Shown: piece by piece, positions 1 to 48,041 of the stretch
Position numbering within the stretch: position 1 is the first letter of the stretch
Layout of the letters: each line of letters starts with the position of its first letter
Assembly (NCBI GenBank): GCA_003221455.1
Contig: QHRX01000205.1
Coordinates: 1-48,041 of the forward strand
Source of the DNA: Candidatus Rokuibacteriota bacterium
GTDB lineage: Bacteria > Methylomirabilota > Methylomirabilia > Rokubacteriales > CSP1-6
Direction: 5' to 3'
Length of the DNA stretch: 48,041 nucleotides
The notes under the pieces: generated by a model
Database searches by the model: none
The model's input: the letters and a program-made list of their open reading frames with translations, nothing else
Told to the model about the DNA's origin: nothing
Made by a program: the position numbers and the translations under genes

Positions 1-949
1 CATCAAGGGGCGCCCGGTCCAGCTCGTCCTCGAGGACGACAAGACGACCAACCCGGGCGCCGTGGCGGCGCTCCAGCGGCTCCTGGAGGACAAGGAGATC
101 GCGGGCGTCCTCGGCCCCATCCGGTCGACGCAGATTCAGGCGCTGCTCCCGACCGTCAACGAGGCGGGCCTGCCCGTCATGATCGGGGGCTCGAACTACG
201 GCCTCACCCACAGCGGGAGCCGGTGGGTCTTCCGCACCCGGCCCCACGACGGGTTCAGCGCCCGGGTCATCGCGAAGTTCGCCGTCGATGACCTGAAGTT
301 CCAGAAGGTCGCCGTCATCCACTCGACCGACGCCTTCGGGAGCGGCGGCCGCGATCTGGTCGTGCAGGAGCTCACGAAGCTCGGACGCCCCCCCGTCCTC
401 GTCCAGGGCTACAACAACGGCGAGAAGGACTTCACGGCGGTGCTGACCGCGGTGCGGCAGTCGGGCGCCGACGGCCTCATCACCTACATGACGTTCTCCA
501 CCGACGTCGGCATCATGGCCAAGCAGATCAAGCAGCTTGGGATCAAGGCGGCCTGGCTCGGCTCGCCGTCGATCACCGCGATCGACGGGCGGAAGCTCGC
601 CGGCGACGCCCTCTACGGGACCTACGGCGTCACCGACTTCCACGCCGACGCGAGCCCGAAGTCACGGGAGTTCGCCGCGGCCTACCGGGCCAAGCACGGG
701 AGCACCCCCGACCTCTACGCGGCCTCGTCGTACGACGCGATGCTCGTGCTGGCGGAGGCGATGCGGCGGGCGCCCGACCTCCGGCCCGACAGCATCCGGA
801 CGGCGATCCTCGGAATCCAGAACTTCTGGGGGGCGGAGTACGTCTACAACTTCGACGACAACGGCGACGGCCTCGACCACTACCACATCGTCCGGAACGA
901 GAACGACACGATCAAGCTCTTCAAGACGATCCGGGTGCCCAGAAGCTAG
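1..949 (+). CDS. Branched-chain amino acid/amide ABC transporter substrate-binding protein (5' partial)
   Basis: The reading frame is open from base 2, so the N-terminus, including the export signal, lies upstream of the window; about 315 residues remain. The first visible residues (IKGRPVQLVLEDDKTTNP) match the N-lobe of periplasmic binding proteins of the LivK/Peripla_BP_6 type, followed by the typical ILGP-like segment (GVLGPIRSTQ) and, further on, the SSYDAMLVLAEAM helix of the C-lobe. The protein should bind a small amino-acid- or amide-like ligand in the periplasm and deliver it to the permeases encoded next. It ends 2 bases before the LivH-type gene, so it is the first visible gene of a livK-H-MG-F operon. 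The ligand cannot be read from the sequence. Confidence 0.9.
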   Translation, partial: IKGRPVQLVLEDDKTTNPGAVAALQRLLEDKEIAGVLGPIRSTQIQALLPTVNEAGLPVMIGGSNYGLTHSGSRWVFRTRPHDGFSARVIAKFAVDDLKFQKVAVIHSTDAFGSGGRDLVVQELTKLGRPPVLVQGYNNGEKDFTAVLTAVRQSGADGLITYMTFSTDVGIMAKQIKQLGIKAAWLGSPSITAIDGRKLAGDALYGTYGVTDFHADASPKSREFAAAYRAKHGSTPDLYAASSYDAMLVLAEAMRRAPDLRPDSIRTAILGIQNFWGAEYVYNFDDNGDGLDHYHIVRNENDTIKLFKTIRVPRS

Positions 950-951
950 GC

Positions 952-1836
952 GTGGCGATCCTGGGCCAGCTCGCCTTCACGGGGCTCGCGATCGGAGGAG
1001 TCTACGCCCTCATCGCGCTCGGCATCGTGCTGATCTACCGCGCGACGAACGTCGTGAACTTCGCCCAGGGCGAGTTCTGCATGCTGGGCGCGTACGCGCT
1101 GGTCTTCATCTGGCAGGGCGCCCGACTCGACTACTTCCTGGCCGCCGCGGTCGCCCTCGGCCTCATGGCCATCCTCGGCCTCCTGTTCGCCCTCGGCCTC
1201 TACTACCCGCTCCGTAACCGGAGCTTCCTGCCCGTGATCATCGCGACCATCGGGGCGTCGATCATGTTCCAGAACGGCGCCCTCGCCGTCTTCGGGCCGA
1301 GCCCGGAGAAGGTCCGACCGGTCATCGAGGCCGGTCCGACCGGCGGCGTCATGCTCGGCGGCATCTTCTTCGACTACCAGTACGTGGTCATCCTCGGCGT
1401 GACGCTCGTCCTCGTCGTGACCCAGTACGCGTTCTTCGAGTACACCCTGCTCGGCAAGAAGATGCAGGCGACCTCGCAGGACAAGGACATGGCGCGCCTC
1501 CTCGGCATCCCGGTCACCCTGATGATCGCGCTCACCTTCATCTACAGCACGGCCCTGGGCGGCCTCGCCGGGATGCTGGTCGCCCCCATCTACTTCGTCA
1601 CCCACAAGATGGGCGCGGTCCTCGGGCTCAAGGCGTTCGCGGTCACGATCGCCGGCGGCTTCGGTGACGTGCGAGGGGCCATCGCGGGCGGCCTCGCCCT
1701 TGGGGTCATCGAGACCTTCGGCGCCGCCTATGTCTCCGTCGTCTATAAGGATGCCTTCGCCTTCCTGCTGCTGATCCTCTTTCTCCTCTTCCGCCCGCAG
1801 GGGATCTTCGGCGAGAAGGTCGCCGAGAAGGCCTGA
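952..1836 (+). CDS. livH: LivH-type permease of branched-chain amino acid ABC transporter
   Basis: Inner-membrane permease of 294 residues with a GTG start two bases after the preceding stop. It is hydrophobic throughout and carries the LivH N-terminal signature GLAIGGVYALIALGIVLIYR followed by NFAQGEF, which lies close to the substrate path in this family. The C-terminal half holds the loop that contacts the ATPases (around AFAVTIAGGFGDVRGAIAGG). Length matches the family (about 290-310). It should pair with the LivM domain of the next gene to form the channel. Gene order and tight spacing show translational coupling within the operon. Confidence 0.92.
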   Translation: MAILGQLAFTGLAIGGVYALIALGIVLIYRATNVVNFAQGEFCMLGAYALVFIWQGARLDYFLAAAVALGLMAILGLLFALGLYYPLRNRSFLPVIIATIGASIMFQNGALAVFGPSPEKVRPVIEAGPTGGVMLGGIFFDYQYVVILGVTLVLVVTQYAFFEYTLLGKKMQATSQDKDMARLLGIPVTLMIALTFIYSTALGGLAGMLVAPIYFVTHKMGAVLGLKAFAVTIAGGFGDVRGAIAGGLALGVIETFGAAYVSVVYKDAFAFLLLILFLLFRPQGIFGEKVAEKA

Positions 1837-1844
1837 GGGCGGCC

Positions 1845-3590
1845 ATGGGGCGCGGCCGCTCGGGAGTCGCCGCGATCGCCCTCGGGCTGCCGCTCGTGAT
1901 CGCGCTGCCGCTCGCGGTCACGACCCGCTACGGCACAAACCTCCTGATCCTCGCGGCGGCGTTGAGCATCTCGACCCTCGGCCTCACCGTCCTCCTCGGC
2001 TACGCCGGCCAGATCTCGCTTGCCCAGGCCACCTTCTTCGGGGTTGGCGCCTACGCGGTCGCGCTTGGCACCTCGCGCTGGGGCATGGACTGGTGGTTCG
2101 CCCTCCCGCTGGGGCTCGGCGCGGCGACCGCGGCCGGGGTCGTGCTCGGCATGACCACGCTCAAGCTCGGCGGCCACTATCTCGCCATGGTCACGATCTG
2201 CTTTCAGATCATCTTCAGCCAGATCGCCACCAACTGGGTCGCGGTGACGGGCGGCCCCGACGGGATCAGCGGGATCCGGCGCCCGCGCTTCTTCACCCCG
2301 CTCGACACGGCGCAGCAGTACGCGTGGTTCGCCCTCGGGGCGCTCTTTCTGGTCGGCGTCGGCGTGTGGTTTCTCAGGGACAGCGCCCTCGGCCGCTCGA
2401 TGCGCGCGGTCCGCGAGAACGAGCTCGCGGCCGAGGCCCTCGGCGTCGACAGCCTCCGCGTCAAGGTCACGGCCTTCGCGCTGAGCGCGGCGATCGCGGC
2501 GCTCGGCGGCGCGCTCTACGCCTCCGGGTTCCGCTATATCAGCCCGGACACCTTCAGTCTCGACCAGTCAATCGAGGTCCTGGCGATGGCCTTGGCCGGC
2601 GGCGCCCAAGCAGTCCCCGGCTCGATCATCGGCGGGTTCCTCCTCACGTTCCTGCCCGAGTGGCTCCGCGACCTGAAGCGGATCTATCTGGTCGTCTACG
2701 GGGCGGTGATCATCCTCGTCATCCTCTTCATGCCCGAGGGCCTCTGGGGCTGGGCCCGCCTCCTCGGGCGGCGCCTGGCACGGCCGCGGCCGCTCCGGCC
2801 GGCCCGGCGCCCGCTGCCCGTCGGCGGTCGGGGCGAGGCCGGCGAGACGATCCTCGCGCTCGAGAACCTCGGCAAGCACTTCGGCGGCCTCAAGGCCGTC
2901 GACGGCGTCGACTTCGCGGTCCGGCGGGGCGAGGTCCACGCGCTGATCGGACCGAACGGCTCGGGCAAGACGACCTGCATCAACCTGATCTCCGGCCTCT
3001 ACCGGCCCACGTTCGGCCGCATCCGCTTCCTGGGCCGCGAGGTCGCCGGCATGCGACCCAACCGGGTCGCCCGCCGCGGGATGGCGCGCACCTTCCAGAA
3101 CATCCGCCTGTTCCGCGACCTGAGCGTCTGGGAGAACGTCCTCGTCGGCGCCCAGCGGGCCCTCGGGGGCGAGGCGGCGGTGCGGGAGCGGGCGGCGGCC
3201 GCGCTCGAGTTCGTCGGCCTCGAGGCGCAGGCCGCCGAGCGCGCCCGGAACCTGCCGTACGGCACCCAGAAGCTCGTCGAGATCGCCCGGGCGCTGGCGG
3301 GCACCCCCGAGCTGCTCCTCCTCGACGAGCCGGGCGCCGGGCTCAACCAGAGTGAGAAGCAGGAGCTGGTCGACCTGCTCAAGCGGCTCCGCGCCCACGG
3401 GCTGACGATGCTCCTGGTGGAGCATGACATGTCGCTCGTGACCCAGCTGAGCGAGGCGATCACCGTGCTCAACTTCGGCAAGAAGATCTCGGAAGGGAAG
3501 CCCGACGACGTGCTCGCCGACCCGGTCGTCGTCGAAGCCTACCTCGGCAACCGGGACGCCGCCCTCGGCCTTGCGCGCGAGCATGCTTGA
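1845..3590 (+). CDS. LivM-LivG fusion: permease and ATPase in one polypeptide
   Basis: The 581-residue protein joins two subunits that are usually separate. Residues about 1-310 form a LivM-type permease with many membrane segments and the [21 protein letters not shown] motif region; a basic, proline-rich linker (about 310-330) leads into a LivG-type ATPase. The ATPase has Walker A GPNGSGKT near residues 368-375, an ABC signature of the LivG style ([15 protein letters not shown]), Walker B with [10 protein letters not shown] and the switch histidine in LLVEHDM. The ATG start lies 8 bases after the livH stop. The livF start overlaps its 3' end by 8 bases. The fusion fixes one ATPase to one permease; the other half-sites come from LivH and LivF. 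There is no frameshift and the linker is in frame. Confidence 0.9.
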
Positions 3591-4332
3591 GCTGCGGGAG
3601 GTCCACGCCGCCTACGGCCACGTCACCGCCCTCCGCGGCGTCTCGCTGGAGGTTCGCGCAGGCGAGATCGTGGCGCTCCTCGGCGCCAACGGCGCCGGCA
3701 AGTCGACGACCCTGCGGCTCGTCTCGGGGCTCGTCCATCCGGCGCAGGGCGCCGTCACCTTCGAGGGCCGGCCGATCCACCGGCTCCCGCCCGAAGCGAT
3801 CATCCGGCTCGGGATCGCCCATGTCCCCGAGGGCCGGCGCGTGTTCCCCGGCCTGACCGTCCGCGAGAACATGCGGCTCGGCGCCGTGATTCGCCGTGAC
3901 GCGATCGGCATCGCGGCGGACATGGACCGGATGCTGGCCCTCTTCCCCGACCTCAGGCGGCTGGAGCGCGCCCTCGGGTGGACGCTCTCGGGCGGCCAGC
4001 AGCAGATGCTGGCGATCGCGCGCGGGCTCATGGCCCGGCCTCGGTTGCTCCTGATGGACGAGCCCTCGCTCGGCCTGGCGCCGATCCTCGTGCAGTCCGT
4101 GTTCCGCACGGTCGAGCAGATCAACCGGGAGTTCGGCACGACCGTGCTCCTGGTCGAGCAGAACGCGAGCATGGCGCTCGGCATCGCCGCCCGCGGCTAC
4201 GTGCTCGAGACGGGGCGGGTCGTCCTGGCGGGCGCGGCGGGCGAGCTCCTGCGGGACCCTGAGGTGCGCGAGGCGTACCTCGGCGGCCGGCGGAAGGAGC
4301 GCGGCGCGGTTGACAGGAATCCCGCGCGCTGA
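3583..4332 (+). CDS. livF: LivF-type ATP-binding protein
   Basis: Second ATPase of the transporter, 249 residues from the ATG at 3583, which overlaps the end of the livM-livG fusion by 8 bases; the in-frame TTG at 3571 is less likely because the family starts with [12 protein letters not shown]. It shows Walker A GANGAGKS, the Q-loop, the signature LSGGQQQMLAIAR and Walker B LLLMDEPSLGLAP, all typical of LivF. It would form the nucleotide-binding pair with the fused LivG domain at the cytoplasmic face. A promoter-like sequence for the next gene remnant sits inside its last codons. Confidence 0.92.
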   Translation: MLELREVHAAYGHVTALRGVSLEVRAGEIVALLGANGAGKSTTLRLVSGLVHPAQGAVTFEGRPIHRLPPEAIIRLGIAHVPEGRRVFPGLTVRENMRLGAVIRRDAIGIAADMDRMLALFPDLRRLERALGWTLSGGQQQMLAIARGLMARPRLLLMDEPSLGLAPILVQSVFRTVEQINREFGTTVLLVEQNASMALGIAARGYVLETGRVVLAGAAGELLRDPEVREAYLGGRRKERGAVDRNPAR

Positions 4333-4339
4333 CTAGACT
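4310..4339 (+). promoter_or_regulatory. Sigma70-like promoter inside the end of livF
   Basis: TTGACA at 4310-4315 and TAGACT at 4334-4339 are separated by 18 bases. A GGGAGA ribosome-binding site and an ATG at 4364 follow. The gene it once drove is now broken, so this may be a relic promoter. Confidence 0.55.
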
Positions 4340-4363
4340 CGGCGCCGACCTGGGAGACCGCCC

Positions 4364-4540
4364 ATGACCGTCCGTCGCGCCATCCTGCCGGCCGTCCTCC
4401 CCCTTGCGCTCCTGGCGCCCTCGTGGTGGCCGGCTCCCGGCCGCCCGCCGCCGCCCAGGGCACTTCAACCTGATCGACACCAAGCTGGCCATCGTGCTCG
4501 CGATGGTCACGTTCGCCTCGCTACGCCAGGAGGCGGCCGC
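4364..4540 (+). pseudogene. Remnant of a secreted-protein gene (frameshifted signal peptide)
   Basis: A promoter, ribosome-binding site and ATG precede a signal-peptide-like start (MTVRRAILPAVLPLALL). The frame then turns into an arginine/proline-rich shadow. Shifting frame after about residue 17 restores a signal peptide with a plausible AAA-Q cleavage site (ALVVAGSRPPAAAQG) that soon meets a stop, and the third frame continues as HFNLIDTKLAIVLAMVTFAS. Two or more frameshifts are needed to read through, so I call a decayed gene. Its original identity is unknown; the layout (promoter, signal peptide) would suit a binding protein or lipoprotein. Confidence 0.5.
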
Positions 4541-4858
4541 TATTGACGGCGCCGGCCTGCTCCTCCTTAGCATCGACACGCGTTGGCAGACAGTGTTCTC
4601 GAAAGAGTTCGCGCCTGCTCGTGTCTTAGCGAAGGATCTGAGGAGGGGGCGGGTGCCCCGCCGACCCGCTACGGGCTGGTTAAGTGGAGCGTACCTGTCT
4701 AATCCGACGGGAATTAGACGACTTCTGGATCGTGCCCGATCCTGCGCTATCGGTTGCGGGCAGCCCATGGGTACTCGGCCTGACGGGCTCGCCGGGCCGC
4801 GGCGGATCGACGAGGCGCGAGGGAGAGACGGCGGCTTGGGCCAGTCAGGCTGAGCGGC
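4541..4858. other. Gene-free stretch, about 320 bases, in decayed islet
   Basis: Lower GC than the flanks. Short open frames here (for example a GTG-led frame from 4684 to 4908) run into the FkbM gene on the other strand and have no recognisable content. TTGACG at about 4544 followed by TAGCAT 19 bases later resembles a weak promoter, but no gene follows. I see nothing else. Confidence 0.4.
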
Positions 4859-5686
4859 TCACACAGGACGTGCTAGTAGGTCCAGGTGGTCTAGCCTGCT
4901 GGCCGTAAAGTCCGAAATGATCTCAGCGTTGCTTTGGGCCACCGGACTGGCGCCCTGAGCGCGGTCGATGACGAACAGCCGATATCCCAGGGCGCGTAGC
5001 TCGTCAAGGTAATCCTCCGGTTCGATGGCTGAACGCCAGGGGAGAGCAGACGGCGTGAACTCGCTGAACAGGAGAGGGCGGTGCCGACGGAGCAGCGCCC
5101 GCATCCCCTTGAGCGCCCGCCCCTCGGCGCCTTCGATGTCCATCTTGACGATGTCGACCCTACGCTCGTCGGCCAGGAACGCATCTAGGGTCACGGCCTG
5201 GACCAGAGACGCACCTGCGGGTGGGTCGCCGATGTTGATGCCACCGTTACTGTCATCATTCACGAATTCCACGAGACCCTCGAAGTCCGCCACCGCCAGG
5301 GGATGTACGGTGACATTTTGAAAGCGATTGACCTTGAGACTCATGCTCAAGAGCGCGCAGTTGTCGTCGAGCGGCTCGAACGCGATGACCTTGCCGGTGG
5401 GTCCGACCCGCGATGCTGCCATGAGCGTGTAGTAGCCAACATTTGCGCCGACGTCGACCATGACCATCCCCGGCCGGAGCAGCGGCCGCATAACTGCGGT
5501 AACATGCGGCTCGTAGCGTCGCTTAAGGGCGATCCTCGCACCGATGGCCCAATCGTCGAGCCGGACGTACATCCTGAAGTCCGACAGCTTGAGTAGCACG
5601 GGACCTCGAATCGGCACGAACCGCTTCAGGACGGCTCGACGGTCGAAGGCGAAGCGCGCGAGTCGGTGGACAATTCGGGTAAGCAC
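4859..5686 (-). CDS. FkbM family SAM-dependent methyltransferase
   Basis: 275 residues, GTG start. The S-adenosylmethionine site VDVGANVGYYT lies at residues 77-87, followed by the acidic FEP motif (103-105) that binds the ribose, and the FkbM hallmark KMDIEGAEG at 181-189. FkbM proteins usually O-methylate sugars or polyketides, often in polysaccharide or natural-product loci, but no such locus is present, so the substrate is open. Base composition is visibly lower in GC than the transporter genes on either side, and the gene is flanked by pseudogenes, which suggests transfer. A TAGAAT hexamer (5701-5696) ends 9 bases before the start, with no Shine-Dalgarno site, so the mRNA may be leaderless. 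Confidence 0.88.
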   Translation of the reverse strand: MLTRIVHRLARFAFDRRAVLKRFVPIRGPVLLKLSDFRMYVRLDDWAIGARIALKRRYEPHVTAVMRPLLRPGMVMVDVGANVGYYTLMAASRVGPTGKVIAFEPLDDNCALLSMSLKVNRFQNVTVHPLAVADFEGLVEFVNDDSNGGINIGDPPAGASLVQAVTLDAFLADERRVDIVKMDIEGAEGRALKGMRALLRRHRPLLFSEFTPSALPWRSAIEPEDYLDELRALGYRLFVIDRAQGASPVAQSNAEIISDFTASRLDHLDLLARPV

Positions 5687-5695
5687 TGTGCGCGT

Positions 5696-5701
5696 ATTCT
5701 A
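5696..5701 (-). promoter_or_regulatory. -10 element of the FkbM gene, leaderless spacing
   Basis: TAGAAT on the reverse strand ends 9 bases before the GTG start at 5686. No clear -35 hexamer is seen at 16-18 bases upstream. Confidence 0.4.
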
Positions 5702-5802
5702 AGTCGTCATCATCTCTTCTCTGGAGCGAGGAGCACGTCGAACCAAGCGCCCGCATTCCTGCATCGTGGCGACTTTGGTTCGCCTACCTAGGGCGCCCTG
5801 GA

Positions 5803-6305
5803 CTAGCCGCCGGCGTACCGCCTCGCGGCGTCCTCGACCTGGTCCCAGCCCTACCGCGCGAAGCCGGACCGGGCCTCAGGCCGGGGTCGGGCGGCCCAGC
5901 AGCGGGCGTCCTGCCCTTGCTGCCTGAGCCAGCCTTCGACGCTAGCGACCATCGTGTGCCCAGGCGCGACGTACAACAGGCCCAGCCGATCGAGCCGAAC
6001 TTCTCCTGGTTCCTGCGGGCGTCTTGGTCCAGCCTCCCCCTGACGCGGACCACCAGCAGCTTCTTGGCCGGGAAGTAGAAGTCGAATTTCATCGGCCGGC
6101 CGCCCTGTACCAGATCATGGACCTGGCCGTCGTCCCCGGTGACGGTCCCGACTCAGTCGATCACGTGGGGACCGCAGAGCTGCGTGAGCCGACGGTGTTG
6201 ATGAAGGTAGTGCTGAAGGCGGCGACGGTGGTCGGCCTGCCTGAGCACGTCCTACTCTTCGTCCGCGTTGAGGTCGTCGACAACGCGGGTCGCGTAGTCA
6301 GACAT
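5803..6305 (-). pseudogene. Decayed gene with restriction-endonuclease-like segment
   Basis: Reading the reverse strand from ATG 6305 gives MSDYATRVVDDLNADEE, a TAG stop, then readable sequence (DVLRQADHRRRLQHYL), a TGA stop, then VTGDDGQVHDLVQGG and MKFDFYFPAKKLLVVRVRG, all in one frame. Near 5975 the sensible reading moves to another frame (LGLLYVAPGHTMVASVEG, later GWDQVEDAARRYAGG), ending at the TAG at 5805-5803. Two stops and a frameshift mark a pseudogene. The DFYFP...LLVVRVRG segment resembles the D-x(n)-strand core of small endonuclease-like folds, but this is only a resemblance. Only the 102-residue piece from 6092 to 5784 remains open, half of it out of frame. Confidence 0.45.
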
Positions 6306-6376
6306 CACAGACCGTAGATGTCGCCATGTGATCTCATCCACGAGCCATCAGCTGATGCCCCATAACGCGTCTTGAC

Positions 6377-6679
6377 GGCGTCTGCCATCTTCCAGCTGGC
6401 CCCGGCCCTGCTCCCCTCATCATCCCGCTGCTTGTCGCGATCGGTATCTACACCTTCCTCTACTCATGGAACGAGTACCTCTAAGCGCTCCTCTCCTGAC
6501 GGGCGAGCGGGACATCACCTTCCCGCTGGCTGATGTCGAACTTCCTGGCGACGGACGACACACCCTGGAACCTCTTGGTGGCGGTGTCGGTCTACTCTCT
6601 GCCGCCGGTCTGCCTCTACTACCGCTCCCGACGGTACCTGACGGCGGGGCTCGTCAGCGGCTCGGTGGCGGGGACGTGA
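6377..6679 (+). pseudogene. C-terminal remnant of a MalG-like carbohydrate ABC permease
   Basis: From 6419 the forward strand reads IIPLLVAIGIYTFLYSWNEYL, a TAA stop, ALLS, a TGA stop, then in the same frame SNFLATDDTPWNLLVAVSVYSLPPVCLYYRSRRYLTAGLVSGSVAGT and a final TGA at 6677-6679. This matches the C-terminus of MalG-type permeases: the EAA-loop exit helix ending in SWNEYL, the segment with TPWN, the LPP-helix, and the closing RRYL.AGL..G.V.G motif. The EAA loop just before (FQLAPALLP) is in a different frame. Two internal stops and a frameshift show it is dead; upstream parts of the gene and partner subunits are absent. Confidence 0.72.
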
Positions 6680-6696
6680 CCGGCCGGCGGGCGGGG

Positions 6697-7014
6697 TCAC
6701 CGGGCGCCGAGGCGGAGGCGCTCGACCGGCTTGCCCCCGAGCAGGTGCTCCTCGATGATCGCGTCGACCTCCTCGGTGGTGCGCACGGTGTACCAGATCC
6801 CCGCGGGGTAGATCACCACCGACGGCCCGAACTCGCACTGGTCGAGACAGCCCGCCTGGTTGACGCGCACACGGCCGGGCACGCCCCGCGCCTTCACCGC
6901 CTTCTTGAAGTAATCGCGGAGAGCCTCCGAGCCCTTCTCGGCGCAGCACCCGCGGGGGTCGGAGGGGTCGCGCCGGTTCATGCAGACGAAGACGTGAATG
7001 TCGTAGGGCTTCAC
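6697..7014 (-). CDS. Thioredoxin-like [2Fe-2S] ferredoxin
   Basis: 105 residues with a GTG start. Cysteines at positions 11, 23/24, 56 and 60 in the context VCMNRRDP...GCC and AGCLDQCEFGP match the thioredoxin-fold 2Fe-2S ferredoxin family (Shethna type, also the NuoE C-terminal fold), followed by the usual VIYPAGIWY segment. It should act as a small soluble electron carrier in the cytoplasm; no redox partner is adjacent. A TAGAAT -10 element (7029-7024) lies 9 bases before the start without Shine-Dalgarno site, so the gene is probably leaderless. It diverges from yjbQ. Confidence 0.88.
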   Translation of the reverse strand: MKPYDIHVFVCMNRRDPSDPRGCCAEKGSEALRDYFKKAVKARGVPGRVRVNQAGCLDQCEFGPSVVIYPAGIWYTVRTTEEVDAIIEEHLLGGKPVERLRLGAR

Positions 7015-7023
7015 ACTCTCGCC

Positions 7024-7029
7024 ATTCTA
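7024..7029 (-). promoter_or_regulatory. -10 element of the ferredoxin gene, leaderless spacing
   Basis: TAGAAT on the reverse strand, 9 bases before the GTG at 7014; same hexamer and spacing as at the FkbM gene. The -35 region is not recognisable. Confidence 0.45.
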
Positions 7030-7160
7030 CCGCGACCCTCCACGACCTGCTCGAGCCCCACGCGCCCCTGCGGGCGACTCCCGACGGGGTGGCCCCGGCG
7101 ACGGCGGCCCGTCCGCGACGCGCGTCCCGTCCTGTTCGGCCCCCGGTCGCACCGTCGCGC

Positions 7161-7166
7161 TACAAT
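7161..7166 (+). promoter_or_regulatory. -10 element of yjbQ, leaderless spacing
   Basis: TACAAT ends 9 bases before the ATG at 7176. There is no Shine-Dalgarno site between them. The -35 region is weak. Confidence 0.5.
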
Positions 7167-7175
7167 CGGGCCGGC

Positions 7176-7571
7176 ATGCAACAGAGCATCCGCCTCCGGA
7201 CCAGGAAGAAGTTCGAGGTCGTCGACCTGACGCGCGAGGTGGCGGCGGTCGTGGCGGAGGCGCGCGTCGACGAGGGAATCTGCACGGTCTTCGTCCGGCA
7301 CGCGACCGCGGCCGTCATCATCAATGAGAACGCCGACCCGGGCTTCCGGACGGACGTCGTCGCCGCCCTCGACAAGCTCTTCCCCGAGGGCGTCTGGGAG
7401 CACGACAAGGTCGACGACAACGGTGCCGCTCACCTCAAGGCGGCGTTCCTCGGCCCCTCCGAGACCGTCCCCGTCCGTCAGGGACAGCTCCTGCTCGGGA
7501 CATGGCAGGGCATCGCGCTGGTCGAGTGCGACGGCCCCCGCGAGCGCGAGGTCATCGTCGACGTCCGCTGA
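7176..7571 (+). CDS. YjbQ/UPF0047 family protein (secondary thiamine-phosphate synthase type)
   Basis: 131 residues from the ATG at 7176; the open frame extends upstream, but the family begins with MQQSIRLRTRKKFEVVDLT and the -10 element supports this start. Family marks are CTVFVRHATAAVIINENADP near the N-terminal third, then GAAHLKAAFLGPSETVPV with the conserved histidine, and GTWQGIALVECDGPREREV at the end. YjbQ proteins have a weak thiamine-phosphate synthase activity in Escherichia coli; the true role is not settled. It stands alone and converges on a cytochrome gene, with a strong hairpin between them. Confidence 0.9.
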   Translation: MQQSIRLRTRKKFEVVDLTREVAAVVAEARVDEGICTVFVRHATAAVIINENADPGFRTDVVAALDKLFPEGVWEHDKVDDNGAAHLKAAFLGPSETVPVRQGQLLLGTWQGIALVECDGPREREVIVDVR

Positions 7572-7632
7572 GCGCGACGGGCACCTCCGGGCGCCGCGTC
7601 CCCGGCCCGGGTGCCGGCCGCCGGGGCGGCTC

Positions 7633-7658
7633 GGCGGAGGCCCGGCGCGGCCTCCGCC
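7633..7658. terminator. Perfect 10-bp hairpin between convergent genes
   Basis: GGCGGAGGCC (7633-7642) and GGCCTCCGCC (7649-7658) form a 10-bp perfect stem with a 6-base loop, midway between the stops of yjbQ and the pentaheme cytochrome gene. It has no U-tract; position suggests a bidirectional terminator. Confidence 0.6.
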
Positions 7659-7704
7659 AGGGTAGCAGGGGCGCGGCGGTGCAACCCGCCCCCCGGCCCG
7701 CCCA

Positions 7705-8274
7705 TCAGTGACCAAATGTCGCGTGGCACTCGCGGCAGACGGGCTGAACCCGGGCGCGTGAGATGAAGTCGAGCCTCGCCTCGCTGTCGGTCGTGTGCGA
7801 GCTGTGGCAGCGGACGCAGGGGATCGAGACGCTGTCGTGGTCGCGGATCGCGTGATAGGAGTCCGGACTTCCCCCGCCCTCCTCGTCGCCTCCCCCGCGA
7901 TCCGCGAGGATCGGGGTGTGGCAGCGGCGGCATTCGGCCGGTCGCAGCGGGAGCCGCATGTGATCCGGCTCGCGGTAGGCGCCGCTCAGGAAGCGAAGCG
8001 TGTCCACGCCCGCGACCGCCCAGACCCGGACGCGCATCACCCGGTCGGCGCCCCCGTGACAGTCGATGCAGCGCACGTCCTTCCGTGACTGGTGGAGTCC
8101 CGCCAAGTCGGCGGGCGGCGCGGCCCGGAAGCGCGTGAACTTCGCCTCGTGCAGGTGGCAGGAGATGCAGAAGCGGTTGTCGCGCTCCTTGGCCGCGAGC
8201 CCGGCGAGGAAGAGGGCGGAGACGAGGGCGGCCCCTCCGAGCGCTCCGGCCCCGAGCGCGAGCGTCCGGAGCAC
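7705..8274 (-). CDS. Membrane-anchored pentaheme c-type cytochrome (NapC/NirT-like)
   Basis: 189 residues with one N-terminal membrane anchor (about residues 5-27) and five CxxCH heme sites at residues 36-40, 69-73, 115-119, 153-157 and 180-184. The anchor plus the first two sites resemble NapC/NirT quinol dehydrogenases, which pass electrons from quinols in the membrane to periplasmic partners, but those usually have four hemes. It begins 18 bases after a gene for a secreted single-heme protein, so the two are likely co-transcribed and may exchange electrons. The terminal reductase or oxidase is not visible. Family assignment is approximate; the heme count is read directly. Confidence 0.85.
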   Translation of the reverse strand: MLRTLALGAGALGGAALVSALFLAGLAAKERDNRFCISCHLHEAKFTRFRAAPPADLAGLHQSRKDVRCIDCHGGADRVMRVRVWAVAGVDTLRFLSGAYREPDHMRLPLRPAECRRCHTPILADRGGGDEEGGGSPDSYHAIRDHDSVSIPCVRCHSSHTTDSEARLDFISRARVQPVCRECHATFGH

Positions 8275-8292
8275 GGGGCCGCCCGCCCGCTC

Positions 8293-9093
8293 TCAGCGCA
8301 CGGTCACGGTGTGGACCGTCGAGAAGATGATGTGGCCGGAGGGGCCGAGCCCGCCGCCGCGCGGCGCGACCGCGCCCGACGGCGTCGTGACGCGCCCCAC
8401 TGGCGACGCCTTCTCGGTCCCATAGACGAACGCGACGGCCACCGGGTAGGCTCCCGCCGCCTGCGGGGCCCGCAGCGTCCACGCCACCTTCCCGTCGGGG
8501 AACTTCTTCGCGGCGAGGTCGCTCTCTTGGTCGAAGATGAGCACGCCGGTCAGGTTCTTCTTCAGGTCGGCGCCCCGGCTGTCGACCCACTTCGTCTGCT
8601 CCTTGCCATCCGCTCCCCAGATTCTCGGCGCCCCCACCACCACCCAGCCGTCGCTCGAGATCGGCCGGCCCTGGAAACGGAGGTCGCTCTCCATCAGAAA
8701 CACGCCGACCACGCCGTGCCCGCCGCGCACGCTGGCCGTGACCTGGATCTCCTGGCCGGGCCGTGCGCTGGGCGGGGCCGTCACCGTGACCGACGCGTTC
8801 TGGTCCATCAGCTTGACGTCCGCCAGCAGCTTCTGCCGCTCCTCCGGGCTCAGGTCCTTGTAGCCGCCCCGCCCCTCCTCGATCGCCTTGTAGTGCTTGC
8901 CCTCGACGAGCATGGCGGCCGCGAGGGCCTCCTTCTCGACGCGGACCTGCTCCCGCTGCATCGACGAGTGGCACGACGCGCAGGTGGTGGTGAGATCGGT
9001 GACGATGAAGGTCGGGCCCCCGCTATACGCTCCCGCCGGGCCTCCCGCGAACACCGCGAAGACAGCCATGACCGCGATCAACGCGCGCCGCAT
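8293..9093 (-). CDS. Secreted single-heme cytochrome with a C-terminal binding-type domain
   Basis: 266 residues. A signal peptide (residues 1-22, ending GPAGA) is followed by one CASCH heme site at 38-42. A helical stretch (about 43-95, RVEKEALAAAMLVEGKHYKAIEEG) leads to a beta-rich region rich in V, G and T (about 100-266, for example GQEIQVTASVRGGHGVVGVFLM) that looks like an immunoglobulin-like or ethylbenzene-dehydrogenase-type fold. The ATG at 9093 has a GGAGGATC ribosome-binding site. It is 35 bases downstream of rimI and 18 bases upstream of the pentaheme gene. I do not recognise the exact family; a periplasmic electron-transfer or sensing partner of the pentaheme protein is the inference. 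Confidence 0.75.
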   Translation of the reverse strand: MRRALIAVMAVFAVFAGGPAGAYSGGPTFIVTDLTTTCASCHSSMQREQVRVEKEALAAAMLVEGKHYKAIEEGRGGYKDLSPEERQKLLADVKLMDQNASVTVTAPPSARPGQEIQVTASVRGGHGVVGVFLMESDLRFQGRPISSDGWVVVGAPRIWGADGKEQTKWVDSRGADLKKNLTGVLIFDQESDLAAKKFPDGKVAWTLRAPQAAGAYPVAVAFVYGTEKASPVGRVTTPSGAVAPRGGGLGPSGHIIFSTVHTVTVR

Positions 9094-9128
9094 ATGATCC
9101 TCCGAGCCAACAGGTGAGGGTGAACGGC

Positions 9129-9602
9129 TTACGAGCGGCGCGCCGGAGGGGCTGCGGCCAGGTCCGCTTCCATGACCAACGCGTCCTCGCCGTTGTCGTA
9201 GTAGTAACCCTTGCGTCGGCCGATCACGTGGAAGCCGAGGGCCTCGTAGAGGCCGACGGCTTCGGTGTTGGTCGGGCGCACCTCGAGGAAGACGGTGCGG
9301 GTCCCGCGCCGCCGGGCGTCCTCCAGGGTCTCGGTCAGCATCCATCGCGCGATCCCCTGGCGGCGGTGGGCACGCGCGACGGCGACGTTGGTGATGTGGA
9401 TCTCCCCGCCGATCTCCCAGAGGCAGAGGTAGCCGACGAGCACGTCGTCGGCCCGGCAGACCCAGCAGCGGGCCACGCGGTTCTGCTCGATCTCGTAGAG
9501 GAAGGCACCCCGCGACCAGGGCATCGAGAACGATTCGCGCTCGATCTCGACCACGCGGTCGAGATCGGCCCGTCGCATCAGTTCAAGCGAGAGCGAGAGC
9601 AC
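9129..9602 (-). CDS. rimI: RimI-type ribosomal protein alanine N-acetyltransferase
   Basis: GNAT-fold acetyltransferase of about 157 residues. It has the N-terminal ADLDRVVEIERESF helix, the acetyl-CoA loop RRQGIA and the closing YEALGF motif, all typical of RimI, which acetylates the N-terminal alanine of ribosomal protein S18. I chose the GTG at 9602 (overlapping the end of tsaB by 20 bases) because it gives the usual short leader before the AD motif; the ATG at 9578 is the alternative. Linkage to tsaB is a common bacterial arrangement. Confidence 0.88.
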   Translation of the reverse strand: MLSLSLELMRRADLDRVVEIERESFSMPWSRGAFLYEIEQNRVARCWVCRADDVLVGYLCLWEIGGEIHITNVAVARAHRRQGIARWMLTETLEDARRRGTRTVFLEVRPTNTEAVGLYEALGFHVIGRRKGYYYDNGEDALVMEADLAAAPPARRS

Positions 9603-10260
9603 GGCGACGCTTGAGCTCGGCCTCCGACGGCCGCAGGTAGAGGGGAACGATCTCCGCCGGCGGCCGGCCGGCGCCCCGCGCGAGGAGCTCCTGACCGAGC
9701 TGGGCGACGCAGGCGGGCGACGGGAAGCGACGAGCCAGGGGCGCGAGCCGGGCGAACGGCGAGCTGACGGTCGGAGCGCCGTCGCCCAACAGGACAACGG
9801 GTTCCGTGAGGCGCGCCGCGAGCTCGGCCGGTGTCAGCGCCAGGTAGTCCCACTCCCGCCGCATGCTCGCGCCGTCCCAACGGTAGAGCGACGCGTAGAC
9901 CTCGCCCTGGCGGGCGTCGAGAACGGGGCAGACGGGGAGCGCCGACCACGGCAGCGCTGCCGCCAGCGCGTCGAGCGTCGGCACCGGCGCGACCGCGAGG
10001 CGGAGGGCCAGGGCGAGGCCCTTGGCCGTGCCGACGCCGATGCGGAGCCCCGTGAACGAGCCTGGCCCGATCGAGACGGCGAGGCCTTCGAGGTCGGACG
10101 GGCGCCAGCCCGCGTCGGCGAGCAGCCGGTCGACCACGACCAGGACCCGCTCCGAATGTGTGGCGCGGATGTTGAGCGTGGACTCGCCGACCAGCCGATC
10201 GCCGTCGACGAGTGCGGCGCCGCCGGCCAGCGTCGACGTTTCGAGCGCCAGAACCTTCAC
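9583..10260 (-). CDS. tsaB: tRNA threonylcarbamoyladenosine biosynthesis protein TsaB
   Basis: 225 residues. The N-terminus MKVLALETSTLAGGAALVDG and the motif SIGPGSFTGLRIGVGTAKGLA are diagnostic of TsaB (YeaZ), the ASKHA-fold partner of TsaD in making t6A at position 37 of ANN-decoding tRNAs. The GTG start at 10260 is preceded by TTGTCA (10298-10293) and TACACT (10276-10271), which leaves a leader of only about three bases. The gene is followed by rimI with overlap. The upstream promoter shares its -35 box with a promoter pointing the other way. Confidence 0.93.
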   Translation of the reverse strand: MKVLALETSTLAGGAALVDGDRLVGESTLNIRATHSERVLVVVDRLLADAGWRPSDLEGLAVSIGPGSFTGLRIGVGTAKGLALALRLAVAPVPTLDALAAALPWSALPVCPVLDARQGEVYASLYRWDGASMRREWDYLALTPAELAARLTEPVVLLGDGAPTVSSPFARLAPLARRFPSPACVAQLGQELLARGAGRPPAEIVPLYLRPSEAELKRRRALALA

Positions 10261-10270
10261 GGTACCGGCC

Positions 10271-10320
10271 AGTGTAACGCCTTTTCGGTCATTGACAAGA
10301 CTGGCGCGACACGGTACGCA
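10271..10320. promoter_or_regulatory. Divergent promoters with overlapping -35 boxes (tsaB / AMIN gene)
   Basis: Reverse strand: TTGTCA 10298-10293, 16 bases, TACACT 10276-10271, GTG at 10260. Forward strand: TTGACA 10292-10297, 17 bases, TACGCA 10315-10320, ATG at 10329. The two -35 hexamers share five bases, so polymerase can bind in only one direction at a time. Both starts lie 8-10 bases beyond their -10 element. Confidence 0.65.
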
Positions 10321-10328
10321 TCAGGGCC

Positions 10329-11171
10329 ATGTTGGCGAACGCAGCCCGGCCGAGGACACGGCGCCGTCGCGTGTGCGCCGTCGTGCTCGGGCTCGGCCTC
10401 CTGGTCGCCGGCGCGGCGAACGCCGCCTCCGTCGTCTCGAGCATCACCGTCGGGGGCGACGAGCACGCGCTCCTCGTCGAGATCGCGGCGTCGGGGCCGC
10501 TCGGCTACCTCCTGAGCGAGGGCCACGCGCCGTTCACGCTGAGCCTGGTCTTCACCGACGCGCGCTTCGCCTTCGCGACCACCCACCGCACCTTCGAGGG
10601 GGACGGGCTCGTCGAGCTCCAGGCGATCACGCTGACGCGCGAGGGCAGCACCGTCGCCAAGCTCGACCTCAGGTTTGCCCGGGAGGCGCCCTATACGGTC
10701 ACGCGCGAACGCGCGCTCACGCGGGTCCGAGTCGAGGTGCCGGCGCCGCGGCCGCCGATGGTGATCCGCGCGACCGGGCCGGTCGAGGCGCCGACGCCGG
10801 TGCGAGCGGCACCGACGCGACCGCCGGCGCCGCCCCTCTCGCTCGACGGGACGGCGGCCGTGCTGCGCGCCGTCCGTCCCGAGTCCTCGGCGCAGGGCGC
10901 CCGACTCGCCCTCGACGTCGACGGCGCCGCGGCGGTGACGACACAAACGCTCGAGCGTCCGGCCCGGATCATCGTCGACCTGCAAGACACCCGCGTCGAG
11001 CCGACGACCCGTACGATCCCCGTCGGCCGAGGATTGCTCCGGCAGGTGCGCATCTCGCAGCATACGGCCACCGCGGTCCGGGTCGTCTGCGAGCTCGCCC
11101 ACCCAACGCGGTTTCGGGTCGAGCCGACCCCGGAGGGTCTGATCCTCCACCTCGGCGAGGGCGTGCGATAA
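10329..11171 (+). CDS. Secreted AMIN-domain protein
   Basis: 280 residues. An arginine-rich N-terminus and hydrophobic segment (about 14-33) form a signal peptide or anchor ending in ANA. Two AMIN-like beta domains follow: one at about 34-140 (HALLVEIAASGPLGYLL..., containing ERALTRVRVEVP) and one at about 180-280 (ARLALDVDGAAAV... with RIIVDLQDT and a final GLILHLGEG). A proline-rich linker joins them. AMIN domains target amidases and PilQ secretins to the periplasm and peptidoglycan; no amidase or secretin domain is present here, so this is an AMIN-only protein whose partner is unknown. The start sits 8 bases after a TACGCA -10 element. Confidence 0.78.
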   Translation: MLANAARPRTRRRRVCAVVLGLGLLVAGAANAASVVSSITVGGDEHALLVEIAASGPLGYLLSEGHAPFTLSLVFTDARFAFATTHRTFEGDGLVELQAITLTREGSTVAKLDLRFAREAPYTVTRERALTRVRVEVPAPRPPMVIRATGPVEAPTPVRAAPTRPPAPPLSLDGTAAVLRAVRPESSAQGARLALDVDGAAAVTTQTLERPARIIVDLQDTRVEPTTRTIPVGRGLLRQVRISQHTATAVRVVCELAHPTRFRVEPTPEGLILHLGEGVR

Positions 11172-11202
11172 TGCTCGGGGGAATCCTCCCCGGAGGAGTC
11201 GC

Positions 11203-11889
11203 ATGAGCGCCGTCGGCAGGAAGGATCCCGCAGGCATGGACGCGGAGGTCCGCGAGAAGATCCACCTGGAGATCCTCAAGCGCACCGGCGCCTACCACGC
11301 CAACGACCACATCCTCCTTCCGTCCGGCCAGCACACGACCGAGTACATCGAGAAGACGCTGGTGACGACCGAGCCGTCGTTCATCGAGGGGCTGGGGGCC
11401 GTCATCGCCAAGCACTTCGCCCAGTGGCCAACCGACGTCGTGCTCTCGACGGGGCCGGGGGCGCTGATCCTCTCGCACTGTGTCGCGCGCGCCCACCCCT
11501 CGCGCCCGGTCGTGGTCTACGGCGCGAAGGGGACCTCGAGCGGGCGGCGGCGGGTGACGCTGCCCGTGGAGTTTCAGCGCCTGATCCGCCCGGGCACGAA
11601 GGTGCTGCTGGTCGAGGACCTCGTGAGCTCGGGCACGACGCTCACGCTGCTGATCAACCTGGTCGAGCGGCTCGGGGGCCACGTGGTGGGCGTCGGCTGC
11701 CTGTGGCGCCGGACCTCGGTGGAGCTGGCGGGACGCTCGGTGTTCAGCCTCGTGAGCCGCGACTTCCCAACCTACCCCGCCGAGAGCTGCCCGCTCTGCA
11801 AGAAGGGCGTCCCGCTCAACCAGGAGTTCGTGCGGCGCCGGCAGACGCGGCGCCCGTCGTCCGTCGAGGAGCCAAAGCCCGCCGACTAG
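11203..11889 (+). CDS. Orotate phosphoribosyltransferase-like protein (PyrE type)
   Basis: 228 residues, ATG at 11203 with a GGAGGAG ribosome-binding site. The PRPP loop VLLVEDLVSSGTT occupies residues 134-146. The N-terminal LLPSGQHTTEYIEK segment resembles the F.L.SG..S..Y motif of orotate phosphoribosyltransferase, which makes OMP from orotate and PRPP. It differs from standard PyrE in a C-terminal extension containing ESCPLCKKGVPLN, where the two cysteines (CPLC) could bind a metal. It may be a true PyrE or a related PRPP-dependent salvage enzyme. No other pyrimidine gene is nearby. Confidence 0.75.
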   Translation: MSAVGRKDPAGMDAEVREKIHLEILKRTGAYHANDHILLPSGQHTTEYIEKTLVTTEPSFIEGLGAVIAKHFAQWPTDVVLSTGPGALILSHCVARAHPSRPVVVYGAKGTSSGRRRVTLPVEFQRLIRPGTKVLLVEDLVSSGTTLTLLINLVERLGGHVVGVGCLWRRTSVELAGRSVFSLVSRDFPTYPAESCPLCKKGVPLNQEFVRRRQTRRPSSVEEPKPAD

Positions 11890-12318
11890 GCCCGACAGGC
11901 GCGGCGGTCCGTGTCCTCGCCCGCACACCGCCGCCCCTCCCGGCCGGGCTCGAGTGTCAACGTGGATCGGGGCCCCGCCGCGGTCGGCCTCCCTGCCGGA
12001 AGGTCGGCGGGGCCGAGGCTTGCAGGCTGATTCGGATGCGAAGGCCCCGGACGCGCCGCCTGGCCGCCCCTCGCCGCCCGAGGACTCGGTCCGCCCCGGT
12101 CGGTCCCTGCCCCGCTCGACCGTCCTGAGCCGCTCCCTCCGCGCCGGCGGGAGCCAGGTCCGCCCGTGCCCGACGCCGCCGGCCGCTCTCCCGTCGCTTG
12201 CCGCGGACCTGCGCCGGCGAACCGTTCGGCGCGCCGGGCGGCAGGCCGAAATTGACACCGTCGGGCTGGCTGTCAATAATCGCAGCGGGAAGCGGATCGG
12301 GCTTCGGGGAGGGCAGCC
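11890..12318 (+). other. Intergenic region upstream of the hydrolase/transporter operon
   Basis: About 430 bases without a supportable gene; open frames here are GC-driven shadows. The last 70 bases hold a promoter with an inverted repeat (listed separately) and a GGGAGG ribosome-binding site before ATG 12319. Confidence 0.5.
12251..12280 (+). promoter_or_regulatory. Promoter and operator-like inverted repeat for the hydrolase-transporter operon
   Basis: TTGACA (12252-12257), 17 bases, AATAAT (12275-12280). ATTGACA (12251-12257) and TGTCAAT (12271-12277) form a perfect 7-bp inverted repeat with a 13-base spacer, overlapping both promoter hexamers, as expected for a repressor site. No regulator gene is adjacent. 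Confidence 0.6.
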
Positions 12319-12960
12319 ATGGCCGTCGACGTCTTTTCCGCCAAGAAGCTGGAGCGCGAGGTCCTCATCGACCCACGGGCCACCGGCATCGTGGTCATCG
12401 ACATGCTCAACGAGTTCTGCAAGCCGGGCGGGGCCATGATCCTGCCCGGCTCTGAACGCCTCGTGCCGCCGCAGACGAGGGTCATCGACGCCGGACGACG
12501 GGCGGGCTCCACGATCCTCTTCGTCGTCGACACGCACCGCCGGAATGTTCGGCAGGACCGCGAGTTCCTCAAACGCACGCCGCACTGTCTCGAAGAGAGC
12601 TGGGGCGCCCGGGTGATCGAGGATCTGGATCCGCGGCCCGAGGACGTCTACATCGTCAAGCGCCGGTACTCGGCCTTCTTCGGCACGGATCTGGACCTCA
12701 CACTGCGCGACCTCCAGGTGAACACGCTGGTGATCGTCGGGGTGGTCACCAACATCTGCGTGCGCTCGACGGTACACGACGCCTTCTTCCTCGGCTACCA
12801 GGTGATCGTTCCGGAGGACTGCGTGGCGGCGACCGGGCCGCGCGAACAGGAATCATCGCTCTACGACATCGCCACCCACTTCGGCATCGTCGTCGATAGC
12901 ACGCAGGTCGCCGCCGCGCTGCTCCACGGCGCGCCGCTCGAAAACCGCGTCGCGGCGTGA
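12319..12960 (+). CDS. Cysteine hydrolase of the isochorismatase superfamily
   Basis: 213 residues. The catalytic triad of the family is visible: Asp28 (VVIDML), Lys114 (VKRRYSAF) and Cys147 (TNICVR), and the cis-peptide segment VVT precedes the cysteine. Enzymes of this fold hydrolyse amides such as biuret, N-carbamoylsarcosine, nicotinamide or ureidoacrylate, or isochorismate ether bonds. The gene sits 73 bases before a urea/amide-type transporter and behind the same promoter, so an imported amide is the most likely substrate (inference). ATG 12319 has a GGGAGG ribosome-binding site. The exact substrate cannot be told from the sequence. Confidence 0.88.
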   Translation: MAVDVFSAKKLEREVLIDPRATGIVVIDMLNEFCKPGGAMILPGSERLVPPQTRVIDAGRRAGSTILFVVDTHRRNVRQDREFLKRTPHCLEESWGARVIEDLDPRPEDVYIVKRRYSAFFGTDLDLTLRDLQVNTLVIVGVVTNICVRSTVHDAFFLGYQVIVPEDCVAATGPREQESSLYDIATHFGIVVDSTQVAAALLHGAPLENRVAA

Positions 12961-13033
12961 GTCTGAGTCCGGTCCGGGGCCGGGACCAGCCGAGGTCCGG
13001 CCGCAGGCCTTCACGCACAAGGGAGATGAGGCC

Positions 13034-14233
13034 ATGTGGAGCGTTCGAACCGCCGCCAGACCGTTTTCCCCGTCGCGCCGGCGCTGGGTGCAGGGCGCGG
13101 CCGCCAGCACCGCCGCGCTCGGACTCGGTCTTCCGCACATCGGGCGCGCGGCCGATTCCATCAAGGTCGGCGTGCTCCAACCCCTGTCGGGCGGCCTCGA
13201 GAACCTCGGTCAGCAAGGCGTCCAGGGTACGCAGCTCGCGATCGAGGAGGCCAACGAGGCGGGAGGCGTCCTCGGGCGTCGGCTCGACCTGGTGATCGCC
13301 GACGACAAGACGGACCCCAAGACCGCGGTGGAGCGCACCCGCGAGCTGATCCAGCGTGACCAGGTCGTGGCCATCTTTGGCCCGGTGACCAGCGCCAACC
13401 GCGACGCCATTCAGCCCACGATCGATCGCTTCAAGACGCCGCTGTTCTACGCCACCGACTACGAGGGCGGCGTGTGCGACCGCTACATCATCTGCTACAG
13501 CGGGCTGCCGGACCAGTGGGTGAGCCCGTTCGTCCCGTTCCTCAGGCAGAACTACGGCGACACCTTCTACCTGTTCGGCAGCGACTACGTGTGGCCGCGA
13601 AAGATGAACGAGGCGGTCCGCACGGCGGCGGAGGCCGCCGGCGGCCGGATCGTGGGCGAGGAGTACACCCCCTTCGGCGTCAAGGACTTCACCAGCACGG
13701 TGCGCAAGATCGAGCAGTCGGGGGCCACGGTACTGGTGCTCGACGTGGTGGGGGCGGACGCCATCACCTTCGTGAAGCAGTTCGTCGCCGCGGGAGGAAA
13801 GACCAAAACCAAGCTGGCGTGGCTCGGCTACAGCGAGAACTATATCCCGGGCCTGACCAGGGACGAATCCGAGGGCATCGTGACCGTGGCCAACTTTATC
13901 AGCACGTTACAGAAGCCGGAGGCCCGGGCCTTCGTGACCAAGGTCAGGAAGCGCTTTGGCGACCGCGCCATCGTGAGCAATACGGTGGACGCTCACTACA
14001 TGCTAGCCCGCTTCTTCATCGAGGGCGTCCGGCGCGCCGGTGCGGTGGATAAGGAGAAGATCATCGACGCGGTGAGCGGCTTCTCGCTCCAATCCGGCAA
14101 CGGGATGGTGCGTTTGCGAACGGAAGACCGTCACGCCGATCTCAACGTCGTCATCGCCGAAACGCGGGACCAGAAGCAGACGCTGCTGAAGGATCTGGGG
14201 CGGGTCAAGGCGTCCAACCAGTGCAAGACGTGA
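13034..14233 (+). CDS. Amide/urea-type ABC transporter substrate-binding protein (UrtA/AmiC-like)
   Basis: 399 residues. The N-terminus has a twin-arginine-like signal (SRRRWVQGAAAS, hydrophobic stretch, then ADSIKVGVLQPLSG), suggesting export by Tat in folded form. The mature part is the Peripla_BP_5 branch used for urea and short amides: LIQRDQVVAIFGPVTSANRDA and the ATDYEGGVCDRYIICYSG segment with two cysteines, which in UrtA/AmiC relatives line the binding cleft. It starts 73 bases after the hydrolase. A strong inverted repeat follows its stop, before the ATPase genes, which would allow higher expression of this binding protein than of the membrane parts. Confidence 0.88.
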   Translation: MWSVRTAARPFSPSRRRWVQGAAASTAALGLGLPHIGRAADSIKVGVLQPLSGGLENLGQQGVQGTQLAIEEANEAGGVLGRRLDLVIADDKTDPKTAVERTRELIQRDQVVAIFGPVTSANRDAIQPTIDRFKTPLFYATDYEGGVCDRYIICYSGLPDQWVSPFVPFLRQNYGDTFYLFGSDYVWPRKMNEAVRTAAEAAGGRIVGEEYTPFGVKDFTSTVRKIEQSGATVLVLDVVGADAITFVKQFVAAGGKTKTKLAWLGYSENYIPGLTRDESEGIVTVANFISTLQKPEARAFVTKVRKRFGDRAIVSNTVDAHYMLARFFIEGVRRAGAVDKEKIIDAVSGFSLQSGNGMVRLRTEDRHADLNVVIAETRDQKQTLLKDLGRVKASNQCKT

Positions 14234-14290
14234 TGGCGTCCGCCGAAGACCGCGCCGGCGACCGGGCGTGAGCCGGGGTCGCCGGCACCC

Positions 14291-14331
14291 CTCCACCTCC
14301 CCTGCCGGCCACGGAGGCGAAGGAGGTGGAG
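14291..14331 (+). repeat. Perfect 10-bp inverted repeat between binding-protein and ATPase genes
   Basis: CTCCACCTCC (14291-14300) and GGAGGTGGAG (14322-14331) can pair in the mRNA around a 21-base loop. Its place after the binding-protein gene fits an mRNA-stabilising or partial-termination stem-loop, as known in maltose- and branched-chain-type operons. Confidence 0.6.
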
Positions 14332-14366
14332 CGGCCGATCGCTTCCGCTCGGTCTGACGTCGTCCC

Positions 14367-15125
14367 GTGACACGACCGCTCCTCCAGGTCTGCGAAGTCA
14401 CCAAGGACTTCGGCGGCCTCCGCGTCTTGCGCGGAGTCACCCTGTCGATCGGGGCGGGGGAGCTGCGCTGCATCATCGGCCCCAACGGATGCGGTAAGAC
14501 CACGCTCTTCAACGTCATCACCGGCGCCTTCTCGCCGACGTCGGGAACGGTGTGGTTTCGTGGCGCGCAGATCACCCACCGCCCCCCTCACGCGATCAGC
14601 CGGCTCGGCATCGTCCGCAAGTTCCAGGTCCCCGGCGTCTATCCCACCCTCGCGGTCGCGGAGAACCTCGAGATTCCGCTCCTGAGCCGGCCCGGCATCG
14701 GCGGCCCCTGGTCCCTGCTGCGGACGGGGGGCCGCGCCGCCGCGCGATCACGGGAGCTGCTGACACGCTTCGGTCTGCGGCCGCAGGCGGCCCGCGCCGC
14801 CGCGGCGCTGCCGCACGGCCAGAAGCAGTGGCTCGAGATCGCCATGCTGATCGCGAGTGAGGCAAACGTCCTGTTGCTCGACGAGCCCACCGCCGGCATG
14901 TCGGCGACCGAGACGCTTGCGACCGTCGCGCTCATCCGCGAGCTCCAACAGGAGCACGGCATCGCGGCGCTGGTGATCGAACACGACATGACGTTCGTCC
15001 GGCGCCTCGACTGTCCGGTCACCGTGATGCTCCGCGGATCGGTCCTGTTCGAGGGCAGCTACGCCCAGGTGCAGGCCCACCCCGAGGTGCGCGAGGCCTA
15101 CCTCGGGCACGCGGCGCGCGCATAA
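14367..15125 (+). CDS. ABC transporter ATP-binding protein, UrtD/LivG type
   Basis: 252 residues, GTG start. Walker A is GPNGCGKTT (residues about 38-46), the segment GIVRKFQVPGVYPTLAVAENLE and the signature LPHGQKQWLEIAMLI are of the UrtD style rather than amino-acid LivG, and Walker B reads VLLLDEPTAGMS. It would form the ATPase heterodimer with the next gene product. It starts 133 bases after the binding-protein gene, with the stem-loop in between. Confidence 0.88.
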   Translation: MTRPLLQVCEVTKDFGGLRVLRGVTLSIGAGELRCIIGPNGCGKTTLFNVITGAFSPTSGTVWFRGAQITHRPPHAISRLGIVRKFQVPGVYPTLAVAENLEIPLLSRPGIGGPWSLLRTGGRAAARSRELLTRFGLRPQAARAAAALPHGQKQWLEIAMLIASEANVLLLDEPTAGMSATETLATVALIRELQQEHGIAALVIEHDMTFVRRLDCPVTVMLRGSVLFEGSYAQVQAHPEVREAYLGHAARA

Positions 15126-15146
15126 CGGTCGGCCCCGAGCGGCGCC

Positions 15147-15851
15147 ATGCTCGTGATCAGCGGTCTCACCGCCGGCTATGAAGACGCCGGCATCGTGCTG
15201 GAGGGCATCGACCTCGAGGTTGGTGCCGGCGAGTCGGTGGCGCTGATGGGGCGCAACGGGATGGGCAAGACCACCCTGTTGCGCGCCATCATGGGCCACG
15301 TGCGACCGACCGCCGGCCGGGTGACCTTCGACGGACGGGACCTCACCGGCCGGCCGCCCTTCGTGGTCAGCAATGCCGGGATCGCCTACGTGCCCCAGGG
15401 CCGCGAGATCTTCACGGATTTCACGGTGGAAGAGAACCTTCTCCTCGGGCTCCTCGGCAAGAAGGGCGGGGCCGGCCGGGTGCCCGACGCGATCTACCGG
15501 CGCTTCCCGATCCTGGCCGAACGCCGGGGACAGCGCGCGGGCACCATGTCCGGCGGCGAGCAGCAGCAGCTCGCCATCGCCCGGGCCATCATCAGCCGTC
15601 CACGCCTTCTCCTGCTGGACGAGCCCGCCGAGGGTGTCCAGCCGTCCCTGGTGACGGCGATCGCCGCCACCGTGTCGGCCATCTCCCGGGACGAGGGCAT
15701 GAGCGTGCTGCTGGTGGAGCAGAACCTCGACCTGGTGCTCACGCTGACCACGCGCTGCCTGTTCGTCGAGAACGGCCGCATCGTGGACCAGAGCGAGAGC
15801 ACGCGGCTCCGCGACGACGCCACGCTGCTCGATCGTTACCTGTCTGTGTAG
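15147..15851 (+). CDS. ABC transporter ATP-binding protein, UrtE/LivF type
   Basis: 234 residues. Walker A GRNGMGKTT, YVPQGREIF, signature MSGGEQQQLAIARAI and Walker B LLLLDEPAEGVQP follow the UrtE pattern closely, including the EGVQP turn typical of urea transporter ATPases. Start ATG 15147, 21 bases after the preceding stop. It supports the view that this transporter handles a urea-like or amide substrate rather than leucine-type amino acids. Confidence 0.9.
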   Translation: MLVISGLTAGYEDAGIVLEGIDLEVGAGESVALMGRNGMGKTTLLRAIMGHVRPTAGRVTFDGRDLTGRPPFVVSNAGIAYVPQGREIFTDFTVEENLLLGLLGKKGGAGRVPDAIYRRFPILAERRGQRAGTMSGGEQQQLAIARAIISRPRLLLLDEPAEGVQPSLVTAIAATVSAISRDEGMSVLLVEQNLDLVLTLTTRCLFVENGRIVDQSESTRLRDDATLLDRYLSV

Positions 15852-15862
15852 GCCAGGCACCG

Positions 15863-16720
15863 GTGGCCGCGGTCCTGCTCATCGCCCTCGACGCCGCCAA
15901 TTTCACGCTGGCGTTGCTGCTGGTGACGCTCGGCCTGGTGATCATCTTCGGACTGATGAACGTGATCAACATGGCCCATGGCGAGCTGTTCTTGCTGGGC
16001 GCCTACACGGTCGTGCTCGTCGAGCGGCGTGGCGGCAGCTTTTGGGTCGCGTTGCTCCTGGCGCCGCTGGCGCTGGCGGTGGCCGGCCTGCTGATCGAAG
16101 AACTGGTGATCAGGCATGTCTACCGCCGCTTCATCGACACGATCCTGGCCACGTGGGGCCTGTCCATCAGCCTCAAGCAGGCGGTGATCGTCGTCTTCGG
16201 CCCCACCGCCCAGCAGGTGGAGAACCCTCTCCCGCAGACGGTCACGATCCTGACCACCCTGTATCCCGGCTACCGGCTCTTCATCATGGCGGTGGCGGTG
16301 CTGCTCGCGCTGGGCACGTTCTTCCTCTTCTATCGAACCCGGCTCGGCCTGGTGGCACGGGCCGTGATCGCCAACCGACCGATGGCCGCCAGCCTGGGCC
16401 TGAACACTCGCCGCATGGACCGCATGACCTTTGCCTTCGGCGCGGCGCTGGCCGGACTCGCGGGCGCCGTGATGGCACCGCTCATGAGCGTGGATCCGCA
16501 GATGGGCGTCGGTTTTCTGATTCCGGCGTTTCTCTCGATCCTCGTCGGCGGCACCGGCTCCTTGTTGGGAACCGTGCTCGGCACCACGCTCATCGCGAGC
16601 GCCGGCACGGTGGTCGCCAGCGTCTGGACCCAGATCGCGGCCCAGCTCGTCGTCTTCGGTCTCGCCATCGTGGTGATCCGTCTCTTCCCGCGGGGCCTCA
16701 CGGGCGGCCGCCGGGGATGA
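15863..16720 (+). CDS. ABC transporter permease, UrtB/LivH type
   Basis: 285 residues, GTG start 11 bases after the ATPase stop. The N-terminus (LVTLGLVIIFGLMNVINMAHGE) is the conserved channel segment of the LivH/UrtB family, and the C-terminal half carries the ATPase-contact loop (around GFLIPAFLSILVGGTGSLLGT). It is hydrophobic with about eight membrane segments. Its stop overlaps the ATG of the next permease (ATGA). Unusually, the permeases follow the ATPases in this operon (order A-D-E-B-C). Confidence 0.9.
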   Translation: MAAVLLIALDAANFTLALLLVTLGLVIIFGLMNVINMAHGELFLLGAYTVVLVERRGGSFWVALLLAPLALAVAGLLIEELVIRHVYRRFIDTILATWGLSISLKQAVIVVFGPTAQQVENPLPQTVTILTTLYPGYRLFIMAVAVLLALGTFFLFYRTRLGLVARAVIANRPMAASLGLNTRRMDRMTFAFGAALAGLAGAVMAPLMSVDPQMGVGFLIPAFLSILVGGTGSLLGTVLGTTLIASAGTVVASVWTQIAAQLVVFGLAIVVIRLFPRGLTGGRRG

Positions 16721-17730
16721 GATCGGTCGGCGCCGCGCGCGCCGCGACCGCCGGCGTCTGGCTTCTCCTCACCATCTGTCCGCTGGCGCTCGGCGAGTGG
16801 CGGCTGGCCCAGCTCGCCCAGATCATGAGCTACGGGATCTTCGCCATGAGTCTCGCCTTCGTCTGGGGACAGACGGGGCTGCTCTGCTTCGGGCAAGCGA
16901 TCTTCTTCGGCACCGGGGCGTACGCCATGGCGCTGATCACGAAGGGGCTGCTGCCGGCCCTCGGCGATGGCCCGGCGATGGGGTTGCTCGCCGCCACCGT
17001 GCTGCCCGGGCTCGGGGCACTGCTGGCCGGGATGCTCATGTTCCGTGGCCGCGGACTGTCGGGGGCCTACTTCGCCATCGTCACCCTGGCCGCGGCGGTC
17101 ATCGCGGAGCGGGCGGCGAGTCACTGGGACTTCATCGGCGGCTTCAACGGTCTCCTGGACGTGCCACCACTGCGCTACGGCTTCGGCCGGGGCCGCGTCG
17201 AGTTGCTCGCCACGACGCCGGTCTACTACGCGATGCTCGGCGCCGCGGGCGCGGTGTACGGGCTCCTGCTGTGGCTCGAGCGCTCGCCGGTGGGCACGGC
17301 GCTGCGGGCGGTGCGGGACAACGAGCAGCGCACCGCGTACTTCGGCTTCGACATCGCCGCGTACAAGAGCTTCAGCCTCGCGCTGAGCGGCGCCGTGGCG
17401 GGGCTGGCGGGCGGCCTGTTTGTGACCCAGTTCGGCTTCGTCTCACCGGCGCTGATCGGGGTACCGCTCTCCACCGAAGTCCTGATCTGGACCGCGCTCG
17501 GGGGCCGCGAGGTGCTGCTCGCTGCGTTCCTCGGTGCCCTCGGCGTCCGCTCGGCGGAGAGCGCCCTGTCCAAGGCCCTCGGGGACTACTGGCTCCTCGG
17601 TTTGGGCCTCTCGTTCATCGCGTCGGTCGTGATCTTCCCGCGTGGGCTCTTGGGGGGTCTCCTGTCACTGCCGCTGCCGCGTCGGATGGTTGGAGGGGGC
17701 GATCCGCGGCCGTCGCGGGCCCGGACCTAG
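16717..17730 (+). CDS. ABC transporter permease, UrtC/LivM type
   Basis: 337 residues from ATG 16717, which overlaps the stop of the preceding permease (ATGA); the open frame extends upstream but the earlier part is a shadow. The segment SLAFVWGQTGLLCFGQAIFFGTGAY is the LivM/UrtC signature, and LRAVRDNEQRTAYFGFDIAAYKS is the conserved cytoplasmic loop that touches the ATPase. The C-terminus closes with the IFPRGLLGG motif. Last gene of the operon; it converges on the radical SAM gene. Confidence 0.9.
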   Translation: MRSVGAARAATAGVWLLLTICPLALGEWRLAQLAQIMSYGIFAMSLAFVWGQTGLLCFGQAIFFGTGAYAMALITKGLLPALGDGPAMGLLAATVLPGLGALLAGMLMFRGRGLSGAYFAIVTLAAAVIAERAASHWDFIGGFNGLLDVPPLRYGFGRGRVELLATTPVYYAMLGAAGAVYGLLLWLERSPVGTALRAVRDNEQRTAYFGFDIAAYKSFSLALSGAVAGLAGGLFVTQFGFVSPALIGVPLSTEVLIWTALGGREVLLAAFLGALGVRSAESALSKALGDYWLLGLGLSFIASVVIFPRGLLGGLLSLPLPRRMVGGGDPRPSRART

Positions 17731-17790
17731 GGCGCGTCCCGGCGGCCAGGGGTCGGACGGGGCGGGGCGGAGTCGTCCACCTCGTCGCCA

Positions 17791-17806
17791 GGGGCGGCGG
17801 CGCCCC
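17791..17806. terminator. GC hairpin between convergent genes
   Basis: GGGGCG (17791-17796) pairs with CGCCCC (17801-17806) around a 4-base loop, just before the radical SAM stop and 60 bases after the permease stop. There is no U-tract, so this is weak support for a terminator. Confidence 0.35.
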
Positions 17807-17808
17807 GG

Positions 17809-19905
17809 TCAGGACGACTTCGCCGCCTCCGGCGCCGTCGCCAGCTGGCCGGACGGCAGAATGATCGTCTCGACCGCGTTGACGTACGCGTGGCGCAGCC
17901 GCTCGACGCGTCGGGTGAAGGTGAGACCGATCCGCGCGAAGGCCTCGCAGATCGCTCGGTGGTCGCCGTCGAGCGAGAAGGGAATGATCCTCGGCAGTCG
18001 GCCGAGGTCGGTCTGAACCCTGTCCTGCAGCTGCTGCATGATCTGGTTCAGCTCTTCGCGCCCCTTTCGGACGGAGCCCACGATCGGAAGCACGAGCAGG
18101 TCCGCGCGCTCCCGTAGCCGCGACAGCGCGGCCGTGGCGAACGGCACGACCTCCACCCCGAGCTCGTTGAGGTACTGGCGAAGGCACTCCCCCACCGTCT
18201 CCGTCAGGAGCGCCTCGGGCACCGCCACCGCCCGCCGGGGCCGGCCCTTGGCCCACGCCAGCCAGCTGGCGCCCAGAAAGAACTCCCGCCGGAGCCGCCG
18301 GACGAAGTCCCGACTGAACTCGTCCCGCGCCCGCTCCCTGACGCTCGGGGCCTCGGCGAACGGCGAGACGTTGGTGACGGCTTCCGGGTCGCCGTGGGCC
18401 CCGGTCACGTACTCGTGAAAGTGCTTGTGGGCGATCATGTAGGAGATCGAGCCGACCAGCTTCTCAAGCGAGGGCCGCCCCCGGAGCGCGTCCCAGAGGG
18501 TGCGCACGAAGAACCGGCGGCGCGGGTGCGAGGACGTCAGCAGGAAGTACCGCGCCACGTTGACGAGGGTCGCCAGCAGCTGCCGGTCGAAGCGCCCGAC
18601 GACCCGACCGCCGAGCTCGGCGCTCGGGCCGAACTGCCGGAAGGTCGTGGCGAGCCGCGCGCCGTAGTTGTCGCGCTTGTACAGGGCGCGAATGAGCCAG
18701 TTGTAGCCCTGGTGCACTTCGGCGGGCGTCATGCGCTTCGGCACGAAGTTGAGGTCGGCGCTCCCGTGCCCGAGCACCTCGGAGGAATCGTAGGGGAGGA
18801 GCCGCCCCTCACGCTGCAGGCGCGCGTGGAGCGGCGTCTTCTCGATCGCGGTCAGGACGCCGCAGGTGGTGAACGCGATTCCCGCCTCCATCAGGAAGTC
18901 GAACTGCTCTTGGAAGATCCGCACGTCGTCGTGGTCGAAGCCGACGATCATGCCGGCGACGACCATCAGGTTGTGGGACTGGATCTTGCGGATGCTCTCG
19001 ATGAGCGGCCGGTGGACGTTCTGCCGCTTCTTCGTCTCCACCAGGCTGTCTAGACGCGGGGACTCGACCCCCACGAAAACGCTCGTGAAGTTCGCCTCCC
19101 GGAGGAGCTCGAGCAGCTGGGGTTTCTCGGCCACCGTGACCGTCATCTCAGCCGAAAAGGTGATGGGGCAGCCGGTGGCGCGGCCGAAATCGACGAGTGC
19201 GCGCAAGAGCTGCTCGGCGTACTTCGTGTTCCCGATGAAGTTGGCGTCAGAGAAGCTCACGTACCGACCGCCGAGCGCGGCGACCGCCTCGATCTCCGCG
19301 AGGACCTGCGGCACCGACTTCGTCCGCGGCACCCGCCCGTCGGTGACGATGATGTCGCAGAATTCGCACTGGAAGGGGCACCCGCGGGTGGTCTGGACAA
19401 AGTGATACAGGTAGTGCCCCTTGCCGAGCAGATCGAAGCGGGGCACGGGCGAGAGGTGAACGTCGACGTTGCCGGCCTGCTTGTAGACCGGTTGCGGGGA
19501 CCCGGCGAGAAGATCGCCGCAGAACCGCGGCCAGGTGATCTCGACCTCACCGTCGAAGACGACGTCGAACGGTCCGTCGGTGAAGCGCTCGGGGCAGAGC
19601 GTCGGGTACGGGCCGCCGACGACGACGAGCTTGCCCCGGCGCTTGAACTCCCTCGCGAGCTCGAGCGCGCGCCGATACTGGACGTTCCAGCAGCCGATGG
19701 CGACGATATCGGCGTCCGTGTCGAACCCGAGCGGGTAGCAGTTCTCGTCCTGCAGCTCGACGGCGATCTCCGGCGGGGTCAGCGCGGCCACCGTGGCGAG
19801 GCCGAGCGGCGCCTGCCCCGACCGCACGCCGACCAGGTCTGAGATGCCCTGGAAGCCCCACAGCGATCGGGGGAAGCGCGGATTCACGAAGAGAATCTTC
19901 TTCAC
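17809..19905 (-). CDS. B12-binding radical SAM protein with a C-terminal extension
   Basis: 698 residues from the GTG at 19905, which has an ideal GGAGGAG ribosome-binding site; an upstream in-frame ATG is less likely. Residues 1-140 form a cobalamin-binding Rossmann domain without the DxHxxG motif, as usual in the class B radical SAM methylases. The [4Fe-4S]/SAM cluster cysteines are C176, C180 and C183 (TTRGCPFQCEFC). A region near residues 390-430 (KRMTPAEVHQGYNWLIRALYK) matches the DUF4070-type domain found in HpnP-like hopanoid methylases and relatives. About 130 further residues (from RRAVAVPEAL onward) form an extra alpha/beta module I do not recognise. It probably methylates an unreactive carbon, but the substrate is unknown and no hopanoid gene is nearby. 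Confidence 0.85.
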   Translation of the reverse strand: MKKILFVNPRFPRSLWGFQGISDLVGVRSGQAPLGLATVAALTPPEIAVELQDENCYPLGFDTDADIVAIGCWNVQYRRALELAREFKRRGKLVVVGGPYPTLCPERFTDGPFDVVFDGEVEITWPRFCGDLLAGSPQPVYKQAGNVDVHLSPVPRFDLLGKGHYLYHFVQTTRGCPFQCEFCDIIVTDGRVPRTKSVPQVLAEIEAVAALGGRYVSFSDANFIGNTKYAEQLLRALVDFGRATGCPITFSAEMTVTVAEKPQLLELLREANFTSVFVGVESPRLDSLVETKKRQNVHRPLIESIRKIQSHNLMVVAGMIVGFDHDDVRIFQEQFDFLMEAGIAFTTCGVLTAIEKTPLHARLQREGRLLPYDSSEVLGHGSADLNFVPKRMTPAEVHQGYNWLIRALYKRDNYGARLATTFRQFGPSAELGGRVVGRFDRQLLATLVNVARYFLLTSSHPRRRFFVRTLWDALRGRPSLEKLVGSISYMIAHKHFHEYVTGAHGDPEAVTNVSPFAEAPSVRERARDEFSRDFVRRLRREFFLGASWLAWAKGRPRRAVAVPEALLTETVGECLRQYLNELGVEVVPFATAALSRLRERADLLVLPIVGSVRKGREELNQIMQQLQDRVQTDLGRLPRIIPFSLDGDHRAICEAFARIGLTFTRRVERLRHAYVNAVETIILPSGQLATAPEAAKSS

Positions 19906-19906
19906 G

Positions 19907-20041
19907 TTACTCCTCCTGAGCCCGGCCGGATCGCTGGGCCGTCGTGAGCCCCACCGGTCCGGCATCGGTCGAGCCGCCGTGGACGCCGAGGGAACCATCG
20001 CTAAGTACGACGAGAGGTGCTTCGCGCCTCGCCACTTCCAC
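19907..20041 (-). CDS. Possible 44-residue leader ORF upstream of the radical SAM gene
   Basis: A GTG at 20041 opens a 44-codon frame (starting MEVARREAPLVVLSDGS) that stops with TAA one base before the GTG of the radical SAM gene, and its last codons form that gene's ribosome-binding site. It lies wholly inside the predicted 5' leader. The tight junction suggests translational coupling, but the peptide matches nothing I know and could be chance. Confidence 0.3.
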   Translation of the reverse strand: MEVARREAPLVVLSDGSLGVHGGSTDAGPVGLTTAQRSGRAQEE

Positions 20042-20094
20042 GGAGGAGCCCCTGGATCGGATCAAGGGAATAGCCCTATGGCCAGAATGCGCTC

Positions 20095-20123
20095 ACGCTA
20101 GCACCCACCCCCGGGCGTGTCAA
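20095..20123 (-). promoter_or_regulatory. Consensus promoter of the radical SAM gene with a ~180-base leader
   Basis: On the reverse strand TTGACA (20123-20118), 17 bases, TAGCGT (20100-20095). The expected start near 20088 leaves about 180 bases before the GTG at 19905. I looked for a B12-box or other riboswitch consensus in that leader and did not see one. Confidence 0.6.
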
Positions 20124-20200
20124 TGATCCCCGTGCCCCCCCTCCACCTCCATATCTTGGGCTCGAACTCGGCCCAGCCCCCTGCAGGTAGCATTTTCTCG

Positions 20201-20229
20201 TTGACAGGATGTCCAGGCCTCTCTAGCAT
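20201..20229 (+). promoter_or_regulatory. Consensus promoter of the lysine peptide gene
   Basis: TTGACA (20201-20206), 17 bases, TAGCAT (20224-20229). It faces away from the radical SAM promoter about 80 bases to its left. Confidence 0.65.
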
Positions 20230-20270
20230 GCCTCTCAATACGAGCCCGCAGGGCGAAGGGGGGTGACCCG

Positions 20271-20306
20271 GTGAAGAAGAAGGCGGCGAAGAAAAAGAAG
20301 AAGTAA
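20271..20306 (+). CDS. Tiny lysine-only basic peptide (11 residues)
   Basis: GTG at 20271 opens M-K-K-K-A-A-K-K-K-K-K and stops at TAA 20304-20306. An AAGGGGGG ribosome-binding site (20256-20263) lies 7 bases before the start, a consensus promoter lies about 40 bases further up, and a perfect 10-bp terminator-like hairpin follows 20 bases after the stop. The complete unit (promoter, ribosome-binding site, ORF, hairpin) argues for a real short transcript. The peptide is far too small for any named family; alternatives are a regulatory small RNA with an incidental ORF, or a nucleic-acid-binding polybasic peptide. A longer lysine-rich protein is encoded at 25036-25230. Confidence 0.5.
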   Translation: MKKKAAKKKKK

Positions 20307-20325
20307 GCGCCGACCATCGGCGCAC

Positions 20326-20353
20326 GGCCCTGTCGTCTCATCGCGACAGGGCC
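20326..20353 (+). terminator. Strong hairpin after the lysine peptide gene
   Basis: GGCCCTGTCG (20326-20335) pairs perfectly with CGACAGGGCC (20344-20353) around an 8-base loop. No long U-tract follows. It bounds the short transcript starting near 20236. Confidence 0.65.
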
Positions 20354-20374
20354 GACCCATCTCAGGAGGTCATC

Positions 20375-20390
20375 CCCCGGGGACCCGGGG
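20375..20390 (-). terminator. Possible GC hairpin downstream of nrdR
   Basis: CCCCGG (20375-20380) and CCGGGG (20385-20390) with a 4-base loop, 19 bases beyond the nrdR stop. Weak. Confidence 0.3.
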
Positions 20391-20408
20391 TCGGCGTGCC
20401 CCCCTCTC

Positions 20409-20918
20409 CTACTTGGCCTTCAGCAGTGGCTTTGGCCGAACCGGGGTGGGGGCCTTGGCCTTGTCGCCTTCCTTCAGCAACCCCTTCACCTCGTCCATGA
20501 ACTGGTTGATGTCCTTGAACTGCCGGTACACCGAGGCGAAGCGGACGTAGGCCACCTGGTCGAGCTTCTGGAGGTGCTCCATCACGAGGTCGCCGAGCTC
20601 GAGGCTCGAGATCTCCTTCTCGGCCCGGTCGTGCAGCCGCGCCTCGATGTCGGCGACGATGTCGTCCACGGCCGGGACCCCCACGGAGCGCTTCTCGCAC
20701 GCCTTGAGGATCGAGCTCCGGAGCTTCTGGCGGTCGAACGGCTCGCGCCGTCCGTCACGCTTCACGACGTGGGGCAGCACGTCCTCGATGTACTCGTAGG
20801 TCGTGTAGCGCCGGTGGCACTTCAGACACTCCCGGCGCCGGCGGATGAACTCGCCTTCGCGCCCGACCCGGGAGTCGACGACCCGGTCCTCCGTGTGACC
20901 GCAGAACGGACATTTCAT
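20409..20918 (-). CDS. nrdR: Transcriptional repressor NrdR
   Basis: 169 residues. The N-terminal zinc ribbon has CPFC and CLKC pairs (MKCPFCGHTEDRVVDSR...RECLKCHRRYTTYE), followed by an ATP-cone domain (VVKRDGRREPFDRQKL... to FASVYRQFKD). NrdR senses ATP/dATP and represses ribonucleotide reductase genes at NrdR boxes. A lysine- and proline-rich tail of about 20 residues extends past the usual end. Ribosome-binding site GGAGGAGGCG precedes the ATG at 20918. It follows glyA by 27 bases, an arrangement common in many bacteria. Confidence 0.95.
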   Translation of the reverse strand: MKCPFCGHTEDRVVDSRVGREGEFIRRRRECLKCHRRYTTYEYIEDVLPHVVKRDGRREPFDRQKLRSSILKACEKRSVGVPAVDDIVADIEARLHDRAEKEISSLELGDLVMEHLQKLDQVAYVRFASVYRQFKDINQFMDEVKGLLKEGDKAKAPTPVRPKPLLKAK

Positions 20919-20945
20919 GGGACGCCTCCTCCGGCGCCGCCCGGC

Positions 20946-22193
20946 CTAGCCGAGCCGCTCGGGATAGAGCGGGAACCGCGCCGTCAGCTCCTGTACCTCG
21001 CCCCGCACCGACGCCTCGACCGACGCGTCGCCGAGTTTGCCGAGGATGCGGTCGATCAGCCGCGCGATCTCGGCCATCTCCGGCTCCGCCATTCCCCGCG
21101 TGGTCACCGCCGGCGTCCCGATCCGGATGCCGCTCGTGACCATCGGGCTCCGGGTCTCGTAGGGAATCGTGTTCTTGTTCACGGTGATCCACGCCCGATC
21201 GAGCGCCTCCTGCGCGTCCTTCCCGGTGAGCCCCGTGGGCGTGAGGTCCACGAGCAGGAGGTGCGTGTCGGTGCCCCCGGAGACCAAACGGTAGCCGCGC
21301 GCGAGCAGCGCCGACGCCAGCGCGGTGGCGTTGCGGACGACCTGCTGCTGGTAGGCGCGCCACTCGGGCAGCTGGGCCTCGCGGAAGGCCACCGCCTTGG
21401 CCGCGATGATGTGCATGAGCGGTCCTCCCTGCACGCCCGGCATCACCGTCTTGTCGAGGGCCGCCGCGTGGGCCTGCCGGCACATGACCATGCCGCCGCG
21501 GGGGCCACGCAGCGTCTTGTGGGTCGTCGTCGTGACGAAGTCCGCGACGCCGACGGGCGAGGGGTGGAGCCCGGCGGCCACGAGCCCGGCCGGATGGGCG
21601 ATGTCGGCCATCAGCGCCGCCCCCACCTCGCCCGCGATCTCCCCGAAGGGCTTGAAGTCGATGGCGCGGGGGAAGGCCGACCCGCCGGCGATGATGAGCT
21701 TGGGACGGTGGCGGCGGGCGAGGTCCCGGACCTGGTCCAGATCGATCAGCTCGGTATCCCGCCGCACGCCGTAGGCGACGATCGAGTAGAACTTGCCGGA
21801 GTAGTTCACGGGGCTGCCCGCGGTGAGGTGGCCGCCGTGGGAGAGGTTCGGCCCGAGCACGGTGTCGCCCGGCTTGAGGAGCGTGAAGAAGACGGCCATG
21901 TTGGCCTGGGCGCCCGAGTGTGGCTGAACGTTGGCGTGCTCGGCGCCGAAGAGCTCCTTGGCGCGCGCGATCGCCAGGCTCTCCGCGATGTCCACGATCT
22001 CGCAGCCGCCGTAGTAGCGCCGGCCGGGGTAGCCCTCGGCGTACTTGTTGGTCAGGACCGAGCCCATCGCCTCGAGGACCGCTTCCGAGACGAAGTTCTC
22101 GGAGGCGATCAGCTCGAGGTTCCGATTCTGACGCTCAGCTTCGGCGCGCAGCGCCTTGGCGATGTCCGGGTCGACCTGCTCGAGCGATGTCAC
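20946..22193 (-). CDS. glyA: Serine hydroxymethyltransferase
   Basis: 415 residues, family length. It interconverts serine and glycine with tetrahydrofolate, using PLP. Motifs: [12 protein letters not shown] near the start, [15 protein letters not shown], the [12 protein letters not shown] segment and the PLP-lysine motif [14 protein letters not shown]. The GTG start at 22193 overlaps the rpiB stop (GTGA), so translation is coupled. Order rpiB-glyA-nrdR is a widespread bacterial operon. Its expression should depend on the promoter before rpiB. Confidence 0.96.
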
Positions 22194-22660
22194 CGCCGGC
22201 CTCCATTTGGCCCCGCGGTCCGCTGCTCCAGCTCGGTGATCTTCCCGATGCGTCGGGCGTGCCGGCCGCCCGCGAACGCGGTCTCGAGCCAGGTCTGGAG
22301 GATCTCGATCGCAGTGTCCCGCGCCACGAGTCGCGCGCCGAGCGCGAGCACGTTGGCGTCGTTGTGCTCCCGGCTCAGGCGAGCCGCGAGCGGGTCGCCG
22401 CACGCCGCCGCCCGGACCCGCGGCACTTTGTTCGCGGTCATCGACATTCCAAGGCCCGTCCCGCAGACGAGCACGCCCCGATCGGCCTTCGCGGCCGCGA
22501 CCGACTCCGCGACGGGGAGTGCGTAGTCCGGATAGTCGACGGAGTCCGATCCGTGGGTGCCGAAATCGAGCACCTGGTGGCCCTGCGTGACGAGCCACGC
22601 CTTGAGGTCCTCCTTGAGCTGCCAGCCGGCGTGATCGGCTCCGAGGGCGATGACCGACAT
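22190..22660 (-). CDS. rpiB: Ribose-5-phosphate isomerase B
   Basis: 156 residues from ATG 22660; the frame is open further up but the family begins [13 protein letters not shown]. It shows [14 protein letters not shown], the active-site [14 protein letters not shown] and [16 protein letters not shown] motifs of RpiB, which interconverts ribose-5-phosphate and ribulose-5-phosphate. The start lies 8 bases after a TATGGT -10 element without Shine-Dalgarno site, so the operon mRNA is probably leaderless. It is translationally coupled to glyA. Confidence 0.95.
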
Positions 22661-22668
22661 ACGGCCCA

Positions 22669-22698
22669 ACCATACAGGTTGTGGATTCGGACTGTCAA
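22669..22698 (-). promoter_or_regulatory. Promoter of the rpiB-glyA-nrdR operon
   Basis: On the reverse strand TTGACA (22698-22693), 18 bases, TATGGT (22674-22669), then 8 bases to the ATG at 22660. Predicted leaderless transcript. Confidence 0.7.
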
Positions 22699-22780
22699 GT
22701 TGCCCAACATGTAGTGGAATCTCGGCCGGGCCAGGCCGGCCGGCCCTGGCGGGCCTGCGGCGAGGCGCCCCCCGACCCAA

Positions 22781-23950
22781 TCAGCCCGGCTGCGGAAAGA
22801 GCACCAGGACGCCCGTGTACGTGTGGAAGAAGTTCTCCGTGCCGACGGGAGCGAACTCGCCGTTGCCGAAGAAGCCGATCAGCGGCCAGTCCCCGAGACG
22901 CTCGCGGATGAGCGTCACGTCGTGGTCGGCGACACCGTAGAGCCCCTGGCCCCGGCCGGCGCAGTTGAAGTAGACGCCGAAGGCGGGCGGGCGCGCGCCG
23001 AGCGCCGCCCGGGTGCGATCGAGCATGGCCTCGAGATCCTCGTGGGCCGCCCGCGCGTCGCGGATCTGGAACTGGACCGTCTGCCCGACGAAGACGGGCT
23101 CGGCGAGCGTGATCGTGCCGCTCTCCTGGTCGAGTCCGGCGAGGCTCCGCACGACGAAGTCGCCGCGGCCGAGCGGGGACTTGCCGACATCGACCGCCAG
23201 GCCCGCGAAGACGCCCGCACGGGGCACCCGCTCGGCGTAGTCGGGCACGCTCTCGATCGCCTCGCGCAGGACCTGGACCGGCGGCCGGCCGCCGATCGAG
23301 TGGATCGCGTTCGCCACCACGTCCGTCACCACGTACGGCTCGCCGATCGGCTCGCAGGCCTGGGCGACGCCGACGACCGGCGGCATCGAGATCGCGAGGC
23401 CGGTCAGGGTCCCGCAGATCACGTCGGCCGCGTAGAGCTCGAAGGGCGGCATCCCCGCCGCGACGCCGCCGACGACCGGCACCGGGTCGAGCCGTCCGCC
23501 GAGACCAAAGAGCAAGTCGTCCGGGCTGAGCGTCGTCGGGTCGGGAAGGATCAGGAGGCAGCCGTCCTCCGAGCCGGCCATGCCGGTCGACCGGGAGAGC
23601 TCCGCGCCGGCGTCGGCGCCGAGCGCCTCCGAGACGGGTAAGACGAACGGCCTGATCGCCGGCGCGCCGCCCGTGGCCACGACCATGACGGCGACCGCGG
23701 CCACACCCTCGGCTTCGCCGCGTTCGGTGAGGACGCCCGCCCCGCTGCAGCCGACGATCGAGCCGGCACCGGTGACCGCGCGCACCGCGCCGAGGAGTTC
23801 CCCGCCGTGCCGGTAGGCGTCGGCCGTCGCGAAGACGAGGGCCACCTCCGCGCGCGCCGCCCCGCTCGTCTCGAGCGCCGCGCGCGCCGCCAGGCGGGCG
23901 GCCTCGTCCGGGCGCCTTCCGGTGCTGAGGCCAGACCCGGCCGCGATCAG
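22781..23950 (-). CDS. FIST-domain sensor protein
   Basis: FIST N- and C-domain protein: GSIVGCSGAGVL early, the PVVGGVAAG segment in the middle, the FIST_C stretch (IGEPYVVTDVV...) and the closing AFGVYFNCAGRGQGLYG...PLIGFFGNGEFAP. FIST domains are ligand-sensing modules related to F-box/intracellular signal proteins. The first usual start is the GTG at 23845 (354 residues), but recognisable FIST sequence continues upstream (ALIAAGSGLSTGRRPDEAARLAARAALE) to a TGA at 23977-23975. The only start-like codon in that piece is CTG 23950, with GGAG 6 bases before it; I used it, giving 389 residues. The start is the uncertain part. Confidence 0.75.
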   Translation of the reverse strand: MIAAGSGLSTGRRPDEAARLAARAALETSGAARAEVALVFATADAYRHGGELLGAVRAVTGAGSIVGCSGAGVLTERGEAEGVAAVAVMVVATGGAPAIRPFVLPVSEALGADAGAELSRSTGMAGSEDGCLLILPDPTTLSPDDLLFGLGGRLDPVPVVGGVAAGMPPFELYAADVICGTLTGLAISMPPVVGVAQACEPIGEPYVVTDVVANAIHSIGGRPPVQVLREAIESVPDYAERVPRAGVFAGLAVDVGKSPLGRGDFVVRSLAGLDQESGTITLAEPVFVGQTVQFQIRDARAAHEDLEAMLDRTRAALGARPPAFGVYFNCAGRGQGLYGVADHDVTLIRERLGDWPLIGFFGNGEFAPVGTENFFHTYTGVLVLFPQPG

Positions 23951-23977
23951 CGCACGCTCCGGCGGAGCCTTCGCTCA

Positions 23978-24209
23978 GCGCTCGTCGAGGGAGACGGACG
24001 CGGCGCGCGTCGGGCGGCCGGTCTCGGACCGCGGGCGGGTGAGCCGGTCAGTCCCGTGCCGCTCGAGCACCTGGGCCGCCGACCCGGACGGGGAGCGGAG
24101 GTCAATGTCTTCGGGGCCGGCTCCGGCGGGCGGCGTCATGGCGCCCGTTTTTACCATGGCTCCCCGGTCCCTTCAAGGTAGCGTAGCGTCGCAGGGAGCG
24201 GGGCGTTCC
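23978..24209. other. Divergent upstream region of FIST and methyltransferase genes
   Basis: On the reverse strand an open frame from ATG 24157 or ATG 24139 runs to the TGA at 23977-23975 and is in the same frame as the FIST gene. TTGAAG, 17 bases, TAAAAA and then 8 bases precede ATG 24139. Whether it is a separate short gene (54 residues), the true FIST N-terminus broken by a stop, or noncoding is unresolved. Confidence 0.35.
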
Positions 24210-25028
24210 ATGGACGTGATCGCGTTCTACGATCGGCACCCGATCAACGAGGCGCAGATCCTGGAGGTCCTCCGCCAGCGCGGGCGGCTGCCCGGTCGGC
24301 TCGCTCCCGAGGACCTCCTCGAGCTCGACCAAGACCATTTCGGAGGGCTGCCGGCGGTCGAGGCCCTCGCGCGGCTGGCCGGGATCAGCCGCGGCAGCCG
24401 GGTCCTCGACGTCTGCGCGGGGCTCGGCGGCCCCGCGCGCTTCCTCGCGTGGCGCCTGGGATCGGTCGTGACGGGCGTCGATCTCAACGCCGGGCGCGTG
24501 GCGGCCGCCCGTCGCCTGAGCGGCCTCGTCGGGCTCGAGCACGCGACCCGGTTCGTCCGCGGCGACGCGACCGCGCTGCCGCTCCGCGACCACGCCTTCG
24601 ACGCCTGCGTGAGCCAGGAGGCGTGGCTCCACGTCGAGGACAAGGCCGCCGTGCTCGCCGAGTGCCGCCGCGTGCTCCGCGCGGGCGGTCGCCTCGCGTT
24701 CACCGACTGGATCGCCCACCCGCGCCTGGCCGAGCGCGAGCGCGCCAGGCTCCGGGAGTGGATGGCGGCGACGGCGGTGCCGACCATTGACGGCTACCGC
24801 GCGCTGCTGGCGCGGAGCGGCTTCGTGGCGATCGCGGCCGAAGACCTCTCGGTGCCCCTCCGCCAGATCCTGCGCGAGCGGCTCCAGATGTTCCGGAGCC
24901 TCCGCGCGGCCACCGTCGCGCGCTTGGGGCAGGCGCAGTACGACGCGTTCGACCAGCTCTACGCGTTCTTCGTCGGGCTGGTCGAGGACGGCAAGCTCGG
25001 CGGCGGCCGCTTCGGCGCCACCGCCTGA
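24210..25028 (+). CDS. Class I SAM-dependent methyltransferase (small-molecule type)
   Basis: 272 residues from ATG 24210, preceded by GGGAGCGGGG. Motif I is VLDVCAGLGGPARFLA (about residues 67-82), followed by the acidic VTGVDLN, RGDATALPL and the post-motif SQEAWLHVEDK...RVLRAGGRLAFTDW, a pattern shared with sarcosine/dimethylglycine and related N-methyltransferases. The N-terminus (FYDRHPINEAQIL) is also of that group. Substrate unknown. It converges on the lysine-rich small gene with 7 bases between stops. Confidence 0.85.
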   Translation: MDVIAFYDRHPINEAQILEVLRQRGRLPGRLAPEDLLELDQDHFGGLPAVEALARLAGISRGSRVLDVCAGLGGPARFLAWRLGSVVTGVDLNAGRVAAARRLSGLVGLEHATRFVRGDATALPLRDHAFDACVSQEAWLHVEDKAAVLAECRRVLRAGGRLAFTDWIAHPRLAERERARLREWMAATAVPTIDGYRALLARSGFVAIAAEDLSVPLRQILRERLQMFRSLRAATVARLGQAQYDAFDQLYAFFVGLVEDGKLGGGRFGATA

Positions 25029-25035
25029 GGCCGGG

Positions 25036-25230
25036 CTAACCGGGCGGGTAGCGGAAGGCCGGCCAGCCGAGCCCGACTGGCTCCCCTGGCGGCTGCCACG
25101 TCTTCCGCGAAGCGGGCCGGTCGTTCAGGGCGACCGCGCGCTTGGCGGAGGACTTGCTGGTCTCGGGCTTCCCCATAGCCGGTCTCTTTGCCACGGACTT
25201 CTTCGTCACGACCTTCTTCGCCTTTTTCAT
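25036..25230 (-). CDS. Lysine-rich small basic protein (64 residues)
   Basis: MKKAKKVVTKKSVAKR starts a 64-residue protein; the first half is lysine/alanine/serine rich like histone-H1-type tails, the second half (TWQPPGEPVGLGWPAFRYPPG) is proline/glycine rich and uncharged. A promoter TTGACC (25267-25262), 18 bases, TAAATT (25243-25238) ends 7 bases before the ATG, giving a leaderless mRNA. This promoter, placed exactly like those of known genes here, is the main evidence that the ORF is real. A nucleoid-associated role is only a guess from composition. Confidence 0.6.
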   Translation of the reverse strand: MKKAKKVVTKKSVAKRPAMGKPETSKSSAKRAVALNDRPASRKTWQPPGEPVGLGWPAFRYPPG

Positions 25231-25237
25231 GCCGCGA

Positions 25238-25267
25238 AATTTACACCAGCGGTCGACGGGCGGTCAA
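25238..25267 (-). promoter_or_regulatory. Promoter of the lysine-rich small protein gene
   Basis: TTGACC (25267-25262), 18 bases, TAAATT (25243-25238) on the reverse strand; ATG follows after 7 bases. Confidence 0.6.
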
Positions 25268-25296
25268 CCGCGCCGGCAGGCGGGCGCGCGCCGGCC

Positions 25297-26913
25297 TTAC
25301 TTCAGGCGCTTCAGGAGGTCGCGCAGGCCCTGCTCGAGATCGCGGGCTTCTCCACGCGCCGGCAGCAGCGTGCCGGGCTTCACGCGAATGGAGGGAGAGG
25401 CGGCGCTGCCGGCCACCTTCGCCGCGATCTGGGCGCGGCCCGTCTTCACCACGAGGTCCGCGTTCACTCGGCCGTCGGTGAGCCCGTAGCGCCCGGCCAC
25501 GCTGATCTGCATGGCCCGGCTCGCGTACCGAAGGTCGTCGGTGGTGACGACACCGTCTCGGATCGTGTAGCTCCCGGTGATCGAGTCGAAGTCGAGCGGC
25601 GAGGTGAAGAGCGAGGCCGGCAGGTCCACGTTCAAGAGCGAGACGACGGCGCCCCCGATCCGCATCACCGCGCCGAGCAGCTTCAGCGCCTCGGGGCCGA
25701 CGACCTTGCCCGGCCCGACCCGGAGGTGGCCCGAGCCGGACAGGGTCGCCCAGAGCGCGGCCGGGCGCGCCGATGCCTCCCCGGTCAGGTCGAGTGGTCC
25801 CGTGACCGCGTAGCCCTGGCAGAGGTAGTTCACGAGCACGGGGCCGAGCGGCAGCGCCCGGATCGAGAGGTCGCTCACGCGCAGGAGCGCGCCGTCACGG
25901 AGGGTCCACCGGAGACCGGCGCTGACCGTTCCGGCGCCGAGCTTCGTCGTCAGCGGCCGACTGGTGAGCACGTCGTCGGCGAATGCGACCGGCAGGCGGA
26001 CCCGGTCGAGCGTGAGCGTGCGCCGGCGGGGCTCGGGGCAGGCCGCCCGGACCTGGGTGGCTGTGAGCGGGCTAAAGTCCGCCTCGCCGGTGACGCGGGG
26101 CGATCCGAGCGTGCCTGACACGGTCAGGGTTCCCTGGAGAGAGCCGCCGAGCTCGGGGGGCGCGCCCCTGGCCAATCCGCCGAGGCCGGCCAGGTGGCGA
26201 CCCGTGAACGCGATGCGCGCGCTGACCGGCGCCTCGAGCGGGGGCCGGCCCGCGCCGACCGCGAGCCTGCCGTCGGTGATCGTGAGCGCGAGCCCACCGG
26301 GCGAGAGTCGGGTCTGGCCGCTAAACTCGACGGGCGACGCCGAGCCGATCCGCGCGAGGCTCAGGTTCAGGCCGTCGAGGCGGTAGGTCGCCGCCGGCCC
26401 CGGGCCCGTCGTGTAGCTCAGCGTGCCGTCGACGATGCGGATCCGGGAGACCACCGGCAGGGCGCCACCCCCCACGACCGTCCGGGAGGTGGCCGGGCGC
26501 GGCGGCGGGGCCGCGCCGGGGGGCGCGCCGAGCGTCGCGACGTTCAGTCGGCCCGTCGGGCCCTGGATCAGCGCCACCTGCGGTCGCTCGAGGACGAGCT
26601 CGCCGAACTCCACGCGCCCCCGCAGGAGCGGCAAGAGCCGCAGCCGGAAGCTGCCGGTCTCCATGGTAAGGAACGGCTTCGTCCCGAAGCGGGGGTCCTC
26701 CGCGACCTCGAGATTCTTGAGCCGGACCGCCGGCAGCGGAAGGACGCGCACCGAGAGCGCGCCGAGGCGGACCGGGCGCCCGAGCGCCTGCGCCGCCGAG
26801 CGTGCGATCAGCGATTGGACCCGCGGGGCGTCGATGACGTACGGGACGGCCACGGCCGCGGCGAGCGCCAGCACCAGCAGGCCGGCGACCGCCGCCGCGA
26901 TCCACCTCAGCAT
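25297..26913 (-). CDS. AsmA family protein
   Basis: 538 residues with a single N-terminal membrane segment (about 5-27, AAAVAGLLVLALAAAVAVPYVI) and a long periplasmic beta-rich body. The segment RSAAQALGRPVRLGALSVRVLPLPAVRLKNLEVAEDP is the AsmA N-terminal signature; the C-terminal part (LGAVMRIGGAVVSLLNVDLP) resembles the AsmA-like C-domain. AsmA/TamB-type proteins are thought to carry or shape lipids between inner and outer membrane, consistent with a Gram-negative envelope. It starts 26 bases after the quinone oxidoreductase stop, last in a long reverse-strand run. Confidence 0.85.
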   Translation of the reverse strand: MLRWIAAAVAGLLVLALAAAVAVPYVIDAPRVQSLIARSAAQALGRPVRLGALSVRVLPLPAVRLKNLEVAEDPRFGTKPFLTMETGSFRLRLLPLLRGRVEFGELVLERPQVALIQGPTGRLNVATLGAPPGAAPPPRPATSRTVVGGGALPVVSRIRIVDGTLSYTTGPGPAATYRLDGLNLSLARIGSASPVEFSGQTRLSPGGLALTITDGRLAVGAGRPPLEAPVSARIAFTGRHLAGLGGLARGAPPELGGSLQGTLTVSGTLGSPRVTGEADFSPLTATQVRAACPEPRRRTLTLDRVRLPVAFADDVLTSRPLTTKLGAGTVSAGLRWTLRDGALLRVSDLSIRALPLGPVLVNYLCQGYAVTGPLDLTGEASARPAALWATLSGSGHLRVGPGKVVGPEALKLLGAVMRIGGAVVSLLNVDLPASLFTSPLDFDSITGSYTIRDGVVTTDDLRYASRAMQISVAGRYGLTDGRVNADLVVKTGRAQIAAKVAGSAASPSIRVKPGTLLPARGEARDLEQGLRDLLKRLK

Positions 26914-26939
26914 CGGGGCTCAGGAGACCGGATGCCGGC

Positions 26940-27908
26940 TCACGGGACGAGGAGCACCTTCCCCGTCGTCTTTCGGGCCTCCAGCGCGCGGTGGGCCTCG
27001 GCGGCGTCCTTCAGCGCGAACTCGGTCTCCATCCGGAGCTTGAGCTTGCCGTCCCGGATCCACGCGAGCACGTCGCCCGCGCGCGCCAGCAGTTCGTCGC
27101 GCGTCGCTATGTGATGGAACAGGCTCGGCCGCGTGAGGAAGAGCGAGCCCTTGGCGTTGAGCACGCTCGGGTCGAAGGACCCTACCGGGCCGCTCGACTG
27201 CCCGAACAGCACCATCATGCCGCGGGGCGCCAGGCAGTTCAGCCCCTTGTCAAACGTGGTCTTGCCGACGCCGTCGTAGACGACCTGGACCCCCTTGCCG
27301 CCCGTCAGGCGCCTCACCTCGGCCTCGAAGTCCTGCGCCGTGTAGAGGATCACGTCGTCGGCCCCGGCCCCCCGAGCGAGCCGCGCCTTGTCGTCGGTCG
27401 AGACGGTGGCGATCACCCGCGCGCCGCGGAGCTTCGCGATCTGGCAGAGGAGGAGCCCGACGCCACCAGCGGCGGCGTGGATCAGGCACGCGTCGCCCGG
27501 CTTCAGCGGGTACGTGGCACTCGCGAGGTAGTGGGCGGTCATGCCCTGGAGCATGGCGGCCGCGCCCTGCTTCGTGCTGACGCCGGCCGGGAGCCGGACC
27601 AAACGGGCGGCCGGGACGGCGGCGGACTGGGCGTAGGCGCCGAGGACGCCCGTGTAGGCGACCGGGTCGCCGACCTTCACCTCCGTCACGTTCGGGCCGA
27701 CGGCGGCGACGGTGCCCCCCGCCTCGAAGCCGATCGTGAAGGGCAGGTCCTGCTTGTGCAGGCCCGTCCGGAGGTGGACGTCGATGTAGTTGACGCCCGC
27801 CGCGTCGATCTTGACGACGGCCTCCCCGGCCTTCGCGACCGGCTCCGGCACGTCCTCGAAGCGGAGCGCGTCGGGCCCGCCGGGTGAGTGGACGCGTACG
27901 GCCTTCAT
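26940..27908 (-). CDS. NADPH:quinone oxidoreductase, zeta-crystallin type (MDR superfamily)
   Basis: 322 residues. It begins MKAVRVHSPGGPDALRFEDV and has the substrate-domain VNYIDVHLRTG motif and the nucleotide-binding HAAAGGVGLLLCQIAKLRGARVIATV, all typical of Zn-free QorA enzymes that reduce quinones with NADPH. No structural-zinc cysteines are seen. Its ATG overlaps the stop of the preceding membrane protein gene (ATGA) and a GGAGGATC ribosome-binding site lies inside that gene. Confidence 0.92.
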   Translation of the reverse strand: MKAVRVHSPGGPDALRFEDVPEPVAKAGEAVVKIDAAGVNYIDVHLRTGLHKQDLPFTIGFEAGGTVAAVGPNVTEVKVGDPVAYTGVLGAYAQSAAVPAARLVRLPAGVSTKQGAAAMLQGMTAHYLASATYPLKPGDACLIHAAAGGVGLLLCQIAKLRGARVIATVSTDDKARLARGAGADDVILYTAQDFEAEVRRLTGGKGVQVVYDGVGKTTFDKGLNCLAPRGMMVLFGQSSGPVGSFDPSVLNAKGSLFLTRPSLFHHIATRDELLARAGDVLAWIRDGKLKLRMETEFALKDAAEAHRALEARKTTGKVLLVP

Positions 27909-28756
27909 GGCGATCCTCCTGCAGCGCGGTCGGTGAACACGACGCGGAGCAAATTATACATGGCGTAGCATTCGAGCGCGAACGGCGGGAACCCGAGATA
28001 GCCGAGCACGGGCATCTCGAAGAGCTTCACGTTCCCCCAGTACGGCACCGTGTAGGTCCACTTCGTCACCGCCCCGTAGTTCCAGAACTCCCAGAGCACT
28101 CCGCAGACGAGCCCGCTCGCGAGCAGCGCGAGGACCGTGCTGGCCTCGCCGCGCTCGAGCTCGCGGAGCCACGAGGCGGCCCCCCGGCGACGGTTCACGG
28201 GCTCGAGGAGCAGGGCCCAGCCGGTCCAGACGAGCGGCACGAGCCAGGGCGACACGACCACGAGCGGCAGGGCGACGCTCACCGCGCCGGCGGCGACCGA
28301 ACCCCGGAGGGCCCAGGCGGGCAGCCGCACCGGCCGCACGCGGGCGCGGGCGAACACGGTGGCGCGCAGCACGCGCGCGGTGAGGAAGAGCGCGGGGAAG
28401 ATGGTTGCGAAGGCCCAGTCGTATCCGACACGCCGGAGGTAGGGGTTCGGCTCGAGCTGATGGTACTGCCACCAGAGGCCCACCTGGTCCGCAGGGCCGC
28501 GCCAGAACCGCGGCGCGTTGTACCACTCGAAGAGCCACCAGCAGGCGACCGAGGCGACTACGACGCCGACGAGCTCTCCCCGCTCGGTCGTCAGCAGCGA
28601 GGCGCCGGTCAGGCGGGCACAGAGGGCGTCGACGAGCAGCACGTAACCGGTCCACACGATCGGCGTAAACCACTCGCCGACGAGCGCCTGGCCCCGGAGG
28701 AGGAGGGCTTCGGCGGCCGCGACGACCGCGAGGCCCACCCACCCGTGACACGGCAC
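27905..28756 (-). CDS. Polytopic membrane protein with an internal duplication
   Basis: 283 residues, GTG start, about seven to eight hydrophobic segments. Residues about 29-85 and 171-233 repeat the pattern W..P.VWTG..LL......GA..L....GE.......(W/L).(F)E.WN......W, so the protein arose by duplication. The conserved C-terminal segment FEMPVLGYLGFPPFALECYAMY is likely functional. I do not recognise the family. It lies one base after the 40-residue gene and overlaps qor, so the three are coupled. Confidence 0.75.
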   Translation of the reverse strand: MPCHGWVGLAVVAAAEALLLRGQALVGEWFTPIVWTGYVLLVDALCARLTGASLLTTERGELVGVVVASVACWWLFEWYNAPRFWRGPADQVGLWWQYHQLEPNPYLRRVGYDWAFATIFPALFLTARVLRATVFARARVRPVRLPAWALRGSVAAGAVSVALPLVVVSPWLVPLVWTGWALLLEPVNRRRGAASWLRELERGEASTVLALLASGLVCGVLWEFWNYGAVTKWTYTVPYWGNVKLFEMPVLGYLGFPPFALECYAMYNLLRVVFTDRAAGGSP

Positions 28757-28757
28757 G

Positions 28758-28880
28758 TTAGACCTTCAGCAGGCTGCGGACCTCGCTGACCACCTCCTGG
28801 CGCCAGGCCTCGAGGTTCTCGGCGCGCAGCTTCTTCCGGGCCTCCCACGTCATGCCCTTGAACCGTTCTCGCGTGACCAT
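28758..28880 (-). CDS. Small charged protein (40 residues)
   Basis: ATG 28880 with a strong GGAGGAG ribosome-binding site 3 bases upstream opens MVTRERFKGMTWEARKKL, ending at the TAA 28760-28758. It is rich in R, K and E and predicted helical. It stops one base before the membrane-protein start, so it is translated in tandem with it. It is too short for standard gene callers. The function is unknown; a small partner of the membrane protein is possible. Confidence 0.65.
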   Translation of the reverse strand: MVTRERFKGMTWEARKKLRAENLEAWRQEVVSEVRSLLKV

Positions 28881-28898
28881 GCTCTCCTCCGACGGGGG

Positions 28899-29474
28899 TT
28901 AACGGATCGCTGCCAGATCCACGGAAAACCGCGTCACCTCGCGGCCGTCCTGGTCGCGCACGACCAGCACCACCCGACCCTTCGGGTTGAGCGCCGCCGT
29001 CGCGAAGCCGTACACGCAGTGCGCCAGGTACCGCCCCTCCTCCTGGCGCCGCGCGCTGCGCTCGTTCTGGACGAAGGTGGGGCGGAGCTCGCCGCCGGAC
29101 CCGGCGATCAGTCCGGAGGTGTAGAAGCGGGCGAAGTCGCCGCGCGACCCACGCAGGGACACCCAGAAGACCAGCCGGTCCCGGTCCTCCCGCAGCACCT
29201 TGTCGACGTCGCCCCGCGTGATCGGCTTCTGCTTGAAGGCGGCCTGGCGGGCGGCGAGTGCCAGGCGCAGAAAGGGGGTCATGACGGTCAGGTCGCCCGT
29301 CTCGTTCGAGGACCACCATTCGCCGGCAAACGTCTCGCTCGTGACGCTGCGCTCCCCGGTTCGAATCGCCTCGGCCTGCTCCCGCGCGGTGAGGATGAAG
29401 GACGCCGCCGCGGCGGGGGCGCCCCAGACTGCGCACGCGACCAGCACCAGGAGGGCAACTCGCGCGCGCGCCAT
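28899..29474 (-). CDS. Secreted protein of unknown function
   Basis: 191 residues with a clear signal peptide (about 1-24, ending PAAAA). The mature part is mixed alpha/beta and includes ERSVTSETFAGEWWSS, DRLVFWVSLRGSRGDF and a C-terminal RVVLVVRDQDGREVTRFSVDLAAIR strand pattern, with one cysteine. I do not recognise a family. It starts 13 bases after the M16 peptidase stop and is part of the same run. Confidence 0.7.
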   Translation of the reverse strand: MARARVALLVLVACAVWGAPAAAASFILTAREQAEAIRTGERSVTSETFAGEWWSSNETGDLTVMTPFLRLALAARQAAFKQKPITRGDVDKVLREDRDRLVFWVSLRGSRGDFARFYTSGLIAGSGGELRPTFVQNERSARRQEEGRYLAHCVYGFATAALNPKGRVVLVVRDQDGREVTRFSVDLAAIR

Positions 29475-29487
29475 CGGCGGCGGACGC

Positions 29488-30810
29488 CTAGCGGGCTCCG
29501 CTCACGGGCGCGGGGGTCCCGACCGTGACGACGGCGAACGCCTCCGGCAGGAGATAACGCTGGGCCGCCCGCTGGACGTCCGCGGCCGTCACCCGGGCGA
29601 TGCCCTCCCTGAACCGGTCGGCGTAGTCGAGCCCGAGACCCTGCTCCTCGACCCCGACCAGGAAGTTGGCGACCTTCGCCGACGTATCCAGGTGGAGCGG
29701 GAAGCCGCCGATCAGGTAGGCCTTGGCCGCGTCGAGCTCGTGGGCGCCGACCGGCTCCCGCGCGATGCGCGCCATTTCCGCCCGCGCGATGTCGAGCGCC
29801 TTCGTCGCTTCCGCCGTCCGGGTCCGGAGCCCGACGACCTCCGCCGACCCGTAGCGTCCGGGCGAGACGTAGCTGTAGACGCCGTAGGCGAGGCCGCGCT
29901 CCTCCCGCACCCGGAAGAAGAGGCGCGAGTTCGTCCCGCCGCCCAGGATGTAGCTGGCGACCACGAGGGGGAAGTAGTCGGGTTGGTCCTGGCGGATGGC
30001 CCGCCGGCCCATGGCGACGGTCGTCTGACTCAGGGTGCGCGCGATCGTCGACGCCTCGGGCGCCGACGTCGCGGACCCGGTCGGGACGGCCGGGGGCGGC
30101 GACGTCGGTCGCGCCCAGTCGCCGCAGCGGGCGAGGATCTCCTTCCGCGCCTCGTCCAGCGTGACGGCGCCGACGACCGCGATGATCGCGGCGTCGGGGC
30201 GGACGTGCTCGGCGTAGTACCCGACGACCTGCTCGCGCGTGAGCCCGCCGACCGACTCGCGGGTCCCGTCCGCCGGGTGCCCGTACGGGTGACCGAGGTA
30301 GACGAGCCGCATGAGCTCGCGTCCCGCCACCGCCTCCGGATTTTCCTCCGAGCGCTGGATCCCCGCCTGGATCTGCTTCCGCGTCCGCGCGAGCTCGGGC
30401 TCCGGAAAGGACGGGCGGCGGACGACGTCGGCGAGGAGGTCGAGCCCGAGCGAGAGGTCCTTCTTGAGCACCGCCAGCGAGACCGTGATGCCGTCCCGGC
30501 TCGCGTCCGACTCGAGGCTCCCCCCGACGAACTCGATAGCGCGGTCGATGTCGGCACCCGTGCGCGTGGCGGTGCCGCGCGTGAGGAGCCGGGCGGTGAG
30601 GTTCGCCAAGCCGGGCGCGTCGGGCGGGTCGAAGGCGCTGCCCGCGCGGAAGTAGGCGCGCACGGCGACGATGGGCACCGCGGGCCGCTCCGCCACCAGC
30701 AAGACGATCCCGTTCGGCAGGACCTCCCGGCGCGCGAGCGGGGCCGCGACGGCCGCCCCTGGCATGAGGAGCAGGAGGGGCAGAAGGGCCAGCCGGCGAG
30801 CCATCGTCAT
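29488..30810 (-). CDS. M16-family peptidase-like protein without zinc motif (partner subunit)
   Basis: 440 residues with signal peptide (MTMARRLALLPLLLLMPGAAVA). It has the two-domain M16 fold (PLARREVLPNGIVLLVAE at the start, LRTRTAEATKALDIARAEM in the second half), but where active members carry HxxEH this protein reads ANLTARLL, so the zinc site is lost. Such inactive halves pair with an active M16 subunit, here the next gene upstream. I placed the start at ATG 30810, 9 bases after a TATATC -10-like element; ATG 30819 and 30804 are alternatives, and the longer open frame to 31035 lacks signal-peptide logic. Confidence 0.85.
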   Translation of the reverse strand: MTMARRLALLPLLLLMPGAAVAAPLARREVLPNGIVLLVAERPAVPIVAVRAYFRAGSAFDPPDAPGLANLTARLLTRGTATRTGADIDRAIEFVGGSLESDASRDGITVSLAVLKKDLSLGLDLLADVVRRPSFPEPELARTRKQIQAGIQRSEENPEAVAGRELMRLVYLGHPYGHPADGTRESVGGLTREQVVGYYAEHVRPDAAIIAVVGAVTLDEARKEILARCGDWARPTSPPPAVPTGSATSAPEASTIARTLSQTTVAMGRRAIRQDQPDYFPLVVASYILGGGTNSRLFFRVREERGLAYGVYSYVSPGRYGSAEVVGLRTRTAEATKALDIARAEMARIAREPVGAHELDAAKAYLIGGFPLHLDTSAKVANFLVGVEEQGLGLDYADRFREGIARVTAADVQRAAQRYLLPEAFAVVTVGTPAPVSGAR

Positions 30811-31038
30811 CTGAGCCATGATATACCCCAGGGTAAGCCCGTGCGTCGGAACCGTCACTCTATCGGGTAGTTGCGACTCGCCGGGGGGCGAATGAGACGC
30901 CCCGGGGGCGGGAGTGAAGCGGCACCCCTGGGGAGCGCCACCGACGTCCGGGCTCGCGGCTAGTCCGTCCTCCCCGTGAGGGGTGGAGCCCCACGCGCGC
31001 CAGGTTCCGGTGCCCCGCGGCGCGGACAGGCGCACGTC
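30811..31038. other. Gap between the two M16 genes
   Basis: About 230 bases. TATATC at 30825-30820 may be the -10 element of the downstream gene. GGGGCG (30885-30890) and CGCCCC (30898-30903) can pair around 7 bases and may end the upstream transcript. The open frame crossing this gap has shadow-like composition. Confidence 0.4.
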
Positions 31039-32343
31039 TCAGGACTTCGGGATCAGGATGCCGACGTTCTTGCCGCTGTCGGGAAAGTAGGTGGTCGCCG
31101 CCCTCCGGAGCTGCTCGGCCGTGACCGCCCGGATCTTCGGGACGAACTCGTCCTTCAGCCGGAAGCCTCCGATCACCTCGAAGCGGGCCAGCAGGGAGGC
31201 CCGGCTGTGCACGGAGTCTTCCTGGAAGACGAAGCTCGCTTCGATCTGGTTCTTCGCCCGCGCCAGCTCCTCCTCCGAGACCGGCTCCGCCTTCAGACGC
31301 ACCATCTCGCCGAGCAGCGCCTGCTCGAGCGCCTCCGGCGTCTGTCCCGGCATCGGGTTCGCCCAGAACCAGAAGAGGTTTGGATCGACCGAGTAGTAGG
31401 AGTAGTCCCCGCCCGCGCCGAGAGCCAGCTGGCGGTCGCGGACCAGCTGCGTATACAGCCGCGAGGCGCGCCCACCCGACAGGACCGTCGAGAGGACCTC
31501 GAGCGCCGGCGCATCCTCCGAGCGGGAGTTGGGCACGTGATAGGCGATGTAGACGATCGGGAGCTGCGCGTCACGGTGGACGGTGACGCGCCGCTCCCCC
31601 GCCTGCGGGGGCTCCACCGCCAGCACCGGCGGCGGATCCGCGCCGCGCGGGATCGCGCCGAACGCCCGCGTGATCTTCTCGAGCAGCCCCGCGGCGTGGA
31701 AGTCCCCGGCCGCCACCACGAGGGCGTTGTTCGGCACGTAGTAGGTGTCGTAGAAGGCCCGAATCTCGGGCGGGGTGATGCGCCGGATGTCGACCGTCCA
31801 GCCGATGACGGGCAGGCGGTACGGGTGGGACAGGAAGGCGAGCGCGCTCGTCTCCTCGGCGAGGAAGCCGTCGGGGTCGTCCTCGGTGCGCGTCCGGCGC
31901 TCCTCCATCACGACCTGCCGCTCGGCGGCGATCTCCGCCGGATCCAGGAGCAGGTGCCGCATGCGGTCGGCCTCGAGCGCGATCACTCGGTCGACCTTGT
32001 CGGCGGCGATGTCGACGAAGTACGACGTCACGTCGCGGCTCGTGAACGCGTTGTTGCGTCCCCCGTTCTCCTCCACGAGCCGCCCGTACTGGCCGCGCCC
32101 GTAGGTGGGCGTGCCCTTGAACATCAGGTGCTCGAGGAAGTGGGCGATGCCCGTCGCGCCCGGGTGCTCGTTGCGGGAGCCGACGCGGTACCACACCTGG
32201 AAGGACACGATGGGGTTGCGGTGGTCCTCCAGCAGGAGGACGCGGAGGCCGTTGTCGAGCGTCGCCTCCACGACGGGGTCGGCGGCGCCCGCCGGGGCGG
32301 CGAGTACCGCGACGAGGCAGAGCGCGGTCACGAGCGCCGTCAT
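31039..32343 (-). CDS. M16-family zinc peptidase (active subunit, secreted)
   Basis: 434 residues, signal peptide ending in AGA (residues 1-21). The inverted zinc motif HxxEH is present in GIAHFLEHLMFKGT, and the downstream glutamate region follows. Such peptidases (PqqL/YmxG type) degrade peptides or process periplasmic proteins as heterodimers with an inactive partner. The ATG at 32343 lies 7 bases after a perfect TATAAT (32356-32351), with no Shine-Dalgarno site, so the mRNA is leaderless. Divergent from the HtrA-type protease gene. Confidence 0.92.
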   Translation of the reverse strand: MTALVTALCLVAVLAAPAGAADPVVEATLDNGLRVLLLEDHRNPIVSFQVWYRVGSRNEHPGATGIAHFLEHLMFKGTPTYGRGQYGRLVEENGGRNNAFTSRDVTSYFVDIAADKVDRVIALEADRMRHLLLDPAEIAAERQVVMEERRTRTEDDPDGFLAEETSALAFLSHPYRLPVIGWTVDIRRITPPEIRAFYDTYYVPNNALVVAAGDFHAAGLLEKITRAFGAIPRGADPPPVLAVEPPQAGERRVTVHRDAQLPIVYIAYHVPNSRSEDAPALEVLSTVLSGGRASRLYTQLVRDRQLALGAGGDYSYYSVDPNLFWFWANPMPGQTPEALEQALLGEMVRLKAEPVSEEELARAKNQIEASFVFQEDSVHSRASLLARFEVIGGFRLKDEFVPKIRAVTAEQLRRAATTYFPDSGKNVGILIPKS

Positions 32344-32350
32344 GCCCTCG

Positions 32351-32416
32351 ATTATACGCGACCGCCCTGGCGGCGCCGCCCCCCCCAGGCGCGCGAGCGC
32401 GCCCGTAGAGTATGAT
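32351..32416. promoter_or_regulatory. Back-to-back -10 elements for M16 peptidase and HtrA protease genes
   Basis: Reverse TATAAT (32356-32351) is 7 bases before ATG 32343; forward TATGAT (32411-32416) is 9 bases before ATG 32426. The -35 regions are not convincing. Two envelope protease genes diverge from 54 bases of shared upstream DNA, so common control is possible. Confidence 0.6.
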
Positions 32417-32425
32417 GTGACCGCG

Positions 32426-33487
32426 ATGCTCGTGATCCGCGCGCTCGCCCTCGTCTCGGCTCTGGTCGTGGCGTCCGCGCCGGCACGCGGGGCCTCCTGC
32501 GAGGAGCCGCTCTCGACGATCTACGCGAAGGTCGCGCCGGCTGTCGTTTCGATCCAGGCCACCAAGATCAACAAGGCGCGGCCGGACCGGCGCTTCGAGA
32601 CGATCGTCGGCTCCGGCTTCCTCATCGAGGGCGACGGGCACGCCCTCACCAACGCCCATGTCGTGGACGGGGCCGCGTCCATCGTCGCCACGCTCGACAC
32701 CGGCGAGAAGGTCCCGACGCGCGTGCTCGCGCTCGACTCCGTCCTCGACTTGGCCCTCCTCAAGCTGCACGTGCCGACGCCGCAGGCGGTCGTGCGGCTC
32801 GGCGAGTCGGGCGGCGTTCGGGTGGGCGACGACGTCGTCACGATCGGGAACCCGATCGGGCTCGAACAGACGATGACGCGCGGGATCGTGAGCGCCATCA
32901 ACCGGGTGTTGCCCTCCCTGAGCGCGGAGGAGCCGATGCTGCAGACCGACGCGCCGATCAACCCCGGCAACTCGGGTGGCCCGCTGCTGGACCGCTGCGG
33001 GGCCGTCATCGGCATCAACACGCTGTTCTCCGAGGATGCGCGGAACATCGGCTTCGCGATCCCGATCGACGCGGTCAAGGTGGCCCTCAAGAGCCTCAAG
33101 GACTCGGGCCGGGTCGTGCGCCCGTGGCTCGGGCTGCAGGGGCGGACCCTCGACCCGTCCCTCGCCAACGTCGTCCGGATGCCGGTGATCGCGGGGTTTC
33201 TCGTCGAGGTCGTCGAGGACGGAAGCCCGGCCGAGCGCGCGGGCCTGCGCGGCGGCCGCCTGTCGATCAGCGTGCAGGGCGAAGACTACCTGCTCGGGGG
33301 CGACATCGTCACGGCGGTGAACGGCAGCCCCGTCCGTACGCGGGAGGACTTTGGCGCGCGCGTCAAGATCCTCAAGGTCGGTCAACGCGCCCGGCTCACC
33401 GTCTTCCGGGACGGGACCGCGCGCGACGTCACCGTCAACGTCGCCGAACGCCCCCGCCTGCCCTACGATCTCTCCGATCAGGAGTGA
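32426..33487 (+). CDS. HtrA/DegP-type periplasmic serine protease with PDZ domain
   Basis: 353 residues from ATG 32426; the frame is open earlier but the signal peptide (MLVIRALALVSALVVASAPARGA) fixes this start. The catalytic triad is His78 (TNAHVV), Asp108 (DSVLDLALL) and Ser183 (GNSGGP). One C-terminal PDZ domain covers about 240-340 (GFLVEVVEDGSPAERAGLRGG...VNGSPV). It should degrade or refold damaged envelope proteins. The 3' end overlaps the convergent uracil-DNA glycosylase gene by 10 bases. Confidence 0.93.
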   Translation: MLVIRALALVSALVVASAPARGASCEEPLSTIYAKVAPAVVSIQATKINKARPDRRFETIVGSGFLIEGDGHALTNAHVVDGAASIVATLDTGEKVPTRVLALDSVLDLALLKLHVPTPQAVVRLGESGGVRVGDDVVTIGNPIGLEQTMTRGIVSAINRVLPSLSAEEPMLQTDAPINPGNSGGPLLDRCGAVIGINTLFSEDARNIGFAIPIDAVKVALKSLKDSGRVVRPWLGLQGRTLDPSLANVVRMPVIAGFLVEVVEDGSPAERAGLRGGRLSISVQGEDYLLGGDIVTAVNGSPVRTREDFGARVKILKVGQRARLTVFRDGTARDVTVNVAERPRLPYDLSDQE

Positions 33488-34317
33488 TGACGCGGGGCGT
33501 GGCCGAGTCCATCGGGGTGAGCCGGTCGTGAGGCCCGCAGCGGAGCGCCGCGGCCGATGCGGGCTGCCGGACGGCGATCCCGATCCGACCGATCGGCGCC
33601 GGGGCGACGGGCCCGGCCGGCGAGAGCCCGGCGCGCGGTGGTGAAGACCCGCCGGAACATCGGCCGCGTCAGCTTCCCGGTGAAGGTGTTCTGCTGGCTG
33701 GGATGGTAGGAGCCGATCAGCGTCACCCCGTCCGCAAAGCGCACGACGGCGCCGTGGGCGAAGATGGGCGCGCGGCCCGGGAGCGGCCGGCCGAGGAGCC
33801 GTCGCGCCCGGAGGTAGGCCCGCCAGGCGATCCGCCCGAGCGCGATCACCACCCGCACCCGACGGAGGAGCTCCAGCTCGCGCAGCAGGTACGGCTCGCA
33901 GCGGCGCATCTCCCGGGTCGTCGGCTTGTTGCCGGGTGGCGCGCAGCGGACCGCCGCGGTCACATAGGCGTCCCGCAGCCGAAGCCCGTCGTCCGCGCGA
34001 GCGGACTCCGCCTGGCTCGCGAATCGAGCCTCCCAGAGCGCGCGGAAGAGCCAGTCACCGCTGCGGTCCCCGGTGAAGATGCGCCCCGTACGGTTGCCGC
34101 CGTGGGCGGCCGGCGCGAGCCCGATCAGGAGCAGGCGCGCGCGGCGGTCGCCGAAGCCGCTGAGCGGGCGCGCCGCGTAGCGCTCGCCGCGGAAGCGGCG
34201 CGGCGGCGCCAGGGCCACGGCCTCCCGGTGGGCGACGAGTCGCGGGCAGCGCGTGCAGCCCACGATCTCCCCGTTGAGAACCCGGAGCGGATCGCCCGAT
34301 CGTCCGTGGGTGTCCAT
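33478..34317 (-). CDS. Uracil-DNA glycosylase, family 5 (UDGb)
   Basis: 279 residues from ATG 34317. The [4Fe-4S] cysteines are in CTRCP near the N-terminus and C(APPGNKPTTREMRR)C; the active-site loops LIGLAPAAHGGNRTGRIFTGD and GSYHPSQQNTFTGKL identify UDGb, which removes uracil and also hypoxanthine from DNA. The last ~45 residues are an arginine-rich, disordered tail that extends into the 3' end of the protease gene (10-base convergent overlap). The tail could be a DNA-binding addition or an over-run after loss of an earlier stop. Confidence 0.88.
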   Translation of the reverse strand: MDTHGRSGDPLRVLNGEIVGCTRCPRLVAHREAVALAPPRRFRGERYAARPLSGFGDRRARLLLIGLAPAAHGGNRTGRIFTGDRSGDWLFRALWEARFASQAESARADDGLRLRDAYVTAAVRCAPPGNKPTTREMRRCEPYLLRELELLRRVRVVIALGRIAWRAYLRARRLLGRPLPGRAPIFAHGAVVRFADGVTLIGSYHPSQQNTFTGKLTRPMFRRVFTTARRALAGRARRPGADRSDRDRRPAARIGRGAPLRASRPAHPDGLGHAPRHHS

Positions 34318-34427
34318 CCCTCGCCGCGGAGGGCCCGCCGCGGCCCCCGCACCCCCCTCACACGAGTCCGACGGTTCCCCCCGCACGGGCGGCGTCCGCC
34401 GGAGCCGGGGGCGCCACGGGAGTGTAC

Positions 34428-35354
34428 ATGACGGCGCGCGTGCCGGCCATCGTGGTGCACGGCGGGGCGGGGGCCGAACCGACGGAGGGGCGCGAGGAGC
34501 TCCGCGCGGGGATGCGCGCGGCCGTCGAGGCCGGGTGGGCGCTGCTCCGGTCGGGCGCCGCCTCGCTCGACGCCGTCGAGGCCGCGGTGCGGGTCCTCGA
34601 GGATCACCCGCGCTTCAACGCGGGCCGCGGCGCCGTGCTGACCGCGGAGGGCACGGTCGAGCTCGACGCGTCCATCATGGAGGGGGACCGACTGCGCTGC
34701 GGCGCCGTTGCCGCCGTGCGGGCCATCGCCAACCCGATCATGCTCGCGCGGCGGGTGCTCGAAGACGGGCGCCACGTCCTGCTCGTCGCCGAGGGCGCCG
34801 TGCGGTTCGCGCGCGACCAGGGCATCGCCCTGTGCGACCCCGCCGCCCTGATTACCGAGGTCCAGCTCCGGCGGTGGCGAACCCGCGGCGGGAGCGCGCC
34901 GACGGGGCCGCCGCCCTCGCCCGCCCCGATGACCGGGCCCGGCGGTCCCACCGGCACCGTGGGGGCCGTCGCGCTCGACGCCCGCGGGACGATGGCCGCG
35001 GCGACGTCCACCGGCGGCACGGCCGGCAAGCTCCCCGGGCGGGTCGGGGATTCGGCGCTCATCGGGTGCGGGACGTACGCGGAGAGCACGATCGGCGGCG
35101 CTTCGTGCACGGGGACCGGGGAAGCCATCATCCGGACGGTGCTCGCCCACCGCGCCCTCGGGTTCCTCCGTGACGCCGAGGACCCGGAGTACGCGGCACG
35201 GGTCGCGGTCGACGTGCTCGTCGACGAGGGCGGCGGCGCGGGCGGGCTGATCCTCCTCGACTGGCGCGGCCGCGCGGGCTTCGCCTGCTCCACCCCGTTC
35301 ATGCCGGTCGCCTGGCGGTCCCCCGCCCACGCCGAGAGCGTGCTCGCGGTCTGA
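34428..35354 (+). CDS. Isoaspartyl peptidase / L-asparaginase (Ntn hydrolase, IaaA type)
   Basis: 308 residues from ATG 34428. HGGAGA near the start, NAGRGAVLTAEGTVELDASIM, and the autocleavage threonine Thr177 in GTVGAVALD, followed by TSTGGTAGKLPGRVGDSALIGCGTYA, identify the plant-type asparaginase family. It cleaves isoaspartyl dipeptides and asparagine after self-processing into two chains. The next gene starts 1 base after its stop, so amino-acid breakdown is a joint function. Confidence 0.93.
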   Translation: MTARVPAIVVHGGAGAEPTEGREELRAGMRAAVEAGWALLRSGAASLDAVEAAVRVLEDHPRFNAGRGAVLTAEGTVELDASIMEGDRLRCGAVAAVRAIANPIMLARRVLEDGRHVLLVAEGAVRFARDQGIALCDPAALITEVQLRRWRTRGGSAPTGPPPSPAPMTGPGGPTGTVGAVALDARGTMAAATSTGGTAGKLPGRVGDSALIGCGTYAESTIGGASCTGTGEAIIRTVLAHRALGFLRDAEDPEYAARVAVDVLVDEGGGAGGLILLDWRGRAGFACSTPFMPVAWRSPAHAESVLAV

Positions 35355-35355
35355 C

Positions 35356-36528
35356 GTGGTCACCCTCGCCGACATCGAGGCGGCGCGCGAGCGCCTGCGC
35401 GGCTCCGTCTACGAGACGCCCTGCGCGTACTCCCAGACCCTGTCCGAACGGACCGGCACCCGCTGCCACGTGAAGCTCGAAAACCTCCAGATGACCGGCT
35501 CCTTCAAGGAGCGCGGCGCCGCCAACGTCCTGCTCCAGCTCTCCGCCGCCGAGCGGGACCGCGGCGTGGTCACGGCGAGCGCCGGCAACCACGGGCTCGC
35601 CATCGCCTTCCACGCCGCCCGGCTCGGCATCCGCGCCGTGATCGTGATGCCGGAGTCGGCGCCGCTCGTGAAGGTGACGGCGGCCCGGCGCTACGGGGCG
35701 GAGGTCCTGCTGGTCGGCGTCAGCTACGACGAGGCCTACCGGCGCGCGCGGGAGGTCGAGCGCGAGCGGGGTCTCTGCTTCATCCATCCGTTCGACGACC
35801 CGCGCGTCATCGCCGGCCAGGGCACGCTCGGGCTCGAGCTCATGGAGCAGCGGCCGGATGCCGACGCGCTCCTGATCCCCCTCGGCGGCGGGGGGCTCAT
35901 CGCCGGGGTGGCGACGGCGGTGAGGGCGCGCGGCCCCCGGGTCCGCCTGATCGGCGTGCGCGCGGCCGAGCTCCCGACGATCGCCGACGGCATCGCGGTG
36001 CGCGAGCGGGGCGCGCTGACGGCGCCGGTGATCCAGGCGCTCGTGGACGACGTGGTCACCGTCTCCGAGGAGGAGATCGCCAACGCGATCCTGCTCCTGC
36101 TCGAGATCGAGAAGACCGTGGTCGAGGGCGCCGGCGCGACCACGCTCGCCGCCCTCGTGAACCGCCCGCTCGGCCTCGACGGGCGGACGGTCGCGCTCGT
36201 CCTCTCCGGCGGCAACATCGACGTCACGATGGTGTCGCGGATCATCGAGCGCGGCCTCGTGAAGGACGGCCGGCTGGTCCGGCTGGCGGTGATGCTCGCC
36301 GACCGGCCGGGCGCGCTGGCCCGGCTCACCGCGTTGATCGCCGAGGTGCGCGCCAACATCCTGCACATCGAGCACGACCGGGCCTTCTCACGAGCCGGGA
36401 TCGGCGAGAGCGAGGTGGAGCTGACGCTCGAGACCTCGGGGCCGGATCAGATCGCGGCGATCAAGGCGCGCCTCGCGAGCGCGGGCTACCGCGTCGAGGA
36501 CGCCCAGCCGCCCGGGCGCCCTACGTGA
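35356..36528 (+). CDS. Threonine ammonia-lyase with ACT domain (biodegradative or biosynthetic)
   Basis: 390 residues, GTG start 1 base after the asparaginase stop. PLP-lysine Lys51 in TGSFKERGA, the glycine-rich phosphate loop LGGGGLIAGVA and a C-terminal ACT regulatory domain (about 320-390, LAVMLADRPGALARLTALIAEV) are seen. It converts threonine to 2-oxobutanoate and ammonia (serine to pyruvate also possible). The single ACT domain and length match the TdcB/IlvA short forms of many soil bacteria. Its end overlaps plsC by 8 bases. Confidence 0.92.
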   Translation: MVTLADIEAARERLRGSVYETPCAYSQTLSERTGTRCHVKLENLQMTGSFKERGAANVLLQLSAAERDRGVVTASAGNHGLAIAFHAARLGIRAVIVMPESAPLVKVTAARRYGAEVLLVGVSYDEAYRRAREVERERGLCFIHPFDDPRVIAGQGTLGLELMEQRPDADALLIPLGGGGLIAGVATAVRARGPRVRLIGVRAAELPTIADGIAVRERGALTAPVIQALVDDVVTVSEEEIANAILLLLEIEKTVVEGAGATTLAALVNRPLGLDGRTVALVLSGGNIDVTMVSRIIERGLVKDGRLVRLAVMLADRPGALARLTALIAEVRANILHIEHDRAFSRAGIGESEVELTLETSGPDQIAAIKARLASAGYRVEDAQPPGRPT

Positions 36529-37141
36529 GGTGCGCGGCGGGGAGCGCGCTGGCGATGGCGGCCCGCGCCCGATCCGCGAGACCCCGGGCGGCCGCCTTCG
36601 GGTCCCGGGCGCGCGCGACGGGCAGCACCGGGTGGAAGGTGACCGTGATCCGGCCCGGGCGCGGCAGCCGCCGCCCCGGCGGCCAGGAGTTGGTGCCGCC
36701 CGCGATCGTCACCGGCAGAACCGGGATACCGTGGGCGGTCGCGAGCCGGAACGCACCGAGCTTGAACTCCTGCAGGCGTCCGTCGGGCGAGCGCCCACCC
36801 TCGGGGAAGATCATCACCGCCTCGCCGGCGGCGAGGAGTCGCACCGCCTGCCGGATGGCCGTGGCGTCCGCGGCGCCGACCGTGACCGGGAAGGCGCGGA
36901 GGCGCCGGATCGCCCAGCTCAGCAGCGGGATCTCGAAGAGCGCCTCCCAGGCCATGTAGTAGACCGGGCGCCGAAACGGGATCGTGACGAGCGGGGGATC
37001 CGCGTAGGTCTGATGGTTTGGCGTGACGAGAAGCGGTCCGTCGGCCGGGATGTTCTCGGCGCCGCGGAAGCGGAGCCCGAAGTACGCCCGGCCCGCCAGG
37101 TGCAGCGCCGGGCGCAACACGTCGAGGACCGGCGTGCGCAC
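36521..37141 (-). CDS. plsC: 1-acyl-sn-glycerol-3-phosphate acyltransferase (PlsC type)
   Basis: 206 residues, GTG start. The catalytic HX4D is His43-Asp48 (PNHQTYADPP) and the phosphate-binding FPEGGRSPDG motif follows at about residues 114-123. It should acylate lysophosphatidate at the inner membrane to make phosphatidate. It diverges from a glycerophosphodiesterase gene with just 26 bases between the start codons and overlaps ilvA-like gene convergently. Confidence 0.92.
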   Translation of the reverse strand: MRTPVLDVLRPALHLAGRAYFGLRFRGAENIPADGPLLVTPNHQTYADPPLVTIPFRRPVYYMAWEALFEIPLLSWAIRRLRAFPVTVGAADATAIRQAVRLLAAGEAVMIFPEGGRSPDGRLQEFKLGAFRLATAHGIPVLPVTIAGGTNSWPPGRRLPRPGRITVTFHPVLPVARARDPKAAARGLADRARAAIASALPAAHLT

Positions 37142-37167
37142 GCGCCCATCTTCACACGGGGTCGACG

Positions 37168-37908
37168 GTGATACCAGGGCGGCCGCTCGTGATCGCCCAC
37201 CGCGGCGCCTCCGCCTACGCGCCCGAGAACACCCTGGCCGCCTTCGAGCTCGCCGTCGAGCAGGGTGCGGACATGCTCGAGTTCGACGTTCACCTCTCGG
37301 CCGACGATCAGCCCGTCGTCATCCACGACGAGACGCTCGGACGCACGACCAGCGGCGCCGGGCGCGTGCGCGATCACTCGCTTCGGGAGCTGAAGCGCCT
37401 GGACGCGGGAAGCTGGCGGGATGTACGGTTCCGCGGCCAGCGGTTACAGAGCCTGCAGGAGGTCCTCGAGCGGTTCCGCACTCGGATCGGCTTTGCCGTC
37501 GAGCTGAAGGCGGGGTCGGCCGTCTACCCGGGGATCGAGGATCGGGTGGTCTCGCTGCTCGAGATCTACGACGTGGTCGACCGCACGCTCGTGCTGTCCT
37601 TCGATCACGCGGCGCTGGCGGCGGTGGCCCGCTCGAACCCCGGGCTCGCCCGGGCCGCGCTCCTCGAGCCCCGGACGCGCCTGCCGGAAAACATCACGGC
37701 CGTGACCCCTCGCGGGGCCACGGCCGTGGGCCTTCCGGCCCGCCTCGTGACCGAGCAGCGCGTGCGCGCCGCCCGGGCGGCGGACCTTGATCTCTACATC
37801 TGGACCGTGAACGATCCGGCCCGGATGGATTCGCTGATCGAGTGGGGCGTGCGCGGGATCATCACCGACCGCCCGGACGTCCTGCGGTCCCGTCCCCGGT
37901 TCGCCTAG
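37168..37908 (+). CDS. Glycerophosphodiester phosphodiesterase (UgpQ/GlpQ type)
   Basis: 246 residues, GTG start. LVIAHRGASAYAPENT and EFDVHLSADDQPVVIHDETLGRTT carry the catalytic histidines and metal-binding Glu/Asp; LYIWTVND near the end is the conserved C-terminal motif. No signal peptide, so it acts in the cytoplasm, releasing glycerol-3-phosphate from glycerophosphodiesters. With plsC it would recycle phospholipid parts. The stop overlaps the DksA/TraR gene by 4 bases. Confidence 0.93.
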   Translation: MIPGRPLVIAHRGASAYAPENTLAAFELAVEQGADMLEFDVHLSADDQPVVIHDETLGRTTSGAGRVRDHSLRELKRLDAGSWRDVRFRGQRLQSLQEVLERFRTRIGFAVELKAGSAVYPGIEDRVVSLLEIYDVVDRTLVLSFDHAALAAVARSNPGLARAALLEPRTRLPENITAVTPRGATAVGLPARLVTEQRVRAARAADLDLYIWTVNDPARMDSLIEWGVRGIITDRPDVLRSRPRFA

Positions 37909-38315
37909 GCCTCTTCCTCGGTCGTCTCGCCGAACACCGCGCCGACCGGCTCCATCCGCCGCTCGATCCGCTCGAGCCGGTCCTGGCACCGGACGCAGGT
38001 CTGCACCTCGGGCAGCGCCCGAAGCCGCGCGGGGGGGATCGGCTCGCTGCACTCGACGCACACGCCGTACTCACCCTCGTTCAGCCGCTCGAGGGCGTCG
38101 GCGAGCCGGTTCACGCGCTCGACCAGGAGGGTCCGCGTCGCAAAGCCCAGCTCCCGGCTCTCGTTCGCCTGGATCTCGTCGACCTCGTCGGCGAAGGGTG
38201 AGTTGTCTCCGATCGCGCCCGGCAGATCCTCGGCCGCGACGGCACCACCCATCTGTCGCAGCCGGCGAACCGCCTGTCGAAGCTCGGCCTCCAGCTTCGT
38301 CCGGATCTCATCCAT
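37905..38315 (-). CDS. DksA/TraR-type zinc-finger protein
   Basis: 136 residues: a helical coiled coil (1-80) and a C4 zinc finger Cys86, Cys89, Cys107, Cys110 (YGVCVEC...QTCVRC). DksA-like proteins enter the RNA polymerase secondary channel and alter promoter response with ppGpp. The coiled-coil tip lacks a clear DxxDxA motif (it has FADEVDEIQA), so activity may differ from DksA. A GGGGAGGGG ribosome-binding site precedes ATG 38315, with TTGCAT-18-GATAGA as possible promoter. Confidence 0.85.
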   Translation of the reverse strand: MDEIRTKLEAELRQAVRRLRQMGGAVAAEDLPGAIGDNSPFADEVDEIQANESRELGFATRTLLVERVNRLADALERLNEGEYGVCVECSEPIPPARLRALPEVQTCVRCQDRLERIERRMEPVGAVFGETTEEEA

Positions 38316-38559
38316 TTGGGCCCCTCCCCTCTATCGCTTGGGACGCCCTTTTGATGCAACGCCTGTGCCGCGGGGTTTCGGAGGGACGAGACCACCGCTA
38401 ACCTACGGAGAAGATAGGACCCTGATCATCCACTGGCTTCGGCGGGGCTCACCCGGGCGTGTAAAAGCGCCCGATCTGGGCAGACAGGGTGTCAATTCTT
38501 GGACATTTGGGCGCGACCGGTCGCCGCCGCGTCCCGGGGCCGGCGCGGTCGGGCCTTCG
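38316..38559. other. Intergenic region, dksA-like promoter and palindrome
   Basis: About 240 bases. Reverse-strand TTGCAT (38359-38354), 18 bases, GATAGA (38335-38330) may be the DksA/TraR promoter. CGGGCG (38454-38459) with CGCCCG (38468-38473) can form a short hairpin. GCGACCGGTCGC (38513-38524) is a perfect 12-base palindrome beyond the ATPase stop. No gene seen. Confidence 0.4.
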
Positions 38560-39558
38560 TCAGGCGGGCTCGGCGAAGAGGGCGGCGGCCGTCTGCTGGA
38601 GCATAGGGATCCCGCGGACTTCCTGGTCGAACAGCGGCACGATGGCGCGCACCTGGCCGTCGAACTTCTCGCGGATCGTGCCGAGGTGCTCCTCCTGCAT
38701 GCGCAGCCGGTTCAGAACGAATTCCGGCACCTGGCTCCCGAGCGCCTGCCGGTCCATCACCATGTTGACGATGACGCCCCCGACCGGGATGCCGAACTCG
38801 TGGAACCAGCCGATGAAGCGGGTGATCACCGCGATCGGGAGCGCCTCGGGGAGCGCGATGAAGAAGAAGGCGGTCTTGCTCGCGTCGGTCAGCAGGGCGC
38901 GCGCCTGCCCCATCCGGGCCCGGAACCCGAGCAGGTACTCGAGCAGCGGATCCTCGTCTTTTTTCTTCGTGAACGACAGCATCTCGCGGAGCGTCCGCGC
39001 CTCCTGGCGGGACTTCAGCATCTTGTCGACCCAGAGCGAGTACACCTTGGACATGCCCAGGAGGCGGCGGGCGTTGGCGGTGGGCGCCGTGTCAAAGACG
39101 TAGACGTCGTACTCCTTCTTGAGCATCATCTCGACCATGTTCTCGAACATCGCGGACTCCTCGAACGCGGGGTTCATCGTCGCCGATTCGACGAAGTCGT
39201 CCGCCTTGGTCGAGATATCGGCGAACTTCAGGAACCACTGGATCTTGTCCCGGATCTCACGCTTCGAGCGCTCGATCGTGTCCCGCGTGTCGATCTCGTA
39301 GGCCCAGAGGTGCGGCACCCCGGCGACCGGGGTGTGCTCGACGGCGACGTTCTGTCCCAGCAGGCCGGACAGGCTGTGGACGGGATTGGTCGACGCCAGG
39401 AGCGTCCGGCGCCCCTGGCCGGCGAGCCAGAGCGCCGTGGCGCCGGCCATCGCGGTCTTGCCGACGCCGCCCTTGCCGCCGAAGAAGAAGTACTGGAGCG
39501 ACGGGTGCGCGGCCACGTACCGCGCCATCGACGTGCCGATCTCGACGGCCGTCGTCAT
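38560..39558 (-). CDS. ArsA/GET3-family ATPase, copy 2
   Basis: 332 residues from ATG 39558, overlapping the stop of copy 1 (ATGA). Deviant Walker A GGKGGVGKT at residues 27-35, switch I STNPVHSLSG, switch II DTAPTAN and an ArsA-like LLGMSK helix. The Asn in STNP replaces the usual Asp of ArsA/GET3 switch I. No arsenite-binding cysteine pattern and no arsB gene are present, so arsenic transport is unlikely. It ends the cstA-small-small-ATPase-ATPase operon. Probably it forms a dimer, perhaps with copy 1, working on the small membrane proteins. Confidence 0.85.
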   Translation of the reverse strand: MTTAVEIGTSMARYVAAHPSLQYFFFGGKGGVGKTAMAGATALWLAGQGRRTLLASTNPVHSLSGLLGQNVAVEHTPVAGVPHLWAYEIDTRDTIERSKREIRDKIQWFLKFADISTKADDFVESATMNPAFEESAMFENMVEMMLKKEYDVYVFDTAPTANARRLLGMSKVYSLWVDKMLKSRQEARTLREMLSFTKKKDEDPLLEYLLGFRARMGQARALLTDASKTAFFFIALPEALPIAVITRFIGWFHEFGIPVGGVIVNMVMDRQALGSQVPEFVLNRLRMQEEHLGTIREKFDGQVRAIVPLFDQEVRGIPMLQQTAAALFAEPA

Positions 39559-40544
39559 GCCGTCGCCGTCCCGGCCGCGAAGAGGCGCTCGGCCAGCCGC
39601 TCGATCATGGGGAGGCCGGTCACGTCGCGCTCCATCTCCGGCACGTAGGCGCGGATCTCGCCGCCGAACGCGCCCTTGATCTCGGCCAGGTACTTCTCCT
39701 GCATGGCGATCCGGTTCCGGAGGAAGGGGGGGATCTGTCCCCGCCCGAGGTCGGGCGGCAGGACCCGGTTCACGATGTACCCGGAGATAGGGACGTCGAA
39801 CTTGGCGAAGAGCGCGGCCGCCTTCTGGGTGTCCAGGATGATCATCTCCTCGGGGACGACGACGAAGAAGAACGCGGTCCGCGCCCGGTCGGTCAGGATC
39901 TGCGACGAGGCGTTGATGCGCGCCTTGATGTACAGGAGCTCCTTGAGGATCTGGTCCTCCTCGGTCGCCGTCTCCCGCCGCATCGTCGCCGCGACTTGGT
40001 CGTACTGCTTCATGTCCTCTCGGAGCCGGGTGATCTTGTTGATCCACTCGTCGTAGACCTTCGCCATCGAGAGGTAGTAGAGGGCGTGGCCGAGCGGCAC
40101 CAGGTCGTAGATGTAATAGTCGTAGTCACCCTGGACGATGATGTCGACGACCGCGTCGAAGATCGCGCTCTCCTCCATCGCCGGCTCCGCCGAGGCCGCC
40201 GCGATGTAGTTGTCGATCTCCTCGGGCACCCGATCGAAGCCGTACATGTCGAGGATCTTCTTCCGGATCTCCTCCTGATAGTCCTTGATCCGGCGGTCGG
40301 CGTCCACCTCCTGGGCCCAGAGGTTCCGCACGATCGGCACCGGCCCCTTGCCGAAGATGTCCCGCTGGAAGATATCCGATAGGCTCGCCTGGGGATCGAC
40401 CGAGAACAGGAGGACGCGCTTGCCCTGGCCCGCGAGCCAGAAGGCGGTGGTCGCCGACAGCGTGGTCTTGCCCAGGCCCCCCTTGCCGCCGAACATGATG
40501 TAGCGGCGGCCCGGCTGGCTCTCGAACGCCGCCCGGAGCGACAT
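39555..40544 (-). CDS. ArsA/GET3-family ATPase, copy 1
   Basis: 329 residues from ATG 40544. Walker A GGKGGLGKT is at residues 19-27 and switch I is SVDPQASLSD. The switch II region reads YDLVPLGHA, retaining the Asp and GH of DTAPTGH but losing the first Thr. Sequence is clearly paralogous to copy 2 (for example ALLYIKARI.../LLGFRARM, TDRARTAFFFVVVPE/TDASKTAFFFIALPE). A 5-base gap separates it from the small protein upstream. Family members energise a membrane process by ATP hydrolysis; which process is unknown here. Confidence 0.85.
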   Translation of the reverse strand: MSLRAAFESQPGRRYIMFGGKGGLGKTTLSATTAFWLAGQGKRVLLFSVDPQASLSDIFQRDIFGKGPVPIVRNLWAQEVDADRRIKDYQEEIRKKILDMYGFDRVPEEIDNYIAAASAEPAMEESAIFDAVVDIIVQGDYDYYIYDLVPLGHALYYLSMAKVYDEWINKITRLREDMKQYDQVAATMRRETATEEDQILKELLYIKARINASSQILTDRARTAFFFVVVPEEMIILDTQKAAALFAKFDVPISGYIVNRVLPPDLGRGQIPPFLRNRIAMQEKYLAEIKGAFGGEIRAYVPEMERDVTGLPMIERLAERLFAAGTATA

Positions 40545-40549
40545 CGGCG

Positions 40550-40831
40550 CTACCCGAGCACGTCGGTGACGTCTCGCTCGCGGAGCATCCGGCGCTTCCA
40601 CGACGCGATCTGGGGGGTCACGTAGGGCAGGAGCCGGAGCGCGTAATAGGGGGGCAGGATCGGGATGCCGAGCAGATCGCCCATCGTGATCAGGATGAAG
40701 AGGTGCTCCATGCTCGCGCGCGTGCGCACGGCGTGGCGCGCCATCTCGTGGGAGGACATCCCGTAGACGATGTCCCTGAACACCCCCAGCACTCCGCCCC
40801 GGCGCTTCTTCGGCTCGCTGGCGTCCGCCAT
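40550..40831 (-). CDS. Small membrane-associated protein, paralogue 2
   Basis: 93 residues. It shares with the next entry the core HE.ARHA.......(hydrophobic)..GDL.G.P.LPP.YALRLLPYVTP..A.WKR. One hydrophobic segment (LFILITMGDLLGIPILPPYYALRLLPYV) may enter or cross the membrane; the ends are basic. I know no named family. Placed between its paralogue and the first ArsA-like ATPase, in the same operon. Confidence 0.75.
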   Translation of the reverse strand: MADASEPKKRRGGVLGVFRDIVYGMSSHEMARHAVRTRASMEHLFILITMGDLLGIPILPPYYALRLLPYVTPQIASWKRRMLRERDVTDVLG

Positions 40832-40861
40832 CTCTCTGGGTCCCCCCTCGCCGGCCCCCTG

Positions 40862-41158
40862 TCAGATGCCGTGTAGATCGTACTCGTCTTTTTCCCAGAA
40901 TTCCTTCCGGCGCGCCAGGTGCCGCTTCCAGGCCGCGACGTCCGGGGTCACGTACGGCAGGAGCCGAAGCGCGTAGATCGGCGGCAGCACGGGGACTCCG
41001 ATCAGGTCCCCGAGCGTGACGACCATGAAGATGGCCTCGAGCTCGTGCCGCATCTCGAGCGCGTGGCGGGCGAACTCGTGGCCGGTCAGGCCGTACACGA
41101 ACCGGGACAGGGCCTGGCGGAGGCCCGCCAGGCGCGCGCGTGCCGCCGGGCTCGTCAC
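40862..41158 (-). CDS. Small membrane-associated protein, paralogue 1
   Basis: 98 residues, GTG start 12 bases after the cstA stop with a GGGAGG ribosome-binding site. It is paralogous to the 93-residue neighbour over the whole core (GHEFARHALEMRHELEAIF..., TLGDLIGVPVLPP, YALRLLPYVTPDVAAWKRHL). The tail EFWEKDEYDLHGI is unique. It may anchor the ATPases to the membrane or to CstA. CstA of enterobacteria also has a small partner (YbdD type), but this protein does not look like YbdD. Confidence 0.75.
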   Translation of the reverse strand: MTSPAARARLAGLRQALSRFVYGLTGHEFARHALEMRHELEAIFMVVTLGDLIGVPVLPPIYALRLLPYVTPDVAAWKRHLARRKEFWEKDEYDLHGI

Positions 41159-41170
41159 GCGCCTCCCTCG

Positions 41171-42964
41171 CTAGGCGCGCGCGGTCGCCGCGTCGGCCGC
41201 CGCGGCCGGCCGCCGCCGGTACCGCTGGAACGCGCGCCAGCCGTCGAGGCCGATGAAGAGCGCCGCCACCACGAGCAGGAGCGACACGAGCACCATGAAG
41301 CCGGAGCCGACGACCGCGACGACCCGGCCCGCGGCGAGGTTCGGCTGGTAGACGTTGAAGTAGAGGTTGTAGGCGATGACGAGGATCGAGGCCACCGTGG
41401 TGACGTACATGAAGACCGCCGGCAGCCCCGCGTAGAGCCAGTTCTTCCTGGCCGAGGCGAGCCACACCGTCACCAGCAAGAGCGAGAGCGCCGCCATGAG
41501 CTGGTTGGCGCCGCCGAAGAGCTGCCAGAGGTAGATCCAGGTGCCCGTCAGCACGAGGAGGATCGCGAGCGCCACCGAGACGAACGACGCCACGTGCTGG
41601 TTGCGCACGGGCGGGATCACGTCTCCGAGCCACTCCGAGAGGGTCACCCGCATGACTCGAAACAGGAGCTGCGTCACCACGAGCACGATGACGATGAACG
41701 CGGCGAAGGCTAGCGAGACCGCGTACGAGACCGGCAGCCCGAAGACGCTGATGAAGCCGCCGAGGCCGGTGGCGAAGGCCGCGACCGGCGTCCCCTTGGC
41801 GCCGACCGAGACCGCCATCAGGGAGAGGAGCCCGAGCAGGAATTCGGCCAGCATCGAGCCGCCGCCGATCGGCAGCATGTCCGCCTCGTTCTCGATCTGG
41901 CGGGCGGTGCCGACGGCGCCGAAGAGGGCGTGCCAGCCCGAGATCGCCCCGCACGCGATCGTGACGAAGAGCATCGGCCACAGCGGCATGACTCCCGCGG
42001 GCCCCAGGGGGGGGTTCCAGCCCCTGAAGGCCGGGATCTGGAAATGCGCGACCTCGGGCCGGACCAGGGGCGCCAGCGCCGCCCCCGCCAGGCCCAAGAC
42101 CATCGACAGCGCGGTGACCCAGAAGCCCACGTAGATGACCGGCTGCGCCATCCGCCAGATCGGCAGGACCGAGCCCGCGTAGCAGAAGACGCAGATCGCG
42201 ACGGCCCAGAAGAGGAAGCTCGGCATGATGTGGGCCTCGGCGCCCTTGAAGCCCGCCAAGGTCGGGTCGAAATAGGTGACGATCGGCGCCCCGCCCGTGA
42301 GACCGTCCAGCACGGCGTTGAACGCCTTGAAGGCCCCCTCCGCCCAGTGGCCCCCCAGGATCGCGGCGAGGGTGACGCCCACCGTGAGGACCGTCGAGGA
42401 CGCGAGCCCCCGGCGCCAGCGGTAGAGCATCTGGCCCAGGAGGAGCCCCATCACGACCAGCACGATGATCCCGAAGAGCGTGGCCGGCTGTGAGATGAGC
42501 ACGCCCGCCATGATGCCCACGAAGGCGCCCCCGACCAGGAGCAGGTAGAAGAAGATGAAGACGAACAGGATCGTGCGCGAGCGGGGCGAGACCAGGCGGT
42601 GGGCGATGGCCGAGAGGCTGTTGCCCTCGTTCCGGACCGAGATGACGATCCCGCTGTAGTCGCTGGCCCAACCGATGAACGACACGCCGAGCACGAGCCA
42701 GATCATGGCGGGCAGCCAGCCCCAGAGGGTCGCGGCCACGATGGCGCCGACGATCGGGCCGGCGGCCGCGATCGACTTGAAGTGGTAGCCGAAGAGGATG
42801 TTCCGGTTCGTCGGCATGAAGTCCACGCCGTCCATGTAGAGCGTGGCCGGGGTCGCGCGCTTGGGATCGGACTGGATCACGCGGCGGTCGATCCGCCGGG
42901 CGTAGAGCGTGTACGCTAGGTATACCGTCAGGACTCCGATGACGACGGCCAGCAGCGTGTTCAT
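41171..42964 (-). CDS. cstA: Carbon starvation protein CstA (peptide/pyruvate transporter family)
   Basis: 597 residues, about sixteen membrane segments. Family motifs: RNILFGYHFKSIAAAGPIVGAI, FIGWASDYSGIVISVRNEG, GAISGWHALFGAVGTARQIENE and LFGGANQLMAALSLLL. CstA-type proteins take up peptides or pyruvate under nutrient stress. The ATG at 42964 has a GGGAGGACAG ribosome-binding site. A TATAAG element at 43035-43030 and a 9-bp inverted repeat just upstream may be its control region. Four co-directional genes follow it without room for a promoter. Confidence 0.93.
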   Translation of the reverse strand: MNTLLAVVIGVLTVYLAYTLYARRIDRRVIQSDPKRATPATLYMDGVDFMPTNRNILFGYHFKSIAAAGPIVGAIVAATLWGWLPAMIWLVLGVSFIGWASDYSGIVISVRNEGNSLSAIAHRLVSPRSRTILFVFIFFYLLLVGGAFVGIMAGVLISQPATLFGIIVLVVMGLLLGQMLYRWRRGLASSTVLTVGVTLAAILGGHWAEGAFKAFNAVLDGLTGGAPIVTYFDPTLAGFKGAEAHIMPSFLFWAVAICVFCYAGSVLPIWRMAQPVIYVGFWVTALSMVLGLAGAALAPLVRPEVAHFQIPAFRGWNPPLGPAGVMPLWPMLFVTIACGAISGWHALFGAVGTARQIENEADMLPIGGGSMLAEFLLGLLSLMAVSVGAKGTPVAAFATGLGGFISVFGLPVSYAVSLAFAAFIVIVLVVTQLLFRVMRVTLSEWLGDVIPPVRNQHVASFVSVALAILLVLTGTWIYLWQLFGGANQLMAALSLLLVTVWLASARKNWLYAGLPAVFMYVTTVASILVIAYNLYFNVYQPNLAAGRVVAVVGSGFMVLVSLLLVVAALFIGLDGWRAFQRYRRRPAAAADAATARA

Positions 42965-43029
42965 TCTGTCCTCCCAGTCAGACGTCTTGCGACGGCAGAA
43001 CCGGAATGGCCCTCCGACGGCGCCACGAT

Positions 43030-43074
43030 CTTATAGTAACCCCACCCCGGCCGCCACCCGCGTCGGGCGGCCGG
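43030..43074 (-). promoter_or_regulatory. cstA upstream region: -10 element and GC inverted repeat
   Basis: TATAAG (43035-43030, reverse strand) could be the -10 element. CCGGCCGCC (43047-43055) and GGCGGCCGG (43066-43074) form a perfect 9-bp inverted repeat with a 10-base spacer covering the -35 zone, as expected for an operator. Confidence 0.4.
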
Positions 43075-43112
43075 TCGGGGGTTCAGGAGGCGGGCCGAGA
43101 GGGAGGGCGAGG

Positions 43113-43421
43113 GTGCCGGCACGGAGGGACGCGCGCGGGAAGGACTGGCAACGGCTTGGGGACCAGGCCCTCGAGGAGCTGCTCGTCGAGCGCTGGCTCC
43201 ACCGCGGCCTCCTCCTCGGCATCATCCTGCTGGCCGCCGCCGTCACGACCCTGCTGGGCGCTCGCGGCCTCGCGGGCTGGCGGGAGGAGGTGCTCGTCGG
43301 CATCCTGGTCGCCCTCGGCCTCGTCCTCGGCGCGATCGTCTTCGCGATGCGCCAGCGGGACCTCGCGATCCACCGGGAGCTCCGCCGCCGGCGGCGCGCG
43401 CATCCGGGCGCGGACGGCTGA
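43113..43421 (+). CDS. Small membrane protein with two transmembrane segments
   Basis: 102 residues from GTG 43113, preceded by GGGAGGGCGAGG. A charged N-terminus (WQRLGDQALEELLVERWLHR) precedes two hydrophobic helices (about 35-53 and 63-80), then a basic tail (HRELRRRRRAHPGADG). The open frame extends further upstream but crosses the cstA promoter. No family recognised. It lies between two reverse-strand genes. Confidence 0.6.
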   Translation: MPARRDARGKDWQRLGDQALEELLVERWLHRGLLLGIILLAAAVTTLLGARGLAGWREEVLVGILVALGLVLGAIVFAMRQRDLAIHRELRRRRRAHPGADG

Positions 43422-43463
43422 ACCCCCGGGCGCCGGCGAGAGGCTCGGGACGGCGCTGCGCCC

Positions 43464-44798
43464 TCAGACCCGGGCCGGCCGGGCCTCCTCGACCCAGATG
43501 CTGGTCTTGCGCGTCTCAGGCATCAGAAACAGGGCGAGCACGAACATGATCGCCGGCAGCCCAATGGGGTATGCCAGTGCCCAGCCGAGGCTCCCCGTAG
43601 ACAGATACGCCGAGGTCGTGATGATCGGCACGAGGCCGCCGCCCCAACCGTTGCCGATGTGATACGCCACCGACACCGAGGTATAGCGGATGCGTCCGGG
43701 GAAGAATTCCGCCAAGAACGCGGCGATCGGGCCATAGGTCATGCCCACGTAGTTGACCAGGATCACGACGATGAGGACTGACATCGCGTAGTTCAGGTTC
43801 GTCGGATCGGCGTAGGTGCCGAGGGCGACGTAGAGCGGGTAGTAGGTGATGGACGCGAGGGCCATTCCGGTCAGGATGATCGGCTTCCGGCCGATCTTGT
43901 CCGACAACCAGCCCCAGAAGATCAGCGTTGGGGTGGCGATCAAGAGCGCGAGGCCGACGATGAAGCTCGAGGTCAGCACGTCGACCTTCTTGACCGTCTG
44001 CAGGAAGTAGAGCGCCCAGAACTGGCCGCTGTACCAGACACATCCTTGCCCCAGCACGACGACACTGGCGATCAGCACGTACCGGATGTTCCGGCTCAGA
44101 AACGCCTCGCGCCAGGGATTGGTCGCCGTCCGCCCCTTCGCCTTGATCTCCTGGAAGATCGGCGTTTCCTGGAGCGAGAGCCGGATGTAGATCGCGATCG
44201 CCACCAGCAGGAGCGAGATGATGAACGGGAGCCGCCAGCCCCAGTCGTTGAAGGCCTCCTGGCCTAGGTAGCGCCGGATCCCGATGATGGTGGCGAGCGA
44301 GACCACGATGCCGAGGGTGGGCGACGTTTGGAGCCAGCCGGTGTAATACCCCCGCTTCTCGTCCGCGATGTGCTCTGCGACGTAGGTGATGGCACCGCCG
44401 TACTCGCCGCCGAGGCAGAGCCCCTGGATCAGCCGGAGGGCGAAGAGGAGGACCGCCGCCGCGAGGCCGATGCTGGCGTAGGAGGGAATGAATCCAATGA
44501 GGGCGGTCGAAATCCCCATGCCGCTCAGCGTGACGAGGAATGTGTACTTTCGACCAACCCTGTCGCCGAGCCAGCCGAACACAAACGCCCCCAGGGGCCG
44601 GATCAGGAAACCGACCGAGAAGAGCGCCACGGTGCTGAGGAAGGCCGCGACCGGGTGGGATTTTTCGAAGAACTTGACCGCGAGGATCGAGGCCAGGCTT
44701 CCGAAGATGTAGAAGTCGTACCACTCAATCACGTTCCCAACCGCCGCGGCGATAACGACACGGCGAAGTTCTTTGAGCGAGAGATGAGGCGCCGGCAT
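43464..44798 (-). CDS. MFS transporter, metabolite:H+ symporter (MHS) family
   Basis: 444 residues from ATG 44798 with a GGAGGGAG ribosome-binding site; the longer open frame upstream is a shadow. VGNVIEWYDFYIFGSLA at the start, FGWLGDRVGRKYTFLVTLSGMG after helix 2 and RLIQGLCLGGEYGGAITYVAEH are the MHS (ShiA/ProP/KgtP) signatures; twelve membrane helices are visible. It should import an organic acid or osmolyte with protons. Location upstream of the acetate genes hints at a carboxylate, but this is not certain. Confidence 0.9.
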   Translation of the reverse strand: MPAPHLSLKELRRVVIAAAVGNVIEWYDFYIFGSLASILAVKFFEKSHPVAAFLSTVALFSVGFLIRPLGAFVFGWLGDRVGRKYTFLVTLSGMGISTALIGFIPSYASIGLAAAVLLFALRLIQGLCLGGEYGGAITYVAEHIADEKRGYYTGWLQTSPTLGIVVSLATIIGIRRYLGQEAFNDWGWRLPFIISLLLVAIAIYIRLSLQETPIFQEIKAKGRTATNPWREAFLSRNIRYVLIASVVVLGQGCVWYSGQFWALYFLQTVKKVDVLTSSFIVGLALLIATPTLIFWGWLSDKIGRKPIILTGMALASITYYPLYVALGTYADPTNLNYAMSVLIVVILVNYVGMTYGPIAAFLAEFFPGRIRYTSVSVAYHIGNGWGGGLVPIITTSAYLSTGSLGWALAYPIGLPAIMFVLALFLMPETRKTSIWVEEARPARV

Positions 44799-45446
44799 AG
44801 CTCCCTCCAGTTGGTAGTGGTCTACGACTCGGCCTGCGTGGGAACCCTGACGGCCCCGTCCCGGGCCGCGAGAGCGCCCTCGCCTGAGGTTTCGGCGCTC
44901 GGGAACGGCCGGAGCCCACGGCCGCGGCGCCCGGCGACCGTTCCACAGACCGGCCACCGCGCGCGCAGCGGAGCGCAGAGGAGGTCATCGAGCCTGGTTG
45001 CGTGCAGGCAAACCGCGTTCCGCCCGGCCCCGCCCAGACCGAGTCCGGGCAGGTCGAGGACCGGGGCCGGGCTGCGCCGCACCTGCTCTCGGAGTCCATC
45101 CATCGGGTGATACCCTCCACCCCACCCTGGAGGCCCAGAAACCAGCCTGTCGGCGAAGTTGAGCGATTATGCCCTTGCCCATTCGGCGGGCAAAGCGAAA
45201 TGTGGGATCAGGAGCGACCGGAGGGCTCCCGCCGTCGTTCGTCGCCCGATGTGAGCGGGCGGACCGCCCCCGGGAGGGAACCGGTGCGGGGGCTGGCGGC
45301 ACGGGGAGGACGGCACGGGACCGGCGGGTGGCCGCCCGGGTGGCTCTGCCGAGGAGACTCCCCTCGGGCGCCGAGCGCCGCCCGGCGCGGTTCGAGGGTC
45401 GGGAGCGCTCGCCGGCGCGGTTCGCGGAGGACCCTCCGGCCCCCCG
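44799..45446. other. Long intergenic region (~650 bases)
   Basis: No well-supported gene. On the reverse strand a possible promoter (TTTGCC, 17 bases, CATAAT at about 45171-45166) precedes an ORF from ATG 45103 to 44822 (93 residues, MDGLREQVRRSPAPVL...), which has no recognisable motif and no Shine-Dalgarno site; I do not call it. The rest is arginine/proline-rich shadow frames. Confidence 0.4.
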
Positions 45447-47372
45447 CTACTCTTGCTCCTCGTACTTCGCCTTGAGGCTGGCGACCACGGCCGGATCGGC
45501 GAGGGTGGTGGTGTCGCCGAGGGCGCGCCCCTCGGCGATGTCGCGGAGGAGCCGGCGCATGATCTTGCCGCTGCGCGTCTTCGGGAGGTCGGCGGAAAAG
45601 ATGATGTCATCGGGGCGGGCGAGGGCGCCGATCTTCTTCACCACGTGCGCCTTCAGTTCGTCGCCAAGCTCGAGGCTCGTGGCCACCCCCTCCTTGACCG
45701 TCACGAAGGCGGCGAGGGCCTGGCCTTTGATCTCGTGACTCCGGCCGATGACGGCCGACTCCGCGACGAGCGGGTGGTCGACGAGCGCCGACTCGACCTC
45801 CATCGTCGAGACACGGTGCCCCGACACGTTGATGACGTCATCGACGCGGCCGAGGAGCCAGAAGTACCCGTCCTCGTCGAGCTTGGCGCCGTCGCCGGTG
45901 AAGTAGATGTCCTTGTAGCGGCTCCAGTATTGCTTCACGTACCGCTCCGGATCGCCCCAAATCCCCCGGAGCATGCCGGGCCACGGCTGGCGCAGGACCA
46001 GGTAGCCGGCCTTGGCGGGCTTGCCGTGATCGTCGAGCACGGCGGCGTCGACGCCCGGGAACGGCTTCGTCGCCGAGCCCGGCTTGCATACCGTGACACC
46101 GGGCAGCGGCGTGATCAGGATGTGGCCGGTCTCGGTCTGCCACCAGGTGTCCACGACGGGGCAGCGGCCGCCACCGATCACCCTCCAATACCAGACCCAC
46201 GCCTCGGGGTTGATCGGCTCTCCGACGGAGCCGAGGAGACGGAGGCTCGAGAGGTCGCACTGCTCAGGATACTTCTCGCCCCACCGCATGAACGTGCGGA
46301 TGGCGGTCGGCGCCGTGTAGAGGATGCTGACGCCGTGCTTCTCGACGATGCGCCAGAACCGGTCCTTGTCGGGCCAGTCCGGCGTCCCCTCGTACATCAC
46401 CGAGGTGGCGCCGTTGGCGAGGGGTCCGTAGACCACGTAGGAGTGGCCCGTGACCCAGCCGACGTCGGCCGTGCACCAGAAGGTGTCGCCCTCGTGGAGG
46501 TCGAAGATGTACCGCGTCGTGGCCGTCACCCCGGTCAGGTACCCGCCGGTCGTATGGATGATGCCCTTCGGCTTGCCGGTCGACCCCGAGGTGTAGAGGA
46601 GGTAGAGGAGGTCCTCGGCGTCCATCGGCTCCGGCTTGCAGTACGCCGCGGCCTCCTTGACGAACTCGTCCCACCAGACGTCGCGCCCGCGCTGCATCGG
46701 CACGTCCTGTCCCGTGCGCTTGAGCACGACCACGGTCTTGACGGTGGGGCACTCCAGAAGCGCCTCGTCCGCGTTCTTCTTGAGCGGGACGACCCCACCC
46801 CGGCGGTACCCACCGTCCGCCGTGACCAGGACCGTCGACTCGGAGTCGCGGATTCGCTCGCGAAGGGCGTCGGGCGAGAATCCGCCGAAGACCACGTTGT
46901 GGGGGGCACCGATGCGGGTGCACGCGAGCATCGCGATCGCCGCCTCCGGCACCATCGGCAGGTAGATCGTGACCCGGGCACCCTTCCGCACCCCCTGCTG
47001 CCGGAGCGCCGCCGCGAACCGGTTGACCTCGCGGTAGAGGTCCCAGTAGGTCAAGGTCCGCGTGTCCCCGGGCTCGCCCTCCCAGATGAGGGCGGCCTTG
47101 GTGCGGCGGGGCCCCGCCACGTGGCGGTCGAGGCAGTTATAGGAGACGTTCAGCTTGCCGCCGACGAACCACTTGGCGTACGGCGGCTTCCACTCGAGCG
47201 CCTTCCGCCACGGCTTGAACCAGTCGAGCGCCCTCGCCTCCTTCTCCCAGAAGCGCACGGGGTTCGTGGCGTCCTTGTAGATCCGCGGCTGGGCCACCGC
47301 GTGCGCGGCGAAGGCCTTCGGGGGCTTGAAGGTCCGTTTCTCCTTGAGCAGCACTTCGATGGGGTTGGCCAT
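45447..47372 (-). CDS. acs: Acetyl-CoA synthetase (AMP-forming)
   Basis: 641 residues, full family length. It activates acetate with ATP and CoA. Motifs: the N-terminal [18 protein letters not shown], adenylation [33 protein letters not shown] and the C-terminal [11 protein letters not shown] whose lysine is the known acetylation control site in Acs enzymes. ATG 47372 is preceded by GAGGAACGGTA. It follows the Virulence_fact protein by 40 bases and malic enzyme, pointing to acetate and C4-acid metabolism. Confidence 0.95.
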
Positions 47373-47412
47373 TACCGTTCCTCTGGTGGCCGCGCGCCCG
47401 GGGCCGCGCCGG

Positions 47413-47697
47413 TCACCGGCTGCCGAGATAGCGGTCCACGTACTCGCCGAACAGGGCCTCGAGCTCGGCCGCGACCGCTTCCGCGACCGGCTCTGGGCCG
47501 CCCGGGCGCTCCCGCTCCGGGTCGCCGTTCCATCCATCCAGGTACGCCTCGCTCTCCGAGGCGCCCTCGCGCATCGCTACCGCGTCGATCAGATCCTGGA
47601 ATCGCTGCGAGAGCGGACGCCGGACCGCCCGCTCGGCGTCCCACGCCTCTACGAGCGACGGGATGTCCCTCCACCGAACGACCCGGAAGCGCGCCAC
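47413..47697 (-). CDS. Virulence_fact (PF13769-type) family protein
   Basis: 94 residues, GTG start. The sequence opens [19 protein letters not shown] and continues [30 protein letters not shown], the recognisable core of the small family annotated 'virulence factor' in Pfam; the real biochemical role is not established. It is soluble and acidic at its end. Between malE-type malic enzyme and acs, it is probably co-transcribed with both (gaps of about 40 bases). Confidence 0.75.
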
Positions 47698-47739
47698 GGC
47701 GCCCCATGATACGGACCCCTGCCCGGGCTGTAAACGCCG

Positions 47740-48041
47740 CTACTTGGCGGTCGCCTTCCGCTTGCGGCGGGCGACGCCGGTGGCGTGGGCCGAGGCCGCC
47801 ACCGCGTCGGCGACCGCTTCCACCACGCGGCGGTCGAAGACCGACGGCGTGATGTATTCCTCGCTCAGCTCCGATCGGGAGACGATGGCCGCGATCGCCT
47901 CGGCGGCGGCGATCTTCATCTCGTCGTTCACGGTCCGCGCGCGGACGTCGAGCATGCCCCGGAAGAAACCCGGGAAGCAGCAGACGTTGTTGATCTGGTT
48001 GGGGTAGTCCGACCGCCCGGTCGCCATGATCCGCGCGTGCG
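47740..48041 (-). CDS. Malic enzyme, C-terminal part (5' end beyond window)
   Basis: About 100 residues are visible. HARIMATGRSDYPNQINNVCCFPGFFRGMLDVRA is the conserved C-terminal motif of bacterial NAD(P)-malic enzymes (MaeB type), which decarboxylate malate to pyruvate; the following helices (MKIAAAEAIAAI, VVEAVADAVAASA) and a basic tail end the protein. A C-terminal phosphotransacetylase-like domain, present in the large MaeB forms, is absent here. The N-terminal catalytic part lies past the window edge. Confidence 0.88.
   Translation of the reverse strand, partial: HARIMATGRSDYPNQINNVCCFPGFFRGMLDVRARTVNDEMKIAAAEAIAAIVSRSELSEEYITPSVFDRRVVEAVADAVAASAHATGVARRKRKATAK

Follow-up and report, generated by a model that had tools for sequence, protein, structure and literature searches.

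An apparent gene for an 11-residue polylysine peptide, conserved in Rokubacteria and predicted to be controlled by NrdR

Contig QHRX01000205.1 of a Candidatus Rokuibacteriota bacterium (assembly GCA_003221455.1), analyzed over its whole stretch of 48,041 nucleotides (hereinafter, the window), contains a compact cassette encoding a lysine-rich micropeptide of 11 residues. On balance, and from comparative sequence evidence, we consider this cassette a self-contained gene, with predicted control by NrdR, that encodes a polycationic micropeptide of 10-13 residues; the peptide most probably binds nucleic acids, that is, DNA or rRNA/ribosomes. Genome comparisons reveal a conserved coding unit that occupies two loci, separate evolution of the ORF and the adjacent hairpins, and a conserved pair of upstream boxes. 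Rokubacteria are bacteria of soil and groundwater. The cassette in the window, which we denote slot A, lies between nrdR and a radical SAM gene and consists, together with its neighbors, of the following features.

17809-19905, reverse strand: divergent neighbor, a B12-binding/radical SAM/DUF4070 protein, with a GTG start at 19905
20096-20124, reverse strand: divergent promoter TTGACA-17-TAGCGT of the B12-binding radical SAM gene; TGTCAA is conserved in relatives
20149-20158, forward strand: distal NrdR-box-like site CCATATCTTG, 6 of 6 key positions; kept by relatives 51-53 bp upstream of the -35 element
20181-20190, forward strand: proximal NrdR-box position CTGCAGGTAG, degenerate in the window (4 of 6), strong in most relatives (for example, CCATATCTTG)
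20201-20206, forward strand: -35 element TTGACA
20224-20229, forward strand: -10 element TAGCAT; most relatives have TAGCAT at the identical 17-nt spacing
20256-20266, forward strand: Shine-Dalgarno (SD) sequence AAGGGGGGTGA, mostly GGAGGTGA in relatives
20271-20306, forward strand: putative micropeptide gene, GTG start, MKKKAAKKKKK, TAA stop
20307-20323, forward strand: hairpin 1, GCGCCGA-CCA-TCGGCGC, 7 bp, immediately 3' of the stop codon
20325-20354, forward strand: hairpin 2, CGGCCCTGTCG...CGACAGGGCCG, 12 bp, a likely transcription terminator, possibly common to nrdR
20409-20918, reverse strand: convergent neighbor nrdR (TIGR00244), the ribonucleotide reductase repressor

Each of the parts named in the preliminary description of this DNA, namely, the TTGACA-17-TAGCAT promoter, the SD, the GTG-initiated ORF and a 10-bp hairpin, was found in its place; hairpin 1 and the two NrdR-box-like sites (one full, one weak) are additions. 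The promoter scores 10/12 in a promoter scan that found three promoters of this quality in 12 kb, where shuffled sequences would give 0.3. The peptide contains eight lysines among its 11 residues. Hairpin 2 is a perfect 10-bp stem (20326-20335/20344-20353) that extends to 12 pairs on folding and is probably a terminator, perhaps common to nrdR. The view that no other gene uses these parts is accordingly uncertain, given the position of the hairpin between two convergent genes, where it may terminate nrdR as well; the nrdR stop codon at 20409 is about 55 nt away. A 64-residue lysine-rich protein had also been placed 5 kb away. This ORF exists (25036-25230, reverse strand; 11 Lys and 5 Arg) and is preceded by a promoter-like TTGACC-18-TAAATT, but its sequence is unrelated to the micropeptide, the likeness being limited to a basic N-terminus.

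A pattern consisting of an SD, a start codon and three lysine codons was searched for in 95 genomes of the class and matched 57 of these, with 0 of the 95 matched by the reversed control pattern. Analysis of the neighboring genes resolved the matches into two orthologous slots, with one to three ORFs per genome, nearly all of them 10-13 codons long. Slot B is located behind a gene for an AbiEi-like regulator (AbiEi_2 domain) and faces rpmB (L28) on the opposite strand, with recG beyond; the genome of the window itself carries two slot-B ORFs, MKKKAAKKKKKGR and MAKKKAKKTKKK. By our tally, which for slot A includes ORFs with slightly deviating SDs in addition to those matched by the pattern, an intact lysine-rich ORF is present at slot A in 41 of the 57 family genomes, at slot B in 50, and at one or both in 54. 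Slot A is also present in G092, a genome from another family. Outside this group, 38 genomes of other groups, reached via nrdR matches, yielded no such ORF, only N-termini of long proteins, and a wide occurrence across bacteria was rejected on this ground.

Several observations accompany this distribution. The AbiEi_2-domain gene is regularly found upstream of the slot-B micropeptides (for example, in L143 and L165), and the two could be a functional pair. In other families of the class (L124, L125, L126), there are tandem, slightly longer lysine-rich micro-ORFs with strong SDs, such as MTKKKPVVKKAAPKKKK and MAKKKKAATKKKAAKKKGKKK, in other genomic settings near genes resembling small winged-helix regulators. 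One genome of family f5 (G003, L123) contains a slot-A cassette very close to those of family f1, indicating either bin contamination or transfer.

The encoded peptides conform to M(A)KKK(K)(A/T)KKKK(K), that is, Met, often Ala, 3-4 Lys, Ala or Thr, and 4-6 Lys, and are mostly 10-13 residues long. A single peptide, MAKKKATKKKKK, is encoded by 13 distinct DNA versions, both TAA and TAG serve as stop codons, and ORF length differs solely by whole codons. In ungapped comparisons of same-length slot-A ORFs, 190, 174 and 393 differences fall at codon positions 1, 2 and 3, respectively, the first two counts including Ala-versus-Lys shifts. Across genera, then, the ORF is conserved with synonymous change and whole-codon indels, as befits a micropeptide gene. 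At slot B, ORFs occur singly or as a tandem pair, and every one of them is preceded by an SD of 8-11 nt; among the slot-A ORFs, 31 of 42 have a match of this length and the other 11, the window included, have variants such as GGGGGTGA. The two slots have the SD and the ORF in common, and their flanks are otherwise unrelated. On this combined evidence, the slot-A ORF is very probably a real micropeptide gene, and the earlier suggestion of a polybasic micropeptide stands.

The other suggestion made at the outset was a small RNA with an incidental ORF, which we considered in a broader form, as a regulatory or dual-function RNA whose hairpins are the active part and whose ORF has at most a secondary role. 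Hairpin 2 is indeed very conserved: in the alignment of the relatives, pairing is preserved in 98% of the cells and 8 of the 12 pairs are invariant, and the CCATCT 3' of the stem is conserved as well. Moreover, hairpin 2 outlives the ORF. In G087, the ORF has been cleanly lost whereas the promoter, SD and hairpins are still there, and in G045, the slot-A ORF is broken and the hairpin retained. The converse also occurs: in G072, the ORF is kept and a repeat has taken the place of both hairpins, and in G092, it is accompanied by a different hairpin. Because the ORF survives without the conserved hairpins and vice versa, the two evolve separately, and the ORF does not appear to be incidental to a small RNA; this was rejected as the main reading on the strength of these natural part-deletions. 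The slot-B ORFs, which encode the same peptide without the slot-A hairpins, and the whole-codon and synonymous variation within the ORF argue in the same direction, and an Rfam covariance-model search of the window gave 0 matches at gathering scores. We thus regard an RNA-centered function as improbable. The check that had been proposed, conservation of the ORF in relatives as opposed to the hairpin only, comes out in favor of the ORF, which is kept family-wide. The slot-A ORF is apparently dispensable in G087 and G045, where it has been lost; both genomes still possess slot B. The repeat in G072 (contig C76, L251) starts with GGGGTCAGGCATGCGTATTTGCGT, is accompanied by an inverted copy, and lies just 3' of the micropeptide ORF in place of the conserved hairpins.

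An artefact was considered as well, in which the lysine codons, T-rich on the complementary strand, would simply represent the U-tail of a minus-strand nrdR terminator. The minus strand does present a hairpin, GCGCCGATGGTCGGCGC, followed by TTACTTCTTCTTTTTCTTC, which scores terminator-like. However, the ORF is still present at loci with nrdR at a distance of 0.9-2.3 kb or with no nrdR found nearby (L128, L133, L163, L175, L193, L201, L203), the slot-B ORFs are far from nrdR, and a terminator tail leaves the SD and the start codon at fixed spacing unexplained. This possibility, which was rejected on the slot-B and nrdR-distant copies, is hardly credible.

The cassette also changes its company. 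In genera g8, g11 and g23, an EamA-type transporter gene follows it and, where readable, an orotate-phosphoribosyltransferase-like gene precedes it, both named from sequence and not from a family search. Because the cassette, together with the box-like sites upstream of it, is kept among these different neighbors, it appears to be an autonomous unit. A short lysine-run ORF with a hairpin immediately after it, and the transporter gene next on the same strand in some genera, recall a leader peptide or attenuator, in which the lysine run would sense charged tRNA-Lys or ribosome stalling and control a downstream gene. In most genomes, including that of the window, the next gene nevertheless points toward the ORF, being nrdR at slot A and rpmB at slot B, which leaves no target, and slot B can hold two tandem copies; a co-directional gene is present in only a few genera. 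Attenuation is therefore very improbable and was rejected.

Two sites that follow the pattern CNANATNTNG precede the -35 element of the slot-A promoter. In 38 of the 42 slot-A promoters, the best-scoring pair reaches 10/12 or more, at a spacing of 31-33 bp, with usually 0-1% of shuffled sequences as good. The proximal box starts 19-21 bp before the -35 element and ends about 10 bp upstream of it, outside the -35/-10 region, where the alpha-CTD could make contact. Published NrdR boxes are 16-bp palindromes with a central AT and conserved GC pairs 9 apart (positions 9/18 and 40/49), with partners 31 apart and a spacer of 15-16 bp, 14-17 bp being tolerated. The relatives show this arrangement, namely, two palindromic boxes centered on AT, with C and G 9 apart and about three helical turns between the boxes, and the window retains one full box and one with four of the six key positions. 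Pairs of matching form (10-11/12, spacing 31-32) are also present in the nrdJ promoters of eight relatives, which were used given that the corresponding contig of the window's own genome (L087) begins within nrdJ. In a composite motif search, the combination of a box and the -35 element had roughly one match in each family genome, located at slot A in nearly every case, and in the own genome the motif CCCCCATATNTTGG matches only the distal box of the window and one unrelated site. From these patterns, we consider NrdR control of the slot-A promoter likely.

With respect to nrdJ itself, which encodes the B12-dependent ribonucleotide reductase, the copy in the own genome (L087, C140) carries an intein-like insertion ending in ...VYDLTVPGKHAYLANGFVSHN. 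In several relatives, nrdJ is fragmented and the fragments are separated by long open frames, suggestive of more inteins.

Two features of the boxes count against the preferred reading: the proximal box of the window is weak, and the slot-A boxes are located upstream of the -35 element, whereas those of nrdJ overlap the promoter. The pair could be the operator of another regulator, or could serve only the divergent radical SAM gene, in either case leaving the micropeptide outside the NrdR regulon. Such an arrangement would be consistent with sites that overlap neither promoter and with a distal box that lies 19-33 bp from the divergent -35 element in most loci, a fairly constant distance that makes this gene a possible target or co-target where it is present. 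Against this, the half-sites and spacing equal those at nrdJ of the same lineage, and the boxes hold their fixed distance to the micropeptide -35 element even where the radical SAM gene is absent (L201, L203, L245, L246, L248, L253), and are thereby linked to the micropeptide promoter. We therefore rate an operator unrelated to NrdR, or one for the radical SAM gene only, as rather unlikely; where both genes are present, the boxes may act on the two of them. The main known role of NrdR is repression of ribonucleotide reductase (RNR) genes, yet one report has it activating topA in Pseudomonas aeruginosa (PMC4409342), so that the predicted regulation at slot A may be either repression or activation.

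Under our preferred reading, of an NrdR-controlled micropeptide gene, the cassette's own sigma-70-type promoter and strong SD would drive expression, and the double hairpin would end the transcript. NrdR loaded with dATP/ATP would hold or modulate the promoter via the predicted boxes 31-33 bp apart; when dNTPs are low, the short mRNA would be made and translated, and micropeptide output would track dNTP status, as ribonucleotide reductase (nrdJ) does. The peptide would then work as a polycation that binds nucleic acids, either DNA or rRNA/ribosomes, the slot-B paralogues beside rpmB/recG being partly redundant copies.

Binding to polyanions is most likely, and DNA, favored because of the NrdR link, is a plausible main partner, held with somewhat less than even confidence. 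The composition of the peptide and the proximity of rpmB to slot B speak for ribosomes. A ribosomal or translation-associated micropeptide akin to bL37/bS22, instead of a DNA-associated one, would fit the polybasic composition, the strong SD, the position of slot B facing rpmB, and the precedent of small lineage-specific ribosomal proteins in mycobacteria (PMC6133939). However, rpmB is on the opposite strand, slot A, as a predicted NrdR target, speaks for a role in DNA metabolism, and even the 21-23-residue paralogues have no Pfam or NCBIfam match up to E=10, the 11-mer being too short for a profile scan. A ribosomal role is, in our estimate, rather unlikely. More speculatively, and as something possible rather than probable, these genes might be a new family of approximately 11-residue polylysine proteins within the NrdR regulon, a polycation made along with the dNTP supply that coats or compacts new DNA or tunes ribosomes.

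Protein genes this short escape gene-finding programs and are omitted from annotation, and from a single genome their reality is usually undecidable; in the present case, conservation throughout the family, the occurrence at two unrelated loci and the naturally occurring part-deletions argue strongly for a tiny gene. If the NrdR link is real, a regulon known mainly for ribonucleotide reductase extends to a polycationic micropeptide, which would offer a direct route to asking how a living cell uses an 11-residue lysine peptide, and a polylysine family in this regulon would rank with the smallest conserved bacterial protein genes that are transcribed independently. The micropeptide string was not found in the open-access papers searched, such absence being weak evidence of novelty, and a search of the literature on lysine-rich micropeptides and Rokubacteria small proteins returned nothing relevant.

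The closest known systems differ from slot A in what they control or encode. NrdR-regulated RNR promoters (nrdJ, nrdAB, nrdHIEF, nrdDG) have the same paired, approximately 16-bp palindromic boxes centered on AT, with C and G 9 apart and the partner box 31-33 bp away, and the lineage's own nrdJ has a pair of this kind; at slot A, the boxes would control an 11-residue ORF and not an RNR, and they precede the -35 element where those of the RNR genes overlap the promoter. Like slot A, topA of P. aeruginosa is a non-RNR case, a DNA-metabolism gene for which a box-mediated response to NrdR is reported (PMC4409342), but it has a single box and is activated, whereas slot A has a box pair at a micropeptide gene that is a predicted NrdR target. 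Amino-acid leader peptides share the short ORF, the run of a single amino acid and the following hairpin; they differ in that most micropeptide genomes have no co-directional downstream gene. The small ribosomal proteins bL37 and bS22 are basic in character. Those of mycobacteria resemble the present peptides as very small, lineage-specific proteins, and the predicted slot-A and slot-B products are 10-13 residues long, consist almost only of Lys, Ala and Thr, and match no family. Very small proteins are in themselves familiar; judged by its sequence, what is new is a conserved polylysine 11-mer with a predicted NrdR operator.

Follow-up and report, generated by a model that had tools for sequence, protein, structure and literature searches.

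CstA proteins form a widespread family of carbon-starvation and pyruvate transporters. In Escherichia coli, CstA is a pyruvate importer that depends for uptake on YbdD, an adjacent 65-residue protein, and no ArsA-type subunit has been reported for this system (PMC5847655). Operons of the cstA-cstX-arsA type were described in 2010 by Castillo & Saier, who gave the name CstX to a protein of ~90 residues and found cstA accompanied by an arsA homologue in 26 cases, with cstX also present in 24 of them (PMC2963123). Adjacent arsA pairs were found in Pyrobaculum arsenaticum and Symbiobacterium thermophilum, and two cstX genes in P. arsenaticum and Thermococcus kodakarensis. In these systems, the protein trees co-evolve, and CstX was proposed to couple hydrolysis by ArsA to CstA. 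Regarding the switch I motif of the ATPases, the same paper notes only that single-domain proteins can have N in place of D (PMC2963123). We found no later work on cstA-cstX-arsA in the open literature, most subscription papers being outside the scope of our search.

The switch-I Asp positions the water for hydrolysis (PMC10248533). In GET3, D57 is needed for hydrolysis and a D57N substitution traps the ATP state (PMC12506534).

Results

Five genes form a compact cstA operon

The window, i.e. the whole stretch of 48,041 nucleotides that was analyzed, contains one tight minus-strand operon composed of cstA, two genes for paralogous small proteins, and two genes for paralogous ArsA/GET3-fold ATPases. 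The gene coordinates confirm the spacing given by the sequence-only reading, which is 12, 30, and 5 bases in the order from cstA to ATPase B, with a 4-base overlap at the last junction, and the motifs that it cited for the small proteins and the ATPases are found in the translations. The first gene, cstA (42964-41171, minus strand), encodes a 597-aa CstA-family transporter (PF02554, E 2.8e-104) and is the sole CstA gene detected in the 4.4 Mb assembly. It is followed on the same strand by cstX1 (41158-40862, 98 aa, GTG start) and cstX2 (40831-40550, 93 aa), which adjoins the gene for ATPase A (40544-39555, 329 aa). The last gene encodes ATPase B (39558-38560, minus strand, 332 aa). Both ATPases contain, according to Pfam, a single ArsA domain (PF02374, E 2.4e-67 for A and 8.3e-63 for B), with the switch motifs SVDPQAS and DLVPLGH in A, and STNPVHS and DTAPTAN in B. 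No arsR/arsB/arsD-like gene was seen between or directly beside the five genes. Upstream of cstA and on the same strand lie genes for an MFS (MHS-like) transporter (43464-44957, minus strand) and an acetyl-CoA synthetase-like protein, acs (45447-47537, minus strand). Because they are not kept beside other cstA copies, these two genes were ruled out as conserved neighbors.

The five genes are a member of a known bacterial module, and what is new is the constant ATPase pair with differently altered active sites. They had been read from the sequence as an uncharacterized module tied to, and perhaps energizing, CstA. Biochemically, uncharacterized is the right word. Since both the cluster and the idea that ArsA energizes CstA are found in PMC2963123, the main inference of that reading is a published hypothesis, and the small proteins appear to correspond to a named family, CstX, whose role has been proposed (PMC2963123). 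Of the refuting condition that the reading had set for the small proteins, a known family whose role is defined, only the first half thus applies.

The operon recurs in several phyla with a constant gene order

Scanning a GTDB contig collection yielded 456 confirmed relatives of the small protein encoded by cstX2, from which 80 loci were kept. Further loci came from genomes of the window's relatives, the nearest of which are Rokubacteria/Methylomirabilota, from Chloroflexota, and from the phylum to which a Desulfomonilaceae genome belongs. CstX operons of archaea and actinobacteria lie outside these scans. The survey comprises 96 distinct loci with both ATPases, distributed over several phyla. 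Recurrence beyond the source genome, which the sequence-only reading had set beforehand as decisive for its case, is therefore clear. The gene order is A then B in 96/96 loci. cstA lies directly upstream in 85 of these, nearby elsewhere in 5, and is absent from the stretch in 6. In nine genomes, mostly ones in which the pair does not adjoin cstA on the surveyed stretch, cstA was present in all nine. At four loci (L282, L286, L296, and L300), cstA is near the CstX-A-B genes on the opposite strand.

Because the loci were partly selected for both A and B motifs, the count of 96 alone is no proof of obligate pairing, which rests on a sample of 201 Chloroflexota genomes that was unselected for these motifs. 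Of the 201 genomes, 25 encode ATPase A and 26 encode ATPase B, with 25 encoding both (p 5e-31), and CstX and CstA are found in 26 and 28 genomes, respectively, 25 having both (p 1.6e-27), although both p-values overstate independence because the genomes are related. The one genome with B but no A or CstA (G069) has B close to a contig start, and two others (G171 and G203) are likewise cut by contig ends. Two genomes (G155 and G236) have CstA without the module. That CstA is almost never found without the ATPase module in this sample suggests that its mechanism there probably differs from that in E. coli. YbdD (PF04328) was absent from 18/18 Chloroflexota genomes searched. A role for CstX as a replacement for YbdD is not established by this, since YbdD is also missing from the CstA-only genomes G155 and G236.

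The two ATPases have apparently complementary switch substitutions

ATPases A and B, which share 37% identity, are both clear members of the ArsA/GET3/TRC40 family, and the closest solved structure to A is an archaeal GET3 (3ug6, E 5.2e-57). P-loops are intact in all A and B sequences of the survey. Switch I has the catalytic Asp of GET3 in 108/108 A sequences and an Asn, equivalent to GET3 D57N, in 97/97 B sequences, which are non-identical sequences, some of them from one genome. Because the A/B labels were themselves assigned via this motif, independent support for two families comes from the phylogeny and from the absence, among the surveyed loci, of any third combination, such as an operon of this kind in which both ATPases have the Asp. 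In a tree of 54 sequences, the A sequences and the B sequences each form a single clade, and these clades are sisters with 99/95 support, although the outgroup position is unsure because several of its branches are long. This sister relationship of two monophyletic families indicates one old duplication. Over 82 loci, the distances for A and B correlate with each other (r 0.87) more closely than those for any other pair, which is mostly shared ancestry.

Switch II differs as well. It reads DLVPLGH in A, or DMPPFGH in three deep-branching loci, and DTAPTAN in B, or DTAAVAN in deep-branching loci. The motifs of ATPase A are invariant among close relatives. Stand-alone ArsA/GET3 relatives in two of the pair-carrying genomes keep both switch motifs (SDPTPS and DTAPAGHT), and five CstA operons that encode only one ATPase also retain the switch-I Asp. 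At the CstA loci L287, L288, L290, L291, and L292, the single ArsA-type ATPase is of a separate lineage (GKGGVGKS, SLDPAHN/SIDPAHN), and the CstX match is very weak at most. Apparently, the active sites of A and B have decayed in different, complementary ways, as if functional only together.

The CxxC motif by which GET3/TRC40 binds zinc at the dimer interface occurs in 0/205 A and B sequences, and 76/108 A and 58/97 B sequences are cysteine-free. For this locus, the sequence-only reading had remarked on the absence of arsB and of an arsenite-type cysteine pattern. Get3d proteins also do not contain CxxC (PMC10248533). The region corresponding to the client-binding insert has a mean hydropathy of about -0.9 in A and -0.8 in B, versus -0.4 in five ArsA/GET3 relatives.

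CstX proteins vary in number beside a constant ATPase pair

cstX1 and cstX2 encode products that are 47% identical, and neither has a match in Pfam. They score 26.8 and 35.1 bits against the NCBIfam model NF041419 ("cory-CC-star"), whose cut-off is 80 bits; by sequence, they appear to be related to this family but are below membership. In size and position, they fit the description of CstX from 2010, a protein of ~90 residues with one predicted membrane segment. The CstX core, GD..G.P.LPP.Y..RL.P, is invariant across 53 aligned rows. The original description as small membrane proteins stands for small and paralogous, but membrane is insecure, since the best 19-residue hydropathy windows are borderline (2.0 for the first protein and 1.6 for the second) and a conserved Asp sits inside the core.

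A cstX2-type copy, adjoining ATPase A, is present in every one of the 96 loci counted, whereas the cstX1-type copy is restricted to some lineages, so that one or two CstX are encoded upstream of the pair. A third copy directly after ATPase B is found in Chloroflexota loci L098, L119, L127, L132, and L194-L196. In total, there is one CstX in 36/96 loci, two in 53/96, and three in 7/96, beside ATPases that are always exactly two. Since the number of CstX varies in this way, the rule of one small anchor per ATPase that the sequence-only reading had drawn from this locus is unsupported.

AlphaFold models CstX only poorly (pLDDT 57). We also modeled a CstX-ATPase A read-through translation from one locus (L126), which is an artificial device and no real protein. 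Its ATPase part is predicted to adopt the GET3 fold, and no confident contact was seen at the CstX-ATPase A interface. CstX-like proteins with a similar core are also found on their own, at L279 (6477-6740), L272 (6284-6583), L284, and L281, all from the phylum sample of G272, and at L047 (12932-13219), L048, and L049. None of them is directly flanked by an ArsA ATPase pair, and L047 is the only one of these stretches that contains cstA. Some of these proteins adjoin housekeeping genes, and they look like separate, diverged paralogues. Searching plasmids for CstX gave no match, and viral contigs gave pattern matches but zero confirmed relatives.

Discussion

Gene order, the strict pairing of A with B, their switch residues, the ancient duplication, and the co-occurrence with CstA are the sequence-based observations from which we infer a heterodimer, unequal catalysis, CstX docking, and an effect on CstA. 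The reading that we favor, with modest confidence, is that A pairs obligately with B in a heterodimer of GET3/ArsA fold, in which one ATP site is competent and the other degenerate, and which would act on CstA through CstX. The operon would thus encode a CstA-family transporter together with a dedicated ATP-driven accessory complex. Both P-loops keep the intersubunit lysine, so that two ATPs could be sandwiched between the subunits. The A site alone keeps the catalytic switch-I Asp, whereas the B site, with its Asn, would bind ATP and hydrolyze it poorly. A single competent hydrolysis event might then open and close the A:B dimer, and CstX, pictured as a small helical protein that sits at the face of the membrane, would pass this movement to CstA, whose transport activity or assembly would become ATP-dependent. 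The proposal of heterodimers made from the sequence is therefore one that we also judge probable, apart from its per-ATPase anchor stoichiometry. Counting against a dead B site is the fact that substituted switches can stay active, since hydrolysis persists in NosGet3d, which has a Glu in switch I (PMC10248533).

The same operon and co-occurrence data would fit equally an ArsAB-like primary pump, in which the ATPases energize CstA directly, ATP hydrolysis moves the substrate, and CstX is the coupling subunit, as proposed by Castillo & Saier on the basis of co-evolving trees (PMC2963123). We find this rather unlikely, because one of the two sites seems dead, E. coli CstA works with only the 65-residue YbdD (PMC5847655), and GET3-type hydrolysis is slow, at ~1 per minute for the yeast enzyme (PMC10248533). 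With such a turnover, which argues against bulk energization, a role as a switch or in assembly is no less likely than one as a pump.

An assembly role could also be played outside the working transporter, if the pair were a GET3-like chaperone that delivers or assembles hydrophobic proteins, namely CstX or CstA itself, into the membrane. The modeled fold of ATPase A appears to match best GET3/TRC40 structures, client complexes included. This alternative is nevertheless unlikely in our view, considering that a general targeting factor would not be expected to serve a single transporter, and that a role in general tail-anchor targeting is disfavored by the missing CxxC and by an insert region whose polarity exceeds that of archaeal GET3.

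That A and B are two separate homodimers with different jobs would agree with the complete P-loop in each and with homodimers being usual in GET3. It is made distinctly improbable by the complementary losses, by the strict gene order and 4-base overlap, which favor equal joint production, and by the fact that B was never found without A except in G069, at the contig start. Finally, an arsenite efflux module has little beyond the Pfam name ArsA to recommend it and next to no chance of being correct, since the ATPases are single-domain proteins with few cysteines and no CxxC, the permease is CstA, and the published CstA operons are without arsenic genes (PMC2963123); an arsenic function was rejected on the cysteine and CxxC counts.

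If the asymmetric heterodimer is correct, a broader picture can be put forward tentatively, and we would hold it with less than even confidence. In many environmental phyla, an asymmetric heterodimer of GET3 fold would control CstA, one of its subunits being a pseudo-ATPase that naturally has the equivalent of D57N. Among SIMIBI proteins, it would be the counterpart of those heterodimeric ABC transporters in which one site is degenerate, and it would gate or energize a secondary transporter. The strict complementary pair offers a clean way to test whether a transporter is driven or gated by ATPases of the GET3/ArsA fold, as was proposed in 2010.

How does this module compare with known systems? 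The ArsA ATPase of arsenite pumps consists of two fused ATPase domains with conserved metalloid-binding cysteines, whereas A and B are single-domain proteins, most of them without any cysteine. The E. coli CstA-YbdD system likewise combines CstA with an adjacent small protein (PMC5847655), but YbdD (PF04328) is of a different family from CstX and there is no ATPase. BagA/BagB of mycobacteria (Rv3679/Rv3680) are, like A and B, two paralogous ArsA-like ATPases of one operon, and they are present jointly in a crystal entry (6bs3, chains A and B), which provides a solved structure for two such paralogues of a single genome. They are distant in sequence, and no CstA or CstX is known to us alongside them. 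With GET3/TRC40 (3ug6, 3zq6), the module shares the fold and the P-loop, ATPase A being 36-37% identical to Methanocaldococcus jannaschii GET3 in structural alignment, but it differs by the missing CxxC, the polar insert region, the presence of two diverged subunits, and the tie to a transporter. Closest are the operons of Castillo & Saier, which have the same composition of CstA, a CstX of ~90 residues, and single-domain ArsA homologues of ~330 residues. To that description, the present analysis adds an Asn that distinguishes one member of a strict pair from the other, complementary changes in switch II, and a variable number of CstX beside a constant pair of ATPases.
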